Shown here one piece after another: positions 1 to 46,827 of a stretch of 46,827 nucleotides of DNA. Under the pieces are notes generated by a model. The model saw nothing but the letters and a program-made list of their open reading frames with translations. It did no database searches and was not told the DNA's origin. Positions within the stretch are counted from its first letter, which is position 1. Each line of letters opens with the position of its first letter. The stretch is from Planctomicrobium piriforme. GTDB lineage: Bacteria; Planctomycetota; Planctomycetia; Pirellulales; UBA1268. A program made the translations under genes and the position numbers. The stretch lies in the NCBI GenBank assembly GCA_945869735.1, contig CAMBPQ010000020.1, positions 1-46,827 of the forward strand. The letters run 5' to 3'.

Positions 1-405
1 GCTGGCCTTTTTGCTCGCGATGATGTCTCGGATGTTGGCCACCGGGAAGATGCCATCTGTCACCGCTCGACGTTTCGCCTCGGTGTAGTTCTCGATTCCA
101 TCGGGCGCGAACACGATGTCGAGATCGAATGGACCATCCGTGAGCTGAATAAAGTCTTTGCCGGCGATAATGTCAGTTTCCACCGTGTCGTCGATCATGA
201 AGCCCAACTTGCGGACCGCGGTGACGAGGCGGCGACCATTGTCGGCATTCTTGGCCGGAAACACATCGACGTCCTGTGTGGTGCCCGGAAAGCCGAGGAG
301 GATTGCGGCCCCTTTTCCGATGAAGAGATAGTCGACTCCTGCCGCCCCGAACGCCTCAGCCACTTCCTGAGCCTGCAGCGGATTGAACGGTGAGCGATCG
401 TTCAT
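1..405 (-). CDS. Nucleotidyltransferase-fold protein (AbiEii/DUF6036-like), 3' end cut by window
   Basis: An open frame of 135 codons runs off the left edge of the window, so the C-terminus is missing. The N-terminal part has the look of a minimal nucleotidyltransferase: a GKGAAILLGFPGTTQDVDVF stretch (residues about 31-50) matches the family pattern G-x-A-x(5-8)-G-x-R/T-T-x-D-[IV]-D, and FDLDIVFAP (residues about 94-102) supplies a further acidic strand. The usual GG/GS at the start of the motif is GK here. The ATG (403-405) overlaps the stop of the upstream small gene as ATGA, so the two are probably co-translated. Such proteins occur in toxin-antitoxin pairs and as stand-alone enzymes; the substrate cannot be told. 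The family call is an inference from motifs. Confidence 0.7.
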   Translation of the reverse strand, partial: MNDRSPFNPLQAQEVAEAFGAAGVDYLFIGKGAAILLGFPGTTQDVDVFPAKNADNGRRLVTAVRKLGFMIDDTVETDIIAGKDFIQLTDGPFDLDIVFAPDGIENYTEAKRRAVTDGIFPVANIRDIIASKKAS

Positions 406-647
406 TCCAGCGGCGCCGGCTGATAACCGAGGTACGCAGGCAGGTTGGCCGCACACCACTCACGGTAGGCCCGGGTGCTCGCGAAAACCCGCGAGGCTGG
501 CACATCGAGCCCGGGTCGCGAGACCCGGCAGAATCCGTACTTCATGCGGGCTTCGAGCGGCCGTTGCATCTGGCGACGACACTGCTCACGAAACAGCAGG
601 TCGTCTGCTTCGTCGGGCGAAGTCGAGCGTGAAGGAAGCGTGGACAT
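402..647 (-). CDS. Hypothetical 81-residue protein paired with nucleotidyltransferase
   Basis: Short frame of 81 residues, ATG start, with a GAGGG ribosome site 3 nt upstream of the start codon. Its TGA overlaps the ATG of the downstream nucleotidyltransferase by the classic ATGA arrangement, which is the main reason to believe it is a gene. The protein is charged and arginine-rich in its first half (acidic DEADD near residue 12, then several R), with no signal peptide or membrane segment. I do not recognise the family. Given the partner it could be an antitoxin-like or regulatory partner, but that is inference from context only. Confidence 0.6.
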   Translation of the reverse strand: MSTLPSRSTSPDEADDLLFREQCRRQMQRPLEARMKYGFCRVSRPGLDVPASRVFASTRAYREWCAANLPAYLGYQPAPLE

Positions 648-669
648 GAACCCTCGGGTTTACCCGGTC

Positions 670-869
670 GAAGGATAGTCCGGCCAAAGGCACTTGCGCA
701 ACGGTTTCCGGGCTGATGAGCCCCTCGTGAGCCTCGGGGAGAGCGGTTGGGGAGTCCGGAGGCTGTTTTCCGAAACGCCGAAAGACCGCTCACGCCCCGC
801 TGTGATGAAGGATAGCCTGGCCAATGGCGCGTCCGCAACCGATTCCGAGCTGATGGGCGGCTCGTGAGC
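670..869. repeat. Imperfect direct repeat, two 63-bp units 137 bp apart
   Basis: Units at 670-732 and 807-869 both start GAAGGATAG and end CTCGTGAGC. By eye about 50 of 63 positions agree, with no gap needed. The segment between the units is unique. Neither unit lies in a credible gene. Function unknown; it could be left from a duplication at an insertion site. Confidence 0.6.
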
Positions 870-1035
870 TGAGGGCTCGGTCTTCTTGGCCCCAAAAAAG
901 CGTTGCCGGAACGGCTGCCTGAACGGCCGGACCGACTGCCTTACCCATTGACGTGGTGTTTTTCAGCCGTCGGCGCAGAGTGTCTGCGAATCCGGCCGCG
1001 TGGCGGCTTCGCTGATACCTCGCGCCCGGCCGGGG

Positions 1036-1217
1036 TCAGAGGCTGTGAATATCGATCGCAGGCAGTTCGTCGGGTGAGGCTTGAAAGACGCCGCGGTCGT
1101 CATGTGCCTGGACGAGCTCGCCCCAGACCCGCTTTTCCTTGCTGAGATCGAGCGGTTCCTGTGCGCTGTGGCAGGCAGCGGCACCACGCCGCTGGTTAGC
1201 AGTCCGCCTTCCGACAC
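1036..1217 (-). pseudogene. Possible remnant of a gene, frameshifted
   Basis: On the minus strand the last ~40 codons before a TGA (1036-1038) read as a natural-looking C-terminus (EPLDLSKEKRVWGELVQAHD followed by an acidic, proline-containing tail) with the codon bias of neighbouring genes. Upstream, the coding look shifts to another frame near 1155, as expected of a frameshifted relic. No start codon or ribosome site supports an intact gene. Family not recognised. Could also be chance in GC-rich DNA. Confidence 0.25.
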
Positions 1218-1397
1218 CTCGCAGTTTTCGGCCGGCGTGCGGGCGAGGGCGGGTTGAGCAGGGCCACCTGGCCGAAACCTGGCGGAGACCGGCGCTCCTC
1301 GAGGCCCTAGCCAATCACCCGGTCGGGCTCGACTCCATGGGTCGACGACGTTGACCGGCCTCGACGACCAAGGCGATTTTGAGGCTGGTGACTCCGG

Positions 1398-4067
1398 TCA
1401 ATCGACCGGTAGGAAGACCCACAGGCCGGGGCGGCCACTGTTGCAATGGACTGCCCGGCCCAGGAGGCCAAGGCCGGCAGCACTGAGGTAGACCGCCGAG
1501 CGGGCGGCATCCCAGAAGCCGCGAATTCCTCTGACCCGGGGGCCGCGGAGCCTCGATCGTACGCTCGGCACCGGGTGGAAGATCATCTCCACGATCGTGG
1601 GCCGATCACGTTCCCGGTCCTGCAGGTCATCGAGTGCTTCGATCGTCTGCTGCATCACGTCGCGGTGGGCTCCGGCCGCCAGCAGGTTGTGGTCGACCTC
1701 GTCCACTCCGTACCGACTCGGTGTCGGCAGAACAAGCAGCCCGAGAAACGACCAGAGTGTGAACCCGAGGCTGAAGCTGATCATTCCCTCGGCCGTGGCG
1801 AGGCGTGCGGATCCCACGATGGCTGCCGTGAGGGCAATGCCCCCGATCGTGAAGCCGATTGCGAGCATTCTGCCCCGCCACCAGGCGCCGCACTGCACGG
1901 CTGTTTCACGCCGCCGCAGGGCCATCGCGAAGGCTTCCGGATTGAGCGCGTCCCGCCACCGAATCGGCAGCAGATGGAACCGTGGTCGGCAGATGCCGAC
2001 TACCGCACCGGTAAAGCCCTCGTCAGGTGATTCACCCATGAACGCCGGCAGGGCTGGCGGAGTGGCCTGGTCCTCGAGCACCGGTGAACTGGGCGTCACT
2101 TCAAGAGGGGCCATGGCCGTTGCCAGAAGAATTCGCATTCGCAGCAGCAGAAAGACGATCAGCCCAGCGGCGGTGATCACGCCGAACACGCCGGCCACCT
2201 GACCGGACCAGAGCAGGGTGACCGCAGTCGCGAGCAGCAGGGCGGTGTGAACGCCAACGCCGCGGACGATTCCGAGCAGAAACGTTCCGAGTGGTGGGTG
2301 CTGCCGGCCGTACCACCGCGGGAGGAGGTAGCCTCCGAACAGGTCGAATGGCAGTTGCACGAGCGTGTAGGCGAGCAGGGCAATCGCAAGCGAGGCCGCC
2401 TGGAGGTGGAATGGTGCAGTGGCAACCGGAGCGAGCCGAGCCGGCAGGCCAAACAAGAGTCCCAAGGCCGCCAGCATGACAACCGTGCCGACACCACTCA
2501 TACCCAGCCAGAGCCTGGCCCGACCGTAGCCGGGAGCGACCTCCTGCGAATCGAGGTTGCCGCGGGCCGAATCGAAGCCGCGATGCATCGCTTCGGCTGT
2601 CTTGCGGATGCCACGGAGCATGCCCCCGAACACCAGTTCGTGGAGGGGCACGACCGCATACCAGTAGAGCAGTCCGACAAGCCCATGAGGGCGGTAGCGG
2701 GCGGTCATCAGGAGCCGGGTGAGTGGCTGCTCCGCCTGGCCCTCCAGTGGCTGAATGGCAAAGTCGAGCTGCGCCTCACCCGGCAGTTTCATTTCGGCCC
2801 GCAGGGAAAGCGAGCGGTCCCGTTCAATGCCGACCACCCGCCAAAAGTCGAGGGTTTCACCAAATTCAACGGTCTCGGGATGCCGCCGGCCACGCCGTAG
2901 GCCGGGTCCTCCCACGACATTGTCCATCCATCCACGGAGCCGCCAGAGCAGGTCGCCGGCGTACCAGCCGTTCCCCCCCCCGATCCGGCAGACGGCGGCA
3001 TAGACGCTGGCAGGATCAGCCTCGATGTCCACCACGCGCTCATCGGTGAACACGGAACCGCCTGCCCAGGAAGGGTCTCCGGGCATCGGGCCCGCCACGC
3101 TCCAGCGGGTCTCAACGGAATGCTGATCGACCTTGGCTTTGGCCCGGTGAATCGCCTCCCTCACCCCGAGTGGATGGTGAGGCATCAGCCGCTGCGTGGT
3201 GTCATCGGTCACAACCACCCTGTTTTTCAGCCCCTCCGCCAGTGGTCTGGCGATGCGATAGGAGACGGGCGTCACAAGGTTGATCCAGAGCGAGCTCAGC
3301 CGTGGAGTGAGCACCGGCACCGGCAGGATGATCCGGCGGCGGAGGCCAAGCTCCTCGGCCATCACCCGCATCAACTGCTGGTAAGGCATGACATCGGCCC
3401 CCCCGATCTCCAGCGTCTTGCCGACGGTCTCAGGCACCTTGAGGCAGCGGACCAGCCAGTACAGAACGTCGCTGATCGCCACGGGCTGGCACTCGGTGTT
3501 CACCCACTTGGGCGTGATCATGATCGGCAGCCGCTCCACGAGGTAGCGGAGGATCTCGAACGACGCCGATCCTGAGCCGATGATCATCGCTGCACGAAAC
3601 GTCGTGACGGGGACGCCCGTCGAGGCCAGTTCCTGCTCGACCTGCCGTCGCGAGCGGAGGTGTTCGCTGAGATCCGCTCCCATCTCGCCAAGGCCGCCGA
3701 GATAGATGATTCGAGGCAGGCCTGCCTCCTGAGCTGCCTGTGCGAAACCGGCTGCCAACTCTCGATCGCGCTGAGCGTAGGCTCCTCCGGTGGATGCCAT
3801 CGAGTGCACGAGGTAGAACGCCGCCTGGCAGCCTTTGAGTGCGGCGGTCACGGCCGCAGTCTTGGCCAGTTCGCAGGCGATGACCTCGACGTGGGGGTGA
3901 TGCCGCCACGGGCGGGCATCGAGTTTCCTCGGTTCCCGTACCAGACAGCGGACTCGATAGCCCGCCTCCAGCAGGGCCGGCACCAGGCGGCCGCCGACGT
4001 ATCCCGTTGCTCCGGTGACACAAATCACTTCGGCAGCGATGGGCGGCGAGTCGACGGAAACGTTCAC
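1398..4067 (-). CDS. SDR-type NAD(P)-binding epimerase fused to DUF2867 and multi-TM domain
   Basis: An 889-residue protein starting with GTG. Residues 15-26 carry the Rossmann fingerprint TGATGYVGG (GxxGxxG) of atypical/extended short-chain dehydrogenases related to NmrA-like and NAD-epimerase proteins. That domain runs to about residue 300. Residues about 320-480 fit the DUF2867 domain often fused to this SDR. From about 515 on there are at least six hydrophobic segments (about 520-545, 555-580, 600-660, 730-790). The tail (about 790-889) has HP-V-SR near 832, which recalls the C-terminal part of M48-type membrane proteases, but no HExxH is present. SDR-DUF2867 fusions are known; the long membrane extension is unusual. 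A run of nine G (2973-2981 on the plus strand as C) lies in the frame without breaking it. Substrate unknown. Confidence 0.8.
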   Translation of the reverse strand: MNVSVDSPPIAAEVICVTGATGYVGGRLVPALLEAGYRVRCLVREPRKLDARPWRHHPHVEVIACELAKTAAVTAALKGCQAAFYLVHSMASTGGAYAQRDRELAAGFAQAAQEAGLPRIIYLGGLGEMGADLSEHLRSRRQVEQELASTGVPVTTFRAAMIIGSGSASFEILRYLVERLPIMITPKWVNTECQPVAISDVLYWLVRCLKVPETVGKTLEIGGADVMPYQQLMRVMAEELGLRRRIILPVPVLTPRLSSLWINLVTPVSYRIARPLAEGLKNRVVVTDDTTQRLMPHHPLGVREAIHRAKAKVDQHSVETRWSVAGPMPGDPSWAGGSVFTDERVVDIEADPASVYAAVCRIGGGNGWYAGDLLWRLRGWMDNVVGGPGLRRGRRHPETVEFGETLDFWRVVGIERDRSLSLRAEMKLPGEAQLDFAIQPLEGQAEQPLTRLLMTARYRPHGLVGLLYWYAVVPLHELVFGGMLRGIRKTAEAMHRGFDSARGNLDSQEVAPGYGRARLWLGMSGVGTVVMLAALGLLFGLPARLAPVATAPFHLQAASLAIALLAYTLVQLPFDLFGGYLLPRWYGRQHPPLGTFLLGIVRGVGVHTALLLATAVTLLWSGQVAGVFGVITAAGLIVFLLLRMRILLATAMAPLEVTPSSPVLEDQATPPALPAFMGESPDEGFTGAVVGICRPRFHLLPIRWRDALNPEAFAMALRRRETAVQCGAWWRGRMLAIGFTIGGIALTAAIVGSARLATAEGMISFSLGFTLWSFLGLLVLPTPSRYGVDEVDHNLLAAGAHRDVMQQTIEALDDLQDRERDRPTIVEMIFHPVPSVRSRLRGPRVRGIRGFWDAARSAVYLSAAGLGLLGRAVHCNSGRPGLWVFLPVD

Positions 4068-4303
4068 AATCGTCCAGGCGGGTGAGGGATTCGCAGGCCC
4101 TCTATTCTATGCAACCAGGCTCATCAGGGATTGTCATGGGTCACATCGGGAGCACGAAGCAACGTTCTCCGTGGGGAGGGGTCGCCCCGCCTGCCACCCC
4201 GCAATCGCCGCAGAGCACGCCCGCCTCGCGGGCTGAAGTTGCTCTTTCAGGCTGGCCCGCTACCATGCCAAGAACTTTATCCTTTCCTCATGCGAGATTT
4301 TTC

Positions 4304-4513
4304 ATGTCCGCAGAACACGCCAACAACTGGCCCGACCTTCTGATCGGTCTGTACGACAATCTGACCGGCCGTCGGGCCGAGATTTCGTATGAGTTCGACA
4401 ACATGCACGTCAAGATTCCCAGTGGGACAGGACCGGGTGCCCAACACGCCGAATGGATTCTGCATGGCACCCTAAAAATCCGTACGAGAGACACGGGTTC
4501 TTCCCCAAACTGA
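4304..4513 (+). CDS. Conserved small protein of planctomycete type (69 residues)
   Basis: Small acidic protein with GLYDNLTGRRAEISYEFDNM in the middle and LKIRTRD near the end. My recollection is of short hypothetical proteins in planctomycetes with the same layout, but no search was run. No signal peptide or membrane segment. An upstream AT-richer stretch (4270-4303) could hold a promoter; there is no clear ribosome site in front of ATG 4304. An in-frame extension to 4082 exists but reads poorly. The next candidate gene overlaps its last 61 bases in another frame. Function unknown. Confidence 0.6.
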   Translation: MSAEHANNWPDLLIGLYDNLTGRRAEISYEFDNMHVKIPSGTGPGAQHAEWILHGTLKIRTRDTGSSPN

Positions 4514-4794
4514 TTCTGGCCGGTCGACTTACGGGTACGCTCGATGGTCGTCCGGTCGTTATCAGCGCAGCTGAACAGACCATCTCAATCCACCTTGCCA
4601 GTCTTCGTTCTGCTTGGGGATTGAGAAAATACGCCCGTACCCTTCTCAGTTCAGTCGGCCCGGGATTGCGGTTTCTGGCTGACGCTGGGCTTCGGGTCGA
4701 GGGTCGGGTCGGCGCGTGGCCGGCGGTTGAACTGCTTCCTTCTCCAGGGTTGCTGACAGCGTTATTCGTTCCCGGATTGCCTCGCGGGCGGTAA
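4453..4794 (+). CDS. Probable small hypothetical protein overlapping previous gene
   Basis: Up to 113 residues, with ATG at 4453 inside the 3' end of the preceding small gene in a different frame. From residue ~18 on the sequence looks real: LILAGRLTGTLDGRPVVISA is a clean alternation of strands and turns, followed by an amphipathic basic segment and a hydrophobic end (LLPSPGLLTALFVPGL). The true start may lie downstream of 4453 at a non-ATG codon, or the two frames may once have been one gene. Family not recognised. The overlap of 61 bases and missing ribosome site lower confidence. Confidence 0.4.
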   Translation: MDSAWHPKNPYERHGFFPKLILAGRLTGTLDGRPVVISAAEQTISIHLASLRSAWGLRKYARTLLSSVGPGLRFLADAGLRVEGRVGAWPAVELLPSPGLLTALFVPGLPRGR

Positions 4795-4879
4795 CGGCAG
4801 TCTCGGGCAATAGCTGCTCCAAACGACGGGCCCTTGCCCAGGCAGACGCATGCCGGCGATGCCTCCGGGGTTGGCCCGG

Positions 4880-5030
4880 GCTGCATCCAGTCCGAGCAGC
4901 CCTACTACCGATGGAAGCAGAAGTTCGGGGGCCTGCGGATCGACCAGGCAAAGCGGCTGAAGGACCTTGAGAAGGAGAACTCTCGGCGAAAGCAACTCGT
5001 GGCCGATGCCGAGCTGGACAAGGCGAATTC
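4880..5030 (+). pseudogene. IS3-family transposase OrfA relic
   Basis: About 45 codons read SEQPYYRWKQKFGGLRIDQA, then KRLKDLEKEN and LVADAELDKAN. This is the helix-turn-helix/leucine-zipper core of IS3-family OrfA (usual form: SEQTYYRWRKKYGG...RLKELEKEN..LK..VADLELDK). The first ~25 residues of OrfA and everything after LDK are gone, OrfB is absent, and no terminal inverted repeats are visible. It is a fossil fragment, inside a frame that is open 4834-5100. Confidence 0.8.
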
Positions 5031-5086
5031 TTCGCGAGGCTGCATCGGAACGCCCTTGGGCGGCGCAGCTCACCCTCTAGGCCTTT

Positions 5087-5368
5087 TCACCGTGGCTTGA
5101 GTGACGACGGACTCATTCCTTCTGAGCCGCTATCTGCTCGAACTAGCTCCTGGAGAATATCCATCGGTTCACGGACGTCTTCGATGGCTTCGCAGAATAT
5201 CTCCTTGATCTCGCTGTCCGACAAGTCGATGTCGGTGTCCCTACGAATAGCATGTATCAGGATATGCTCCTCGCTGTAGCCGAAGTCGCCCGCCAACCAA
5301 GCCGTGATGGCTCCAAGGGCATCCAGAGCTTGCAGCCGATCAGGAGGATCGTTGCTTTTCGGTTTCAT
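5087..5368 (-). CDS. Hypothetical protein, third gene of small ATGA-linked operon
   Basis: 93 residues, acidic, probably all-helical, no membrane segment. ATG at 5368 overlaps the TGA of the gene before it (ATGA), and GGGAG lies 8 nt upstream. Central part DIDLSDSEIKEIFCEAIEDV is typical of a small soluble helical protein. I do not recognise the family. It belongs with the two upstream genes as one translational unit; the function of the trio is unknown. Confidence 0.65.
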   Translation of the reverse strand: MKPKSNDPPDRLQALDALGAITAWLAGDFGYSEEHILIHAIRRDTDIDLSDSEIKEIFCEAIEDVREPMDILQELVRADSGSEGMSPSSLKPR

Positions 5369-5611
5369 GATTGCTTCTCCCTAAGAGGCTCACCTGAAGC
5401 CGAAGCGGGCTCTTCGAAGCCCTCATACGTGCTGCCGATGAGCCGGAGACTCCTTTGGGCGAGACTGGCTCCACCAACTATCCGGCCGGCGGTGTAGTCA
5501 TCGAGACCAAAACCAGCTTTTTTTAGTCCGCTCCACCTGCTGCGAGATCGCTGCCCGGTACATCTGCGTGACTGCCTCGATCTTTCTCGCATTTCTGTCT
5601 GTTGTGGTCAT
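5365..5611 (-). CDS. Small protein, frame broken at a run of seven A (frameshift or slippage)
   Basis: The best start is ATG 5609-5611: AGGAG lies 6 nt upstream and the ATG overlaps the upstream stop as ATGA. Frame 0 reads MTTTDRNARKIEAVTQMYRA and continues to VERTKK, then ends after six more codons (37 residues). The downstream half (AGFGLDDYTAGRIVGGASLA and on) is in the next frame and ends at 5365, overlapping the next gene by ATGA. The switch falls exactly at a run of seven A (plus strand T 5518-5524). Removing one A, or slippage there, gives a smooth ~81-residue protein. It may be a sequencing error, a mutation, or transcriptional slippage. Family not recognised. Confidence 0.55.
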
Positions 5612-5988
5612 GTCGGCTCCTGCGTAAAGCATGGGCCGACAACACCATTGCGATCGGATGTCAGGGCTTGAGCCGCAACACTTGAGGACTCCGCGTGCGT
5701 GCGATCCGCATCCGTTTGCTGCAGTGTTCGAGTGACGCGATCAATGGCTTGGGTCTCGGTCGTGGAAATCTTTCCTAATCCCATAAACCCACCAGATGCA
5801 TCTGCGACCAGACGACAGAGCCTGAGAATTTCATCAATCAACTCGTTATACATCGAAGGATTGAGACTGGCCGAGGTCGCCGCAGAAAACTCTGCCCAAA
5901 TTTCCCACAGTTCTTCGGTAGGCTTTTTGCGAAACCAGTCATGAGCGATCACCCTGGAGATGGTTTCCTGCGAGATCCCCTTGCTCAT
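5608..5988 (-). CDS. Hypothetical protein, possibly N-terminally truncated
   Basis: From ATG 5988 the product is 126 residues: SKGISQETISRVIAHDWFRK leads into an acidic helical domain; a segment LVADASGGFMGLGKISTTET (about residues 63-82) resembles the core of TerB-like helical proteins, which is a weak inference. The frame stays open upstream to about 6073 and still reads like protein (AAVYRSAHENPGWTKIEKAT), yet contains no ATG/GTG/TTG and stops where the repeat-rich DNA begins. So the original start may have been lost to a repeat insertion. No ribosome site precedes ATG 5988. Stop TGA overlaps the next gene's ATG. Confidence 0.55.
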   Translation of the reverse strand: MSKGISQETISRVIAHDWFRKKPTEELWEIWAEFSAATSASLNPSMYNELIDEILRLCRLVADASGGFMGLGKISTTETQAIDRVTRTLQQTDADRTHAESSSVAAQALTSDRNGVVGPCFTQEPT

Positions 5989-6140
5989 TAAAATGTCAGC
6001 GATAGTTGCTTTTTCTATTTTGGTCCATCCGGGGTTTTCATGGGCAGAGCGGTAAACGGCCGCCGCGCAGGGCGATCACATCTGTGGTCTGGACGGGTTT
6101 TGTGGAGCGGGAGCCACCAGGCCTATGAGCGTCCACGGGC

Positions 6141-6390
6141 GAACCAATCCGGCACCGTCTCGATGCGACCCGGATACCCCGCGCTCGCGCTTGGGGCTTC
6201 CTGACGGGAAGCAAGCTGCACGGATGATCGAACCGATTCCCGATCGTGAGGAGCCGGGGGTGGCACGCGCAGACGCCGGGGAATCTTTGCGACTCACGAG
6301 CAATTCCCCAGTCGGCCACCCCAGCATCCTGGAGCAAAATCCCCCGGCGGCGAGCATGTCACCGCCGGTGAACCAATCCGGCACCGTTTC
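6141..6390 (+). repeat. Long dispersed repeat, copy 1 (229-bp unit bounded by GAACCAATCCGGCACCGT)
   Basis: The unit begins at 6141 with GAACCAATCCGGCACCGT, and the same 18-mer recurs at 6370-6387, so the 229-bp unit is flanked by direct repeats. The interior (for example GATGATCGAACCGATTCCCG and GCAATCTTTGCG-type text) is matched at about 88-90% by eye at 16489-16737. No protein is credible in it. It contains one copy of the hairpin core described at 6177-6208. Confidence 0.8.
6177..6208 (+). repeat. Hairpin repeat core, copy a
   Basis: CCCCGCGCTCGCGCTTGGGG followed by CTTCCTGACGGG. The first 20 bases can fold: CCCC pairs with GGGG and GCGC with GCGC around a tight loop. Further copies are listed at 16525, 16753, 20451, 24492, 30331 (minus), 30418 and 33745. 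REP-like in look; function unknown. Confidence 0.75.
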
Positions 6391-6742
6391 GCCCGCGACC
6401 CCACGGGCGCACTGCATGGGCAACCCCACGCCCACAAAGTTCCCCGAAGGACCACCAAAGGTGGATGCGCTCGAATGCGCCATCATGATTATGCATGGGT
6501 AAGGGATGGCCCATGCCGATCGAGCCGGCCTTGCTGGGGACTCCGAACGCAACAGAGCCGGCAATAAACAACTCGAGGCCTTCCGCGACGCTCGATCGGG
6601 AGGGGTTGCCCGTGTCCTCGAGCGGGCGTTGCTGGCAAGCGGAGCCAGGATGGCGAGAGTACAGCCAGCATCGAGAGAGCGGAGGGCAGGATGCCCGCAG
6701 CAAACGTCTGGCGAGATGGCGTGGACCATCCCTGGCGGGAGA

Positions 6743-7411
6743 TCAGGAAGGCTGCGGGGTCGCGATCGGTAAGCAGTGTTCGCGGAGCAGCTCGACGACG
6801 CGGGAATCCTCGACCTGGTCGAAGTTGCGGTAGAACTGCCCGACCGCCCAGAAGGCCTGCGGCTCAAGCAGGCAAATCACCCGGTCGCAGAGCCGGCGGA
6901 TCGCGTCGACGCGTTCGGGGGAACCGACGGGCACAGCGACGATGATCTCCCTGGCGCCGGCGGCACGGACGGTGTGCAGGGCCGCGATCATCGTGGCCCC
7001 GGTGGCGATGCCGTCGTCGGTGAGGATCACCGTGCGACCCGCGATCGTCGCCTGTGGCCGTACGCCGCGGAACATCTCGCGGCGGCGGGTGATCTCGACC
7101 ATCTGCCGCTTCCGCTCGGCCTCGATCCACGCGTCACCGACATCGGTCATCGCGGCCGCAAAGTGATTGAGATACACCGCGCCATCCTCCGACACCGCAC
7201 CTAGGGCGAGTTCGGGCTGGTGTGGCGCGCGAAGTTTCCGCGAGAGCACGACGTCGAGTTCGGCACCGAGGCCCCGGGCGAGCGCGACGCCAACCTCCAC
7301 GCCCCCGCGGGGAATCGCCAGCACAAGCGGGTCATGGAACGTCTCTCCGCGGAGCCGCTCCACGAGCATCCATCCGGCCTCGGATCTGTCGGCGAACGCG
7401 GTGTGATTCAT
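6743..7411 (-). CDS. Phosphoribosyltransferase-domain protein
   Basis: 222 residues, ATG start with GGAGG 8 nt upstream. The PRPP-binding loop is VILTDDGIATGATM at about residues 130-143, with two acidic residues followed by the flexible TGAT loop as in type I phosphoribosyltransferases. An early LAIPRGGVEVG (about 32-42) matches the PPi loop seen in this subgroup. Of the kind often annotated as 'predicted phosphoribosyltransferase' and found next to, or fused with, dienelactone-hydrolase-like proteins. It is the last of three genes (hibernation factor, hydrolase, this one), 18 nt after the hydrolase stop. The base substrate is not known. Confidence 0.85.
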   Translation of the reverse strand: MNHTAFADRSEAGWMLVERLRGETFHDPLVLAIPRGGVEVGVALARGLGAELDVVLSRKLRAPHQPELALGAVSEDGAVYLNHFAAAMTDVGDAWIEAERKRQMVEITRRREMFRGVRPQATIAGRTVILTDDGIATGATMIAALHTVRAAGAREIIVAVPVGSPERVDAIRRLCDRVICLLEPQAFWAVGQFYRNFDQVEDSRVVELLREHCLPIATPQPS

Positions 7412-7429
7412 GCCGTGGCCCTCCGGGGA

Positions 7430-8095
7430 TCAGTCGTGCATGTGCCGGGCAAACCACTCGGCAGCGAGCCGGGCGGCCTCTTCCAGCGTGCCCGGCTCCT
7501 CGAAGAGGTGGGTTGCGCCAGGGACGATAGCCAGCTGCTTCTCACAGTCGAGCTGCGCAAACGCCTGCATGTTGAGTTCGAGCACTTCGGTGTCGTCACC
7601 GCCCACGATCAGGAGCGTGGGGGCGTGGACGACACGGAGCTTACGGCCCGCGAGGTCGGGTCGGCCGCCCCGCGATACAACGGCCGACACCCGCGGTTCC
7701 ACGGCGGCGGCGAGCAGTGCCGCGGCGGCGCCGGTGCTCGCGCCAAACAGGCCGAGCGGTAGGTGCCGTGTCTGTTCGAGACCGGTGACATACCGCACAG
7801 CGGCGAGCAGTCGCTCGGCGAGGAGGGCCACGTCGAACACGTTCACGCGGTCGGTCGCCTCCTGCTCGGTGAGCAGGTCGAAGAGCAGCGTACCGATCCA
7901 CGACTCGTGCAGCACCGAAGCCACGGCAGCGTTGCGGGGACTGTGGCGGCTCGACCCGCTGCCATGGGCGAAGAGCACGAGGCCCGTCGGCGGCGCGGGT
8001 AGCACCAGCCGACCCGGCAGGCCGCTGGGCTGCCCTTTCACACCGTTCACCGGCACCGTCACGTCGAACGACTCGATCGCACCTGTAAGCGTCAT
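7430..8095 (-). CDS. Alpha/beta hydrolase, dienelactone-hydrolase-like
   Basis: 221 residues. Oxyanion-side motif FAHGSGSSRHSPRN near residue 42, nucleophile elbow GASTG near 117 (G-x-S-x-G), acidic residues in VGGDDTEVL near 162, and catalytic His in PGATHLFEEPG near 195. All three catalytic positions are thus present. ATG overlaps the stop of the upstream hibernation factor (ATGA), with AAGGAG just before it. Pairing with a phosphoribosyltransferase is common in bacteria, in stress-related clusters. Cytosolic; natural substrate unknown. Confidence 0.85.
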   Translation of the reverse strand: MTLTGAIESFDVTVPVNGVKGQPSGLPGRLVLPAPPTGLVLFAHGSGSSRHSPRNAAVASVLHESWIGTLLFDLLTEQEATDRVNVFDVALLAERLLAAVRYVTGLEQTRHLPLGLFGASTGAAAALLAAAVEPRVSAVVSRGGRPDLAGRKLRVVHAPTLLIVGGDDTEVLELNMQAFAQLDCEKQLAIVPGATHLFEEPGTLEEAARLAAEWFARHMHD

Positions 8096-8679
8096 GGAAT
8101 CTCCTTGAAGGTGGCACCGCGGGGGTGGCGGGGATGGATGAGATGAACGGCGGAAGCCTGCGGTCCCTCGTCTCCCTCCTCCTCGCTGAAAAACACCGGC
8201 GTGCCGATGTCAGCCACGCGAAACTCCTCGTCTGAGATGGCGTGGCGGTGAAAATAAACCTCGCGGCCGTCCGCTGTCTCGATAAAGCCATACCCCTGGA
8301 GCGGAAACATCTGCGAGATCCGACCACTGGCCCGTGGCGTGTGGGCCTTCTCCGCGCCCCGCATGCGGCGGGCATGATCCTCCAGCTGCCGCCGGGCCGC
8401 GAGGAACGCATCGCGGAGGGCCACGAACACGTCCTCATGGGCATGGTCGCGGTGGTGTTCGCGGTTCACGATGATCTCGCTACCGGGCACGACCAGATCG
8501 ACCCGCACGGAGTAGAGATTGCCCCCGCGGTGATGGCGATGCGGCTGCGCCACGACCACATGGCAGCCGGTGATGCGATCGGAATACCGCTCGAGCTCAG
8601 CAATGTGGTCGAGCGCGGCGTCCCGCACCGCCTCATCGATCGGCAGGTCGTCGAACGACACCTGCGGCTGCGTCTGCAT
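8092..8679 (-). CDS. Ribosome hibernation promoting factor-like protein with C-terminal cold-shock domain
   Basis: 195 residues from ATG 8679, chosen because GGAGAG lies 8 nt upstream and because the longer frame to 9258 is low-quality and runs into the ABC permease gene. Residues ~1-110 fit the RaiA/HPF fold (helical DAALDHIAELERYSDRITGC, then VVVAQPHRHHRGG and VRVDLVVPG strands). Residues ~115-185 are a cold-shock domain: GRISQMFPLQGYGFIETADG and VYFHRHAI give the RNP1-like aromatic pattern. HPF binds the 30S decoding region in resting ribosomes; the CSD could bind RNA. First gene of a three-gene ATGA-linked operon. Fusions of this kind are annotated in several phyla. Confidence 0.85.
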   Translation of the reverse strand: MQTQPQVSFDDLPIDEAVRDAALDHIAELERYSDRITGCHVVVAQPHRHHRGGNLYSVRVDLVVPGSEIIVNREHHRDHAHEDVFVALRDAFLAARRQLEDHARRMRGAEKAHTPRASGRISQMFPLQGYGFIETADGREVYFHRHAISDEEFRVADIGTPVFFSEEEGDEGPQASAVHLIHPRHPRGATFKEIP

Positions 8680-8870
8680 GGTTTGTCTCTCCAACCGGTG
8701 GCCATGGTGGCCATGGTGGCCGGAAGGAACAGACGCCACGTCGTGCATGCGTCGCCAGAAGGTTACGGGGGCATGCCAGCAAAGGCCGCGAACACGGCCT
8801 GACTCGCATGGCGTGCCGCCGATACAGGGAGCAGACACTTTGCCAAACATCGCCGGGCAGGAAGCGGCCC
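8680..8870. promoter_or_regulatory. Leader/promoter region of the hibernation operon
   Basis: 191 bases between the permease stop and the hibernation factor start, both on the minus strand. A promoter for the stress operon should lie here, but I cannot pick -35/-10 boxes with confidence. No terminator hairpin with a T run follows the permease gene. Confidence 0.3.
8695..8723. repeat. Short GGCCATGGT tandem in the leader of the hibernation factor gene
   Basis: The 9-mer GGCCATGGT occurs about two and a half times in a row, bounded by CCGG on both sides. The TGGCCA cores are self-complementary, so the transcript leader could fold into a hairpin 16 nt upstream of the start codon. Function unknown. 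Confidence 0.5.
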
Positions 8871-11384
8871 TCACTCCGCCGAGATCGACTCGAGGAGATC
8901 GAGCCGGACCGCACGGCGGGCCGGCAGCCAGGCGGCGAGGGCTGTGACGACCACGGCTGCGAGCAGGTTGACCGCGATAATGTCGAGCCGCACATGAAAC
9001 TTGAGCGGGTGGCCGAGCAACGGCTGGCTCGCGAGCTGGATGAACAGCGCCGTCGTCAGGCCGGCGACGAGGCCGATGATTCCGCTGGCAATGCCGAGCA
9101 TGATGCTCTCCAGGACCACCATCCGCACCACCTGCCCGCGGCGCATGCCGATCGCCCGCAGCAGCCCCAGCGATCGCTTCTTCTCCAGCACGCTCATCGT
9201 CACCGTATTGGCAACGCCGAGGCTGCCGACGACGAAGCCGAGCCCGAGGATCGACCACAGCGAACTGACCACGCCGTTGACGATCACGTCGATGCCACGC
9301 CGCAGTTCGCTGAACGACCGCAGCAGCATCGAGTATTCCCGGGCGTTGGCCTCCAGCGGCTCCCGCAGGCCGGCCGCGCGGCCCGGCTGGGCGGTTACAA
9401 GGAGCACGTCGGCCGCCTCCATACCGAAGATCCTGCGGGCCGCGTCGCGACGGAGCTGCAGCGAGGCACCCCCCGATGTGTAGTCGACGACGAGCGCCGC
9501 GATCTTCACCGGCGTCGCCCGCCCAAACACCTCGACAGTCACCTCATCGCCGGCTTTCACTCCCGCGCGTTGGGCGAGCACCGTGCCCGCCACCGCCTCG
9601 CCCCGTGCCAGGGCCGCCCGGACCTCGTCGGGCGACATGCCGACCGGCTCCAGCGGCAGCGGTCTGTCATCGGGCATGTCGCGGGCAATCACTACGCAGA
9701 CGGTCCCCGCCACGCGGCCAGTGGCAACGCCGATCCCTTCGACGTCGGCCACGCCGTCGAGGCCGCGGACGAGCGTCTCCAGGCGTCGCGAGTCGGCACT
9801 GCGTTCCTCGCGTGAGACGGAAAGCGCGCCGGCCTGCGTGAGCACCCAGTCGGCCTTGAGCATCCTGCCGTACCAGGCGAGCACATCCTCGACGCTGTCG
9901 CGGATCGCATGCCCGAGACCGATGCCGTTGCTCACGGCGACAACGAGCACGCCGGCGGTGAGCGCTGTTCGGATCGGTTGCCGCACAATCTGATCGATCG
10001 CCAGCCGGCCCTCCACCCGCCAGCGGTCGGGAATGAAGCGGCCGAGGAACCGTACCAGCGGGACGATCAGAAACGGTGTGACCGTCACGAACGCCAGCAA
10101 GAGCGCGATGCCCGACACCACCGACGCCCGCGGCGGCCACACCTCCACGTACATCAGCGCCTCAGAAATGGCTGCGACAAGGGTCAAGAGCCCCCCGGCC
10201 ACGAGCAGCTTCCGCGTTGTCGCCGGCGGGGCGGCGGGCGGAGCCGAGGCCAGCCCCTCGAGCAGGTCGAGCGACGTGGCCTCCCAGGCGGGCCACCACG
10301 CGGCGGCGACCGCGAGGCCGACGCCCATCACGATCGCCATCGGCACGAGCAGCGGGTGGACGGCGACCCCGGTCGCAGGCGTCTGAAGCGCCCGCGAGAT
10401 GCCCGCCGAGATGGGGCCAGCCGCTGCCAGCCCCACGACAGCGCCCACGGTAGCACCGACGCCGCCGAGCAGCGCCGCCTCCAGCGTCACAAACCGCCGC
10501 ACCTGCCGCCCCGTGGCCCCGAGCAGCCGCACGAGCGACAGCCCGCGGCGCCGCTCGGCCACGTTCATGAGCATCGCGTTGCCGACGATGAACCAGGCCA
10601 TCGCAAGCGTCAGGGCCGTCACGAAGTCGAGCCCGAGGTTGGCTGAGTGAAGCACGTCGTCGGCCATGCTCGCGCGGCCCACGGGGACGTCGGCCACCAG
10701 CCGCGGCGGCAGCCGTCCTGCCACCGCCGCCATCACCTGCGAGCGGTCGGCGTCGCCCGCCAGCGCAATGCGGATTCGGTCGACCTGGGCCGTGGAGAGC
10801 GACATTGCTTCCAGTGCCTGGATATCGACGACCACCGTCGCCCCCTCGGCAAACCACCGCAGCGAGTCGCCAGTTGCCAGGCCCGTGATCCGCATCCGGG
10901 CGATCCGCCGCCGGGCGAAGAACAGCACCTCGTCGCCCACGCCAACACCCAAGCCCTTCGCGAGCGTCGCGTCGAGGACGACCTCGTCGTCCTCTCGGCA
11001 GGGCTCACCCGCTTCAAGCGCGAGCAGGCCTGCCGCCGCGAGCGCCGCCGCGTCGACGCCGACGGCCATCTCGCGGAGCCGGTTGTCGCCGATGCGAAGA
11101 AGCGTCGGCCGATAGAAGAGCGGCACCACCGCACGGACGCCCGGCACGTCGACGACCCGCGGAACGAGCATCGCGTCGAACCGGCCGCCGTCCCGCGCCG
11201 TGATGTCGAGCGAGGGCACGCCGGCGATCGTCTCAGTGAGCCGGCGGTAGCCAGCCCGCGAGGCGTCGGCAGCCGCCCACGTGGCAACCACGGCCCCCAC
11301 GGCCACGGCCACGCTCGCCGCTGCGGCCAACGCCCGGCCCGGCCGGTTTCGCCACTGCCGCACGAGCAGAGTGCGAAGCCTCAT
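8871..11384 (-). CDS. ABC transporter permease, FtsX-like (two MacB/FtsX domains)
   Basis: 837 residues from ATG 11384, which overlaps the stop of the ATPase gene as ATGA; the frame is open upstream but inside the ATPase gene. The N-terminal TM (about residues 15-38) is followed by a MacB-like periplasmic domain (about 45-230), then TMs near 255, 305, 345, 410 and 440. A second N-terminal-type TM near 495 is followed by another periplasmic domain and three TMs in the last 150 residues. This duplicated FtsX arrangement is typical of one-chain permeases that work with a LolD/MacB-type ATPase to move lipoproteins, peptides or drugs across the envelope. Substrate unknown. No separate membrane fusion protein lies nearby. 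Confidence 0.9.
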   Translation of the reverse strand: MRLRTLLVRQWRNRPGRALAAAASVAVAVGAVVATWAAADASRAGYRRLTETIAGVPSLDITARDGGRFDAMLVPRVVDVPGVRAVVPLFYRPTLLRIGDNRLREMAVGVDAAALAAAGLLALEAGEPCREDDEVVLDATLAKGLGVGVGDEVLFFARRRIARMRITGLATGDSLRWFAEGATVVVDIQALEAMSLSTAQVDRIRIALAGDADRSQVMAAVAGRLPPRLVADVPVGRASMADDVLHSANLGLDFVTALTLAMAWFIVGNAMLMNVAERRRGLSLVRLLGATGRQVRRFVTLEAALLGGVGATVGAVVGLAAAGPISAGISRALQTPATGVAVHPLLVPMAIVMGVGLAVAAAWWPAWEATSLDLLEGLASAPPAAPPATTRKLLVAGGLLTLVAAISEALMYVEVWPPRASVVSGIALLLAFVTVTPFLIVPLVRFLGRFIPDRWRVEGRLAIDQIVRQPIRTALTAGVLVVAVSNGIGLGHAIRDSVEDVLAWYGRMLKADWVLTQAGALSVSREERSADSRRLETLVRGLDGVADVEGIGVATGRVAGTVCVVIARDMPDDRPLPLEPVGMSPDEVRAALARGEAVAGTVLAQRAGVKAGDEVTVEVFGRATPVKIAALVVDYTSGGASLQLRRDAARRIFGMEAADVLLVTAQPGRAAGLREPLEANAREYSMLLRSFSELRRGIDVIVNGVVSSLWSILGLGFVVGSLGVANTVTMSVLEKKRSLGLLRAIGMRRGQVVRMVVLESIMLGIASGIIGLVAGLTTALFIQLASQPLLGHPLKFHVRLDIIAVNLLAAVVVTALAAWLPARRAVRLDLLESISAE

Positions 11385-12085
11385 CGGGCGGTAGCTCCGC
11401 TGGTCGAATCCGACTCGATCCGTCCGTCGCACATCCGCACCACCCGCGCGGCGGCCGCGGCCACGGCCGGGTCGTGCGTGACGAGGATCACGGTCTGTCG
11501 CCGTTCGGTGACCAGTCGCTGGAGGAGCTCCACGACCCTCGCTGAGTTCGTCGAGTCGAGCGCACCGGTCGGCTCATCGGCGAGCACGATCGCGGGCCCC
11601 GTCACCAACGCGCGGGCGACCGCGCCCCGCTGCTGCTCGCCGCCTGAGAGTTCATCGGGACGGTGCCCGGCCCGATGGGCCATGTCGACCGCCTCGAGCG
11701 CCTCCCGGGCCGCCGCGTCTGATCGGGCATGGCCGACGCCGTCGAGCACGAGCGGTAGGGCGACGTTTTCCAGAAGCGAGAGTTCGGGGAGCAGGTTGTA
11801 GCGCTGGAAGACGAATCCGATCCGCCGGCGGCGCACGGCCGCCAGGGCGTCGTCGTCGAGCATGGCGAGATCGATCCCCTCGAGGAGCACACGGCCCGCG
11901 GTCGGCCGCGTGATGCCGCCGAGCATGTGCAGAAGCGTGCTCTTACCCGACCCCGAACTGCCGGTGACGGCCACGAACTCGCCGCCCTCGACGGCCAGAT
12001 CAACGCCGCGGACGGCAGCCACCGCCGCCTCGGCGCCGGCCCCGCTGAACGTCTTCTCGAGTGCTTCGGTGCGGAGAATCGACAC
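11381..12085 (-). CDS. ABC transporter ATP-binding protein, LolD/MacB type
   Basis: 234 residues from GTG 12085, chosen because GAGG lies 7 nt upstream; the frame could start 15 codons earlier at another GTG. Walker A is GSSGSGKST (about residues 39-47), signature LSGGEQQRGA (about 144), Walker B VLADEPTGALDS (about 165), H-loop VTHDP (about 199). The Q-loop and VFQRYNLLPELSLLENV are characteristic of the LolD/MacB/FtsE subfamily. It powers the permease encoded by the overlapping next gene. Confidence 0.93.
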   Translation of the reverse strand: MSILRTEALEKTFSGAGAEAAVAAVRGVDLAVEGGEFVAVTGSSGSGKSTLLHMLGGITRPTAGRVLLEGIDLAMLDDDALAAVRRRRIGFVFQRYNLLPELSLLENVALPLVLDGVGHARSDAAAREALEAVDMAHRAGHRPDELSGGEQQRGAVARALVTGPAIVLADEPTGALDSTNSARVVELLQRLVTERRQTVILVTHDPAVAAAAARVVRMCDGRIESDSTSGATAR

Positions 12086-12135
12086 TGGGAGCCTCACTCG
12101 CGACGAGGCCGCGCACGACGCGGCCCACACGGCAC

Positions 12136-12308
12136 CATCTTAAGGCGCATCCGACTTTGGTGGTGCGGCACGATGGCAACTGGGAGGACGTAGGCGAGGG
12201 GGTCGGCGAACGCACGAGGAGCCTTGGGCGTATCCTCGCCCCGACGACAATCCGCAGGACCGCGCAGCGGCGACTTTTGCCGCCCCCGAGCCGGCGATCC
12301 ACCTCTCC
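12136..12308 (+). repeat. MITE-like repeat, copy 1 (degenerate ends)
   Basis: Begins with ATCTTAAGGCGCATCCGACT, a degenerate form of the family end, continues through GGTCGGCGAACGCACGAGGA and GGGCGTATCCTCGCC, then GCGGCGACTTTTGCCGCCCC and GAGCCGGCGATCCAC. The same blocks occur at 20402, 23545, 29763 (minus orientation) and 44395 (minus). No coding capacity. Lies between the ABC ATPase start and the lipoprotein stop. Confidence 0.75.
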
Positions 12309-12338
12309 GGTGCGATCCAGCCGTCCGCGCTGATGCCG

Positions 12339-13439
12339 CTACGGCGCGGTCTCGAGATCGACCTCGAGGGGCATGGTGGCCCGAGCGGTCGTGCCGGCGA
12401 GCGTGTCGACAACGGCCACCTCGATCTGGCCCTGGCCGCTCCGGATCGATTCGGGAAGCTTAATCACGTACCTCGCGAAGTAGTCACGACGCTGCGTGCG
12501 GCAGGTCTCGGCGATCGGCTCGAAGCTCCACTCGTGCTCGACACGGCCGTCGGCTGCCACGAGCGTGAGCGTCGCGTCGATGCAGGTCGTGTGACCAGCC
12601 GGCGATTCGCTCGCGGAGAGGTTGTCGAGTTCGAAGTAGACGATCACTTCCTGCCCCGGCTGAAAACGGCTCTTGGCAAACCGGTCGACCACGCCCCAGC
12701 CCTGAACCCGCGAGGCGAAGCAGGCGTTTCGGACGGCAAGCGACGGCGGCGGTGAGGTGGCAGCCACGCCTGGATCAGATTCTGGACCAGATTCCGGATC
12801 GCTTCGGGGCACTGTGACGGGCGGCGGCGAGCCCGCCGCATCATGACGAGAGGTTTCAACGTCGGTCGCCTCCGGGGCGACCACCTCGACCGCAGCCGGC
12901 GGCGCAGCAGGTTGATCGACGGCGGCTCCGTCGAGATCCGCCTTCGCGACCACGTGAGATGCGGCAACGATCGGCGGCACCGCCCGAGCGACAACTTCTT
13001 CGGCCGCCGCCTTGGAGGAGTTGGCCGCCTCGAGCGTCGAGGCGAAGGCCTCGACGACCACCGGCCAATCCTCCTGCTGGGTCTGCTGCAGTGTTTCGAT
13101 GAGCGTCGTCCGGGTGGCTTCGTCGATCGGGCCGAGCCGCTTGACGCGGGCTACCGCTTCGTCGATTGCCACCTCGCGGCGTTCCTCGTCGATCGCATCG
13201 TCGGCACGGGAAGTGAGCGTTGGATCGGCGGAGTCGGTGATGTCAGCAAATGTTTCCGAGTCGGCATCCGGCGGCTCGGGATCGGTCTCCGAGGCATGCT
13301 CGGCGAGGTCCCAGAGCGTGTCGCGGAGATAAGCTGTGCTGATGGCAGACGTGCAACCGCCCGCGAGCGACAGAAGGAGGGCGACGAGGGCCACCCCGCC
13401 ACCGCGAATCGACCAGAAGGTGCCATTCATCGTTGTCAT
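12339..13439 (-). CDS. Putative lipoprotein with disordered middle and C-terminal beta domain
   Basis: 366 residues from ATG 13439 (a second ATG lies at 13430). Basic N-end, hydrophobic core and LAGGC lipobox with Cys at about residue 29 mark a lipoprotein. Residues ~45-110 are acidic and low in complexity, 110-180 helical, 180-235 rich in A, P and S/D/E. The last ~130 residues (from NACFASRVQGWGVVDRFAKS on) look like a beta-sandwich with two Cys. This layout resembles planctomycete envelope proteins of unknown role. No partner genes are adjacent on the same strand. Confidence 0.75.
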   Translation of the reverse strand: MTTMNGTFWSIRGGGVALVALLLSLAGGCTSAISTAYLRDTLWDLAEHASETDPEPPDADSETFADITDSADPTLTSRADDAIDEERREVAIDEAVARVKRLGPIDEATRTTLIETLQQTQQEDWPVVVEAFASTLEAANSSKAAAEEVVARAVPPIVAASHVVAKADLDGAAVDQPAAPPAAVEVVAPEATDVETSRHDAAGSPPPVTVPRSDPESGPESDPGVAATSPPPSLAVRNACFASRVQGWGVVDRFAKSRFQPGQEVIVYFELDNLSASESPAGHTTCIDATLTLVAADGRVEHEWSFEPIAETCRTQRRDYFARYVIKLPESIRSGQGQIEVAVVDTLAGTTARATMPLEVDLETAP

Positions 13440-13649
13440 ACTCGAATGTCGTCCGGCCCGGAAACAGGGAGTCACCCGATTCGGGAGGGAAGATAGGGAC
13501 CTTCAAGCGGGCAGAGCAAGGTCAACAGCCGGAGGCGATTACGCCCCGCGAAACAGCGGGAGTCTGCTAAACTTCCCCGCCGATCGCATCCCAGCGAACA
13601 CCACCCATGGGGGATGCTCGCGGCCGGCCCAGCCCCGGAGTCGACACGC

Positions 13650-14666
13650 ATGACCATGCCAACGCTCGACCAGCAAGCCGTGCCTCTCCACTGGAGGCAC
13701 CGTCATCTCCTCGACCTCGAAGGGCTCACTCCGGACGAGATCCGCACGCTGCTCGACACGGCGACTCTCTTTAAGGAGGCCACCGACGGTTGCCGCCGCA
13801 AGCTCTCCGTGCTCAACGGCACGACCGTCGTGACCCTGTTCTTCGAGAACTCCACGCGGACCAAGACGAGCTTCGCATTGGCGGCGCGGCGACTCGGCGC
13901 CGACGTGGTCGACTTCTCCGCGTCGTCAAGCAGCCTCTCGAAGGGCGAGTCGTTCATCGACACGGCCAAGAATCTCGAGGCGATGGGGATCGACGCCGTG
14001 GTCGTGCGGCACGTCACGCCGGGCACGCCCCACCTCTTGGCCCAGCACCTCTCGGTAGGCGTGATCAACGCGGGCGACGGGCCCCACGAACACCCCACGC
14101 AGGGCCTGCTCGACATCTTCTCGATCCGTGAACGACTCGGTGATCTCTCGGGCGTGACGGTCGGCCTGGTCGGTGACATCGCCCACAGCCGCACGGCTCG
14201 GTCGAACATTTGGGGCCTGATGAAGCTCGGCGCGAAGGTGATCGTCTGCGGCCCGCCAACGCTCGTCTCCGACCGCTGGCGAGAGATCGGCGTCGAGGTC
14301 TCGCACGATCTCGACGCGATCGTGCCCAGGTGCGACGTGCTCAACCTCCTCCGTATCCAGTTCGAACGGCAGAACACCCGGCCATTCCCGTCGGTCCGGG
14401 AATACGCCCATCTCTATGCCATGACCCGCGAGCGGCTGAAGCGGGCGAAGAAAGAACTGCTGATCCTCGCCCCCGGCCCGATCAACCGTGGCGTCGAGGT
14501 GACGGCCGAGGTGGCCGATTGTCCGCAGTCGCTGATCCTGAGCCAGGTCGCCAACGGCCTCGCCGTCCGGATGGCAGTGCTCTGGCTGACCTGTGGACCA
14601 AGGCCTGCGGACGCCGCGTCGTGGCCGGGTCGCGACGACAACTCTCACCACGCGAGGATCAACTGA
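13650..14666 (+). CDS. pyrB: Aspartate carbamoyltransferase
   Basis: 338 residues. Makes N-carbamoyl-L-aspartate from carbamoyl phosphate and aspartate, the first committed pyrimidine step. Carbamoyl-phosphate loop STRTKTSF (usual STRTRTSF) near residue 67, conserved [10 protein letters not shown] near 96, [10 protein letters not shown] near 148, and [10 protein letters not shown] near 283 confirm function. Length fits the catalytic chain; no pyrI is near. ATG 13650 was chosen (GGAG 10 nt upstream), ATG 13656 is possible. The stop shares one base with the pyrC start (TGATG). A short inverted repeat CCCGC/GCGGG (13545-13560) lies ~90 bases upstream, of unknown role. Confidence 0.96.
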
Positions 14667-15955
14667 TGGCCACGCTCCTGATCCGCGGCGGCCGGGTCGT
14701 CGACCCGTCGCAAAACATCGACCGCATCGACGACGTTCTCGTCCGCGACGGGCAGGTGGTGGCGATCGGCCATGGAGATGGCCAGCCACTCGGCAAGGCT
14801 GACGAGACGATCGACGCGGCCGGTCTCGTGGTCGCGCCGGGCCTGGTCGACATGCACGTTCACCTCCGCGAGCCCGGCCGCGAGGAGGACGAGACAATCG
14901 AGACCGGCACGCAGGCCGCGGTGGCCGGGGGCTTCACCAGCGTCGCCTGCATCCCCAACACCGAGCCGCCGATCGATACGCAGGCCACTGTCGAGTTCAT
15001 CCACCAAAAGGCGGCACGAGCCGACACCTGCAACGTGTTCGTCGTCGCCTGCGTGAGCCGCAACCGCGAGGGCAAGGAGCTCGCGGACATCGGCCAGCTC
15101 GTGGAGGCGGGCGCGGTCGCGTTCAGCGACGACGGCGCCCCGGTCTACGACGCCGAGTTGATGCGGCGGGCCCTTGAATACTGCCGGATGTTCGACAAGC
15201 CGATCCTGGCCCACGAGGAGGTGCTCGAGCTTTCGCGTGGCGGTGTGATGAACGAAGGACTCGTCTCGCTTGTGCTCGGCCTGGGCGGCATGCCGGCGGC
15301 CGCCGAGGAGGTGATGATCGGCCGCGATATCGCGCTGTCCGAGGTGACGCGTGGCCGCCTTCACGCCATGCATGTCTCCACGGCAGGGGGCGTCGCTCTG
15401 ATCCGCGAGGCCAAGAAACGGGGCGCCCGCGTTACCGCCGAGGCCTGTCCCCATCACTTCACACTCACCGACGAGAGCCTCCGCGGCTTTGATTCCAACT
15501 TCAAGATGAGTCCTCCGCTGCGGACGCAGGCCGATATCGAGGCGATCATCGACGGTCTCGTCGACGGCACGATCGACTGCATTGCCACCGATCATGCCCC
15601 GCACGCCCGTGAAAAGAAGATGCTCGAACTCGACCGGGCGCCGTTTGGCATCCTTGGCCTTGAGACCGCGGTGGGCCTGTCCGTCACGCGACTGGTAGCC
15701 ACCGGCCGCATTGGCTGGCCACGGCTGATCGAGGCGATGAGTACGCTGCCCGCGCAGATCCTCGGCATCAACCGTGGCACGCTGCGACCCGGCGCTGTCG
15801 CCGACATCACGTTGATTGATCCCAATCTCTCGTGGCGGGTTGACGTGGCCTCGTTTCGCTCCAAAAGCGTCAACTCGCCGTTTGACGGCTGGACGCTGCA
15901 GGGCAGGGCGGTGACCACGATCGTGGGTGGACGTGTGAAATACCGGCTGCCGTAG
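14666..15955 (+). CDS. pyrC: Dihydroorotase, class I
   Basis: 429 residues. Interconverts N-carbamoyl-aspartate and dihydroorotate. Metal ligands DMHVHLREPG (about residue 60), the Asp of FSDDGAPV (about 155), EACPHHFTLT (about 260) and ATDHAPHA (about 308) are present, as in Bacillus/Aquifex-type enzymes. Overlaps pyrB by one base, with GAGG upstream. In Aquifex the class I dihydroorotase and PyrB form a joint dodecamer; the tight coupling here suits the same idea, which is inference. Followed after one base by the NYN-domain gene. Confidence 0.97.
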   Translation: MATLLIRGGRVVDPSQNIDRIDDVLVRDGQVVAIGHGDGQPLGKADETIDAAGLVVAPGLVDMHVHLREPGREEDETIETGTQAAVAGGFTSVACIPNTEPPIDTQATVEFIHQKAARADTCNVFVVACVSRNREGKELADIGQLVEAGAVAFSDDGAPVYDAELMRRALEYCRMFDKPILAHEEVLELSRGGVMNEGLVSLVLGLGGMPAAAEEVMIGRDIALSEVTRGRLHAMHVSTAGGVALIREAKKRGARVTAEACPHHFTLTDESLRGFDSNFKMSPPLRTQADIEAIIDGLVDGTIDCIATDHAPHAREKKMLELDRAPFGILGLETAVGLSVTRLVATGRIGWPRLIEAMSTLPAQILGINRGTLRPGAVADITLIDPNLSWRVDVASFRSKSVNSPFDGWTLQGRAVTTIVGGRVKYRLP

Positions 15956-15956
15956 G

Positions 15957-16454
15957 ATGACTCTCATCGTCGACGGCTACAACCTGCTCCATGCCTCGGG
16001 TGTCTTTGGGGCAACGCGAGGCCCGCGAGGTTTTGAACAGTCGCGTGCCGCGCTGCTCGACATGCTGGTCGATGTGCTCGGCGACAAGACAGCCGACACG
16101 ATCGTGGTCTTCGACGCGGCGAGGGCCCCCAATGGCCTGCCCACGCGGTTTTCGCACGGTGGCATCCGCGTCTGGTTCGCCCGGGAGTATCCCGACGCCG
16201 ATTCTCTCATCGAGGAACTCGTCGAGCACGACACCTCTCCGGGCCATCTCGTCGTCGTGTCGAGTGACCGCCGTCTGCAAGTCGCCGCCCGCCGTCGCCG
16301 GGCCAAGGCCGTCTCCTGCGAGGAGTGGCTCGCCGAAGCCCGTGAACTCCACCGTTCCCGCGGCCGCCCTGTGGCCGACGCCAAGCCTCCGGAACCGGGA
16401 CCGGAGGGAGTTGACGAGTGGAAACGCTATTTCGGGCTCGATTCCGAATCGTGA
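15957..16454 (+). CDS. YacP-like NYN-domain ribonuclease
   Basis: 165 residues, starting one base after pyrC stop. NYN/PIN-fold acidic sites are visible: LIVDGYNLLH at residues 3-12, VVFDAARAPNG near 50, EYPDADSLIEEL near 80 and VVVSSDRRLQVAARRRRAK near 100-118. Family members include Bacillus YacP/Rae1, a ribosome-associated mRNA endonuclease. The tail after residue ~135 is proline-rich and ends in WKRYFGL. Probably transcribed with pyrBC, though with no clear pathway link. Confidence 0.88.
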   Translation: MTLIVDGYNLLHASGVFGATRGPRGFEQSRAALLDMLVDVLGDKTADTIVVFDAARAPNGLPTRFSHGGIRVWFAREYPDADSLIEELVEHDTSPGHLVVVSSDRRLQVAARRRRAKAVSCEEWLAEARELHRSRGRPVADAKPPEPGPEGVDEWKRYFGLDSES

Positions 16455-16829
16455 CGAGCCCTCAAGAAACCCGAAGCCCGAAACCGGCGAACCAGTCCGG
16501 CACCGTCTCGATGCCACCCGGATGCCTCGCGCTCGTGCTAGGGGCTTCCTGACGGGAACCGCGGCGCACGGATGATCGAACCGATTCCCGATCGTGAGGA
16601 GCCGGGGGTGGCACGCGCAGACGCCGGGCAATCTTTGCGACTCACGAGCAACGCCCCGTCGGCCACGCGGGCATCCTGTAGCAAAATCCCCCGGTGGCGA
16701 GCATGTCACCCCCGGCGAACCAGTCCGGCACCGTCTCAATGCCACCCGGATACCTCGCGCTCGTGCTAGGGGCTTCCTGAAACGGAAGTAACCGTATGGC
16801 TTGCGCCGTTGCGCTTCCTGACGAAGAAG
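16455..16829. other. Repeat-filled intergenic region
   Basis: Between two convergent genes. Almost all of it is repeat: the second copy of the long 229-bp unit, its partial tandem extension, and two hairpin cores, ending with GTATGGCTTGCGCCGTTGCG at 16794, a motif that has a relative at 33820-33856. Confidence 0.7.
16489..16785 (+). repeat. Long dispersed repeat, copy 2, with partial tandem extension
   Basis: Unit 16489-16716 starts with GAACCAGTCCGGCACCGT and the same motif restarts at 16717, followed by ATGCCACCCGGATACCTCGC and the hairpin core, so there are about 1.3 tandem units. Matches 6141-6390 at roughly 88-90% by eye. Hairpin cores in it: 16525-16556 and 16753-16785 (CTCGCGCTCGTGCTAGGGGC form). 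No protein product is credible. Confidence 0.8.
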
Positions 16830-18782
16830 CTACGCCCGCGCCCACTTGGCGAGTTTGCGGTCGAGGGTCGACCGCTCGATGCCGAGAATCGCGGCGGCCT
16901 TCGTCTTGTTGGCCCCAACTGCCTCGAGAGTGGCGAGGACGTGCCGCCGCTCGACCTCCTCGATCGTCATCGGCACGAAGGGCCCCGATCGCGCTACGCC
17001 CGACTTGTCGGTGTCGCCTGGCACGGCAAGGTGGCTGAGGCTCACGTCTTGCACGTCGATCCACTCCTCCTGCGAGAGCACGACTGCCCGCTCGACCACG
17101 TTGCGGAGTTCGCGAATGTTGCCGGGCCACTGATAGGCCCGCATCGCTTCGAGCGCCGCGGGCGTGAAGCCGCAGATCTTGCGGCCCGTCTCGGCGGCGA
17201 ACCGCCCGAGAAAGTGTTCAGCCAGCGGCTCGATATCGTCGACCCGGCGCCGCAGCGGCGGCACGAGGATCTCCACGACCTTGAGGCGAAAGTAGAGGTC
17301 ACGGCGGAAGCCGCCGGCCGCGACCGCCTTCTCAAGGTCGCGATTGGTGGCCGCCACCACGCGGACGTCGACCTGCACGCGGCCGCTACCGCCAACCCGT
17401 TCGAACGGGTGCCCCTCGAGTACCCGTAGAAACTTTGCCTGGATCGCGGGGCTCATCTCGCCGATCTCGTCGAGCATCAGCGTGCCCCGGTGGGCCGCCT
17501 CGAACTTGCCGATCTTCCGCTCCGTGGCGCCAGTGAAAGCGCCCTTCTCGTGCCCGAAGAGTTCGCTCTCCAGCAGTGTTTCGGAAAGGGCGGCGCAGTT
17601 CAGGCAGACGAAGGCCCCGGCGTGACGGTCGCTCGACTCGTGGATGGCACGGGCGATGAGCTCCTTGCCGGCCCCGCTTTCGCCGCGGACGAGAACCGTG
17701 GCCTTGGTGGCCGCGACGCGTTGCATCTGGCCGAGGATCCCCTGGAGGGCCGGGCTGGCGCCCACCATGCAGGTCTCCTCGCCGAGCCTGCGGCGGAGTC
17801 GTTCGTTTTCGTCCGCAGCGTTGGCCAGCCGCGTCGAAAGAGCCTCGCGGGCCGTGAGGTTCTCGATCGCGACGCCCACGGCATCGCAGACGGCCATCAC
17901 AAACTCCAGATCATCAGGCGTCGCGTCGCCGCCACCGGACTCCACCTCGAGATGCATCACGCCGACGGGTCGACCTGCGCAGCGGATCGGTGCGGCCAGT
18001 GTCGCAGCGGGCTCATTTGCCTTCGTACCGCCCGCCGCAAGCGCCGCCTCGTTGGTGGCCAGCACGGTAGCGGCCACGCCGACGGGCAGGGGGGCCGGCC
18101 AGGGATCGGGGGTCGACGCGGTCAGCATCAGTGTCTCGGCCGTGAGCAGGTCGTGCGCCGCATCGCCCGGGCGGGTCGCCAAGAGGACAAGCCCGCGGGT
18201 CGCGGCCGTCCCTTCCAGAACCGAATCGAGCGCCCGACGGGCGATGGCCGACGCCGCACTTGCGCTGGCGAGGGCAAACGCGAGCCGGCAGAGTTCGGCT
18301 GCCGCGCGGCCCACCCGGGGCACGCTCCCCGCCGACTGACTGATGTCGTCGAGCAGACTGCTACGGGCACGCCGGTGCGTGATCGAGGCCTTCCACGCGG
18401 CCGCATCGGCGGGCATGTCGCCGGCGATGGTGCCGGTGTTGGTAACGATGGCCGTTCCGACACCGGTAGGAGGATCCCCGGTGCCGAACGACACCCGCAC
18501 CATGCCGATGCTGACCGTGTCACCCGGGGCCAGCGGGCGGTCGCCCGTGACCGGTTCCGCGTTCACGGTGGTGCCGTTGCGGCTCTGCAGATCGCGGATG
18601 ATCCAGCCGCCGTCCCCGGCGCGAATCTCGGCATGCACGCGGCTGGCCCGTTCATCGTGCAGAACGATGTCGTTGGTGGGAGCACGGCCGAGCGTGATCA
18701 GCGTGCCGGGCCCGAGCCGCACCACGCTCTCCCCGGCAACGGGGTCGACCACATGAAGATGAGCGTGGGGTGCTGACTGCAT
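16830..18782 (-). CDS. FHA-GAF sigma-54-dependent transcriptional activator
   Basis: 650 residues. FHA domain at about 20-95 ([28 protein letters not shown]), which binds phospho-threonine peptides. GAF-like domain at about 150-310. AAA+ sigma-54 contact domain: Walker A GESGAGKE near 369, GAFTGA near 406-411, Walker [10 protein letters not shown] near 435, arginine-finger FRRDLYFRL near 490. Fis-type HTH in the last 40 residues ([20 protein letters not shown]). It lacks a receiver domain; input may come from Ser/Thr kinases through FHA, which is inference. Converges on the YacP-like gene and diverges from the DUF1598 gene, which it might control. Confidence 0.93.
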
Positions 18783-19016
18783 GCGTGCTGCCGTGGAACG
18801 GTGTCGGACCTGCCAGTGCCCTCGTTTCGGCGTGGGCCACCCGCTGCCAGACTCTTCGCATCATGATCGAGCCTCGGCCGGTTGGCGAGGGGCTCTGGAA
18901 ATGCCTGATCATCGGCTGGAACCGGGTTTGCTGAAATCTCCCGTCGGGACTAGCATCGGGACCGGGTTTGAAGCAGTTTTGTACCTTTCATTGTTCTTGC
19001 CTCAGCGAGGGTTCCC
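18783..19016. promoter_or_regulatory. Divergent promoter region
   Basis: 234 bases between the starts of the sigma-54 activator (minus) and the DUF1598 gene (plus). AT-rich patch TTTTGTACCTTTCATTGTTC (18978-18997) before the DUF1598 gene could hold a promoter. GCGAGG ends 7 nt before ATG 19017. I did not find a convincing -24/-12 element. Confidence 0.35.
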
Positions 19017-20405
19017 ATGTTTGCCATGCATCCGCTGACCACCCTTCAACGCGTGCGTCTCCTGGTGCCGGTCGCCGTTGCCATGGCCGTGCTCGCTCCC
19101 CGATTCGCAATGGCCCAGTTCGGCGGCGGCGGTTTCGGCCAGCAGCAGGCGGTGGGTGGCATCTCAGTCAGCACCGCGGGCATCGTCGGGAACCTCGAGC
19201 CGTTGGCTCTTGAGTCGCTCGCGGCCGAACGGAGTAAAGCACTGGCCGACTCGAAGTGGTCCGGCAAGGCCGGCGACGCCAGAAAGGTGTCGCTCAAGGC
19301 CGTCGCGGTGGCAGCGCAGGAGTCGGTGGCGAAATCCGTTGCCCTGTCGCCTGAGGTCGTCTTCCTCGGCGGGCTCCAGCGGATCGAGCATGTTTTCGTT
19401 GACCCTGATAACCATGACATCGTTCTCTCTGGGCCGGCCGAATCGCTTGCCGTGGACGCCACAGGCACGGTGGTCGGCGTCACCAGCCGGCGGCCACCGC
19501 TGCATCTTGAGGATCTCATCGTGTCGCTGCGGGCCATCGACGCCGCCCGCGCTGGCGGCATGACCTGCTCGATCGATCCAACTCCCGAAGGCATCGCGAA
19601 GCTGCAAGACCTGCTGCGTCGCCAGACCACGATGGGCTCTCATCCGAAGGCGACGTTCGCTGCCATGGAGGAGGCTCTCGGCCCGCAGCGGGTGACGGTG
19701 GCGGGCGTGCCGGCCGATAGCCGATTCGCGCGGGTCCTCGTGGCGGCTGACTACCGCCTGAAGCGGATCGGCATGGGACTTGAAGCGTCGGGGCTGAAGG
19801 AGCTGCCGAGTTATCTGGCCATGGTGCCCGCTGGCGGTAGGGCCACATCGTTGCCACGGTTTTGGCTGGAGGCGGAGTATGACCCGATCGCCCGCGACCC
19901 CGACGAACTCGCCTGGCGGCTCTCAGGCCGGCGGATGAAGTGCCTCACCGAGAGCGACGTCGCCGGCGACAAGGGCATGAAGCGGGGCGCTGCCCCGGCC
20001 GACGCCGTTGCCCGCAGGTGGTGCGATGCGATGACGGCCAGCTACGACACGCTCGCTGCGAAGCAGTCTATTTTTGCCGAGCTGACCAACTGCATCGATC
20101 TCGCCGTCGTGGCGGCGCTCATCCATGGCCGGCAGCTTGATAAGCGGGCCGGTTGCGACCTCGCAGCGCTCGTCGATCCCGCCACGCTGTCGCTGCCGAA
20201 ATACGATGTTCCCACGACCGTGCCCACAGTCGCGACGGGCGTCAAGAAGGGCTCCAACTGGGTGCTCTCGGCGTCGGGGGGCGTGAAGTTTCAGCCCTGG
20301 CAGTTTGCCGCCAACACAGCCGTCGCCGCCGACATGGCCGCCATCCGCACGCTCGCGCTGGCGGCTCGGCCGGCCGACAGTGCTGCGGGATGCTCGTGGG
20401 ACTAA
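19017..20405 (+). CDS. DUF1598-type secreted protein of planctomycetes
   Basis: 462 residues. N-terminal signal peptide (about residues 1-33, ending FAMA-Q), then FGGGGFGQQQAVGG low-complexity, then a long domain with LSPEVVFLGGLQRIEHVFVD, GPAESLAVD and GVTSRRPPLHLEDL that I recognise as the DUF1598 type known mainly from planctomycetes. Exported, with no membrane anchor visible. Single gene with its own ribosome site. The TAA stop (20403-20405) lies inside the end sequence of a MITE-like repeat, so the repeat may have set the C-terminus. Confidence 0.8.
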   Translation: MFAMHPLTTLQRVRLLVPVAVAMAVLAPRFAMAQFGGGGFGQQQAVGGISVSTAGIVGNLEPLALESLAAERSKALADSKWSGKAGDARKVSLKAVAVAAQESVAKSVALSPEVVFLGGLQRIEHVFVDPDNHDIVLSGPAESLAVDATGTVVGVTSRRPPLHLEDLIVSLRAIDAARAGGMTCSIDPTPEGIAKLQDLLRRQTTMGSHPKATFAAMEEALGPQRVTVAGVPADSRFARVLVAADYRLKRIGMGLEASGLKELPSYLAMVPAGGRATSLPRFWLEAEYDPIARDPDELAWRLSGRRMKCLTESDVAGDKGMKRGAAPADAVARRWCDAMTASYDTLAAKQSIFAELTNCIDLAVVAALIHGRQLDKRAGCDLAALVDPATLSLPKYDVPTTVPTVATGVKKGSNWVLSASGGVKFQPWQFAANTAVAADMAAIRTLALAARPADSAAGCSWD

Positions 20406-20556
20406 AGCGAATCTGCCTTTGGTGGAGCGGGGCGGGGTGCTACCCGCATTCCCAGCGCTCGCGCTTGGGGCTTCCTGATCGAAGTCACCCCCGGCGACAA
20501 TCCGCAGGACCGCGCAGCGGCGACTTTTGCGGCCCCCGAGCCGGCGATCCGCGTAC
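20402..20556 (+). repeat. MITE-like repeat, copy 2, chimeric with hairpin repeat
   Basis: Starts CTAAAGCGAATCTGCCTTTG (variant of the CTAGAGCG end) exactly over the stop codon of the DUF1598 gene. It then contains a hairpin core (20451-20478) and resumes with CGGCGACAATCCGCAGGACC, GCGGCGACTTTTGCGGCCCC and GAGCCGGCGATCC as in copy 1. The right end is not sharp. Looks like one repeat inserted in another. Confidence 0.7.
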
Positions 20557-20577
20557 GATGGATGCGTTCTCACCGCG

Positions 20578-21189
20578 TCACGCCGCGGAATCTGAGTTTA
20601 CAGCTGGGGCCGCCCACTGAATCACAACCACCGGCGCCGCAGCGACCGGGAACTGCTGATCCACCCAGCCGGCTTCCGAAAGGTCGATGAGCCGCGAAGC
20701 GGGGCAGGGGGGATGAACGCTCTTTGCCAGCAGGAGATGGGCACCGCACGAGACCGCGACCGCCGCGGCGATCGAGTCACTGGTCACGTGCCAGCCTGCC
20801 GGAAGCTCGAAGAGGCAACCTCCGCGGCTGAGCCAGGCGGCTGCGTCGAGCACCACGGGCGCCTGTGTTCTGGCCGGCTCCGCGGCGAACGTGCCGCTGA
20901 TCGCGTCGGCAACGAGCCGGCCCGTCAGCCCCATAGCGTCGATCGCCAGCCGATGCATCAGTTCAGCGGGGCGCGGATTCACTCCGTCGATCGACCGCAG
21001 AGCGTCGACGACCGCACCACCCCCGACGACCACGGTGGCCGGCCCCGGCACCCCGGCAAGGAGGATGCGGAGTTCCTCCGGCCAACGCGGTCGCGTGAGC
21101 AGACTGCCGCCGAACTTGATAATCCACGAGGTGCCATCGTCAGAATGGCTCGGACCGCGAATCACGCCCTGTTGCCAGGCAGGCATCAT
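20578..21189 (-). CDS. Amino acid kinase-fold protein, MfnE-like (methanofuran synthesis)
   Basis: 203 residues from ATG 21189, which overlaps the stop of the preceding gene (ATGA). Amino-acid-kinase motifs IIKFGGSLL (about residues 22-30) and VVVGGGAVVDAL (about 51-62), then VTSDSIAAAVA near 138 that matches the T-SDS motif of the family. Archaeal MfnE phosphorylates the aminomethyl-furan phosphate to the diphosphate used in methanofuran assembly. The MfnE assignment rests on the neighbours, a MfnF-like and a MfnD-like protein; the fold alone would also fit other small kinases. Short for the family. Confidence 0.75.
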   Translation of the reverse strand: MMPAWQQGVIRGPSHSDDGTSWIIKFGGSLLTRPRWPEELRILLAGVPGPATVVVGGGAVVDALRSIDGVNPRPAELMHRLAIDAMGLTGRLVADAISGTFAAEPARTQAPVVLDAAAWLSRGGCLFELPAGWHVTSDSIAAAVAVSCGAHLLLAKSVHPPCPASRLIDLSEAGWVDQQFPVAAAPVVVIQWAAPAVNSDSAA

Positions 21190-22226
21190 GGCAAGGCCTC
21201 CTGGGCGATCAGGGCGAGGGCATGAGCCGGCGCACACCGCGACACGCCGGCCCCGAGCGTCGCCGGCAGCGAGAGCGTGTCGACGGTCCAGCCCAAGCGG
21301 GCAAGAGCCATCCGCGCGAGCCGCGCACCGTGACCGGAGATGATGACCTCCCGCGGCCGCCAGCCGCACGAGCGGGCCACGGAGTCAATCGCCCGTGCGA
21401 CCGTCCGCGCCTGCGCCTCGGCACACCAACGGGCGGCGTGGACCGCATCGCCGGAAGACAGATCGGCCGGCTCCAGGAGCATCGAGCGGGCAATCCTGAC
21501 CCGGGCAGCGTCGCTGGTGAGCGGCCCACCGTCGGCCGTGTCGCAGGGCTCCTCCGACTCCGCCAGTTCACCGAGCAGCACCCACACATCGCGCGAATCC
21601 GCGAATCGCTCACCCGCCACCGGCCGCCGCAGCCGTCCGTGGGGCAGCGTTCGCACCAGCGCCGGCAGGGGCGTTCGTTCGACTCCGGTGTAGACGAGTT
21701 CCTTCGATAGCATGCGGCCGGGATCGTCACGGGCCAGCGGGGCCGGGACACGATCGGCGAGTGGAACGACGTCGGTGGTCGTCGAGCCGATGTCGATGAG
21801 CATCGCGCGGTCTCGCGTCGCGGAGGCGGCGGCCAGCCGCGCCACCGCATGCCAGTTGGATGCGGCGGCCTCGAGGGAACGTGCCCGTGCCTCCGACGGC
21901 GGCACGATCCGGCCGGAGGTGAGGTAGATGCCCGATTCGCCGCAGCCGCACGCCTCGGCAGCCGCGACGATCGCCGACACGATGTGGTCCACGCCGACCG
22001 TCCGCGAGAGAAAGCAGTCGGCGATCTCGCCCGTCATCGTGGCGACGACCCGCCGTGGCGACGCCTCACCGATGATCCGTGCCAGGGCAGCGGGAAGCCG
22101 CTGCCACTCCCGCCACATCGCAAACGGCTCGCTGTGCGTCCAGCCCCAGCCGTCGGCCGCCTTGAGATTGGCTCCACCGACGTCAAGCGCGAGCACGTCG
22201 GGTCGAGGCCGGTCAGGCTGGGACAT
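21186..22226 (-). CDS. H4MPT-linked C1 transfer protein, MfnF-like (hydantoinase/oxoprolinase superfamily)
   Basis: 346 residues from ATG 22226, overlapping the preceding gene by 14 bases. ASKHA-type motifs are clear: DVLALDVGGANLKAADG near residue 10 (phosphate 1) and AMLIDIGSTTTDVVPLADR near 140 (phosphate 2), with TMTGEIADCF near 66 and ISGHGARLARMAL near 307. This matches the family annotated as H4MPT-linked C1 transfer pathway protein, to which archaeal MfnF (condensation of the furan diphosphate with glutamyl-tyramine) belongs. Works in cofactor synthesis for formaldehyde oxidation in bacteria with H4MPT enzymes. Confidence 0.83.
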   Translation of the reverse strand: MSQPDRPRPDVLALDVGGANLKAADGWGWTHSEPFAMWREWQRLPAALARIIGEASPRRVVATMTGEIADCFLSRTVGVDHIVSAIVAAAEACGCGESGIYLTSGRIVPPSEARARSLEAAASNWHAVARLAAASATRDRAMLIDIGSTTTDVVPLADRVPAPLARDDPGRMLSKELVYTGVERTPLPALVRTLPHGRLRRPVAGERFADSRDVWVLLGELAESEEPCDTADGGPLTSDAARVRIARSMLLEPADLSSGDAVHAARWCAEAQARTVARAIDSVARSCGWRPREVIISGHGARLARMALARLGWTVDTLSLPATLGAGVSRCAPAHALALIAQEALP

Positions 22227-23253
22227 CTTCGGAGAGTGAGAAGGCGACTGGAAACACATCTGGCACCGAGGACCGCCGGGAGATCGCCACGTCGACGATC
22301 ACCCGTACGAGGCCGGCGGCACCGGCGGCACCAAGCCCCACGAATGACGTCGTCAGCCGCGGGTTGACCTCGAGCACGCGATCATCGAGCCCATCATCAC
22401 GGTCTCCGAGGATCATATCGACTCCGACCCAGCCCGCCTGCGTCCCCCCGCCGGCACGGGCGACGGCCGCAACCGCCCTGACCGCCAGCCGCTCAGCCCG
22501 CCCCGCGAGTGCCGGCGCGCCCAGCGGATCACCACCCAGGTACATCGGCCGCCGACCGCCGGAAAACCGCTGCCGCATTGCCGGCAACGGCAGGATGCCG
22601 GCCGGCCCGACGAGACACGACACGCCGACGGCCAGCCCTGCGACGAAAGCCTCGAGCCGCGTGGGCATCACGGCAGACGGAGGGGGAGCCTCGCCGTACC
22701 GGACGACAACGAGGTCGTCGCAGCCCGTGCCGTCGCGGGCCTTGCGAACCGCGGGAGGGCGGAACCAGCGCGGCCATTCCTCGCCCGCCTGCAGCGAACG
22801 GCCCGCCGGCACGGGCACGCCGGCCGCGGCGAGCGCATCGATCGTGGCCTGCTTGTCGGAAGCGATGACGATAAAGCCGTTGCTCGGTGCGAGCACCTCG
22901 CCGCCCGCCGCACGAATGGCCGCGATGCGGGCACCGAATATGCCCGCCGTCTCGGGTGCCACGACCAGCGTCGCGTCGACCCGCAGCGACTCATCGACGA
23001 GCATCTCAATCTCGGCGCCACAAGGCACCGATCGCACCCGGACGCCGGCGGGCACGTCGATCCCTGACCGTTCATCGACCAGCGCCGTCACCTCGAAGCC
23101 GCCATCTCCCACGGCATCGGCGAGCAGGCCGCGAAATATCGCCCGCCCCTCGCAGGCCAGAGCCGCGACGTTGTCTCCGTCGCGCACGACGCGTCGCGCA
23201 TCGGGACCCGAAAGCCCCCCGGAACAGCACCACTCGTGGATGAGAAGCCGCAT
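22213..23253 (-). CDS. ATP-grasp ligase, MfnD-like (tyramine-glutamate ligase type)
   Basis: 346 residues from ATG 23253. Starts MRLLIHEWCCSGGL, then a Rossmann-like N-domain. APSNGFIVIASDKQATIDAL (about residues 120-140) matches the ATP-grasp entry helix with its conserved D-K. The C-terminal metal site is GWVGVDMIL and EVNPRLTTSFVGL (about 285-317). Archaeal MfnD joins glutamate to tyramine in methanofuran synthesis; ATP-grasp proteins of this kind travel with bacterial H4MPT genes. First of a tight three-gene unit with MfnF-like and MfnE-like proteins. GAGG lies only 2 nt before the ATG, so an earlier start is possible. The exact substrate in bacteria is unproven here. Confidence 0.78.
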   Translation of the reverse strand: MRLLIHEWCCSGGLSGPDARRVVRDGDNVAALACEGRAIFRGLLADAVGDGGFEVTALVDERSGIDVPAGVRVRSVPCGAEIEMLVDESLRVDATLVVAPETAGIFGARIAAIRAAGGEVLAPSNGFIVIASDKQATIDALAAAGVPVPAGRSLQAGEEWPRWFRPPAVRKARDGTGCDDLVVVRYGEAPPPSAVMPTRLEAFVAGLAVGVSCLVGPAGILPLPAMRQRFSGGRRPMYLGGDPLGAPALAGRAERLAVRAVAAVARAGGGTQAGWVGVDMILGDRDDGLDDRVLEVNPRLTTSFVGLGAAGAAGLVRVIVDVAISRRSSVPDVFPVAFSLSEDVPA

Positions 23254-23288
23254 GACCTCGTTCGGGCTTCCGGAAGGCGGAAGCGTTA

Positions 23289-23544
23289 GGCTCTGTCTGA
23301 AAACGGTCTGGTGAGCGGAGAAGTCGATCTGTGTGGGGTCTCCCAGCAAGGAGGCTGGCCACCATGAAGCAACACGAAGTCACGGACGAACAATGGGAAG
23401 TTTTTTACATCCATTATCCCCAAACGTACAGCGAAGACGGGGCGCCGACCATCGCCCCCGCGTGTGATGCTCAACGGCATTCTCTGGATTCTCCGTACAG
23501 GGTCACCCTGGCGGGACCTGCCCGAGCGGTTCGGTCCAGCTTGG
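23289..23544 (+). mobile_element. IS5-type transposase relic (DUF4096 N-domain), frameshifted and truncated
   Basis: A possible left end GGCTCTGTCTGAAAACGG (23289) is followed by AAGGAGG and ATG 23364. The frame reads [10 protein letters not shown], as in DUF4096 of IS5-family proteins, then breaks; the next frame reads [20 protein letters not shown] and RFGPAW, the hallmark of this domain. It then stops abruptly at a MITE-like repeat. No DDE domain and no right end. A fossil, not active. Confidence 0.85.
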
Positions 23545-23661
23545 AGGAGGAAGGCAAGGGGGTCGGCGAACGCTCGAGGAGCCTTGGGCGTATCCTCGCC
23601 CCGGCGACGAGACTTTTGCCGACCCCGAGCCGGCGTTCCACGGAAGTCGAATGCGCTCTAG
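23545..23661 (+). repeat. MITE-like repeat, copy 3 (left end missing)
   Basis: Begins in GGAAGGCAAGGGGGTCGGCG next to the IS relic, carries AACGCTCGAGGAGCCTTGGG and GCGTATCCTCGCCCCGGCGA, and ends GGAAGTCGAATGCGCTCTAG at 23661. The CTAG of that end supplies the TAG stop of the Rieske-DUF59 gene on the minus strand (23658-23660). Confidence 0.8.
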
Positions 23662-24431
23662 AAGATCCCGAGTTGGTCCCGACCCGCGTCGGTCATGCGG
23701 TCAGGCGTCCACGGTGGCTCCATCACGATCCGCACCTCCACCGCCGCGACCTCCGGGCTCGCCGCTACGCACCGCTTTGTGTCGGCGATGAGCTGCGGGC
23801 CGGCCGGACAGGCGGGGCTTGTCATCGTCATGTCGATCGCGACGTGCTGCCTGCCCGGCACGTCGGATGATGGAGAGAGCGTGACACCGTAGATGAGTCC
23901 CAGATCGACGATGTTGACGAACAGTTCGGGATCCTTGACATCCTTGAGCATCTCGCGGACGCGATCTTCGCAGAGCGGGCCAGCATCGCCTGCCGCGACC
24001 GTGGATCCAACGGCAGTGACTGGCGTCACGGTGGCAGCGGACGTCGTCACGGGCAGCGCCGAGGCCGCCGGCGGTGCAGCAAGGGTGCCATGCAATGGCG
24101 GACCACCGGCGACGGCCTCCGCCCGCAGCCGAACCCACACCCCACCGTGCTCGACCTTCACATCGTGGGCCCGCGTCGACCGCACGGCCGGCATGGAGAG
24201 GGCCGCGCCCGTGCGGATGTCAAACTTCGCACCGTGCCGGGGGCAGGCGATCTTGTGGTCGCGGAGTTCGCCGTCGGCGAGCGGCCCGCCGTCGTGTGTG
24301 CAGACGTCGTCGATCGCATAAAAGACGCCCTCGACGTGAAAGATCGCCACCATGTCGCCATCGACTTCAACGAGTGTCTTGCCCGGGTCGGGAATCTCGG
24401 CGATGTCAGCGACACGGATGTAGTCGGCCAT
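23658..24431 (-). CDS. Rieske ferredoxin fused to DUF59/SufT-type Fe-S assembly protein
   Basis: 257 residues from ATG 24431; upstream frame is discarded as repeat. Residues 1-105 are a Rieske domain of the ferredoxin type: cluster ligands C44-T-H46 and C63-P-R-H66. A linker rich in A, T, P and V (about 115-150) leads to a DUF59/MIP18 domain (about 155-250: [45 protein letters not shown] with the conserved Cys). DUF59 proteins (SufT, PaaD-like) help mature Fe-S proteins. Sitting last in a suf run, the fusion could pass electrons and clusters in one chain, which is inference. Stop codon lies within a MITE-like repeat end. Confidence 0.9.
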
Positions 24432-24537
24432 GATCAGGGGTTCCAGGCGTGTCGGACGGCGTGGGAGGGTGTCGGAAACACCGGCCGGGTTCCCGTTGCT
24501 CGCGCTTCGGGCTTCCTGCTGGTGGATGGGGCAGCAG
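24432..24537. repeat. Short intergenic spacer with hairpin repeat, copy e (24492-24518)
   Basis: The core CCCGTTGCTCGCGCTTCGGG plus CTTCCTG is a variant of the hairpin family. It separates sufD from the Rieske-DUF59 gene, both on the minus strand, and could lower or end readthrough. No T run follows, so I do not call a classic terminator. Confidence 0.65.
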
Positions 24538-25932
24538 TCAGGTGATCCGGCGGATGCGGCTGCTGATCGCGCGGGCCAGCGCCTCGCGAACCTGCGGAAT
24601 CGTGATCCGGTCGAACACCTGTTGAAAAAAGCCGGCGACGACGAGCCGGGCGGCCTCGTCGGCCGAAAGGCCACGCGCCATGCAATAAAAGATCTGCTCG
24701 GCATCGACGCGGCCGCTCGTCGCGCCGTGGGTGCAGCGGACGTCGTCGGCCTCGATCTCGAGGCCGGGGATCGAATCGGCGCGAGCCTCGTTCGAGAGCA
24801 TGAGGTTGTCGTTGCGCTGGTAGCCGTTGGTCTTCTGGGCAGCCTTGTCGACCTTGATCATGCCACGCCAGACGAGCCGGCTGCGATCCTGGAGAGCGCC
24901 CTTGTAGAGCAGGTCACTTCGGCAGGAGGGAGCCTCGTGGTGCTGGAGCGTGTTGTAGACGAGGTGCTGTCGGCCCTCCGTGAACATCACGCCGTTGACC
25001 TGCGCGTCGGCCCCACGACCGACGAGCGCGACGTCTTGGGCCACCTGCGAGAGTCGGCTGCCGAGAGCGCCAAGCGTCCACTGCAGCCGTCCGTTCTCGT
25101 GGACAACGGCCCGCTGCCTCGCGAGGTGCCAGACGCCGGTATTCCAGTTCTGGAGGTTCACCATTCGCAGCAAGCCGCCCCTGCCAACCACGATCTCGGT
25201 GCCTCCGCAGTGGAAGCCACCGGCGCCGCCAGCCGGACCGCCGCCGGCCGTCTCCGTGAGCACCGTCGCCTCGGCGCCCTCGTCGAGCACGACCAGCACG
25301 TGTGAGGTGTCGACTCCGCCTTCGCTGATCCCCGAGATCACATGCAGCGGTGCGGCGATCCGCACCCGGGGCGGCACGTAGAGCACAACGCTCGCGGCAT
25401 GAAACGCGGCATGCAAGGCCGCGAACCAATCGCATTCGGAGTCGATCACGGAGAACCAGTGCGGCCGGAAAAGCTCAGGGTGGGCCGCGAGGAGACGGTC
25501 GGAGGCGCCGAAGACAACGCCTTGTGCGGCAAGAGCAGGGTCGAGTTCGTCACGGACAACATGCCCGTCGACCGCCGCAAACCGACCGCCGAGGGTCGCA
25601 GACCCGACGGGCTTGGCGGCCACCTCGAAGTCGGCATACGAGTCGTCGGCAAGGTCACCGGACAGAATGGCCGGGGCGAGCAGTCCTTCCGGCGCCGCAT
25701 CACCCTCAGCCGGCGCGGGGCGGGGGCCCCATGCCTTCGGCTTGAAGAGCCGCAGGTCGGTCCGCATCCAGTTTTCGTTTCGGCGATCGGGCAGTGCAAG
25801 CGACCCGAACCGCTCGAACGCCTGCCGACGGGCGTCGATCGCCCATTCCGGCAGCGCAGACGAACCGACAAGCCTATCGAGCGAGTCACGGTCGAACGCG
25901 GGAGCAGAAGGAATGACGGTGGAGGTGCTCAT
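24538..25932 (-). CDS. sufD: Fe-S cluster assembly scaffold subunit SufD
   Basis: 464 residues. Forms the SufBC2D complex. SufB/D core beta-helix features near the C-terminus: LYKGALQDRSRLVWRGMIKV, NDNLMLSNEARADSIPGLEI and CTHGATSGRVDAEQIFYCMA, including the conserved His. Longer N-domain than in E. coli SufD. Starts 10 nt after the sufB stop, so both are surely co-transcribed. Confidence 0.96.
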   Translation of the reverse strand: MSTSTVIPSAPAFDRDSLDRLVGSSALPEWAIDARRQAFERFGSLALPDRRNENWMRTDLRLFKPKAWGPRPAPAEGDAAPEGLLAPAILSGDLADDSYADFEVAAKPVGSATLGGRFAAVDGHVVRDELDPALAAQGVVFGASDRLLAAHPELFRPHWFSVIDSECDWFAALHAAFHAASVVLYVPPRVRIAAPLHVISGISEGGVDTSHVLVVLDEGAEATVLTETAGGGPAGGAGGFHCGGTEIVVGRGGLLRMVNLQNWNTGVWHLARQRAVVHENGRLQWTLGALGSRLSQVAQDVALVGRGADAQVNGVMFTEGRQHLVYNTLQHHEAPSCRSDLLYKGALQDRSRLVWRGMIKVDKAAQKTNGYQRNDNLMLSNEARADSIPGLEIEADDVRCTHGATSGRVDAEQIFYCMARGLSADEAARLVVAGFFQQVFDRITIPQVREALARAISSRIRRIT

Positions 25933-25942
25933 GATCGGCGCG

Positions 25943-27355
25943 TCAGCCCACGGACCCTTCCATTTGCAGTTGAATGAGCTTGTTCATCTCGACGGCGTAT
26001 TCCATCGGCAGCTCCTTGACGAGCGGCTCGATGAATCCGCTGACGATCATGGTGCTCGCCTCGGCCTCGGAGAGGCCCCGGCTCATCAGATAGAAGAGCT
26101 GCTCCTCGCCGATCTTCGAGACGCTCGCCTCGTGGCCGATCGAGACGTCCTGTTCCTCGATCTCGATGTAGGGGTAGGTGTCACTGCGGCTCTTGTCATC
26201 AAGAATGAGCGCGTCGCAGACAACGCTCGACTTGCTCTTCTTTGCCCCCGGCTCAACTTTCACGAGACCGCGGTAGCTGGCCCGACCGCCGTTCTTGGAG
26301 ATGCTCTTGGAGACGATCCGACCGCTGGTGTGCGGGGCTGCGTGCACAAGTTTGGCACCGGCGTCCTGATGCTGGCCTGCCGAGGCGAAGGCGATCGAGA
26401 GAATCTCGCCGCGGGCGCCTGGCTCCATCATGTAGACCGCCGGATACTTCATCGTCAGGTGGCTACCGAGATTGCCATCGATCCACTCCATCATCGAGTC
26501 GCCGTAGGCCATCGCCCGCTTGGTGACGAGGTTGTAGATGTTGTTGGCCCAGTTTTGGATCGTCGTGTAGCGGCAGCGTCCGCCCCGCTTGACTACGATC
26601 TCCACCACGGCCGAGTGCAGGCTCTCGGTGGAATACATCGGGGCCGTGCAGCCCTCGACGTAGTGCACCTGAGCCCCTTCGTCGACGATGATCAGTGTCC
26701 GCTCGAACTGCCCCATGCTCTCGGCGTTGATGCGGAAGTAGGCCTGGAGAGGAAACTCGATCTTCACTCCCTTGGGCACGTAGATGAACGAGCCCCCCGA
26801 CCAGACGGCCGAGTTGAGCGCGGCGAACTTGTTGTCGGTGGGCGAGATGATCTTCCCGAAATACTCACGCAGCAGGTCGGAGTGCTCGCGGATGGCGGTG
26901 TCGGTGTCGGTAAAGATCACACCCTTCTTGGCGAGATCCTCCTGCAGCGAGCCATAGACCACTTCGCTCTCGAACTGCGCTTTCACGCCGGAGAGAAACT
27001 TCCGCTCCGCCTCGGGAATGCCCAGCCGGTCGAACGTCTTCTTGATGGCGTCGGGCACCTCTTCCCATGTCTTGCCCTGCTGCTCGGCCGGCTTGAGGTA
27101 GTAGAAGATTTCCTGGAAGTCGATGCCGATCCGGCCGCCCCAGTGGGGCATCGGCTTCGAGTTGAAGATCTCGAGCGACTTGAGGCGGAAATCACGCATC
27201 CACGCGGGCTCGCCCTTCATCTCCGAGATCTGCGAGACGATCGTCGCATCGATGCCCCGTCGCGCCTTGAAGATGGCGGGGGAATCGGTACGGAAGTCGT
27301 ATTTGTTGATCTCGCCCAAGGCGAGCGTCGAGGATTCTTCGATTCCAGTGGACAT
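25943..27355 (-). CDS. sufB: Fe-S cluster assembly protein SufB
   Basis: 470 residues, AGGAG 7 nt before ATG. Highly conserved SufB sequence, for example [40 protein letters not shown] (with the conserved Cys), and the [20 protein letters not shown] and [20 protein letters not shown] stretches near the end. Scaffold for cluster formation with SufC and SufD. Order sufC-sufB-sufD on the minus strand differs from sufBCD of many bacteria. A 714-codon open frame on the opposite strand is a shadow. Confidence 0.98.
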
Positions 27356-27391
27356 GTTGCTGCTCCTGCGTTGACCGACACAAAGCCCAGG

Positions 27392-28249
27392 CTATACCGA
27401 CACCGCCCGCGCCGACTCCTCCATCACCTTCTCCGCCGCCGCCGCCTCAGGGTAGGCGGCACGGATCCGCTCGTAGCCCCGCTTGTGGAGTTCGGCGGCG
27501 AGGTCGGGCCCGCCCGATTCGACGATCTTCCCTCCGAGCATCACGTGCGTCCTGAGGGGAATGTTGTGTTCGAGCAGTTGCTCGTGGTGAGTGATGATGA
27601 GAATCCCCATCTCAGCACCGCCAATGCGGGCGATGCTCTCGCTTGCGAGCCGGACGGCGTCGGCGTCGAGGCCGCTGTCGGTCTCGTCGAGGATCGCGAA
27701 CTTCGGCCGCAACATGGCGAGTTGCAGAATCTCGGCGCGCTTCATCTCGCCCCCTGAAAACCCATCGTTGACATAGCGGCGGGCAAACTCGGTGTCCATC
27801 GAGAGCTCACCCATCTTGTTCTTGAGTTCCGTGCGGAACTCACGCATCGGCATCAGTTCGTGCCCCTCCTTGCGGTCAGGGTTGCGGACGTTGGTCACCG
27901 CGTGGCGGAGAAAGTCCGCGAGCCGGACGCCGGGGATCGACATCGGCCGCTGGAAGGCGAGAAACAAGCCTACGCGGGCACGTTGGTCAGGCTCCATCGC
28001 GAGGATGTCATGCCGCGTGCCGTCGGCATCGATGAGCTCGATCGTTCCCGCCGACACCTCGTACGACGGATGGCCCATGATCGCGTAGCCGAGCGTGCTC
28101 TTTCCGGAACCATTGGGCCCCATGAGCGCGTGGATTTCGCCGCGGCCGATCTCGAGATCGACGCCCTTGAGGATCTCCTGCCCCTCGACGGAGACGTGGA
28201 GGTTGGAGATGACGAGCGTTTCTTTTGCGGCGTGGGTCATGGGTGTCAT
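27392..28249 (-). CDS. sufC: Fe-S cluster assembly ATPase SufC
   Basis: 285 residues. Walker A GPNGSGKST (about 44-52), signature FSGGEMKRAEILQ (about 169), Walker B FAILDETDSGLDADAV (about 187), typical of SufC (ETDSGLD in place of the transporter EPTSALD). Drives SufBCD conformational change. A C-terminal tail of ~25 residues is longer than usual. Starts 29 nt after nuoB. ATG 28240 is an alternative start; neither has a strong ribosome site. Confidence 0.97.
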   Translation of the reverse strand: MTPMTHAAKETLVISNLHVSVEGQEILKGVDLEIGRGEIHALMGPNGSGKSTLGYAIMGHPSYEVSAGTIELIDADGTRHDILAMEPDQRARVGLFLAFQRPMSIPGVRLADFLRHAVTNVRNPDRKEGHELMPMREFRTELKNKMGELSMDTEFARRYVNDGFSGGEMKRAEILQLAMLRPKFAILDETDSGLDADAVRLASESIARIGGAEMGILIITHHEQLLEHNIPLRTHVMLGGKIVESGGPDLAAELHKRGYERIRAAYPEAAAAEKVMEESARAVSV

Positions 28250-28278
28250 CGAGCAGTGAAGGAAGGGGCGAAGGGGAA

Positions 28279-28911
28279 TCAGGACTGGATTTTTTGGTGG
28301 TCGAACACGAGTTTGTCGGAGGCAACGGCGGGAGCCACGTAGCCGGAGTGATGCGGAACGGGGAGTTCGTCGGCGATCTTGCCGATCCCACCCTTCTGCC
28401 TGGCGATTCGTTGGCCCTGGATCTTGTCCTGGATCCGCATCAGGCCTTCGAGCAGGCTTTCAGGACGCGGCGGGCAGCCGGGCACGTAGACATCGACTGG
28501 CACGACGAGGTCGACGCCCTTGACGACGTGATAGCCCCACTTGAAGTACGGGCCGCCGCCGGTGGTACAGGCGCCCATGGCGATCACGTATTTCGGATCT
28601 GGCATCATGTTATAAAGGCGACGAACGCGGCTGGCCATCTTGTAGGTGACGGTGCCGGCCACGATCATCAAATCAGCCTGCCGGGGCGTGGCCCGGAAGG
28701 CACCAGCCCCGAAACGGTCCATGTCGTAGCGGCTGGCCCCAGCGGCCATCATCTCGATCGCACAACAGGCCAGGCCGAAGGTCATCGGCCAGATGCTCGA
28801 CTGGCGGGCCCAGTTGATCGCCTGCTCGATCGTTGTCAGCACGAGGTTCTCCTCGAAGCGGCCCTCGATCCAGGGCTTCGGTGAACTCGGCTGAGCGGCG
28901 TTGATGGTCAT
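28279..28911 (-). CDS. nuoB: NADH-quinone oxidoreductase subunit B, located in the suf run
   Basis: 210 residues. The N2 cluster ligands are all present: tandem C49-C50 in [12 protein letters not shown]115 in [10 protein letters not shown] and C146 in YVPGCPPRP. Conserved [12 protein letters not shown] and [15 protein letters not shown] confirm the subunit. No other nuo gene is in the window; it lies between the SufR-like regulator (30 nt gap) and sufC (29 nt gap). Either a displaced complex I gene or one deliberately co-expressed with Fe-S assembly. The last ~30 residues (after [10 protein letters not shown]) are not part of the core. Confidence 0.95.
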
Positions 28912-28941
28912 TTATGGGGCTCCGGGACAATCTGATGCGGC

Positions 28942-29664
28942 TTAGTGTGGATCTGCATTCGATGATGGAATCGGCTTTCTTTCAAGCCCTTGCGGCAGCG
29001 AAGGCGGGCCGGCCGCCAGTTGCGGTGGGCTGGCATCAGCCGCAGCCGTAAACCGGCAGCAAGCCGATCCATCGAGGCGGCACTCCGACAACTGGACGGC
29101 AGTCCCGACCAAATCCTGAAGCATCAGCCGCTCCGCCGCGCAGATCGAGCGATCCTGCTCTGCCAGAACGGGGTAGGGGCAGGAATAGCTGGTGAGCACC
29201 GGCAGGGCCGCGGCTTGATCGACGCTGCACGAGACGCCGCGCTCGCTAAAAATGGCCGCGATACTGGCCAGCCGTTCGGTGGGCGTTTGCCCTGAAACAC
29301 GCTCGCGATAGACGTCGGCCATTGAGCCGGCAATCCGATTCAAGAGCCCCTGTCGAACCGATGGCTCCCGCACGGACCTGATTTCCCGCCACAGGACCAT
29401 CGCGAGGTCGCGGAAGTTGTCGCCGCCGAGACGCCGACCGGCGGCAGTGAGGCTGTAGACATGCGCCGGGCGGCCGCGGGGCCTTGATTCGGATTTGCGA
29501 TCAACGATACCGGCCCGCATGAGCCGATCGAGCCGCTGGCGGACGGCCGTTGCGGTCACCCCAAGCTGGTTAGCCAGTTCGCCAATGCCGAGCACTGCAT
29601 CGCCGCGGAGCAGTTGCAGGACGGACGCGTCGGAGTCACGGAAATTGGAGGCAGAGCCAGACAT
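28942..29664 (-). CDS. sufR: SufR-like iron-sulfur transcriptional regulator
   Basis: 240 residues from ATG 29664. N-terminal winged helix (about 12-75: GIGELANQLGVTATAVRQRL, then LTAAGRRL). The C-terminal part has clustered Cys at 146, 162 (SCPYP), 175, 195 (ECRLDG) and 202-203 (ACCRF), as expected for a [4Fe-4S]-binding SufR-type repressor. In cyanobacteria and actinobacteria SufR represses the suf operon when clusters are sufficient. First in the run SufR-NuoB-SufC-SufB-SufD-Rieske/DUF59. An upstream in-frame GTG (29703) is possible; it would put the promoter candidate inside the gene. Confidence 0.85.
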   Translation of the reverse strand: MSGSASNFRDSDASVLQLLRGDAVLGIGELANQLGVTATAVRQRLDRLMRAGIVDRKSESRPRGRPAHVYSLTAAGRRLGGDNFRDLAMVLWREIRSVREPSVRQGLLNRIAGSMADVYRERVSGQTPTERLASIAAIFSERGVSCSVDQAAALPVLTSYSCPYPVLAEQDRSICAAERLMLQDLVGTAVQLSECRLDGSACCRFTAAADASPPQLAAGPPSLPQGLERKPIPSSNADPH

Positions 29665-29671
29665 ACGAAGT

Positions 29672-29699
29672 ACTTTACGCCCTTCGCTATTTTTGACAA
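29672..29699 (-). promoter_or_regulatory. Candidate promoter of the suf run
   Basis: Minus strand: TTGTCA (29699-29694), 16-nt spacer, TAAAGT (29677-29672). Only 7 nt separate the -10 from ATG 29664, so the mRNA could be leaderless. An AAGTACTT palindrome overlaps the -10 and might be an operator. Not proven; boxes are only a partial match. Confidence 0.35.
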
Positions 29700-29762
29700 C
29701 CACATATGCGAAAAGTGGCTCCCCGTGAGGTTTTGTCGGCCTTGGACAGCATCCGACTCGGG

Positions 29763-29925
29763 CTAGAGCGGATTCGACTTACGTGTATCGCCGGCTTCGG
29801 GGGCGGCAAAAGTCTCGTCGCCGGGGCGAGGATACGCCCAAGGCTCCTCGAGCGTTCGCCGACCCCTTTGCCTCCCTTTTCCAGTTTGCCAAGTCGCCGC
29901 TACAGCTATCCGAGATTCGCTCTAG
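29763..29925 (-). repeat. MITE-like repeat, copy 4 (most complete, both ends present)
   Basis: 163 bp bounded by inverted CTAGAGCG (29763-29770) and CGCTCTAG (29918-29925). Inside, on the minus strand, run GGTCGGCGAACGCTCGAGGA, GCCTTGGGCGTATCCTCGCC and GACTTTTGCCGCCCCCGAAG, then CCGGCGATACACGTAAGTCG. No coding capacity. Lies between the suf promoter and a small membrane protein gene. Defines the family. Confidence 0.85.
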
Positions 29926-29963
29926 AGTAGAGGCAGTTGCCGCTGCCGCACGGGGGTCTTCCT

Positions 29964-30293
29964 TTGAAACCGCGTTTGCCACTCACCGACAGCGGCTGGT
30001 TTTGGGGGGCGGTGTTTTCCGTGATGGCGTTGGCCGGCATCGGGCTGATCGCGGGGAAGTTTGATGTGCGGCAGCGGCAGGTCGAGGGACGGTTCCTCGG
30101 CCGCCAGCGTGCCCATGAGGAACGGGAGCGGCGTGCCGCGGGGCAGGAACCGATCGACCTCGCGGATTCAGCAAGTGAACGGGAGCAGGTCGCACCGGGC
30201 CGCATCGTGCCGCTCTGGACGCTGGCAGCCGCGGCAGCCGCGGCGGCCGCGGCATCGCTCGCGATGCTCGCCCGCGAACGCCGCGGGCCGTAA
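29964..30293 (+). CDS. Small two-TM membrane protein
   Basis: 109 residues from TTG 29964, chosen because GGGGG lies 7 nt upstream; a second TTG start is at 29937. TM1 GWFWGAVFSVMALAGIGLIA (about residues 11-31), a charged central segment (about 35-80, many R and E), TM2 in an alanine run (about 85-102, LWTLAAAAAAAAAASLAML). Family not recognised. Cytoplasmic or periplasmic loop side cannot be fixed. Stands alone. Confidence 0.65.
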   Translation: MKPRLPLTDSGWFWGAVFSVMALAGIGLIAGKFDVRQRQVEGRFLGRQRAHEERERRAAGQEPIDLADSASEREQVAPGRIVPLWTLAAAAAAAAAASLAMLARERRGP

Positions 30294-30330
30294 CCACGGC
30301 CACGCCACTCGCACGCCCGACGCGGCGCCT

Positions 30331-30446
30331 CCCGCCAAGAAGCCCCAATCGCGAGCGCGGGGAATACGCCCACCACCTCATCCCGCTCCGCGCCACCACC
30401 TCGCCCGCCACCCGCTTTCCCATCGCTCACGCTCCGGGCTTCTTGG
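30331..30446. repeat. Two hairpin repeats facing each other (copies f and g)
   Basis: Copy f (minus, 30331-30362) is the CCCCGCGCTCGCGATTGGGG form; copy g (plus, 30418-30446) is CCCATCGCTCACGCTCCGGG plus CTTCTTGG. They are in opposite orientation in the space between a plus-strand and a minus-strand gene end, where they could act as a bidirectional stop for transcription. Confidence 0.65.
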
Positions 30447-30464
30447 ACCACGGCACGGGCATCG

Positions 30465-32189
30465 TCAGCCGATGATCGATCGGCGGCGAGCGCGGTAGTC
30501 CCACACCACGAACCGCTCCAAATCCTTGCCGGCGGTGAAGAACACCCGGCCGTGAGCGGCCTCAGCGAGCCGATAGGCAAACTTGATGTCCTCCCTCGAC
30601 TGCGACCAGCCCGAGAGGAGGAACACGTTCACCGTGATCCCCTCGCGGCGGCAGCGTTCCGCCTCCCGCATCGTCGCCTCCTCCGTCCGACGGTGCGGCG
30701 GATAGAGCAGGTAGAGCTCGCTGCCCTCGAAGTGCGCCGTGGGTAGCCCATCGGTGATGATGATCACCTGCTTGTTGGGCGTGTCTTGTTTCACGAGGTG
30801 CTGCCGCGAGAGCGAAAGCGCGTGCTGGATGTTGGTGAAGTGGGGCGGAACGTCCGACTCAGAGATCGCTGGATCGGCCATGTTGGCCCGCAGACGGACG
30901 ACTGCGTCGAAAATCGTCACGGGCTTCGGGAGCAGCTTCACGACCTCCCCGACCGTCCGCGGCTTCGCGAACGAGGCCATCTCGATGAACTGTAGGAAAT
31001 CTCCCGGATACTCCCGGAGCACAAGCCCCTGCAACGCCAGCGCCATGCGCTTCACGCTGACGTACTGGCCGCCGTAGCGCATCGAACCGCTCATGTCGAG
31101 CACCACCGTCGTGGCGCATTTCGGATTATTGCGGGTGCGATGCACCTCGATGTCGCGGGCATCGAGCCGCAGCCGACGCGGCTGGCCGGTGCCGGGGGTG
31201 GGATCGCCAGCCTGCCGCAGCATCGCGTTGACCAAGGAGCCCGGGATGTCCATGTGGGCGACAGAGTCACCAAACTCATAGGGCCGCGTGGGCACGAGCT
31301 CGACCGCGCCGTCGCCCACGATCTTGCCCTCGTGACGTCCGGTGCGGGAAGGATCGAGCGCGGAGAAAATCTGCTCCAGCAGTTTGCCCTGGAAGATTCG
31401 CAGGGCCTGCGGCGTGAGCTCGTAGCCCCGCTTTGTCCTTTCCAGCCCCTGCTGCGCCGCCATCTGCTCGATGATCTCCTGCACCTGGCGGCGGACGACA
31501 TCAAGGCCGTCGAGTTGCTCCTGTTCGATGAACTTTCCGAGGGCGTCCATGTCGATGAGGGCCACCTTGGCGTTTTTCGCCGCCTCTTCGACCTGTCGCA
31601 GCAGTTCCTCGATCTGCTCGAGCGTCTCCTTCACCTCGAGCGCCTCCGGCACCGAGAGCTTGTCGCGGCCCGTGAACGCCCACTTCGCCGCGAGTTCATC
31701 GACCTGATAGACCTCCCCGAGCGTCTCAATCAGCCCGGCCAGTTGCCCGGCGAACCGCGACTGGTCATCGTCCTGCGCGTACCAGAGCCGCTCGAGTTGC
31801 CGCAGTTGCTCCTCGCGGACCGCCTTGGCGAATCCCTCCCGAAACTTCGCCGGCGGCTCCATCCGCTGGGCGACCCCGCGAAACTGCTTCCGTGCCTTCT
31901 TCCGCACGCTCTCGGTCTCGTACCGCTCCAGGATTTTTCGCCGCTCCTCCTCGAGCTTCCGGCGGATCGACTCGAGCGAGGGTCCCAGCCCACTGATCTG
32001 CTCTGGATCGAGCATGATCGCCTCGGCCAACTGCTCCTCGGAGAGTTCGCCGATGTCACCAAACTCCAGGAGGTGCTCCATCGCCGGCGTCACGAGATCT
32101 GCCTGCGGCGCTCGCGGCGACGGAATCCGCGCTGGATCGTACCGCTGGTACGTGTGGACGATCCCGCCGAGCGTGTCACGATTGGGCAT
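30465..32189 (-). CDS. VWA-domain protein partnered with MoxR-type ATPase
   Basis: 574 residues. The C-terminal VWA domain (about 355-560) has a full MIDAS: DMSGSMR (DxSxS) near 366 and later IITDGLPTAHF near 480. The N-terminal 330 residues are helical with charged coiled-coil-like stretches (IRRKLEEERRKILERYETES; TLEQIEELLRQVEEAAKNAK). It starts 3 nt after the AAA ATPase stop. Such MoxR/VWA pairs act as metal-insertion or folding machines (like ChlI/ChlD); the client here is unknown. No signal peptide. Confidence 0.9.
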   Translation of the reverse strand: MPNRDTLGGIVHTYQRYDPARIPSPRAPQADLVTPAMEHLLEFGDIGELSEEQLAEAIMLDPEQISGLGPSLESIRRKLEEERRKILERYETESVRKKARKQFRGVAQRMEPPAKFREGFAKAVREEQLRQLERLWYAQDDDQSRFAGQLAGLIETLGEVYQVDELAAKWAFTGRDKLSVPEALEVKETLEQIEELLRQVEEAAKNAKVALIDMDALGKFIEQEQLDGLDVVRRQVQEIIEQMAAQQGLERTKRGYELTPQALRIFQGKLLEQIFSALDPSRTGRHEGKIVGDGAVELVPTRPYEFGDSVAHMDIPGSLVNAMLRQAGDPTPGTGQPRRLRLDARDIEVHRTRNNPKCATTVVLDMSGSMRYGGQYVSVKRMALALQGLVLREYPGDFLQFIEMASFAKPRTVGEVVKLLPKPVTIFDAVVRLRANMADPAISESDVPPHFTNIQHALSLSRQHLVKQDTPNKQVIIITDGLPTAHFEGSELYLLYPPHRRTEEATMREAERCRREGITVNVFLLSGWSQSREDIKFAYRLAEAAHGRVFFTAGKDLERFVVWDYRARRRSIIG

Positions 32190-32192
32190 GGG

Positions 32193-33620
32193 TCAGCGGA
32201 AGCCTCCCGTGTCATAGACGGTTCGTCCGTGGGACTGGAGCCGGGAGATCCGCTCGGTCGCGTAGAGGCCGGCGAGGATAAACTCGATGCAGCTGGCGCG
32301 GACGGCCGGGTCGCGGGCGGCGTTCACCTCAAAGGCCTTCTCCCAAACCGCGGGCACCTCGGCCACCAGCTGCTCGTACACCGTTGACGGCACCATGTCG
32401 CCCACCTCGATCTTCACTCCCTGGCCGAACACCTTGGCGATCTCGTCGAGACCATGTTCCTCCACATATTCCTCGAATACCGTCGTAATCGCCTCCGCAA
32501 CTACCGCGTCGAGCACCTGCCGCTCATTCATCTGGTGGCTCCCCATCATGTCGAGCTCCAGTTTGCCGAGGCTCGATGAGTAGAGATGCCCCAAATCGCT
32601 GATCCGGGGCACGGCCGGCTGCTCGCCGAGCCGCACGCCCCGCTGACGGGCGCTTGCCACCATCGTCTCATAGTTGGCGATGGAGAACCGGGCGCTCACG
32701 CCCGACTGTTGATCGATGAACTTGCTCTTTCGGGCAGCGATCGTGACCTGCTCGACGATCTGCTTCATGAAATACGGCACCACGATCGGCCACTCTCCCC
32801 CGAGGTCGATACCAGCCTCCTGCTCGACCATCCGGATACCGAGGTCGCGGTCGCGGGGATAGTGGGTGTGGATCACCGACCCGATCCGGTCCTTGAGCTG
32901 GGGGATCACCTTGCCGGAGCGGTTGTAGGTCGACGGATTCGCCGAGAAAAGCAGCATCACGTCGATGTCAAACTTGACCGGATAGCCGCGGATCTGGACG
33001 TCGCGCTCCTCGAGGATGTTGAACATCCCGACCTGCACGAGCTCGTCGAGCTCGGGGAGTTCGTTCATCGCGAAGATGCCGCGGTGCAGCCTGGGAATGA
33101 GCCCGAGGTGGATCGCCTCCTCGCTCGACATGCTGGTGCCACCGGCCAGTTTCGCCGGATCGATCTCGCCGATGATGTCGGCAAACTTGGTTCCCGGGGC
33201 CAGACGTTCGGCGTACCGTTCCGCCCGGGGCCACCAGGCAATCGGCACATCGGCGGCGTCGCGAGACTCTACGAGCCGCCGCCCGGCCGACGTGATCGGG
33301 GCGAACGGATCGTCATGCAGAGGGATCGCCGCGTCGTCGAGGTAGGGGAGATGCTCGTCGAGGAACCGCACCAGCAGCCGCATCACCCGGCTCTTAGCCT
33401 GGCCCTTCTCGCCCAAGAAGAGCATGTCGTGCCCGGCGAGCAGGGCGATGTTGATCTCAGGGATCACGGTCTGGTCATAGCCGACGATTCCAGGAAAGAG
33501 TTCGTCGCCGGTTCGCAGCATCCGCAGGAAGTTCTCCCGCACCTCATCCTTGACGCTGCGGCTTTTCCAGCCGCTGGCCTGGAGTTCGGCGAGTGTGGCG
33601 GGCAGGCGTGGACTGCTCAT
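32193..33620 (-). CDS. AAA+ ATPase of MoxR/ChlI type
   Basis: 475 residues from ATG 33620. Walker [12 protein letters not shown] (GxxGxxKS) near residue 73. The Walker B region reads [11 protein letters not shown] near 190, with N where the usual magnesium-binding D stands (E of DE kept). The sensor strand [20 protein letters not shown], and arginine-finger context [15 protein letters not shown] near 245 are typical of MoxR/Mg-chelatase I proteins. Works with the downstream VWA protein. Whether ATP hydrolysis survives the D to N change is open. Confidence 0.88.
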
Positions 33621-33871
33621 GCGGGCGAATCTCCGTGGGTGACCCTGATTGTAGGCGGTCGGCACACGCTGGCACCACACGCGGGGAGGGTGGTGACCGT
33701 GATGCTGCGGGGAGAGCGGAGCGAATGGGGGTAGAGGGCGTATACCCCGCGCTCGCGCTTGGGGCTTCCTGACGGCGAGGCGATGTCGGTAGTGGCGCGG
33801 GGCGGGACGGGGTGGCGGGCGTACGGCTTACGCCGTTGCCATTCCTGACGGGAAGGCGGGAAGCGTGCCGC
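33621..33871. other. Intergenic region with repeats
   Basis: 251 bases. Upstream of the AAA gene, and downstream of deoC. Contains hairpin copy h at 33745-33775 (CCCCGCGCTCGCGCTTGGGG and CTTCCTGACGG, identical to copy a) and a related motif GTACGGCTTACGCCGTTGCC with ATTCCTGACGGG at 33820-33856, whose sister lies at 16794. No gene. The promoter for the AAA/VWA pair should be here but is not clear. Confidence 0.65.
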
Positions 33872-34579
33872 TCAGTACGCGGCCGTGCCCTCTGCCGGCT
33901 GGCCGTCGAGGATCGCAGCGGCGTCGCCCACGCCGAGCCGTGTGCAGCCTATGTCGAGGTACCGGATGGCGTCTTCCCAGGTGCGGATCCCACCGGAGGC
34001 CTTCACCTGGAGGCGGCCGCCTACTGTATCGAGCATGATCCGCACGGCCTCGGGCGTCGCGCCTGTGGGGCCCGAGGCCTTCACGCCGAAGCCGGTCGAG
34101 GTCTTCACGAAATCAGCACCGGCTTCCTCGGCAAGCCGGCAGGCGGTGGCGATCTCGGCGGCCGAGAGGTAGCAGGTCTCGAGGATCACCTTCACGATCA
34201 CGCCCTTCGGCCTCGCCTCGGCCACGACCGCGGCGATGTCCTTGCGGATAGCCGCCTCATCTCCCGACTTCAAGGCCCCGACATTGATCACCATGTCGAG
34301 CTCGCGGGCGCCGTCAGCGATCGCCAGCCACGACTCCAGGGCCTTCACCTCCGGCCGACAGGCCCCGTGCGGAAAGCCGATCACGCTCGCGATCACCACC
34401 GGGCTGCCCACCACGAGGTTCGCTGCGGCCGCAACGTCACACGACCGCACGCAGAGGCAGCCCACGCCCCGGTCCACGCACATCGCGGCATGTCTCGCGA
34501 GATCGTCGCGAGAAAACTCCGGCTTGAGGACGGCGTGGTCGAGGGTCTTGGCAACGGCGGCGACAGTGTGGATAGGCAT
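33872..34579 (-). CDS. deoC: Deoxyribose-phosphate aldolase
   Basis: 235 residues from ATG 34579 (GAGAGG 5 nt upstream). Cleaves 2-deoxyribose 5-phosphate to glyceraldehyde 3-phosphate and acetaldehyde. Schiff-base Lys in GADFVKTSTGFG (about residue 150) and second active-site Lys in LQVKASGGIRT (about 180), with ELDMVINVG near 95. Length is normal for bacterial DeoC. 35 nt downstream of the aminotransferase gene; no other nucleoside catabolism genes are near. Confidence 0.95.
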   Translation of the reverse strand: MPIHTVAAVAKTLDHAVLKPEFSRDDLARHAAMCVDRGVGCLCVRSCDVAAAANLVVGSPVVIASVIGFPHGACRPEVKALESWLAIADGARELDMVINVGALKSGDEAAIRKDIAAVVAEARPKGVIVKVILETCYLSAAEIATACRLAEEAGADFVKTSTGFGVKASGPTGATPEAVRIMLDTVGGRLQVKASGGIRTWEDAIRYLDIGCTRLGVGDAAAILDGQPAEGTAAY

Positions 34580-34614
34580 GGTGCCTCTCAAAACAAGGGC
34601 GTGGCGAACCGGGG

Positions 34615-35754
34615 TCAGGCCGTCTGCGCTAACCGTTGAAGAGCCGCAATTCCGCGATCGAGCGTGCGTTCATTGACGGTGTAGGCGATACGGAAGTGGG
34701 TGTCAGAGGCGCCAAACACGCTGCCCGGCACGAGGATCAGCTTCTCCTCGGCTGCGGCCCGCTCGGCGAAGGCCTTGCCCGAACCGCCGGGCGCCCGCGG
34801 AAACAGATAGAAGGCGCCGCCGGGCTGGACGAAGTCGTAGTGGCCGCGGAGACCTTCCATCAGCTTGTCACGCTTGCGGCGGCACTCGGCGAGCGGCACG
34901 TCCATCGGGCAGTCGAGGGCGGCGATCGCGGCCCATTGGCCCGGCTGCGGAGCGCAGACAAACGTGTATTGCTGCATCATCGTGACCGCATTGATGATCG
35001 CCTGCGGCCCATGGATCCAGCCGACACGCCAGCCGGTCATGGCATGCGACTTCGAGAAGCCGTCGATCACCACCACCTGCTCGGAGTGCAGGGCAGGGGA
35101 GTGAAACGCGGCGTCGTAGCAGTAGGAGCGGTAGAGCTCGTCGCTCACAAGCGTGACGCCCCGCTGCTCCGCGAGCACCGCCAGGTCGCGGACCGTGTCG
35201 GCGGCGGCCACGAAGCCGGTCGGGTTCGCCGGCGTGTTGAGGAGAATCACCCGCGTCCGCGGCGTGATTGCCGCAGCGACGCGGTCGACGTCGATCGCAA
35301 ACGACGGCGCGGTGTCGATCGGTACCACGCAGCCCCCGAGAAACTCGACGAGCGGGCGATACATTAGGAACGCCGGCTCGAACACAATCACCTCGTCGCC
35401 GGGGTCGACGAGCGCCATCAGCGCGAGCACAAGCGCCCCGCTCGAGCCGCTCGTCACGCACAGCCGCCGCTCCGGCTGCCCGGTCTCGCGCCGAGCAGTG
35501 GCCTCAAGCCGCTCCCGAAGGGCCGCAATGCCCTGCGTGGGCGTGTAGCCGTTCTTCCCTGCGTCGATCGCCGACTTGGCAGCCTCGCGGGCCGCGACGG
35601 GCATCTCGAAATCGGGCTGGCCGATCGAAAGGTTGATCGGGTCCTCGAGCCGGGCTGCGAGATCGAACGCCTTGCGAATGCCCGAGGAGTCGAAGGCGGC
35701 CGCACGCCTCGACACGCTCCACCGCGGCCGGGCAGCCGATTCAGGCTCGTGCAT
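34615..35754 (-). CDS. Class I/II PLP-dependent aminotransferase
   Basis: 379 residues from ATG 35754, directly preceded by GTG. Fold-type I signature: NLSIGQPDFEMP near 40, NTPANPTGFV near 175 and the PLP-binding Lys in IDGFSKSHAMTGWRVGW near 235. C-terminal GGAFYLFPRAP and FRIAYT with the substrate-carboxylate Arg. Resembles aspartate aminotransferase/AlaT-type enzymes; the amino-acid donor cannot be told. Probably transcribed with deoC. Confidence 0.93.
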   Translation of the reverse strand: MHEPESAARPRWSVSRRAAAFDSSGIRKAFDLAARLEDPINLSIGQPDFEMPVAAREAAKSAIDAGKNGYTPTQGIAALRERLEATARRETGQPERRLCVTSGSSGALVLALMALVDPGDEVIVFEPAFLMYRPLVEFLGGCVVPIDTAPSFAIDVDRVAAAITPRTRVILLNTPANPTGFVAAADTVRDLAVLAEQRGVTLVSDELYRSYCYDAAFHSPALHSEQVVVIDGFSKSHAMTGWRVGWIHGPQAIINAVTMMQQYTFVCAPQPGQWAAIAALDCPMDVPLAECRRKRDKLMEGLRGHYDFVQPGGAFYLFPRAPGGSGKAFAERAAAEEKLILVPGSVFGASDTHFRIAYTVNERTLDRGIAALQRLAQTA

Positions 35755-35775
35755 CACAAAAAAGCGCCCCAGAGT

Positions 35776-36960
35776 TCAGCCGGCGTCCTTGAAGAGTTCG
35801 GCGAGTCGCTTGCCGAGCTTCTCGCCCCGGGCGTTGGTGGAGATCACGTTGCCATCGCGGCCGATCAGGATCAGCTGCGGGATGCCCGAGATGCCGTAGA
35901 ACTGCGCCACGGGATCCTGCCAGCCCTTACCGGCGTAGATAATCGGCCACGGGATCTTGTTTTCCGCCACGAAGGCGTCGACCTTGTCCTTCTCCTCGTC
36001 GAGGCTGATGCCCACCACCTCGAAGCCCTTGTCGTGGTACTTCTCGTACTGCTCGAGCATATTGGGGATCTCGGCGATACAGGGACCGCACCAGGTGGCC
36101 CAGAAATCGACGAGCACGACCTTACCGGCGAGTCCCTTTTGGTCGAACGGCTTGCCGTCGAGCAGGTCGCCCTTGAGCTCCATCGGCTGGCCGGGAAGCG
36201 TGAGCAGCCGCAACTTGCCCGCAAAGCTCTCGCCGAGTTCCTGGATCCGGGGATCCTTGCTGCTGGCCAGAATAGGCCCGAACGTCTTGAGCGCGTCGGC
36301 CGCGACCTGTTCGCCGTCGGGGATCTGCTCGAGGGCTCCGCAGAACTGCATCACGAGCCCGGCAGTCTTCTGGTCGTCGGGATTCGCGGCCAGCAGGGCA
36401 GCGACCTTCTTTACGAGCGCGGGTGCCGCATCGAACTTCTCCTCCGCAAACATCTTTTGGGCCTCGGAAACGACCCCCAGCCGCTTCGCCTCCATCGCAA
36501 GCTCTTCCACGGGGCTGGTGGCGAGCGTCGCGGCGTAGGCCGCCAGATCATTGCCGGCCTGCTCATCGCCGAGCTGGGAGAGACGCATCAGGCTCTCGAG
36601 TTTGAGCTTCGCGGCCTTCGCATAGATCGGGTTGTCGGCCTTCACCTGGGTCAGGATCGCGTCGGCGGCCTCGACCGACACGCGCGACACGTCGCCGACG
36701 TACTTCATCATTTCCTTCCGCGACCGTGGCTGCGTCTTCGGCGGCAGAAGACCCTCGACGAATTCGAGCATCTGCTCAGGCGTGCCTTTCGGCAGTGGCG
36801 GCACGCTCAGTTCAGCGGCGGCCTCGGGCTCAGCAGTCGCGGCGGCCGGTTGCCTGGCGTGCAGCGTTGCGGCAGGAATCCCCACCCCGGCGACGACGGC
36901 GAACACCGTCGAAACGAACGGAAGGAGCGATGGGCGGAGGCCGGTGGAGCGATGCGACAT
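35776..36960 (-). CDS. TlpA-type secreted thioredoxin-like protein with helical N-domain
   Basis: 394 residues from ATG 36960 (GAGG 6 nt upstream). Signal peptide about 1-36 (ending ATLHARQ). A helical domain of about 200 residues follows, rich in A, E and K. The thioredoxin domain (about 255-394) has the redox motif FWATWCGPC near 287-291 and cis-Pro in GISGIPQLILIG. TlpA/ResA-type proteins reduce or shuffle disulfides outside the cytoplasm. A large N-terminal extension is common in planctomycete versions. Directly follows a terminator, so has its own promoter. Confidence 0.9.
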   Translation of the reverse strand: MSHRSTGLRPSLLPFVSTVFAVVAGVGIPAATLHARQPAAATAEPEAAAELSVPPLPKGTPEQMLEFVEGLLPPKTQPRSRKEMMKYVGDVSRVSVEAADAILTQVKADNPIYAKAAKLKLESLMRLSQLGDEQAGNDLAAYAATLATSPVEELAMEAKRLGVVSEAQKMFAEEKFDAAPALVKKVAALLAANPDDQKTAGLVMQFCGALEQIPDGEQVAADALKTFGPILASSKDPRIQELGESFAGKLRLLTLPGQPMELKGDLLDGKPFDQKGLAGKVVLVDFWATWCGPCIAEIPNMLEQYEKYHDKGFEVVGISLDEEKDKVDAFVAENKIPWPIIYAGKGWQDPVAQFYGISGIPQLILIGRDGNVISTNARGEKLGKRLAELFKDAG

Positions 36961-36974
36961 GGAAACCTCGAATG

Positions 36975-37001
36975 AAAAAAACCGGGGCCCGGCGGCCCCG
37001 C
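36975..37001 (-). terminator. Rho-independent terminator
   Basis: On the minus strand, a CGGGGCC/GGCCCCG stem with a four-base loop (36983-37000) is followed by seven T (36975-36981 read as A on plus). It ends transcription of the envelope gene run 37056-40467 before the TlpA gene. Confidence 0.8.
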
Positions 37002-37055
37002 GGGTTTGGGGATGGTACCCGCGGCGCATGGGCGGCGGCAACCGCGGGGTGCTGT

Positions 37056-38399
37056 TCACTTCACGATCGTGCGGAATCGCACGAAACCGCTTTCCCCGGG
37101 CTTGAGCGTTTCCTCGAGCCGCCAAGTGAGCACGACCGATCCATCGTCGCCCGTCTCGGTGGTGAAGTCGGCCGGTACGCTCGCAGCCGCGGAGTCGGGA
37201 ATGTAGTCGAGCCGCGTCGGCAACGCGTCGGCAAGGACGACGCCCGTGAGCGGACGGTCACCGGAGTTGAGCATGAAGATCGTGAAGTCGAGTTCCTCAC
37301 CGGCCCGTGCGGTGTCGCTGCCGGCCCGCTTGCAGAGCGTGAGTTCGGCGCGACCGGGTTCCTCAAACCGGAGTGTGGCGGTGCCGCGGTCGACCGCCAC
37401 GACCTCGGCCGCCTGATCGTTGAGCAGCACGTTCGCCGCCTTGATGCAGGTCCAGGTGATCGGCACGTCGAAGCCCACTTGCACGAGCGGCCGCTGCCGC
37501 AGACGCTCGAGTTCCGGCTGCTCGTCACGAACCCGTTCGACCGGGCCTTCGAGGCCGTCGTCTTCGCGGGGCATGTCGCCCTGGTCCACCGCCAGCGGAC
37601 CGAGCCGCTCCTGCACGGCGACGCCGGGCAGCGACTTACGGGCCGCCTCGAGGGCCACGCTCTGCGTCTTGCCGCAGACGGGCTGCAGCGTCTCCTCCAA
37701 CTCCACACCCGTGTCGAGCGAGAGGCCGCGCGGCCCCTCGGGACGCGCGCCTTCGAGTGGCCGCGTGACCTCGCGGACGGCACCGAAGCGTGGTGCAAAC
37801 ACGCAGGCACAGTTCGATGCTACGAGCCGCACTTCGACCGAGTCGGGCATCTCGTCGGCAGGACGGAAGCGGGCGACCGTGTCGCCCGCGGTGAGGTTCG
37901 CGAGCTGGTTCTCACCCACCGCCCGAGCCGGCCGGCAGGCATCGCCACCGTCACAGACGAGATACGGACCGACGACCGGCGGCGCTTCGCACGCCATGCA
38001 GACAGGCGGCGGGCAAGCGGGCCCACAGTTGCCACTCGGGCAGAGCGCATGCCCCACTCGGGCACGCAGGGCATGTGACCCGCATCCCGGCCCGCAGCCA
38101 CCACCGATTCGCGGCAGGGCAGGGCAGGGGGCCTCGAGCCCGGTCCGAGTCACCTGGGGATCGCGCATGGTGGTCGCTTCCGCCACCCGACTCACAACAG
38201 CAGCAGGCGCGGCGGCACCATCCTCGACGAGCATCGCGGCATCGGAGACGGCGGCGGTTGACACGACGGCCGTCAGCGGCAGCCCGCGACACGAAGCGAG
38301 CAGCATCGCGGTCGTCGCCACGGCGAGCATCCGCAGCCAGCGGAGCCGGACGGCGGCCGGAACGGCCGCGCTGCGACGAGCATCCGAGGCGTCTTTCAT
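37056..38399 (-). CDS. DUF11-repeat lipoprotein, envelope cluster
   Basis: 447 residues. Lipobox LLASC with Cys at 37. A Cys-rich part follows (about 90-155: GGGCGPGCGSH, CPSGNCGPACPPPVCMACEA), then two domains of the DUF11/OmcB type; the last (about 340-447) reads AGEELDFTIFMLNSGDRPLT, DALPTRLDYIPDSA and KPGESGFVRFRTIVK, typical of DUF11. OmcB-like Cys-rich proteins can crosslink the outer envelope in Chlamydiae, so a structural role is possible (inference). ATG overlaps the stop of the upstream gene (ATGA). Last gene before the terminator. Confidence 0.85.
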   Translation of the reverse strand: MKDASDARRSAAVPAAVRLRWLRMLAVATTAMLLASCRGLPLTAVVSTAAVSDAAMLVEDGAAAPAAVVSRVAEATTMRDPQVTRTGLEAPCPALPRIGGGCGPGCGSHALRARVGHALCPSGNCGPACPPPVCMACEAPPVVGPYLVCDGGDACRPARAVGENQLANLTAGDTVARFRPADEMPDSVEVRLVASNCACVFAPRFGAVREVTRPLEGARPEGPRGLSLDTGVELEETLQPVCGKTQSVALEAARKSLPGVAVQERLGPLAVDQGDMPREDDGLEGPVERVRDEQPELERLRQRPLVQVGFDVPITWTCIKAANVLLNDQAAEVVAVDRGTATLRFEEPGRAELTLCKRAGSDTARAGEELDFTIFMLNSGDRPLTGVVLADALPTRLDYIPDSAAASVPADFTTETGDDGSVVLTWRLEETLKPGESGFVRFRTIVK

Positions 38400-39133
38400 G
38401 GCACGCTCCCGGGCGCAGGCAGCCGGTTGCCGATCACGAGTTCCGCGACTGGGTCGCCAAGCGTGCGGGCGACGTCCAGGGCGTCGTCGCCGGGTTTAAC
38501 ATCGAACCAACCGGCAGGCACCGGATTGGGCTGCTCCGATTCACAGGAGGCGTAGACCACCCGCCGGACGTGCGCGCCGGTCGCGGCGGAATCGAGGTCG
38601 TCCTCGTCGATCACAATCTCGACGGGAAATCGCCATGCCATGCCAGGGGGCGTGGCCAACTTCGCCAGGACGCGGACCGAGGGAAAGAGTTCCTCCCCCT
38701 CGCGGCCCGGGATCCCTCCGACTCGTAGTCGGTAGGGCTGGCCCACCACGAGCCCGATCCGCAGCGGTCCCGACCGTAGCGGCGACCAGCCCTCGGCTGT
38801 CTCGATCGCCAGACTGAGGCCCGCTGGGCCACGGATCTCGACCGGCTGCACGCAATCGGGGAGCAACGATTCCGGACAGGGACCGGGCTGCGACCGCCGT
38901 GAGGCGCCAATCGCTCCCGTTAAAGACGTGTTGGCGAATGTGTTCGCCGGACTCGACACGGCAGCCTCGAGGGAAAGCCCCTGCGAAGGTGCCGAGACGA
39001 GAACGGCGGTCGCCAACAGCCCGCGGGCAAGCCGCAGCACGGTCCCTGTCCGGAAAGTCTGGATGCTCCTTGTGTGTGTCTCGTGCTCCCGCACCGGCGT
39101 GGCTGTCGCGGTTTGAATGCCGGCGGCGGTCAT
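38396..39133 (-). CDS. Secreted IPGREG-motif protein, paralogue 1
   Basis: 245 residues from ATG 39133. A hydrophobic stretch GLLATAVLVSAPSQGLS (about 39-55) is a signal peptide; the long N-tail suggests the true start may be a GTG at about residue 32. The core LRVGGIPGREGEELFPSVRV (about 136-155), FPVEIVIDEDDLDSAATGAH and VRRVVYASC recur in the neighbouring gene, and AELVIGNRLP near the end pairs with IIRIGNKDL there. So both belong to one family. Stop overlaps the DUF11 gene start. Function unknown; probably periplasmic or cell-wall protein. Confidence 0.75.
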   Translation of the reverse strand: MTAAGIQTATATPVREHETHTRSIQTFRTGTVLRLARGLLATAVLVSAPSQGLSLEAAVSSPANTFANTSLTGAIGASRRSQPGPCPESLLPDCVQPVEIRGPAGLSLAIETAEGWSPLRSGPLRIGLVVGQPYRLRVGGIPGREGEELFPSVRVLAKLATPPGMAWRFPVEIVIDEDDLDSAATGAHVRRVVYASCESEQPNPVPAGWFDVKPGDDALDVARTLGDPVAELVIGNRLPAPGSVP

Positions 39134-39189
39134 GGATGCGGTGCCGAATGGGTCGGATGTCGATCTGCCTACGAACGTGGTGCCAACGT

Positions 39190-40467
39190 CTACTCCATCG
39201 GCTCGGGCGGGCAGGGCAGTTCGCCGTCTCCAGCACCTTGCATCATGCGGGCACCGGCGTTGATGGTGTCGGGATCCATGCCGCCGTTGTCGACGAACCG
39301 TGTACGGTCCTCACGCGGCTGCTTGAGATGGATCTTGGGCACGTCGTGCCGCTCGAGCACGTAGGCGTGCCGCGCGGGCTTCGGATAGCTGAGGCCCGGG
39401 GATTCCTGAACGTGCAGGCCGACCGACCGCGACGGGGGCGGGATGTGCATCTTCGTGTGGTTCGTAATCGAGTGCTTCTGCAGTCCGGCAGGCACCCCGA
39501 GCGGGATGTGGGCCGGGCCGGGCAGGCCGATTGGCGTGCCAACTTGGGGCATGCCGTATTGCGGCGCCGTCATGCCGGCGAGGAACGCGGGAGGCAGTTG
39601 CGATGGGTTGCCGCCGCAGGGCATGCCGAGCGGAGCCGCCATGCCCGCGGGCGTGGCGGTGCCTGGGCCTCCCGCGGCCAGACCGCTGGCGGCGGCACCG
39701 GCGGCGCCCGGTGCCTCGAGGTCCTTGTTGCCGATGCGGATGATCGCCAGGATCGAGCCGCGGCGGTCGGCCTCCACGACCGGATCACAGCCGGGATCGA
39801 GCCGAGTGCTGACGAGCGTTTCCACCCCGGCAACGGCGAGTTCCTGATACTCCGCGTCGGGAAGATAGACGACCTTCGTGACGAAGTTTCCGGTTGTCAC
39901 CTGGTCGAGATCCTCCTCCGTTAGCTGAAACGGCACGGCGTTGTGCGCGAGGTAAGCCGCGGTTCGCGGCGTCACGGGCGCCACTTCGAGCGACGGATAG
40001 AGTTCGATGCCCTCGCGGCCCGGGATATCGGTGATCTTCAGTCGGTAAATGGCGCCCTGCGGGAAGTCGTAGCGGCCCGGGGTGACGAGCGGCTCGGAAT
40101 CGAAGCCGCCGGGCATCGAGATGTCCCAGCGAATCTGCATCCCGTCGGGACCAACGAAGCCGACCTGCGACGTGGGGGCCATCCCATATGCGCCGCCAAG
40201 TCCGGCTCCACCGTCCATACCACCGACGCCTGCCGCCTCGAACGAGGCTTCGTACGAGGCCGGGGTGATGATGCCGGGGCCGGGACCGTCGACGCCAGGC
40301 CCCGGATGCTGGAGCATCGCCGCAGGTGGCAGAACATTCGTGTGCGGGGTCGCGACCGGTCGAATCTGAGCGAGGGCGGTAAACGGCGAGTTTGCCGGAA
40401 TGGTGCAACCCGTCAGCGTCGCCGCGATCGACATACCAACGAAGCCCTTCAGATGTAGCTTCAGCAT
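39190..40467 (-). CDS. Lipoprotein with IPGREG motif, paralogue 2
   Basis: 425 residues from ATG 40467 (GGAGAG close upstream). Lipobox TLTGC with Cys at 21. Gly/Ala-rich stretch, then the core shared with the next gene: YRLKITDIPGREGIELYPSL (about 150-170), FQLTEEDLDQVTTGNFVTKV and VYLPDAEYQEL. The rest (about 250-425) is rich in G, P, A, M and H, low-complexity, ending in cysteine-poor sequence. Known only as hypothetical planctomycete envelope protein as far as I can tell. First of three genes before the terminator at 36975; divergent from the gene at 40616. Confidence 0.8.
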   Translation of the reverse strand: MLKLHLKGFVGMSIAATLTGCTIPANSPFTALAQIRPVATPHTNVLPPAAMLQHPGPGVDGPGPGIITPASYEASFEAAGVGGMDGGAGLGGAYGMAPTSQVGFVGPDGMQIRWDISMPGGFDSEPLVTPGRYDFPQGAIYRLKITDIPGREGIELYPSLEVAPVTPRTAAYLAHNAVPFQLTEEDLDQVTTGNFVTKVVYLPDAEYQELAVAGVETLVSTRLDPGCDPVVEADRRGSILAIIRIGNKDLEAPGAAGAAASGLAAGGPGTATPAGMAAPLGMPCGGNPSQLPPAFLAGMTAPQYGMPQVGTPIGLPGPAHIPLGVPAGLQKHSITNHTKMHIPPPSRSVGLHVQESPGLSYPKPARHAYVLERHDVPKIHLKQPREDRTRFVDNGGMDPDTINAGARMMQGAGDGELPCPPEPME

Positions 40468-40615
40468 TGCACTCTCTCCAGGATCCGATGCCGGAACCGT
40501 CGTTCGCAGCCGCCACGGCAGGCTGGTTCCGGCATGGGCCGGAAAGAGCCGATTCCGTAGACTCACCGCCGGCGACGAAGCCGGAGAACAGCCCCGTCGG
40601 GACCATTCACGAAGG
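40468..40615. promoter_or_regulatory. Divergent promoter region of envelope cluster
   Basis: 148 bases between the start of the IPGREG lipoprotein (minus) and that of the secreted protein (plus). Promoters in both directions are expected; I could not pick boxes with confidence. Confidence 0.3.
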
Positions 40616-41653
40616 ATGTTTCGACGTTTGGGCGGTGGTTTCTTTGGCAAAATCCTCAAAGTCGGCCCGACCGTGACAATCCGAACCCACGCCAAACCGC
40701 CCGTCTTCCGCCGTCGCATGGCGGCGGTCACCCTGGTCGTGGCCGCGCTCACCGCTGGCGCGGCTCTCACCGCCGGCGACGAACCGGCGGCGAGCGTCTA
40801 CAGCCGGCGGCCGGACGGCGTGGCAACCCAGGCTTCCGCGGCCCCGGCGGAGGATGCCGTCGCACAGGCGGAGCGGATCGTCGCCAGTTCGCTGGCGGTG
40901 TTCACCCGCGCCAAGGCGGTGTCGCTCAAGTTCCGCCAGAAGGCCCGCGTGGGCGACCGCGTGCTCGTGGGCACGGGCCGTTATGTCCAGTCGGGGAAGG
41001 GGGAGGACCAGCGCTTCCGATTCGACTCCACGCTGACTTGCGACACCGAGACATTCGAACTCACGGAGGTCTGCGACGGGCTGTTCTGCTGGACCCACCG
41101 GCACAACGGCGAGGAGCCGGCGACCCTGCAACGGGTCGACGTGCGTCGCGTTCGCGGCAAGCTGTCGTCGCTCAACGCGGCGGATGCCGCCGACGGCACC
41201 GCCTACCTCGGGGGCCTGCAGCGGACCCTACGGCTGCTGCGTCACTGGTTCCGGTTTTCCCAGGCAACGCCCGGTGATCTGGACGGCACCGCCGTGTGGG
41301 TCGTCGATGGCCGGTGGGAACCCGTCTATCTCCCGCTCGTGCTTCCCGAACTGAAAAGCCGCGCCGCAGAGCCCGGCGGCCTTGGGCCGGCCGATCTTCC
41401 GGATGGCGTGCCGTGGAGCATCCGCCTGTCGATCGGCAAGGGAGACCTGGTACCGCGCCGCATCGAATGGCTGGCGATCCCCGGCAAGCGGCCCGTCGCC
41501 GACGCGCCTCCGGAGCCGATCGCCGTGATGGACCTCCACGACGTGGAGCTCAACGGGTCTGTCGATGCCACGGCATTTTTCTATCAGCCCGCCACCGAGG
41601 GGATGATCGACATCACCGAGATGTACGTCAACGGCCTCGGCCTGCTGCGGTAG
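40616..41653 (+). CDS. Secreted or membrane-anchored protein, LolA-like fold possible
   Basis: 345 residues from ATG 40616; ATG 40718 or GTG 40673 are equally possible starts, since the signal segment AAVTLVVAALTAGAALTAG lies after FRRRM at ~35. After it comes a domain with long antiparallel strands (VSLKFRQKARVGDRVLVGTG, FDSTLTCDTETFELTEVCDG, GLFCWTHRH), the pattern of outer-membrane lipoprotein-carrier (LolA/LolB-like) proteins; a weak inference. It ends with YVNGLGLLR. Runs convergent with pdxA, overlapping it by 26 bases. Confidence 0.7.
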   Translation: MFRRLGGGFFGKILKVGPTVTIRTHAKPPVFRRRMAAVTLVVAALTAGAALTAGDEPAASVYSRRPDGVATQASAAPAEDAVAQAERIVASSLAVFTRAKAVSLKFRQKARVGDRVLVGTGRYVQSGKGEDQRFRFDSTLTCDTETFELTEVCDGLFCWTHRHNGEEPATLQRVDVRRVRGKLSSLNAADAADGTAYLGGLQRTLRLLRHWFRFSQATPGDLDGTAVWVVDGRWEPVYLPLVLPELKSRAAEPGGLGPADLPDGVPWSIRLSIGKGDLVPRRIEWLAIPGKRPVADAPPEPIAVMDLHDVELNGSVDATAFFYQPATEGMIDITEMYVNGLGLLR

Positions 41654-42710
41654 CGTTCGGCCGGCCCGACGCGACAAGTTTCTCGGCGGTGTCGATGGCC
41701 GAGAGCATGCTCGACGAATCCGCCAGGCCGCGGCCGACGATGTCGAAGCCGGTGCCGTGCGCGACGCTCGTGCGCACCAGTGGCAGCCCGAGCGTGATGT
41801 TCACCGCGCGGTGCATGCCGAGCAGCTTGATGGGGATGTGACCTTGATCGTGATACAACGCGACCACGCCGTCGAACTCCCCGCGGCTCGCCCGCAGGAA
41901 GAGCGTGTCGGCCGGCAGGGGGCCCGTCACGGCCACGCCCGCGGCTGCGAGCCGCGCCACGGCGGGAGCCACGATCCGCGACTCGTCGTCGCCAAACAGC
42001 CCACCCTCGCCGCCGTGCGGGTTGAGCGCGGCCACAGCGATGCGGGGCGGGCGGTTGAGCAGCGCCGCGAGCAGGCCTGCCAGCCGTAATCCCGCGGCCT
42101 CGATGCCAGAGGACGACAGCCGCTCGACGGCCAACCGCAGCGATTCGTGAAGCGTGGCGTGGACGACCCCGAGGCCCGCCACGCGGCCCGCCTGTGGATC
42201 GGCCGGCAGCCAGAGCATCATCGACGCCGCCGCGTCGGGCAATCCGCAGGCCCGCGCGAGGAGTTCGGTGTGCCCTGGCACGTCATAGCCGGCCGCGTGC
42301 AACGCCTCCTTATGAAGTGGCCCTGTAACGATGGCGTCGGCCAGCCCGCGCCGCGTCGCCGCGAACGCCGTCTCGACGGCATGCGCTGCCGCCGCGCCTC
42401 CGGCAGCCGAGATCACACCTGCGTCGGGGAATCCGCCACCACCGGCCGAGGTTCCGGGATCGACGACAAGCAGCGTTCGGCTATCGGAAGTGCGTGGATC
42501 GTCGACTGCCACCCGCTCCACGGCGAGTGCGGGCATGCCCCGGCGGCGCGCAAGGACGTCGGCAAGCAGCGCCGGTTCGGCGAAGACCCGCAGCCGTGCG
42601 GTTGCGTGCGCAGGAGTGGCGGCCCATGCCAGGGCGACAACCTCCGGACCGATTCCGGCGGGGTCGCCGCAGGTCAGCGCGAGCACGGGCGGAAGGTTGG
42701 GCTGCGTCAT
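41628..42710 (-). CDS. pdxA: 4-hydroxythreonine-4-phosphate dehydrogenase
   Basis: 360 residues from ATG 42710 (no clear ribosome site). NAD-dependent step of pyridoxal 5-phosphate synthesis. Family motifs: TCGDPAGIGPEVV near residue 12, TGPLHKEALHAAGYDVPGHTE near 125-145 with the metal-binding His, NPHGGEGGLFG near 240, and YHDQGHIPIKLLG near 295. A full-length enzyme. Its last 26 bases overlap the end of the secreted-protein gene on the other strand. Confidence 0.95.
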   Translation of the reverse strand: MTQPNLPPVLALTCGDPAGIGPEVVALAWAATPAHATARLRVFAEPALLADVLARRRGMPALAVERVAVDDPRTSDSRTLLVVDPGTSAGGGGFPDAGVISAAGGAAAAHAVETAFAATRRGLADAIVTGPLHKEALHAAGYDVPGHTELLARACGLPDAAASMMLWLPADPQAGRVAGLGVVHATLHESLRLAVERLSSSGIEAAGLRLAGLLAALLNRPPRIAVAALNPHGGEGGLFGDDESRIVAPAVARLAAAGVAVTGPLPADTLFLRASRGEFDGVVALYHDQGHIPIKLLGMHRAVNITLGLPLVRTSVAHGTGFDIVGRGLADSSSMLSAIDTAEKLVASGRPNATAAGRGR

Positions 42711-42836
42711 TGCGGAAGAGATTGATGGCGTCGGTGGTGTCCGCCAGCCTATAACGTTTGGTGAGCCCACGCATGCGTCTCCCGGCGCGATGTGGGGTGG
42801 ACGGGAAAACCAGGCACTCGCGGAGGATTGATCGGC

Positions 42837-43439
42837 ATGGAGAGGGTGTTCACAAGGGCGGCTCTTTTTGCCCTCACGCTGCTGGCTGCAACGGCGGTCC
42901 TGGGGCTATGGCTTGGGGACCTGCATGGCGTCACCGAACCCGCCGTGCTCCGCTGGGGCACCGTTCATCGTCTGTCAGGCGTCTTTGCGGCGCTCAGCGT
43001 GGTGCTCGTCAACAGCCTGACGGTCACCTACTTCATCGGGACAGGACGCTGGTGCCGCGAGGTCGTGGAGGCCTACGGGCTCGACGACAAACTCATCGCC
43101 CGCAGCGCGCGGCTCAAGCGGGGGGCGTTTCCATTCGCGCTCCTGGGCACGCTCGCCGTGGTGGCGATCGTGGCGTTGGGCGGAGCGGCCGATCCTGCGG
43201 CCGGCCGCCGAGGGAGCCGTGACTGGGTGACGCCGCACCTCATCGGCGGCCTCGGTCTGGCGGCGGCAATCGCGTGGTGTTTTCAGGCGCAGATGCCCGC
43301 CATCCGTGGCCAGCAGCGGCTGATCGATGACATTGTTGAAGAGGTGCGGCGTGAGCGGCTCGCCCGGGGGCTCGACGTCGAACCGGAGGGCCGCGACGCT
43401 GCCACCACCACGGTCGGCGGCCCGATTCAGCGGTCGTGA
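42837..43439 (+). CDS. Four-TM membrane protein of unknown function
   Basis: 200 residues from ATG 42837 (GGAGG 10 nt upstream). Hydrophobic segments near 8-28, 41-62 (with HRLSGVFAALSVVLVNSLTV), 96-117 and 135-155. Charged segment GRWCREVVEAYGLDDKLIAR between TM2 and TM3, and a charged C-terminal tail of ~45 residues. Family not recognised. Tail-to-tail overlap of 13 bases with the ZIP transporter gene. Confidence 0.75.
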   Translation: MERVFTRAALFALTLLAATAVLGLWLGDLHGVTEPAVLRWGTVHRLSGVFAALSVVLVNSLTVTYFIGTGRWCREVVEAYGLDDKLIARSARLKRGAFPFALLGTLAVVAIVALGGAADPAAGRRGSRDWVTPHLIGGLGLAAAIAWCFQAQMPAIRGQQRLIDDIVEEVRRERLARGLDVEPEGRDAATTTVGGPIQRS

Positions 43440-44344
43440 GCCGGAGCGCCGGCCGGAATCGCGCCGCGCTGCACATGGGCACCGTGGGCATGCGATGACC
43501 GCTCCAGGGCAGTGATACCCCAGGCGATCGCCAATCCCATCGCGAGGGCGGTGGTCAGCAGCACGCGGTCGTGGCTGTGAAACTGTACCTCCGGCAGGAG
43601 GTCCGCCGCGGCGATGCACAGAAACGCGCCAGCCGCCATCGCCATGGCGATGCCGAGCACCGCGTCCTGCCGCCCGCCGAAGAGCGTGAGGCTCGTGAGG
43701 AAGCCGAAGGCACCGAGCGGTACGACGGCCGCGTAGAGCGCGTTGACCACGAGCCTTGTCCGCGGCGACGCTCCCGCGTCGATCATGAGCGTGGCGATGA
43801 TGCCCGAGTCGAACGGCTTGTGGAGCAGGATCGCGAGAAAGGTGGCGAAGCCCGCCAGGAGGCCGACGCCGTGGGCTGCATCCGACCCCACCGAGGCCGC
43901 CAGAGCAGCTCCATCGGCGAGGCTGTGCAGCGCCAGGCCTGCAAACGCCCCGCACCACGCGAAGGACCGGCCGGCAGGGGCCGGGGCGGCATGACCATCG
44001 TGATCATGGTGATCATGGTCGCAACTGCCGTCGGCGGTGTGGTGGGCATGCCCGTGAAAGGCCCGTTCGAGCAGAAACATCAGAAAGAAGCCGGCCAGCA
44101 CCCACCCCATGGTTTTTTCGATGTCGCGGTCGAGCTGCATCCAGGCGTGGGGCAGCAGGTGGAGCATGCCGACACCGAGCAGCACACCCCCGGTCAGCGA
44201 CAGGAGCACCTGCATCGGCCGATGGCCGAGGGACAGGAATGCCAGCGACGATCCCCCCGCGAATGCGGCGGCTGAGATGAGCACCAACTCCACGACGAGG
44301 CTGGCGAAGGCCGTCGCGTTGGGCAGCGTGGTGGCGAGGAGCAT
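43427..44344 (-). CDS. ZIP-family divalent metal transporter
   Basis: 305 residues from ATG 44344 (GTG 44353 also possible). About eight TM segments. Between TM3 and TM4 lies a His-rich loop (HGHAHHTADGSCDHDHHDHD). TM4 motif LHSLADGAAL and TM5 motif LLHKPFDSGIIA supply the metal-site His residues typical of ZIP proteins. Imports zinc or iron-type cations. No regulator nearby. Confidence 0.9.
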   Translation of the reverse strand: MLLATTLPNATAFASLVVELVLISAAAFAGGSSLAFLSLGHRPMQVLLSLTGGVLLGVGMLHLLPHAWMQLDRDIEKTMGWVLAGFFLMFLLERAFHGHAHHTADGSCDHDHHDHDGHAAPAPAGRSFAWCGAFAGLALHSLADGAALAASVGSDAAHGVGLLAGFATFLAILLHKPFDSGIIATLMIDAGASPRTRLVVNALYAAVVPLGAFGFLTSLTLFGGRQDAVLGIAMAMAAGAFLCIAAADLLPEVQFHSHDRVLLTTALAMGLAIAWGITALERSSHAHGAHVQRGAIPAGAPAHDR

Positions 44345-44394
44345 GGTGCGCACGGCGGGGTTTCAGACGAAGGTCGAGCCATGATCCTGTCGCC

Positions 44395-44508
44395 ACCGCC
44401 ACGAAACAAGGGCCGACCGGCTCCGAGCCGGCGATCCAGCCAAGTGAGACCCCATTCAACTTACGTGGATCGCCGGCTCGCCGCTCTCCCGCAAGGATGC
44501 GCTCGAGC
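44395..44508 (-). repeat. MITE-like repeat, copy 5 (rearranged)
   Basis: Minus strand begins CTCGAGCGCATCCTTGCGGG right after the stop of the membrane hydrolase gene (44515), then GCGAGCCGGCGATCCACGTA and AGTTGAATGGGGTCTCACTT, then a second GATCGCCGGCTCGGAGCCGG. The block GAGCCGGCGATCCACGTAAG is the right-end signature of the family. Central part is deleted or replaced. Confidence 0.6.
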
Positions 44509-44514
44509 TGCGTT

Positions 44515-45285
44515 CTATCGCCGGAACTGCCACGGCTGTTGTTGCTGCAGTTGCTGCTGCTGGAATGGACGTGTGGCCTGCTGCATCTGCTGACGGACGT
44601 TGGCCATCCGCTCGGTCCAGGCCGCATCGCCGGCGGCGATGGCACCCAGCACAATCACGATCGCATACGAGAGCAAGTTCGGCCAGAGTTCCGGACCGGC
44701 AAACTTCATGGCTGTTCCGAATGACTTCTTGACCTTCGGCCCGAACAGCCCCTGCCTCACGGCCCAGATCTCGTCGAGCACGAGATGCGAAAGAACGCCG
44801 AGCAACACGGTGCTGGAGACGAAGTAGCGGTGAAGTGGCTCCTCCGAGGAGAACGCGAGGAACGTCACCTGGCCCGCGATCGCCGCCGCGGGCAGGCTGT
44901 GAAACATGCCGCGGTGCCGCGCATGGTTTTCGAGCAGCCACGTCAGCCCGAACCGAACCGCCATATAAATAGCTGCCCCGGAGAGAATCATCGCCTCGAG
45001 CGGCAGCCCCCACTGCTGAAATCGGTGAATCATCAGCAGCGGGACGAGGGCCGCGGCGAACGCCACGCTCTCGCGGAGCGGCAGGCCCGGCCCGCTGTCG
45101 AGGTCTGGGAGCATGCCAGATACCGCGCAGAGCCCTGCTCCCAGGGCGCAGGTCATCGGCGGCATGTCGCCCAGATACCAGGCGGCAGCGCCATAGCCCG
45201 CGCCCACGATAGATGAGCCGGTGATGTGCTCGCGGAAGCCGGGCACTACGAGATTCCCCCAAGAAAGCAGCCGAACGGACTCCAT
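44515..45285 (-). CDS. Membrane-bound metal-dependent hydrolase, YdjM/DUF457-like
   Basis: 256 residues from ATG 45285; an upstream GTG (45396) would add 37 residues. Motifs GMLPDLDSGPGLPLRE near 55, NHARHRGMFHSLP near 120 and LSHLVLDEIWA near 168 give the His/Asp sites of the YdjM-type (DUF457) inner-membrane proteins. Several TM segments lie between. The tail is glutamine-rich (QQQQLQQQQPWQFRR). Function unknown in any species; role in phospholipid or envelope processing is speculation. Confidence 0.85.
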   Translation of the reverse strand: MESVRLLSWGNLVVPGFREHITGSSIVGAGYGAAAWYLGDMPPMTCALGAGLCAVSGMLPDLDSGPGLPLRESVAFAAALVPLLMIHRFQQWGLPLEAMILSGAAIYMAVRFGLTWLLENHARHRGMFHSLPAAAIAGQVTFLAFSSEEPLHRYFVSSTVLLGVLSHLVLDEIWAVRQGLFGPKVKKSFGTAMKFAGPELWPNLLSYAIVIVLGAIAAGDAAWTERMANVRQQMQQATRPFQQQQLQQQQPWQFRR

Positions 45286-45644
45286 TCCGAACAGCGCCGA
45301 CTTTCGTTCGTATCGACCGTTGTCTGACAAAGGGACAGCCGACACCGCGTGGCATCCCCTGCACCGCCGAAAGCAAACGTTCGGAAAGGTCGTCACCCAG
45401 ACCGGCGCCCGTGGCGGTGAGCGAAATTCAGGAGACTGGGCGTGATGGGGATTCTGCGGTGAATACAGGGCTTATCAAGAGCGAAAATGACTCGCTTAGG
45501 GGCTTTGGGCAGGACTTGCAGATTGTGGCGTCGCCGGCTTCATGATCATCTCATTTGGATCGTGTTTCTGGTCTTCGTTGCCCAGCGGCCCGGTCTCTAC
45601 ACTCCGCCTCCTGCAAATCTGCAGTCCTCAGGAGACGCTGCTCG
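45286..45644. other. Divergent intergenic region
   Basis: About 360 bases between the membrane hydrolase start and the CvpA start. I see no gene or repeat family member. Promoters for both genes should lie here. A short AT-richer stretch at 45470-45490 is the only candidate. Confidence 0.4.
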
Positions 45645-46481
45645 ATGGCGATCGAAGGCTACGACCTGGTGATGCTCGGCATCCTCGCCGCAGCCGCGGT
45701 ACTCGGCTATTTCAAGGGTATTGTCTGGCAGCTCGCGTGGATCGCCGGTATCGCGGCCAGCAGTTTTCTGGCCCTGCGGTTCGGCGGTTCCCTGGCTCCT
45801 TTCGTCGGTCAGCAGGCGCCCTGGAATCGTCTGATCGCCATGCTCTCGATCTACGTGGGCACCTCGCTGGCGGTGTGGCTCGTCTTCCGCGTGATCTCAG
45901 GTGCGATCAGCGCCGTCCACCTCTCGGCGTTCGACCACCAGCTCGGTCTGGTCTTCGGCCTGGCGAAGGGCGGACTGATCTGCGTCGTGGTCACGTTCTT
46001 CGCCGTTACCTTGGCCCCTACCTACCGCAACCAGATCGTCGGCAGTCGCAGCGGCCGACTCGTGGCCGAGATCATCGTCCGTGCTGATGAACTGCTTCCC
46101 CCAAACATCGTGGAGCCGGTGCAGCCATTCGTGAAGCAGTTTGAAGAACAGTTTCGGCAGCCGGGAGCCGGTGTCGCTCCTCCGCCACCGCCGGGCGGCC
46201 TAGCCCAGCCGTCTGCGTTGAAGGCCATCTGGGAGAGCGTCACCTCGCCAACCGCTTGGACGGGCAATGCCGCCGGGCCTGCGACGCTGGGGCAGGGGGG
46301 GCAGCAGGCCGTTCCTGCCGGGTTCACGTCACCAGCCGCCTGGGGCGGACCAGCGACCGCACCCATGCAGCCGGCACAACCAACACCGCCAGTAACGAGC
46401 GGGTTTCTGAACCGGCCGCAGCAACAACAGACGCCGGGGCAGTTTCCTGTCGGAGCGCAGACGCCACTTCCTCTACGCTGA
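45645..46481 (+). CDS. CvpA-family membrane protein with Q/P-rich tail
   Basis: 278 residues from ATG 45645 (AGGAG 10 nt upstream). Four TM segments in the first ~140 residues (AIEGYDLVMLGILAAAAVLG, GIVWQLAWIAGIAASSFLAL, LIAMLSIYVGTSLAVWLVFR, FGLAKGGLICVVVTFFAVTL), with the CvpA-like GYFKGIVWQ and GLVFGLAKGG motifs. CvpA is tied to colicin V release and envelope integrity. The C-terminal ~120 residues are proline/glutamine-rich, low-complexity and unlike E. coli CvpA. Confidence 0.88.
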   Translation: MAIEGYDLVMLGILAAAAVLGYFKGIVWQLAWIAGIAASSFLALRFGGSLAPFVGQQAPWNRLIAMLSIYVGTSLAVWLVFRVISGAISAVHLSAFDHQLGLVFGLAKGGLICVVVTFFAVTLAPTYRNQIVGSRSGRLVAEIIVRADELLPPNIVEPVQPFVKQFEEQFRQPGAGVAPPPPPGGLAQPSALKAIWESVTSPTAWTGNAAGPATLGQGGQQAVPAGFTSPAAWGGPATAPMQPAQPTPPVTSGFLNRPQQQQTPGQFPVGAQTPLPLR

Positions 46482-46737
46482 TGTGCTGTCGGCACGTCGC
46501 GTCAGCAGCTTGGCGACGTCACGCGATTCGCCACTCACGCGGGCATCGCCGAGCAGGTATCGCCACGACATTGAGCCCCGGGCCGTCATGACTCTCGAGC
46601 CCCGACGAACGACAGGGGAGCAGTGCGAATAAGCCTGAAAACAAGGCGAAAACGTCTAGGCCTTAACGGACATAAGAGACATTATCGGACGTTGGGGAGA
46701 GGGGCGGAATCGCGGCTGATTGGCTATCCCGACCCTC
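46482..46737. other. Intergenic end region with inverted repeat
   Basis: Contains AACGTC (46651-46656) and its complement GACGTT (46688-46693) around CGGACATAAGAGACATTATC; CGGACAT and CGGACGT form a short direct repeat. This could be a recombination or protein-binding site. No gene seen in 46482-46737. Confidence 0.35.
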
Positions 46738-46827
46738 ATGCCCCAGCCCCCTGCCACCGTCGGAACTCGGCGGGAGCTGACAGACCGCCCGGAACCGTTG
46801 GACGCCACCTTTTGCAAGCAACTCGAT
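46738..46827 (+). CDS. Possible start of a gene cut by window edge
   Basis: ATG 46738 opens a frame of 30 codons to the end of the window (MPQPPATVGTRRELTDRPEP and on, FCKQLD at the edge). GGGGAGAGGGG lies ~35 nt upstream, no closer ribosome site. Too short to classify. The preceding inverted repeat would fit a mobile element end, which is only a guess. Confidence 0.25.
   Translation, partial: MPQPPATVGTRRELTDRPEPLDATFCKQLD

Follow-up and report, generated by a model that had tools for sequence, protein, structure and literature searches.

What do three overlapping genes in the genome of a planctomycete make together? The genome (order Pirellulales; 3.17 Mb, 95% complete) contains a stretch of 46,827 nucleotides, referred to as the window, and on its minus strand three complete open reading frames follow one another without a gap. 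A sequence-only reading had described them as genes overlapping by 4-14 bases for an ATP-grasp ligase, a hydantoinase-type protein with two ASKHA phosphate motifs and a small amino-acid kinase, and had likened them to mfnD, mfnF and mfnE of methanofuran synthesis. The reading frames lie at the following positions:

22213-23253, minus strand: mfnD-like ATP-grasp ligase gene (346 aa, complete ORF)
22213-22226, minus strand: 14-base overlap between the end of mfnD and the start of mfnF (ORF coordinates)
21186-22226, minus strand: mfnF-like hydantoinase/ASKHA gene (TIGR03123, Orf9-type; 346 aa, complete ORF)
21186-21189, minus strand: 4-base overlap between the end of mfnF and the start of mfnE (ORF coordinates)
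20578-21189, minus strand: mfnE-like small amino-acid kinase gene (203 aa, complete ORF)

Both overlaps were thus found as described, and the mfnD-mfnF-mfnE-like unit is probably a co-transcribed operon. Very probably, these three genes build the core of a cofactor of the methanofuran family, methylofuran being the likeliest, which would serve H4MPT-dependent formaldehyde oxidation. The analysis shows homology, matching folds and conserved motifs, a recurring gene order, co-occurrence and most of the pathway genes; from these we infer the reactions with their substrates, the co-transcription of the three genes and the structure of the end product.

Identity of the three proteins

Each protein matched the Pfam family of its proposed fold above the gathering score, i.e. 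ATP-grasp_3 for the ligase (1.1e-15), Hydantoinase_A for the middle protein (7.7e-15) and AA_kinase for the kinase (3.3e-8). Among the NCBIfam profiles the best family matches were MfnD, MfnF (and TIGR03123) and MfnE, respectively.

The middle protein matched TIGR03123 ("probable H4MPT-linked C1 transfer pathway protein") at 1.2e-66 with 225.2 bits (cut-off 244.1) and over nearly the full length (residues 14-341 against positions 3-326 of the 327 in the profile), and it matched MfnF (NF040623) at 3.5e-41 with 141.4 bits (cut-off 520). Both ASKHA motifs were present, DVGGANLK at residues 15-22 and DIGSTTTD at residues 145-152, and their key residues were invariant in 18 homologues. In the PDB an archaeal MfnF-type protein (3c0b/3cet) was matched over almost the entire length (3.2e-34). 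From these matches and motifs we identify the middle protein as a divergent MfnF homologue.

For the ligase the top NCBIfam match was MfnD (NF040722) at 5.4e-10, with 39.2 bits against an equivalog cut-off of 400 bits, and for the kinase it was MfnE (NF040622) at 3.3e-6, with 26.9 bits against a cut-off of 300. When the NCBIfam profiles were run over alignments of homologues, all 40 ligase homologues matched MfnD and all 40 kinase homologues matched MfnE, in both cases oftener than any other family. Searches of the PDB with single sequences were too weak for these two proteins, but profile searches resolved both: the ligase profile found 3df7, an ATP-grasp protein of Archaeoglobus (3.2e-28), and the kinase profile found 7qrh (2.2e-20, next match 5e-6). 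The predicted structures, with pLDDT values of 93 for the ligase and 94 for the kinase, had the same nearest solved neighbours, namely 3df7 of Archaeoglobus fulgidus for the ligase (Z 31.6, next 26.8; rmsd 2.2 over 282 residues) and 7qrh, the MfnE of Methanococcus vannielii, for the kinase (Z 19.1, next 16.2; rmsd 2.1 over 172 residues). Searched in turn, the aligned part of 3df7 gave an MfnD match of 178.8 bits (1.6e-52), likewise below the 400-bit cut-off.

Among 40 homologues of the ligase the ATP/Mg-binding residues K134, K171, D279 and N297 never varied and E295 hardly did. The kinase had invariant G27, G28, GGG56-58, R65, W133 and D138 and a nearly invariant K25, and its motifs K25, GGSL, GGG, R65, W133 and TSDS were conserved. 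The TDVDG-type segment of the archaeal 7qrh was replaced in the planctomycete kinases across the order, mostly by LLxKS, and going by these sequences the replacement is a real difference of the kinase family. By profile, fold and conserved residues, the ligase is a divergent MfnD homologue and the kinase a divergent MfnE homologue.

Gene order and distribution across the order

Of the 58 genomes of the order, 52 had an MfnF match, and the six genomes without one also had no match to FTR, MfnB, Fae or FhcA (Fisher p 2e-6 to 2e-7 for the co-absence with MfnF in the 58 genomes); these p-values are optimistic given that independent losses are few, the six genomes belonging to just two lineages, namely family f17 and, within family f18, genus g21 (genus g36 of f18 keeps the genes). 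One genome (G053) kept MfnF, MfnD, MfnB and FTR with no Fae or FhcA seen, a pattern that may be due to an assembly gap or to a different use of the cofactor.

MfnF was directly preceded by an MfnD match in 44/52 genomes and directly followed by an MfnE match in 35/52, and the full D-F-E order on one strand was found in 31 of the 52 MfnF-bearing genomes. A separate search of 80 loci and the window found the trio intact in at least 40 of the 69 loci that had room on both sides, which is a lower bound owing to the rule used for ORF starts; the 58-genome and 80-locus sets share members and are not fully independent. Loci were also found in Blastopirellula marina and Lacipirellula limnantheis, two Pirellulales available in culture. 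Since the order recurs on one strand in both sets, the D-F-E layout is not due to chance. Profile matches, fold predictions, residue conservation and gene order thus all support the MfnD-, MfnF- and MfnE-like assignments of the sequence-only reading.

Other pathway genes in the genome

Profile searches found fae, mch, an mtdB/C-like gene, fhcA, fhcB, fhcD and mfnB elsewhere in the genome, so the outcome that the sequence-only reading had named as its own refutation did not arise. Contig C27 carries fae, mch (above cut-off) and a gene for a methylene-H4MPT dehydrogenase with an Mpt_N domain (MtdB/C-like). FTR (FhcD) is encoded on contig C36, and FhcA (above cut-off) on contig C41, where its gene is overlapped by 4 bases by an FhcB-like gene whose product scored 118 bits (below the cut-off of 328). 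MfnB is encoded on contig C62 and a beta-RFAP synthase-like protein, just below cut-off, on contig C66. With FTR and FhcA on contigs C36 and C41, formylmethanofuran genes are, as far as tested, missing from the window, as had been remarked before. A weak FhcA match at 14675-14866 of the window covers profile positions 2-62 only and was taken as amidohydrolase-type, not FhcA. The FhcA of the family to which the genome belongs (L163:6958-8457 and related genomes) matches about the first 510-525 of the 556 profile positions, unlike that of most of the order.

Two further ligase genes were found on contig C27. Directly after mch lies a gene for a MyfB/MptN-like ligase of the RimK type (L070:18043-18948, minus strand; 209.5 bits to MptN, RimK family above cut-off), and divergent from fae lies a gene for a second ATP-grasp_3 protein (L070:9096-10385, minus strand), which scored 23.9 bits to MfnD as compared with 39.2 for the window ligase. 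Given this weaker match, and given that several other genomes likewise have a second MfnD-type match close to fae, the fae-linked protein is read as a MyfA-like candidate, only by its fold, its paralogy to MfnD and its linkage to fae. No Orf17 was recognised by PF00977 in this 95% complete genome, in which HisA and HisF alone scored strongly and no third candidate was seen.

Surroundings of the operon

A repeat some 90 bases long and dispersed in the genome occurs in the window at 23537-23628 and also at 29797-29883, 12165-12300 and 20424-20550, and copies or fragments of it flank the mfn operon on both sides. It can fold into a strong hairpin (-54.7 kcal/mol, z -3.45). Across the genome at least 44 matches to it were counted (40 of 240 candidates were scored), and in the window Rfam matched none of it. 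Just upstream of the mfnD-like gene, at 23364-23560, is a remnant of the N-terminus of an IS4/5-family transposase (DUF4096, 4.7e-10) whose reading seems to change frame. Further upstream, at 23658-28249, is an operon of SUF iron-sulfur cluster genes, which encode SufB and a Rieske-SufT fusion-like protein among others, and a similar SUF neighbourhood was found in relatives of the family (L074, L075). Downstream of the mfn operon, at 19017-20405, a secreted-looking protein of 462 aa is encoded that has no NCBIfam match, and a similar-looking protein adjoins the operon in one relative (L075:8579-9943).

Proposed pathway and its alternatives

In the established pathway MfnD forms gamma-glutamyl-tyramine, MfnB, MfnC and MfnE lead to aminomethylfuran pyrophosphate, and MfnF joins both (PMC8141765). 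Given this reaction order, the operon would cover the last two preparatory steps and the step that joins their products. The predicted substrates of the MfnD-like ligase are glutamate and either tyramine or tyrosine, which it would couple. Aminomethylfuran phosphate would come from the MfnB product via an aminotransferase, and the MfnE-like kinase is predicted to phosphorylate it to the pyrophosphate. The MfnF-like protein would then condense this furan unit with the Glu-tyramine/tyrosine unit, displacing pyrophosphate. The MyfA- and MyfB-like ligases, whose genes neighbour fae and mch, would next add glutamates, and the Fhc complex would use the finished cofactor when formaldehyde is oxidised via H4MPT.

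In Proteobacteria, MyfA and MyfB have been indicated to add glutamates to methylofuran, and several strains carry besides them orf1, a paralogue that is closer to MfnD (PMC8141765). Since candidate MyfA- and MyfB-like ligases are encoded here, the cofactor is predicted to be polyglutamylated and methylofuran-like. For the same reason the earlier label of methanofuran synthesis holds for the pathway but is better replaced by methylofuran synthesis; in addition, all three proteins score too low for the archaeal equivalog cut-offs.

The core may contain tyramine or, as in Methylorubrum, tyrosine, as no convincing MfnA was found in the genome: the candidate PF00282 protein (L072) is closer to diaminobutyrate decarboxylase (168 bits) than to MfnA (46.5 bits), and the MfnA profile TIGR03812 matches so many PLP enzymes that its matches in 57/58 genomes carry little meaning. 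A tyrosine core, for which the MfnD-like protein would be a tyrosine:glutamate ligase, is a variant compatible with the main reading that we entertain tentatively. The lack of MfnA speaks for it, but MfnA homologues are missing as well from 3/6 of the bacteria with the tyramine form, most strains with the tyrosine form have no MfnD homologue (PMC8141765), and the L072 decarboxylase might itself make tyramine. The missing MfnA, together with the undetected Orf17 and the altered MfnE segment, is also the ground for supposing that Planctomycetes make a distinct methanofuran analogue, by means of a ligase and a kinase with other specificities and mechanisms than the archaeal and proteobacterial ones, which we consider unlikely.

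The roles of the two ATP-grasp proteins could also be exchanged, the window ligase being of the MyfA type and adding the second glutamate and the fae-linked protein on C27 being the true MfnD, and the operon would then still belong to the pathway. Both paralogues score weakly to MfnD, MyfA is partly similar to MfnD (PMC8141765), and the 80 loci gave no proteobacterial Orf1 or OrfY sequence with which to anchor a tree of the two. The window ligase, however, has the higher MfnD score, its profile finds an archaeal MfnD-type protein as best structure, and its gene is linked to those of MfnF and MfnE whereas the C27-type paralogue lies near fae in several genomes, so that we hold an exchange of roles to be quite improbable. 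That the three genes do unrelated work (as another ATP-grasp ligase, a hydantoinase and a kinase of the UMP or acetylglutamate type) and are merely co-transcribed is hardly credible, as the low single-sequence scores of the two end genes are outweighed by profile and structure matches in which MfnD- and MfnE-type proteins come clearly first, which led us to reject the other ATP-grasp, UMP-kinase and acetylglutamate-kinase identities, and by the phyletic pattern that the three genes share with the pathway.

Comparison with known systems

The archaeal MfnD, MfnF and MfnE have the same three folds and main motifs as the planctomycete trio, their nearest solved representatives being 3df7, 3c0b/3cet and 7qrh. 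In contrast to the archaeal enzymes, the planctomycete proteins all score below the equivalog cut-offs, the kinase and ligase are only 23-24% identical to 7qrh and 3df7 in structure alignments, and the kinase has no TDVDG-type segment. The methylofuran genes of methylotrophic Proteobacteria comprise orf1/mfnD, orf9/mfnF, orf21/mfnE, orf22/mfnB, myfA, myfB and orf17 (PMC8141765), and of their products homologues of MfnB, MfnD, MfnE and MfnF, a putative MyfB homologue and a MyfA-like candidate were found here, but no Orf17 by PF00977. The planctomycete genes are scattered over several contigs as opposed to one archaeal-like cluster.

In the literature searched we found no direct chemical evidence on which methanofuran analogue Planctomycetes make. 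The compact three-gene unit, which much of the order has kept, and the MyfA- and MyfB-like ligases give a concrete prediction, a polyglutamylated methylofuran, and define genes with which it can be tested. The pathway is ancient and patchily distributed, and it bears on the evolution of H4MPT-linked C1 chemistry in Bacteria and Archaea.

That Planctomycetes carry H4MPT/methanofuran-linked C1 genes, as the sequence-only reading had noted, is known (Chistoserdova 2004, 2013, as cited in PMC5020050), and a bacterial mfnD (orf1) has been described as well (PMC5020050). The pathway and the phylum are the same as those reported, so the novelty is lower than had been implied. Compared with that work as represented in the citing paper, what the present analysis adds to the known planctomycete pathway is a compact D-F-E operon that is conserved in the order, together with separate ligases of a MyfA- and MyfB-like kind. 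It is not a new system but a finding that confirms and fills in something broadly known.
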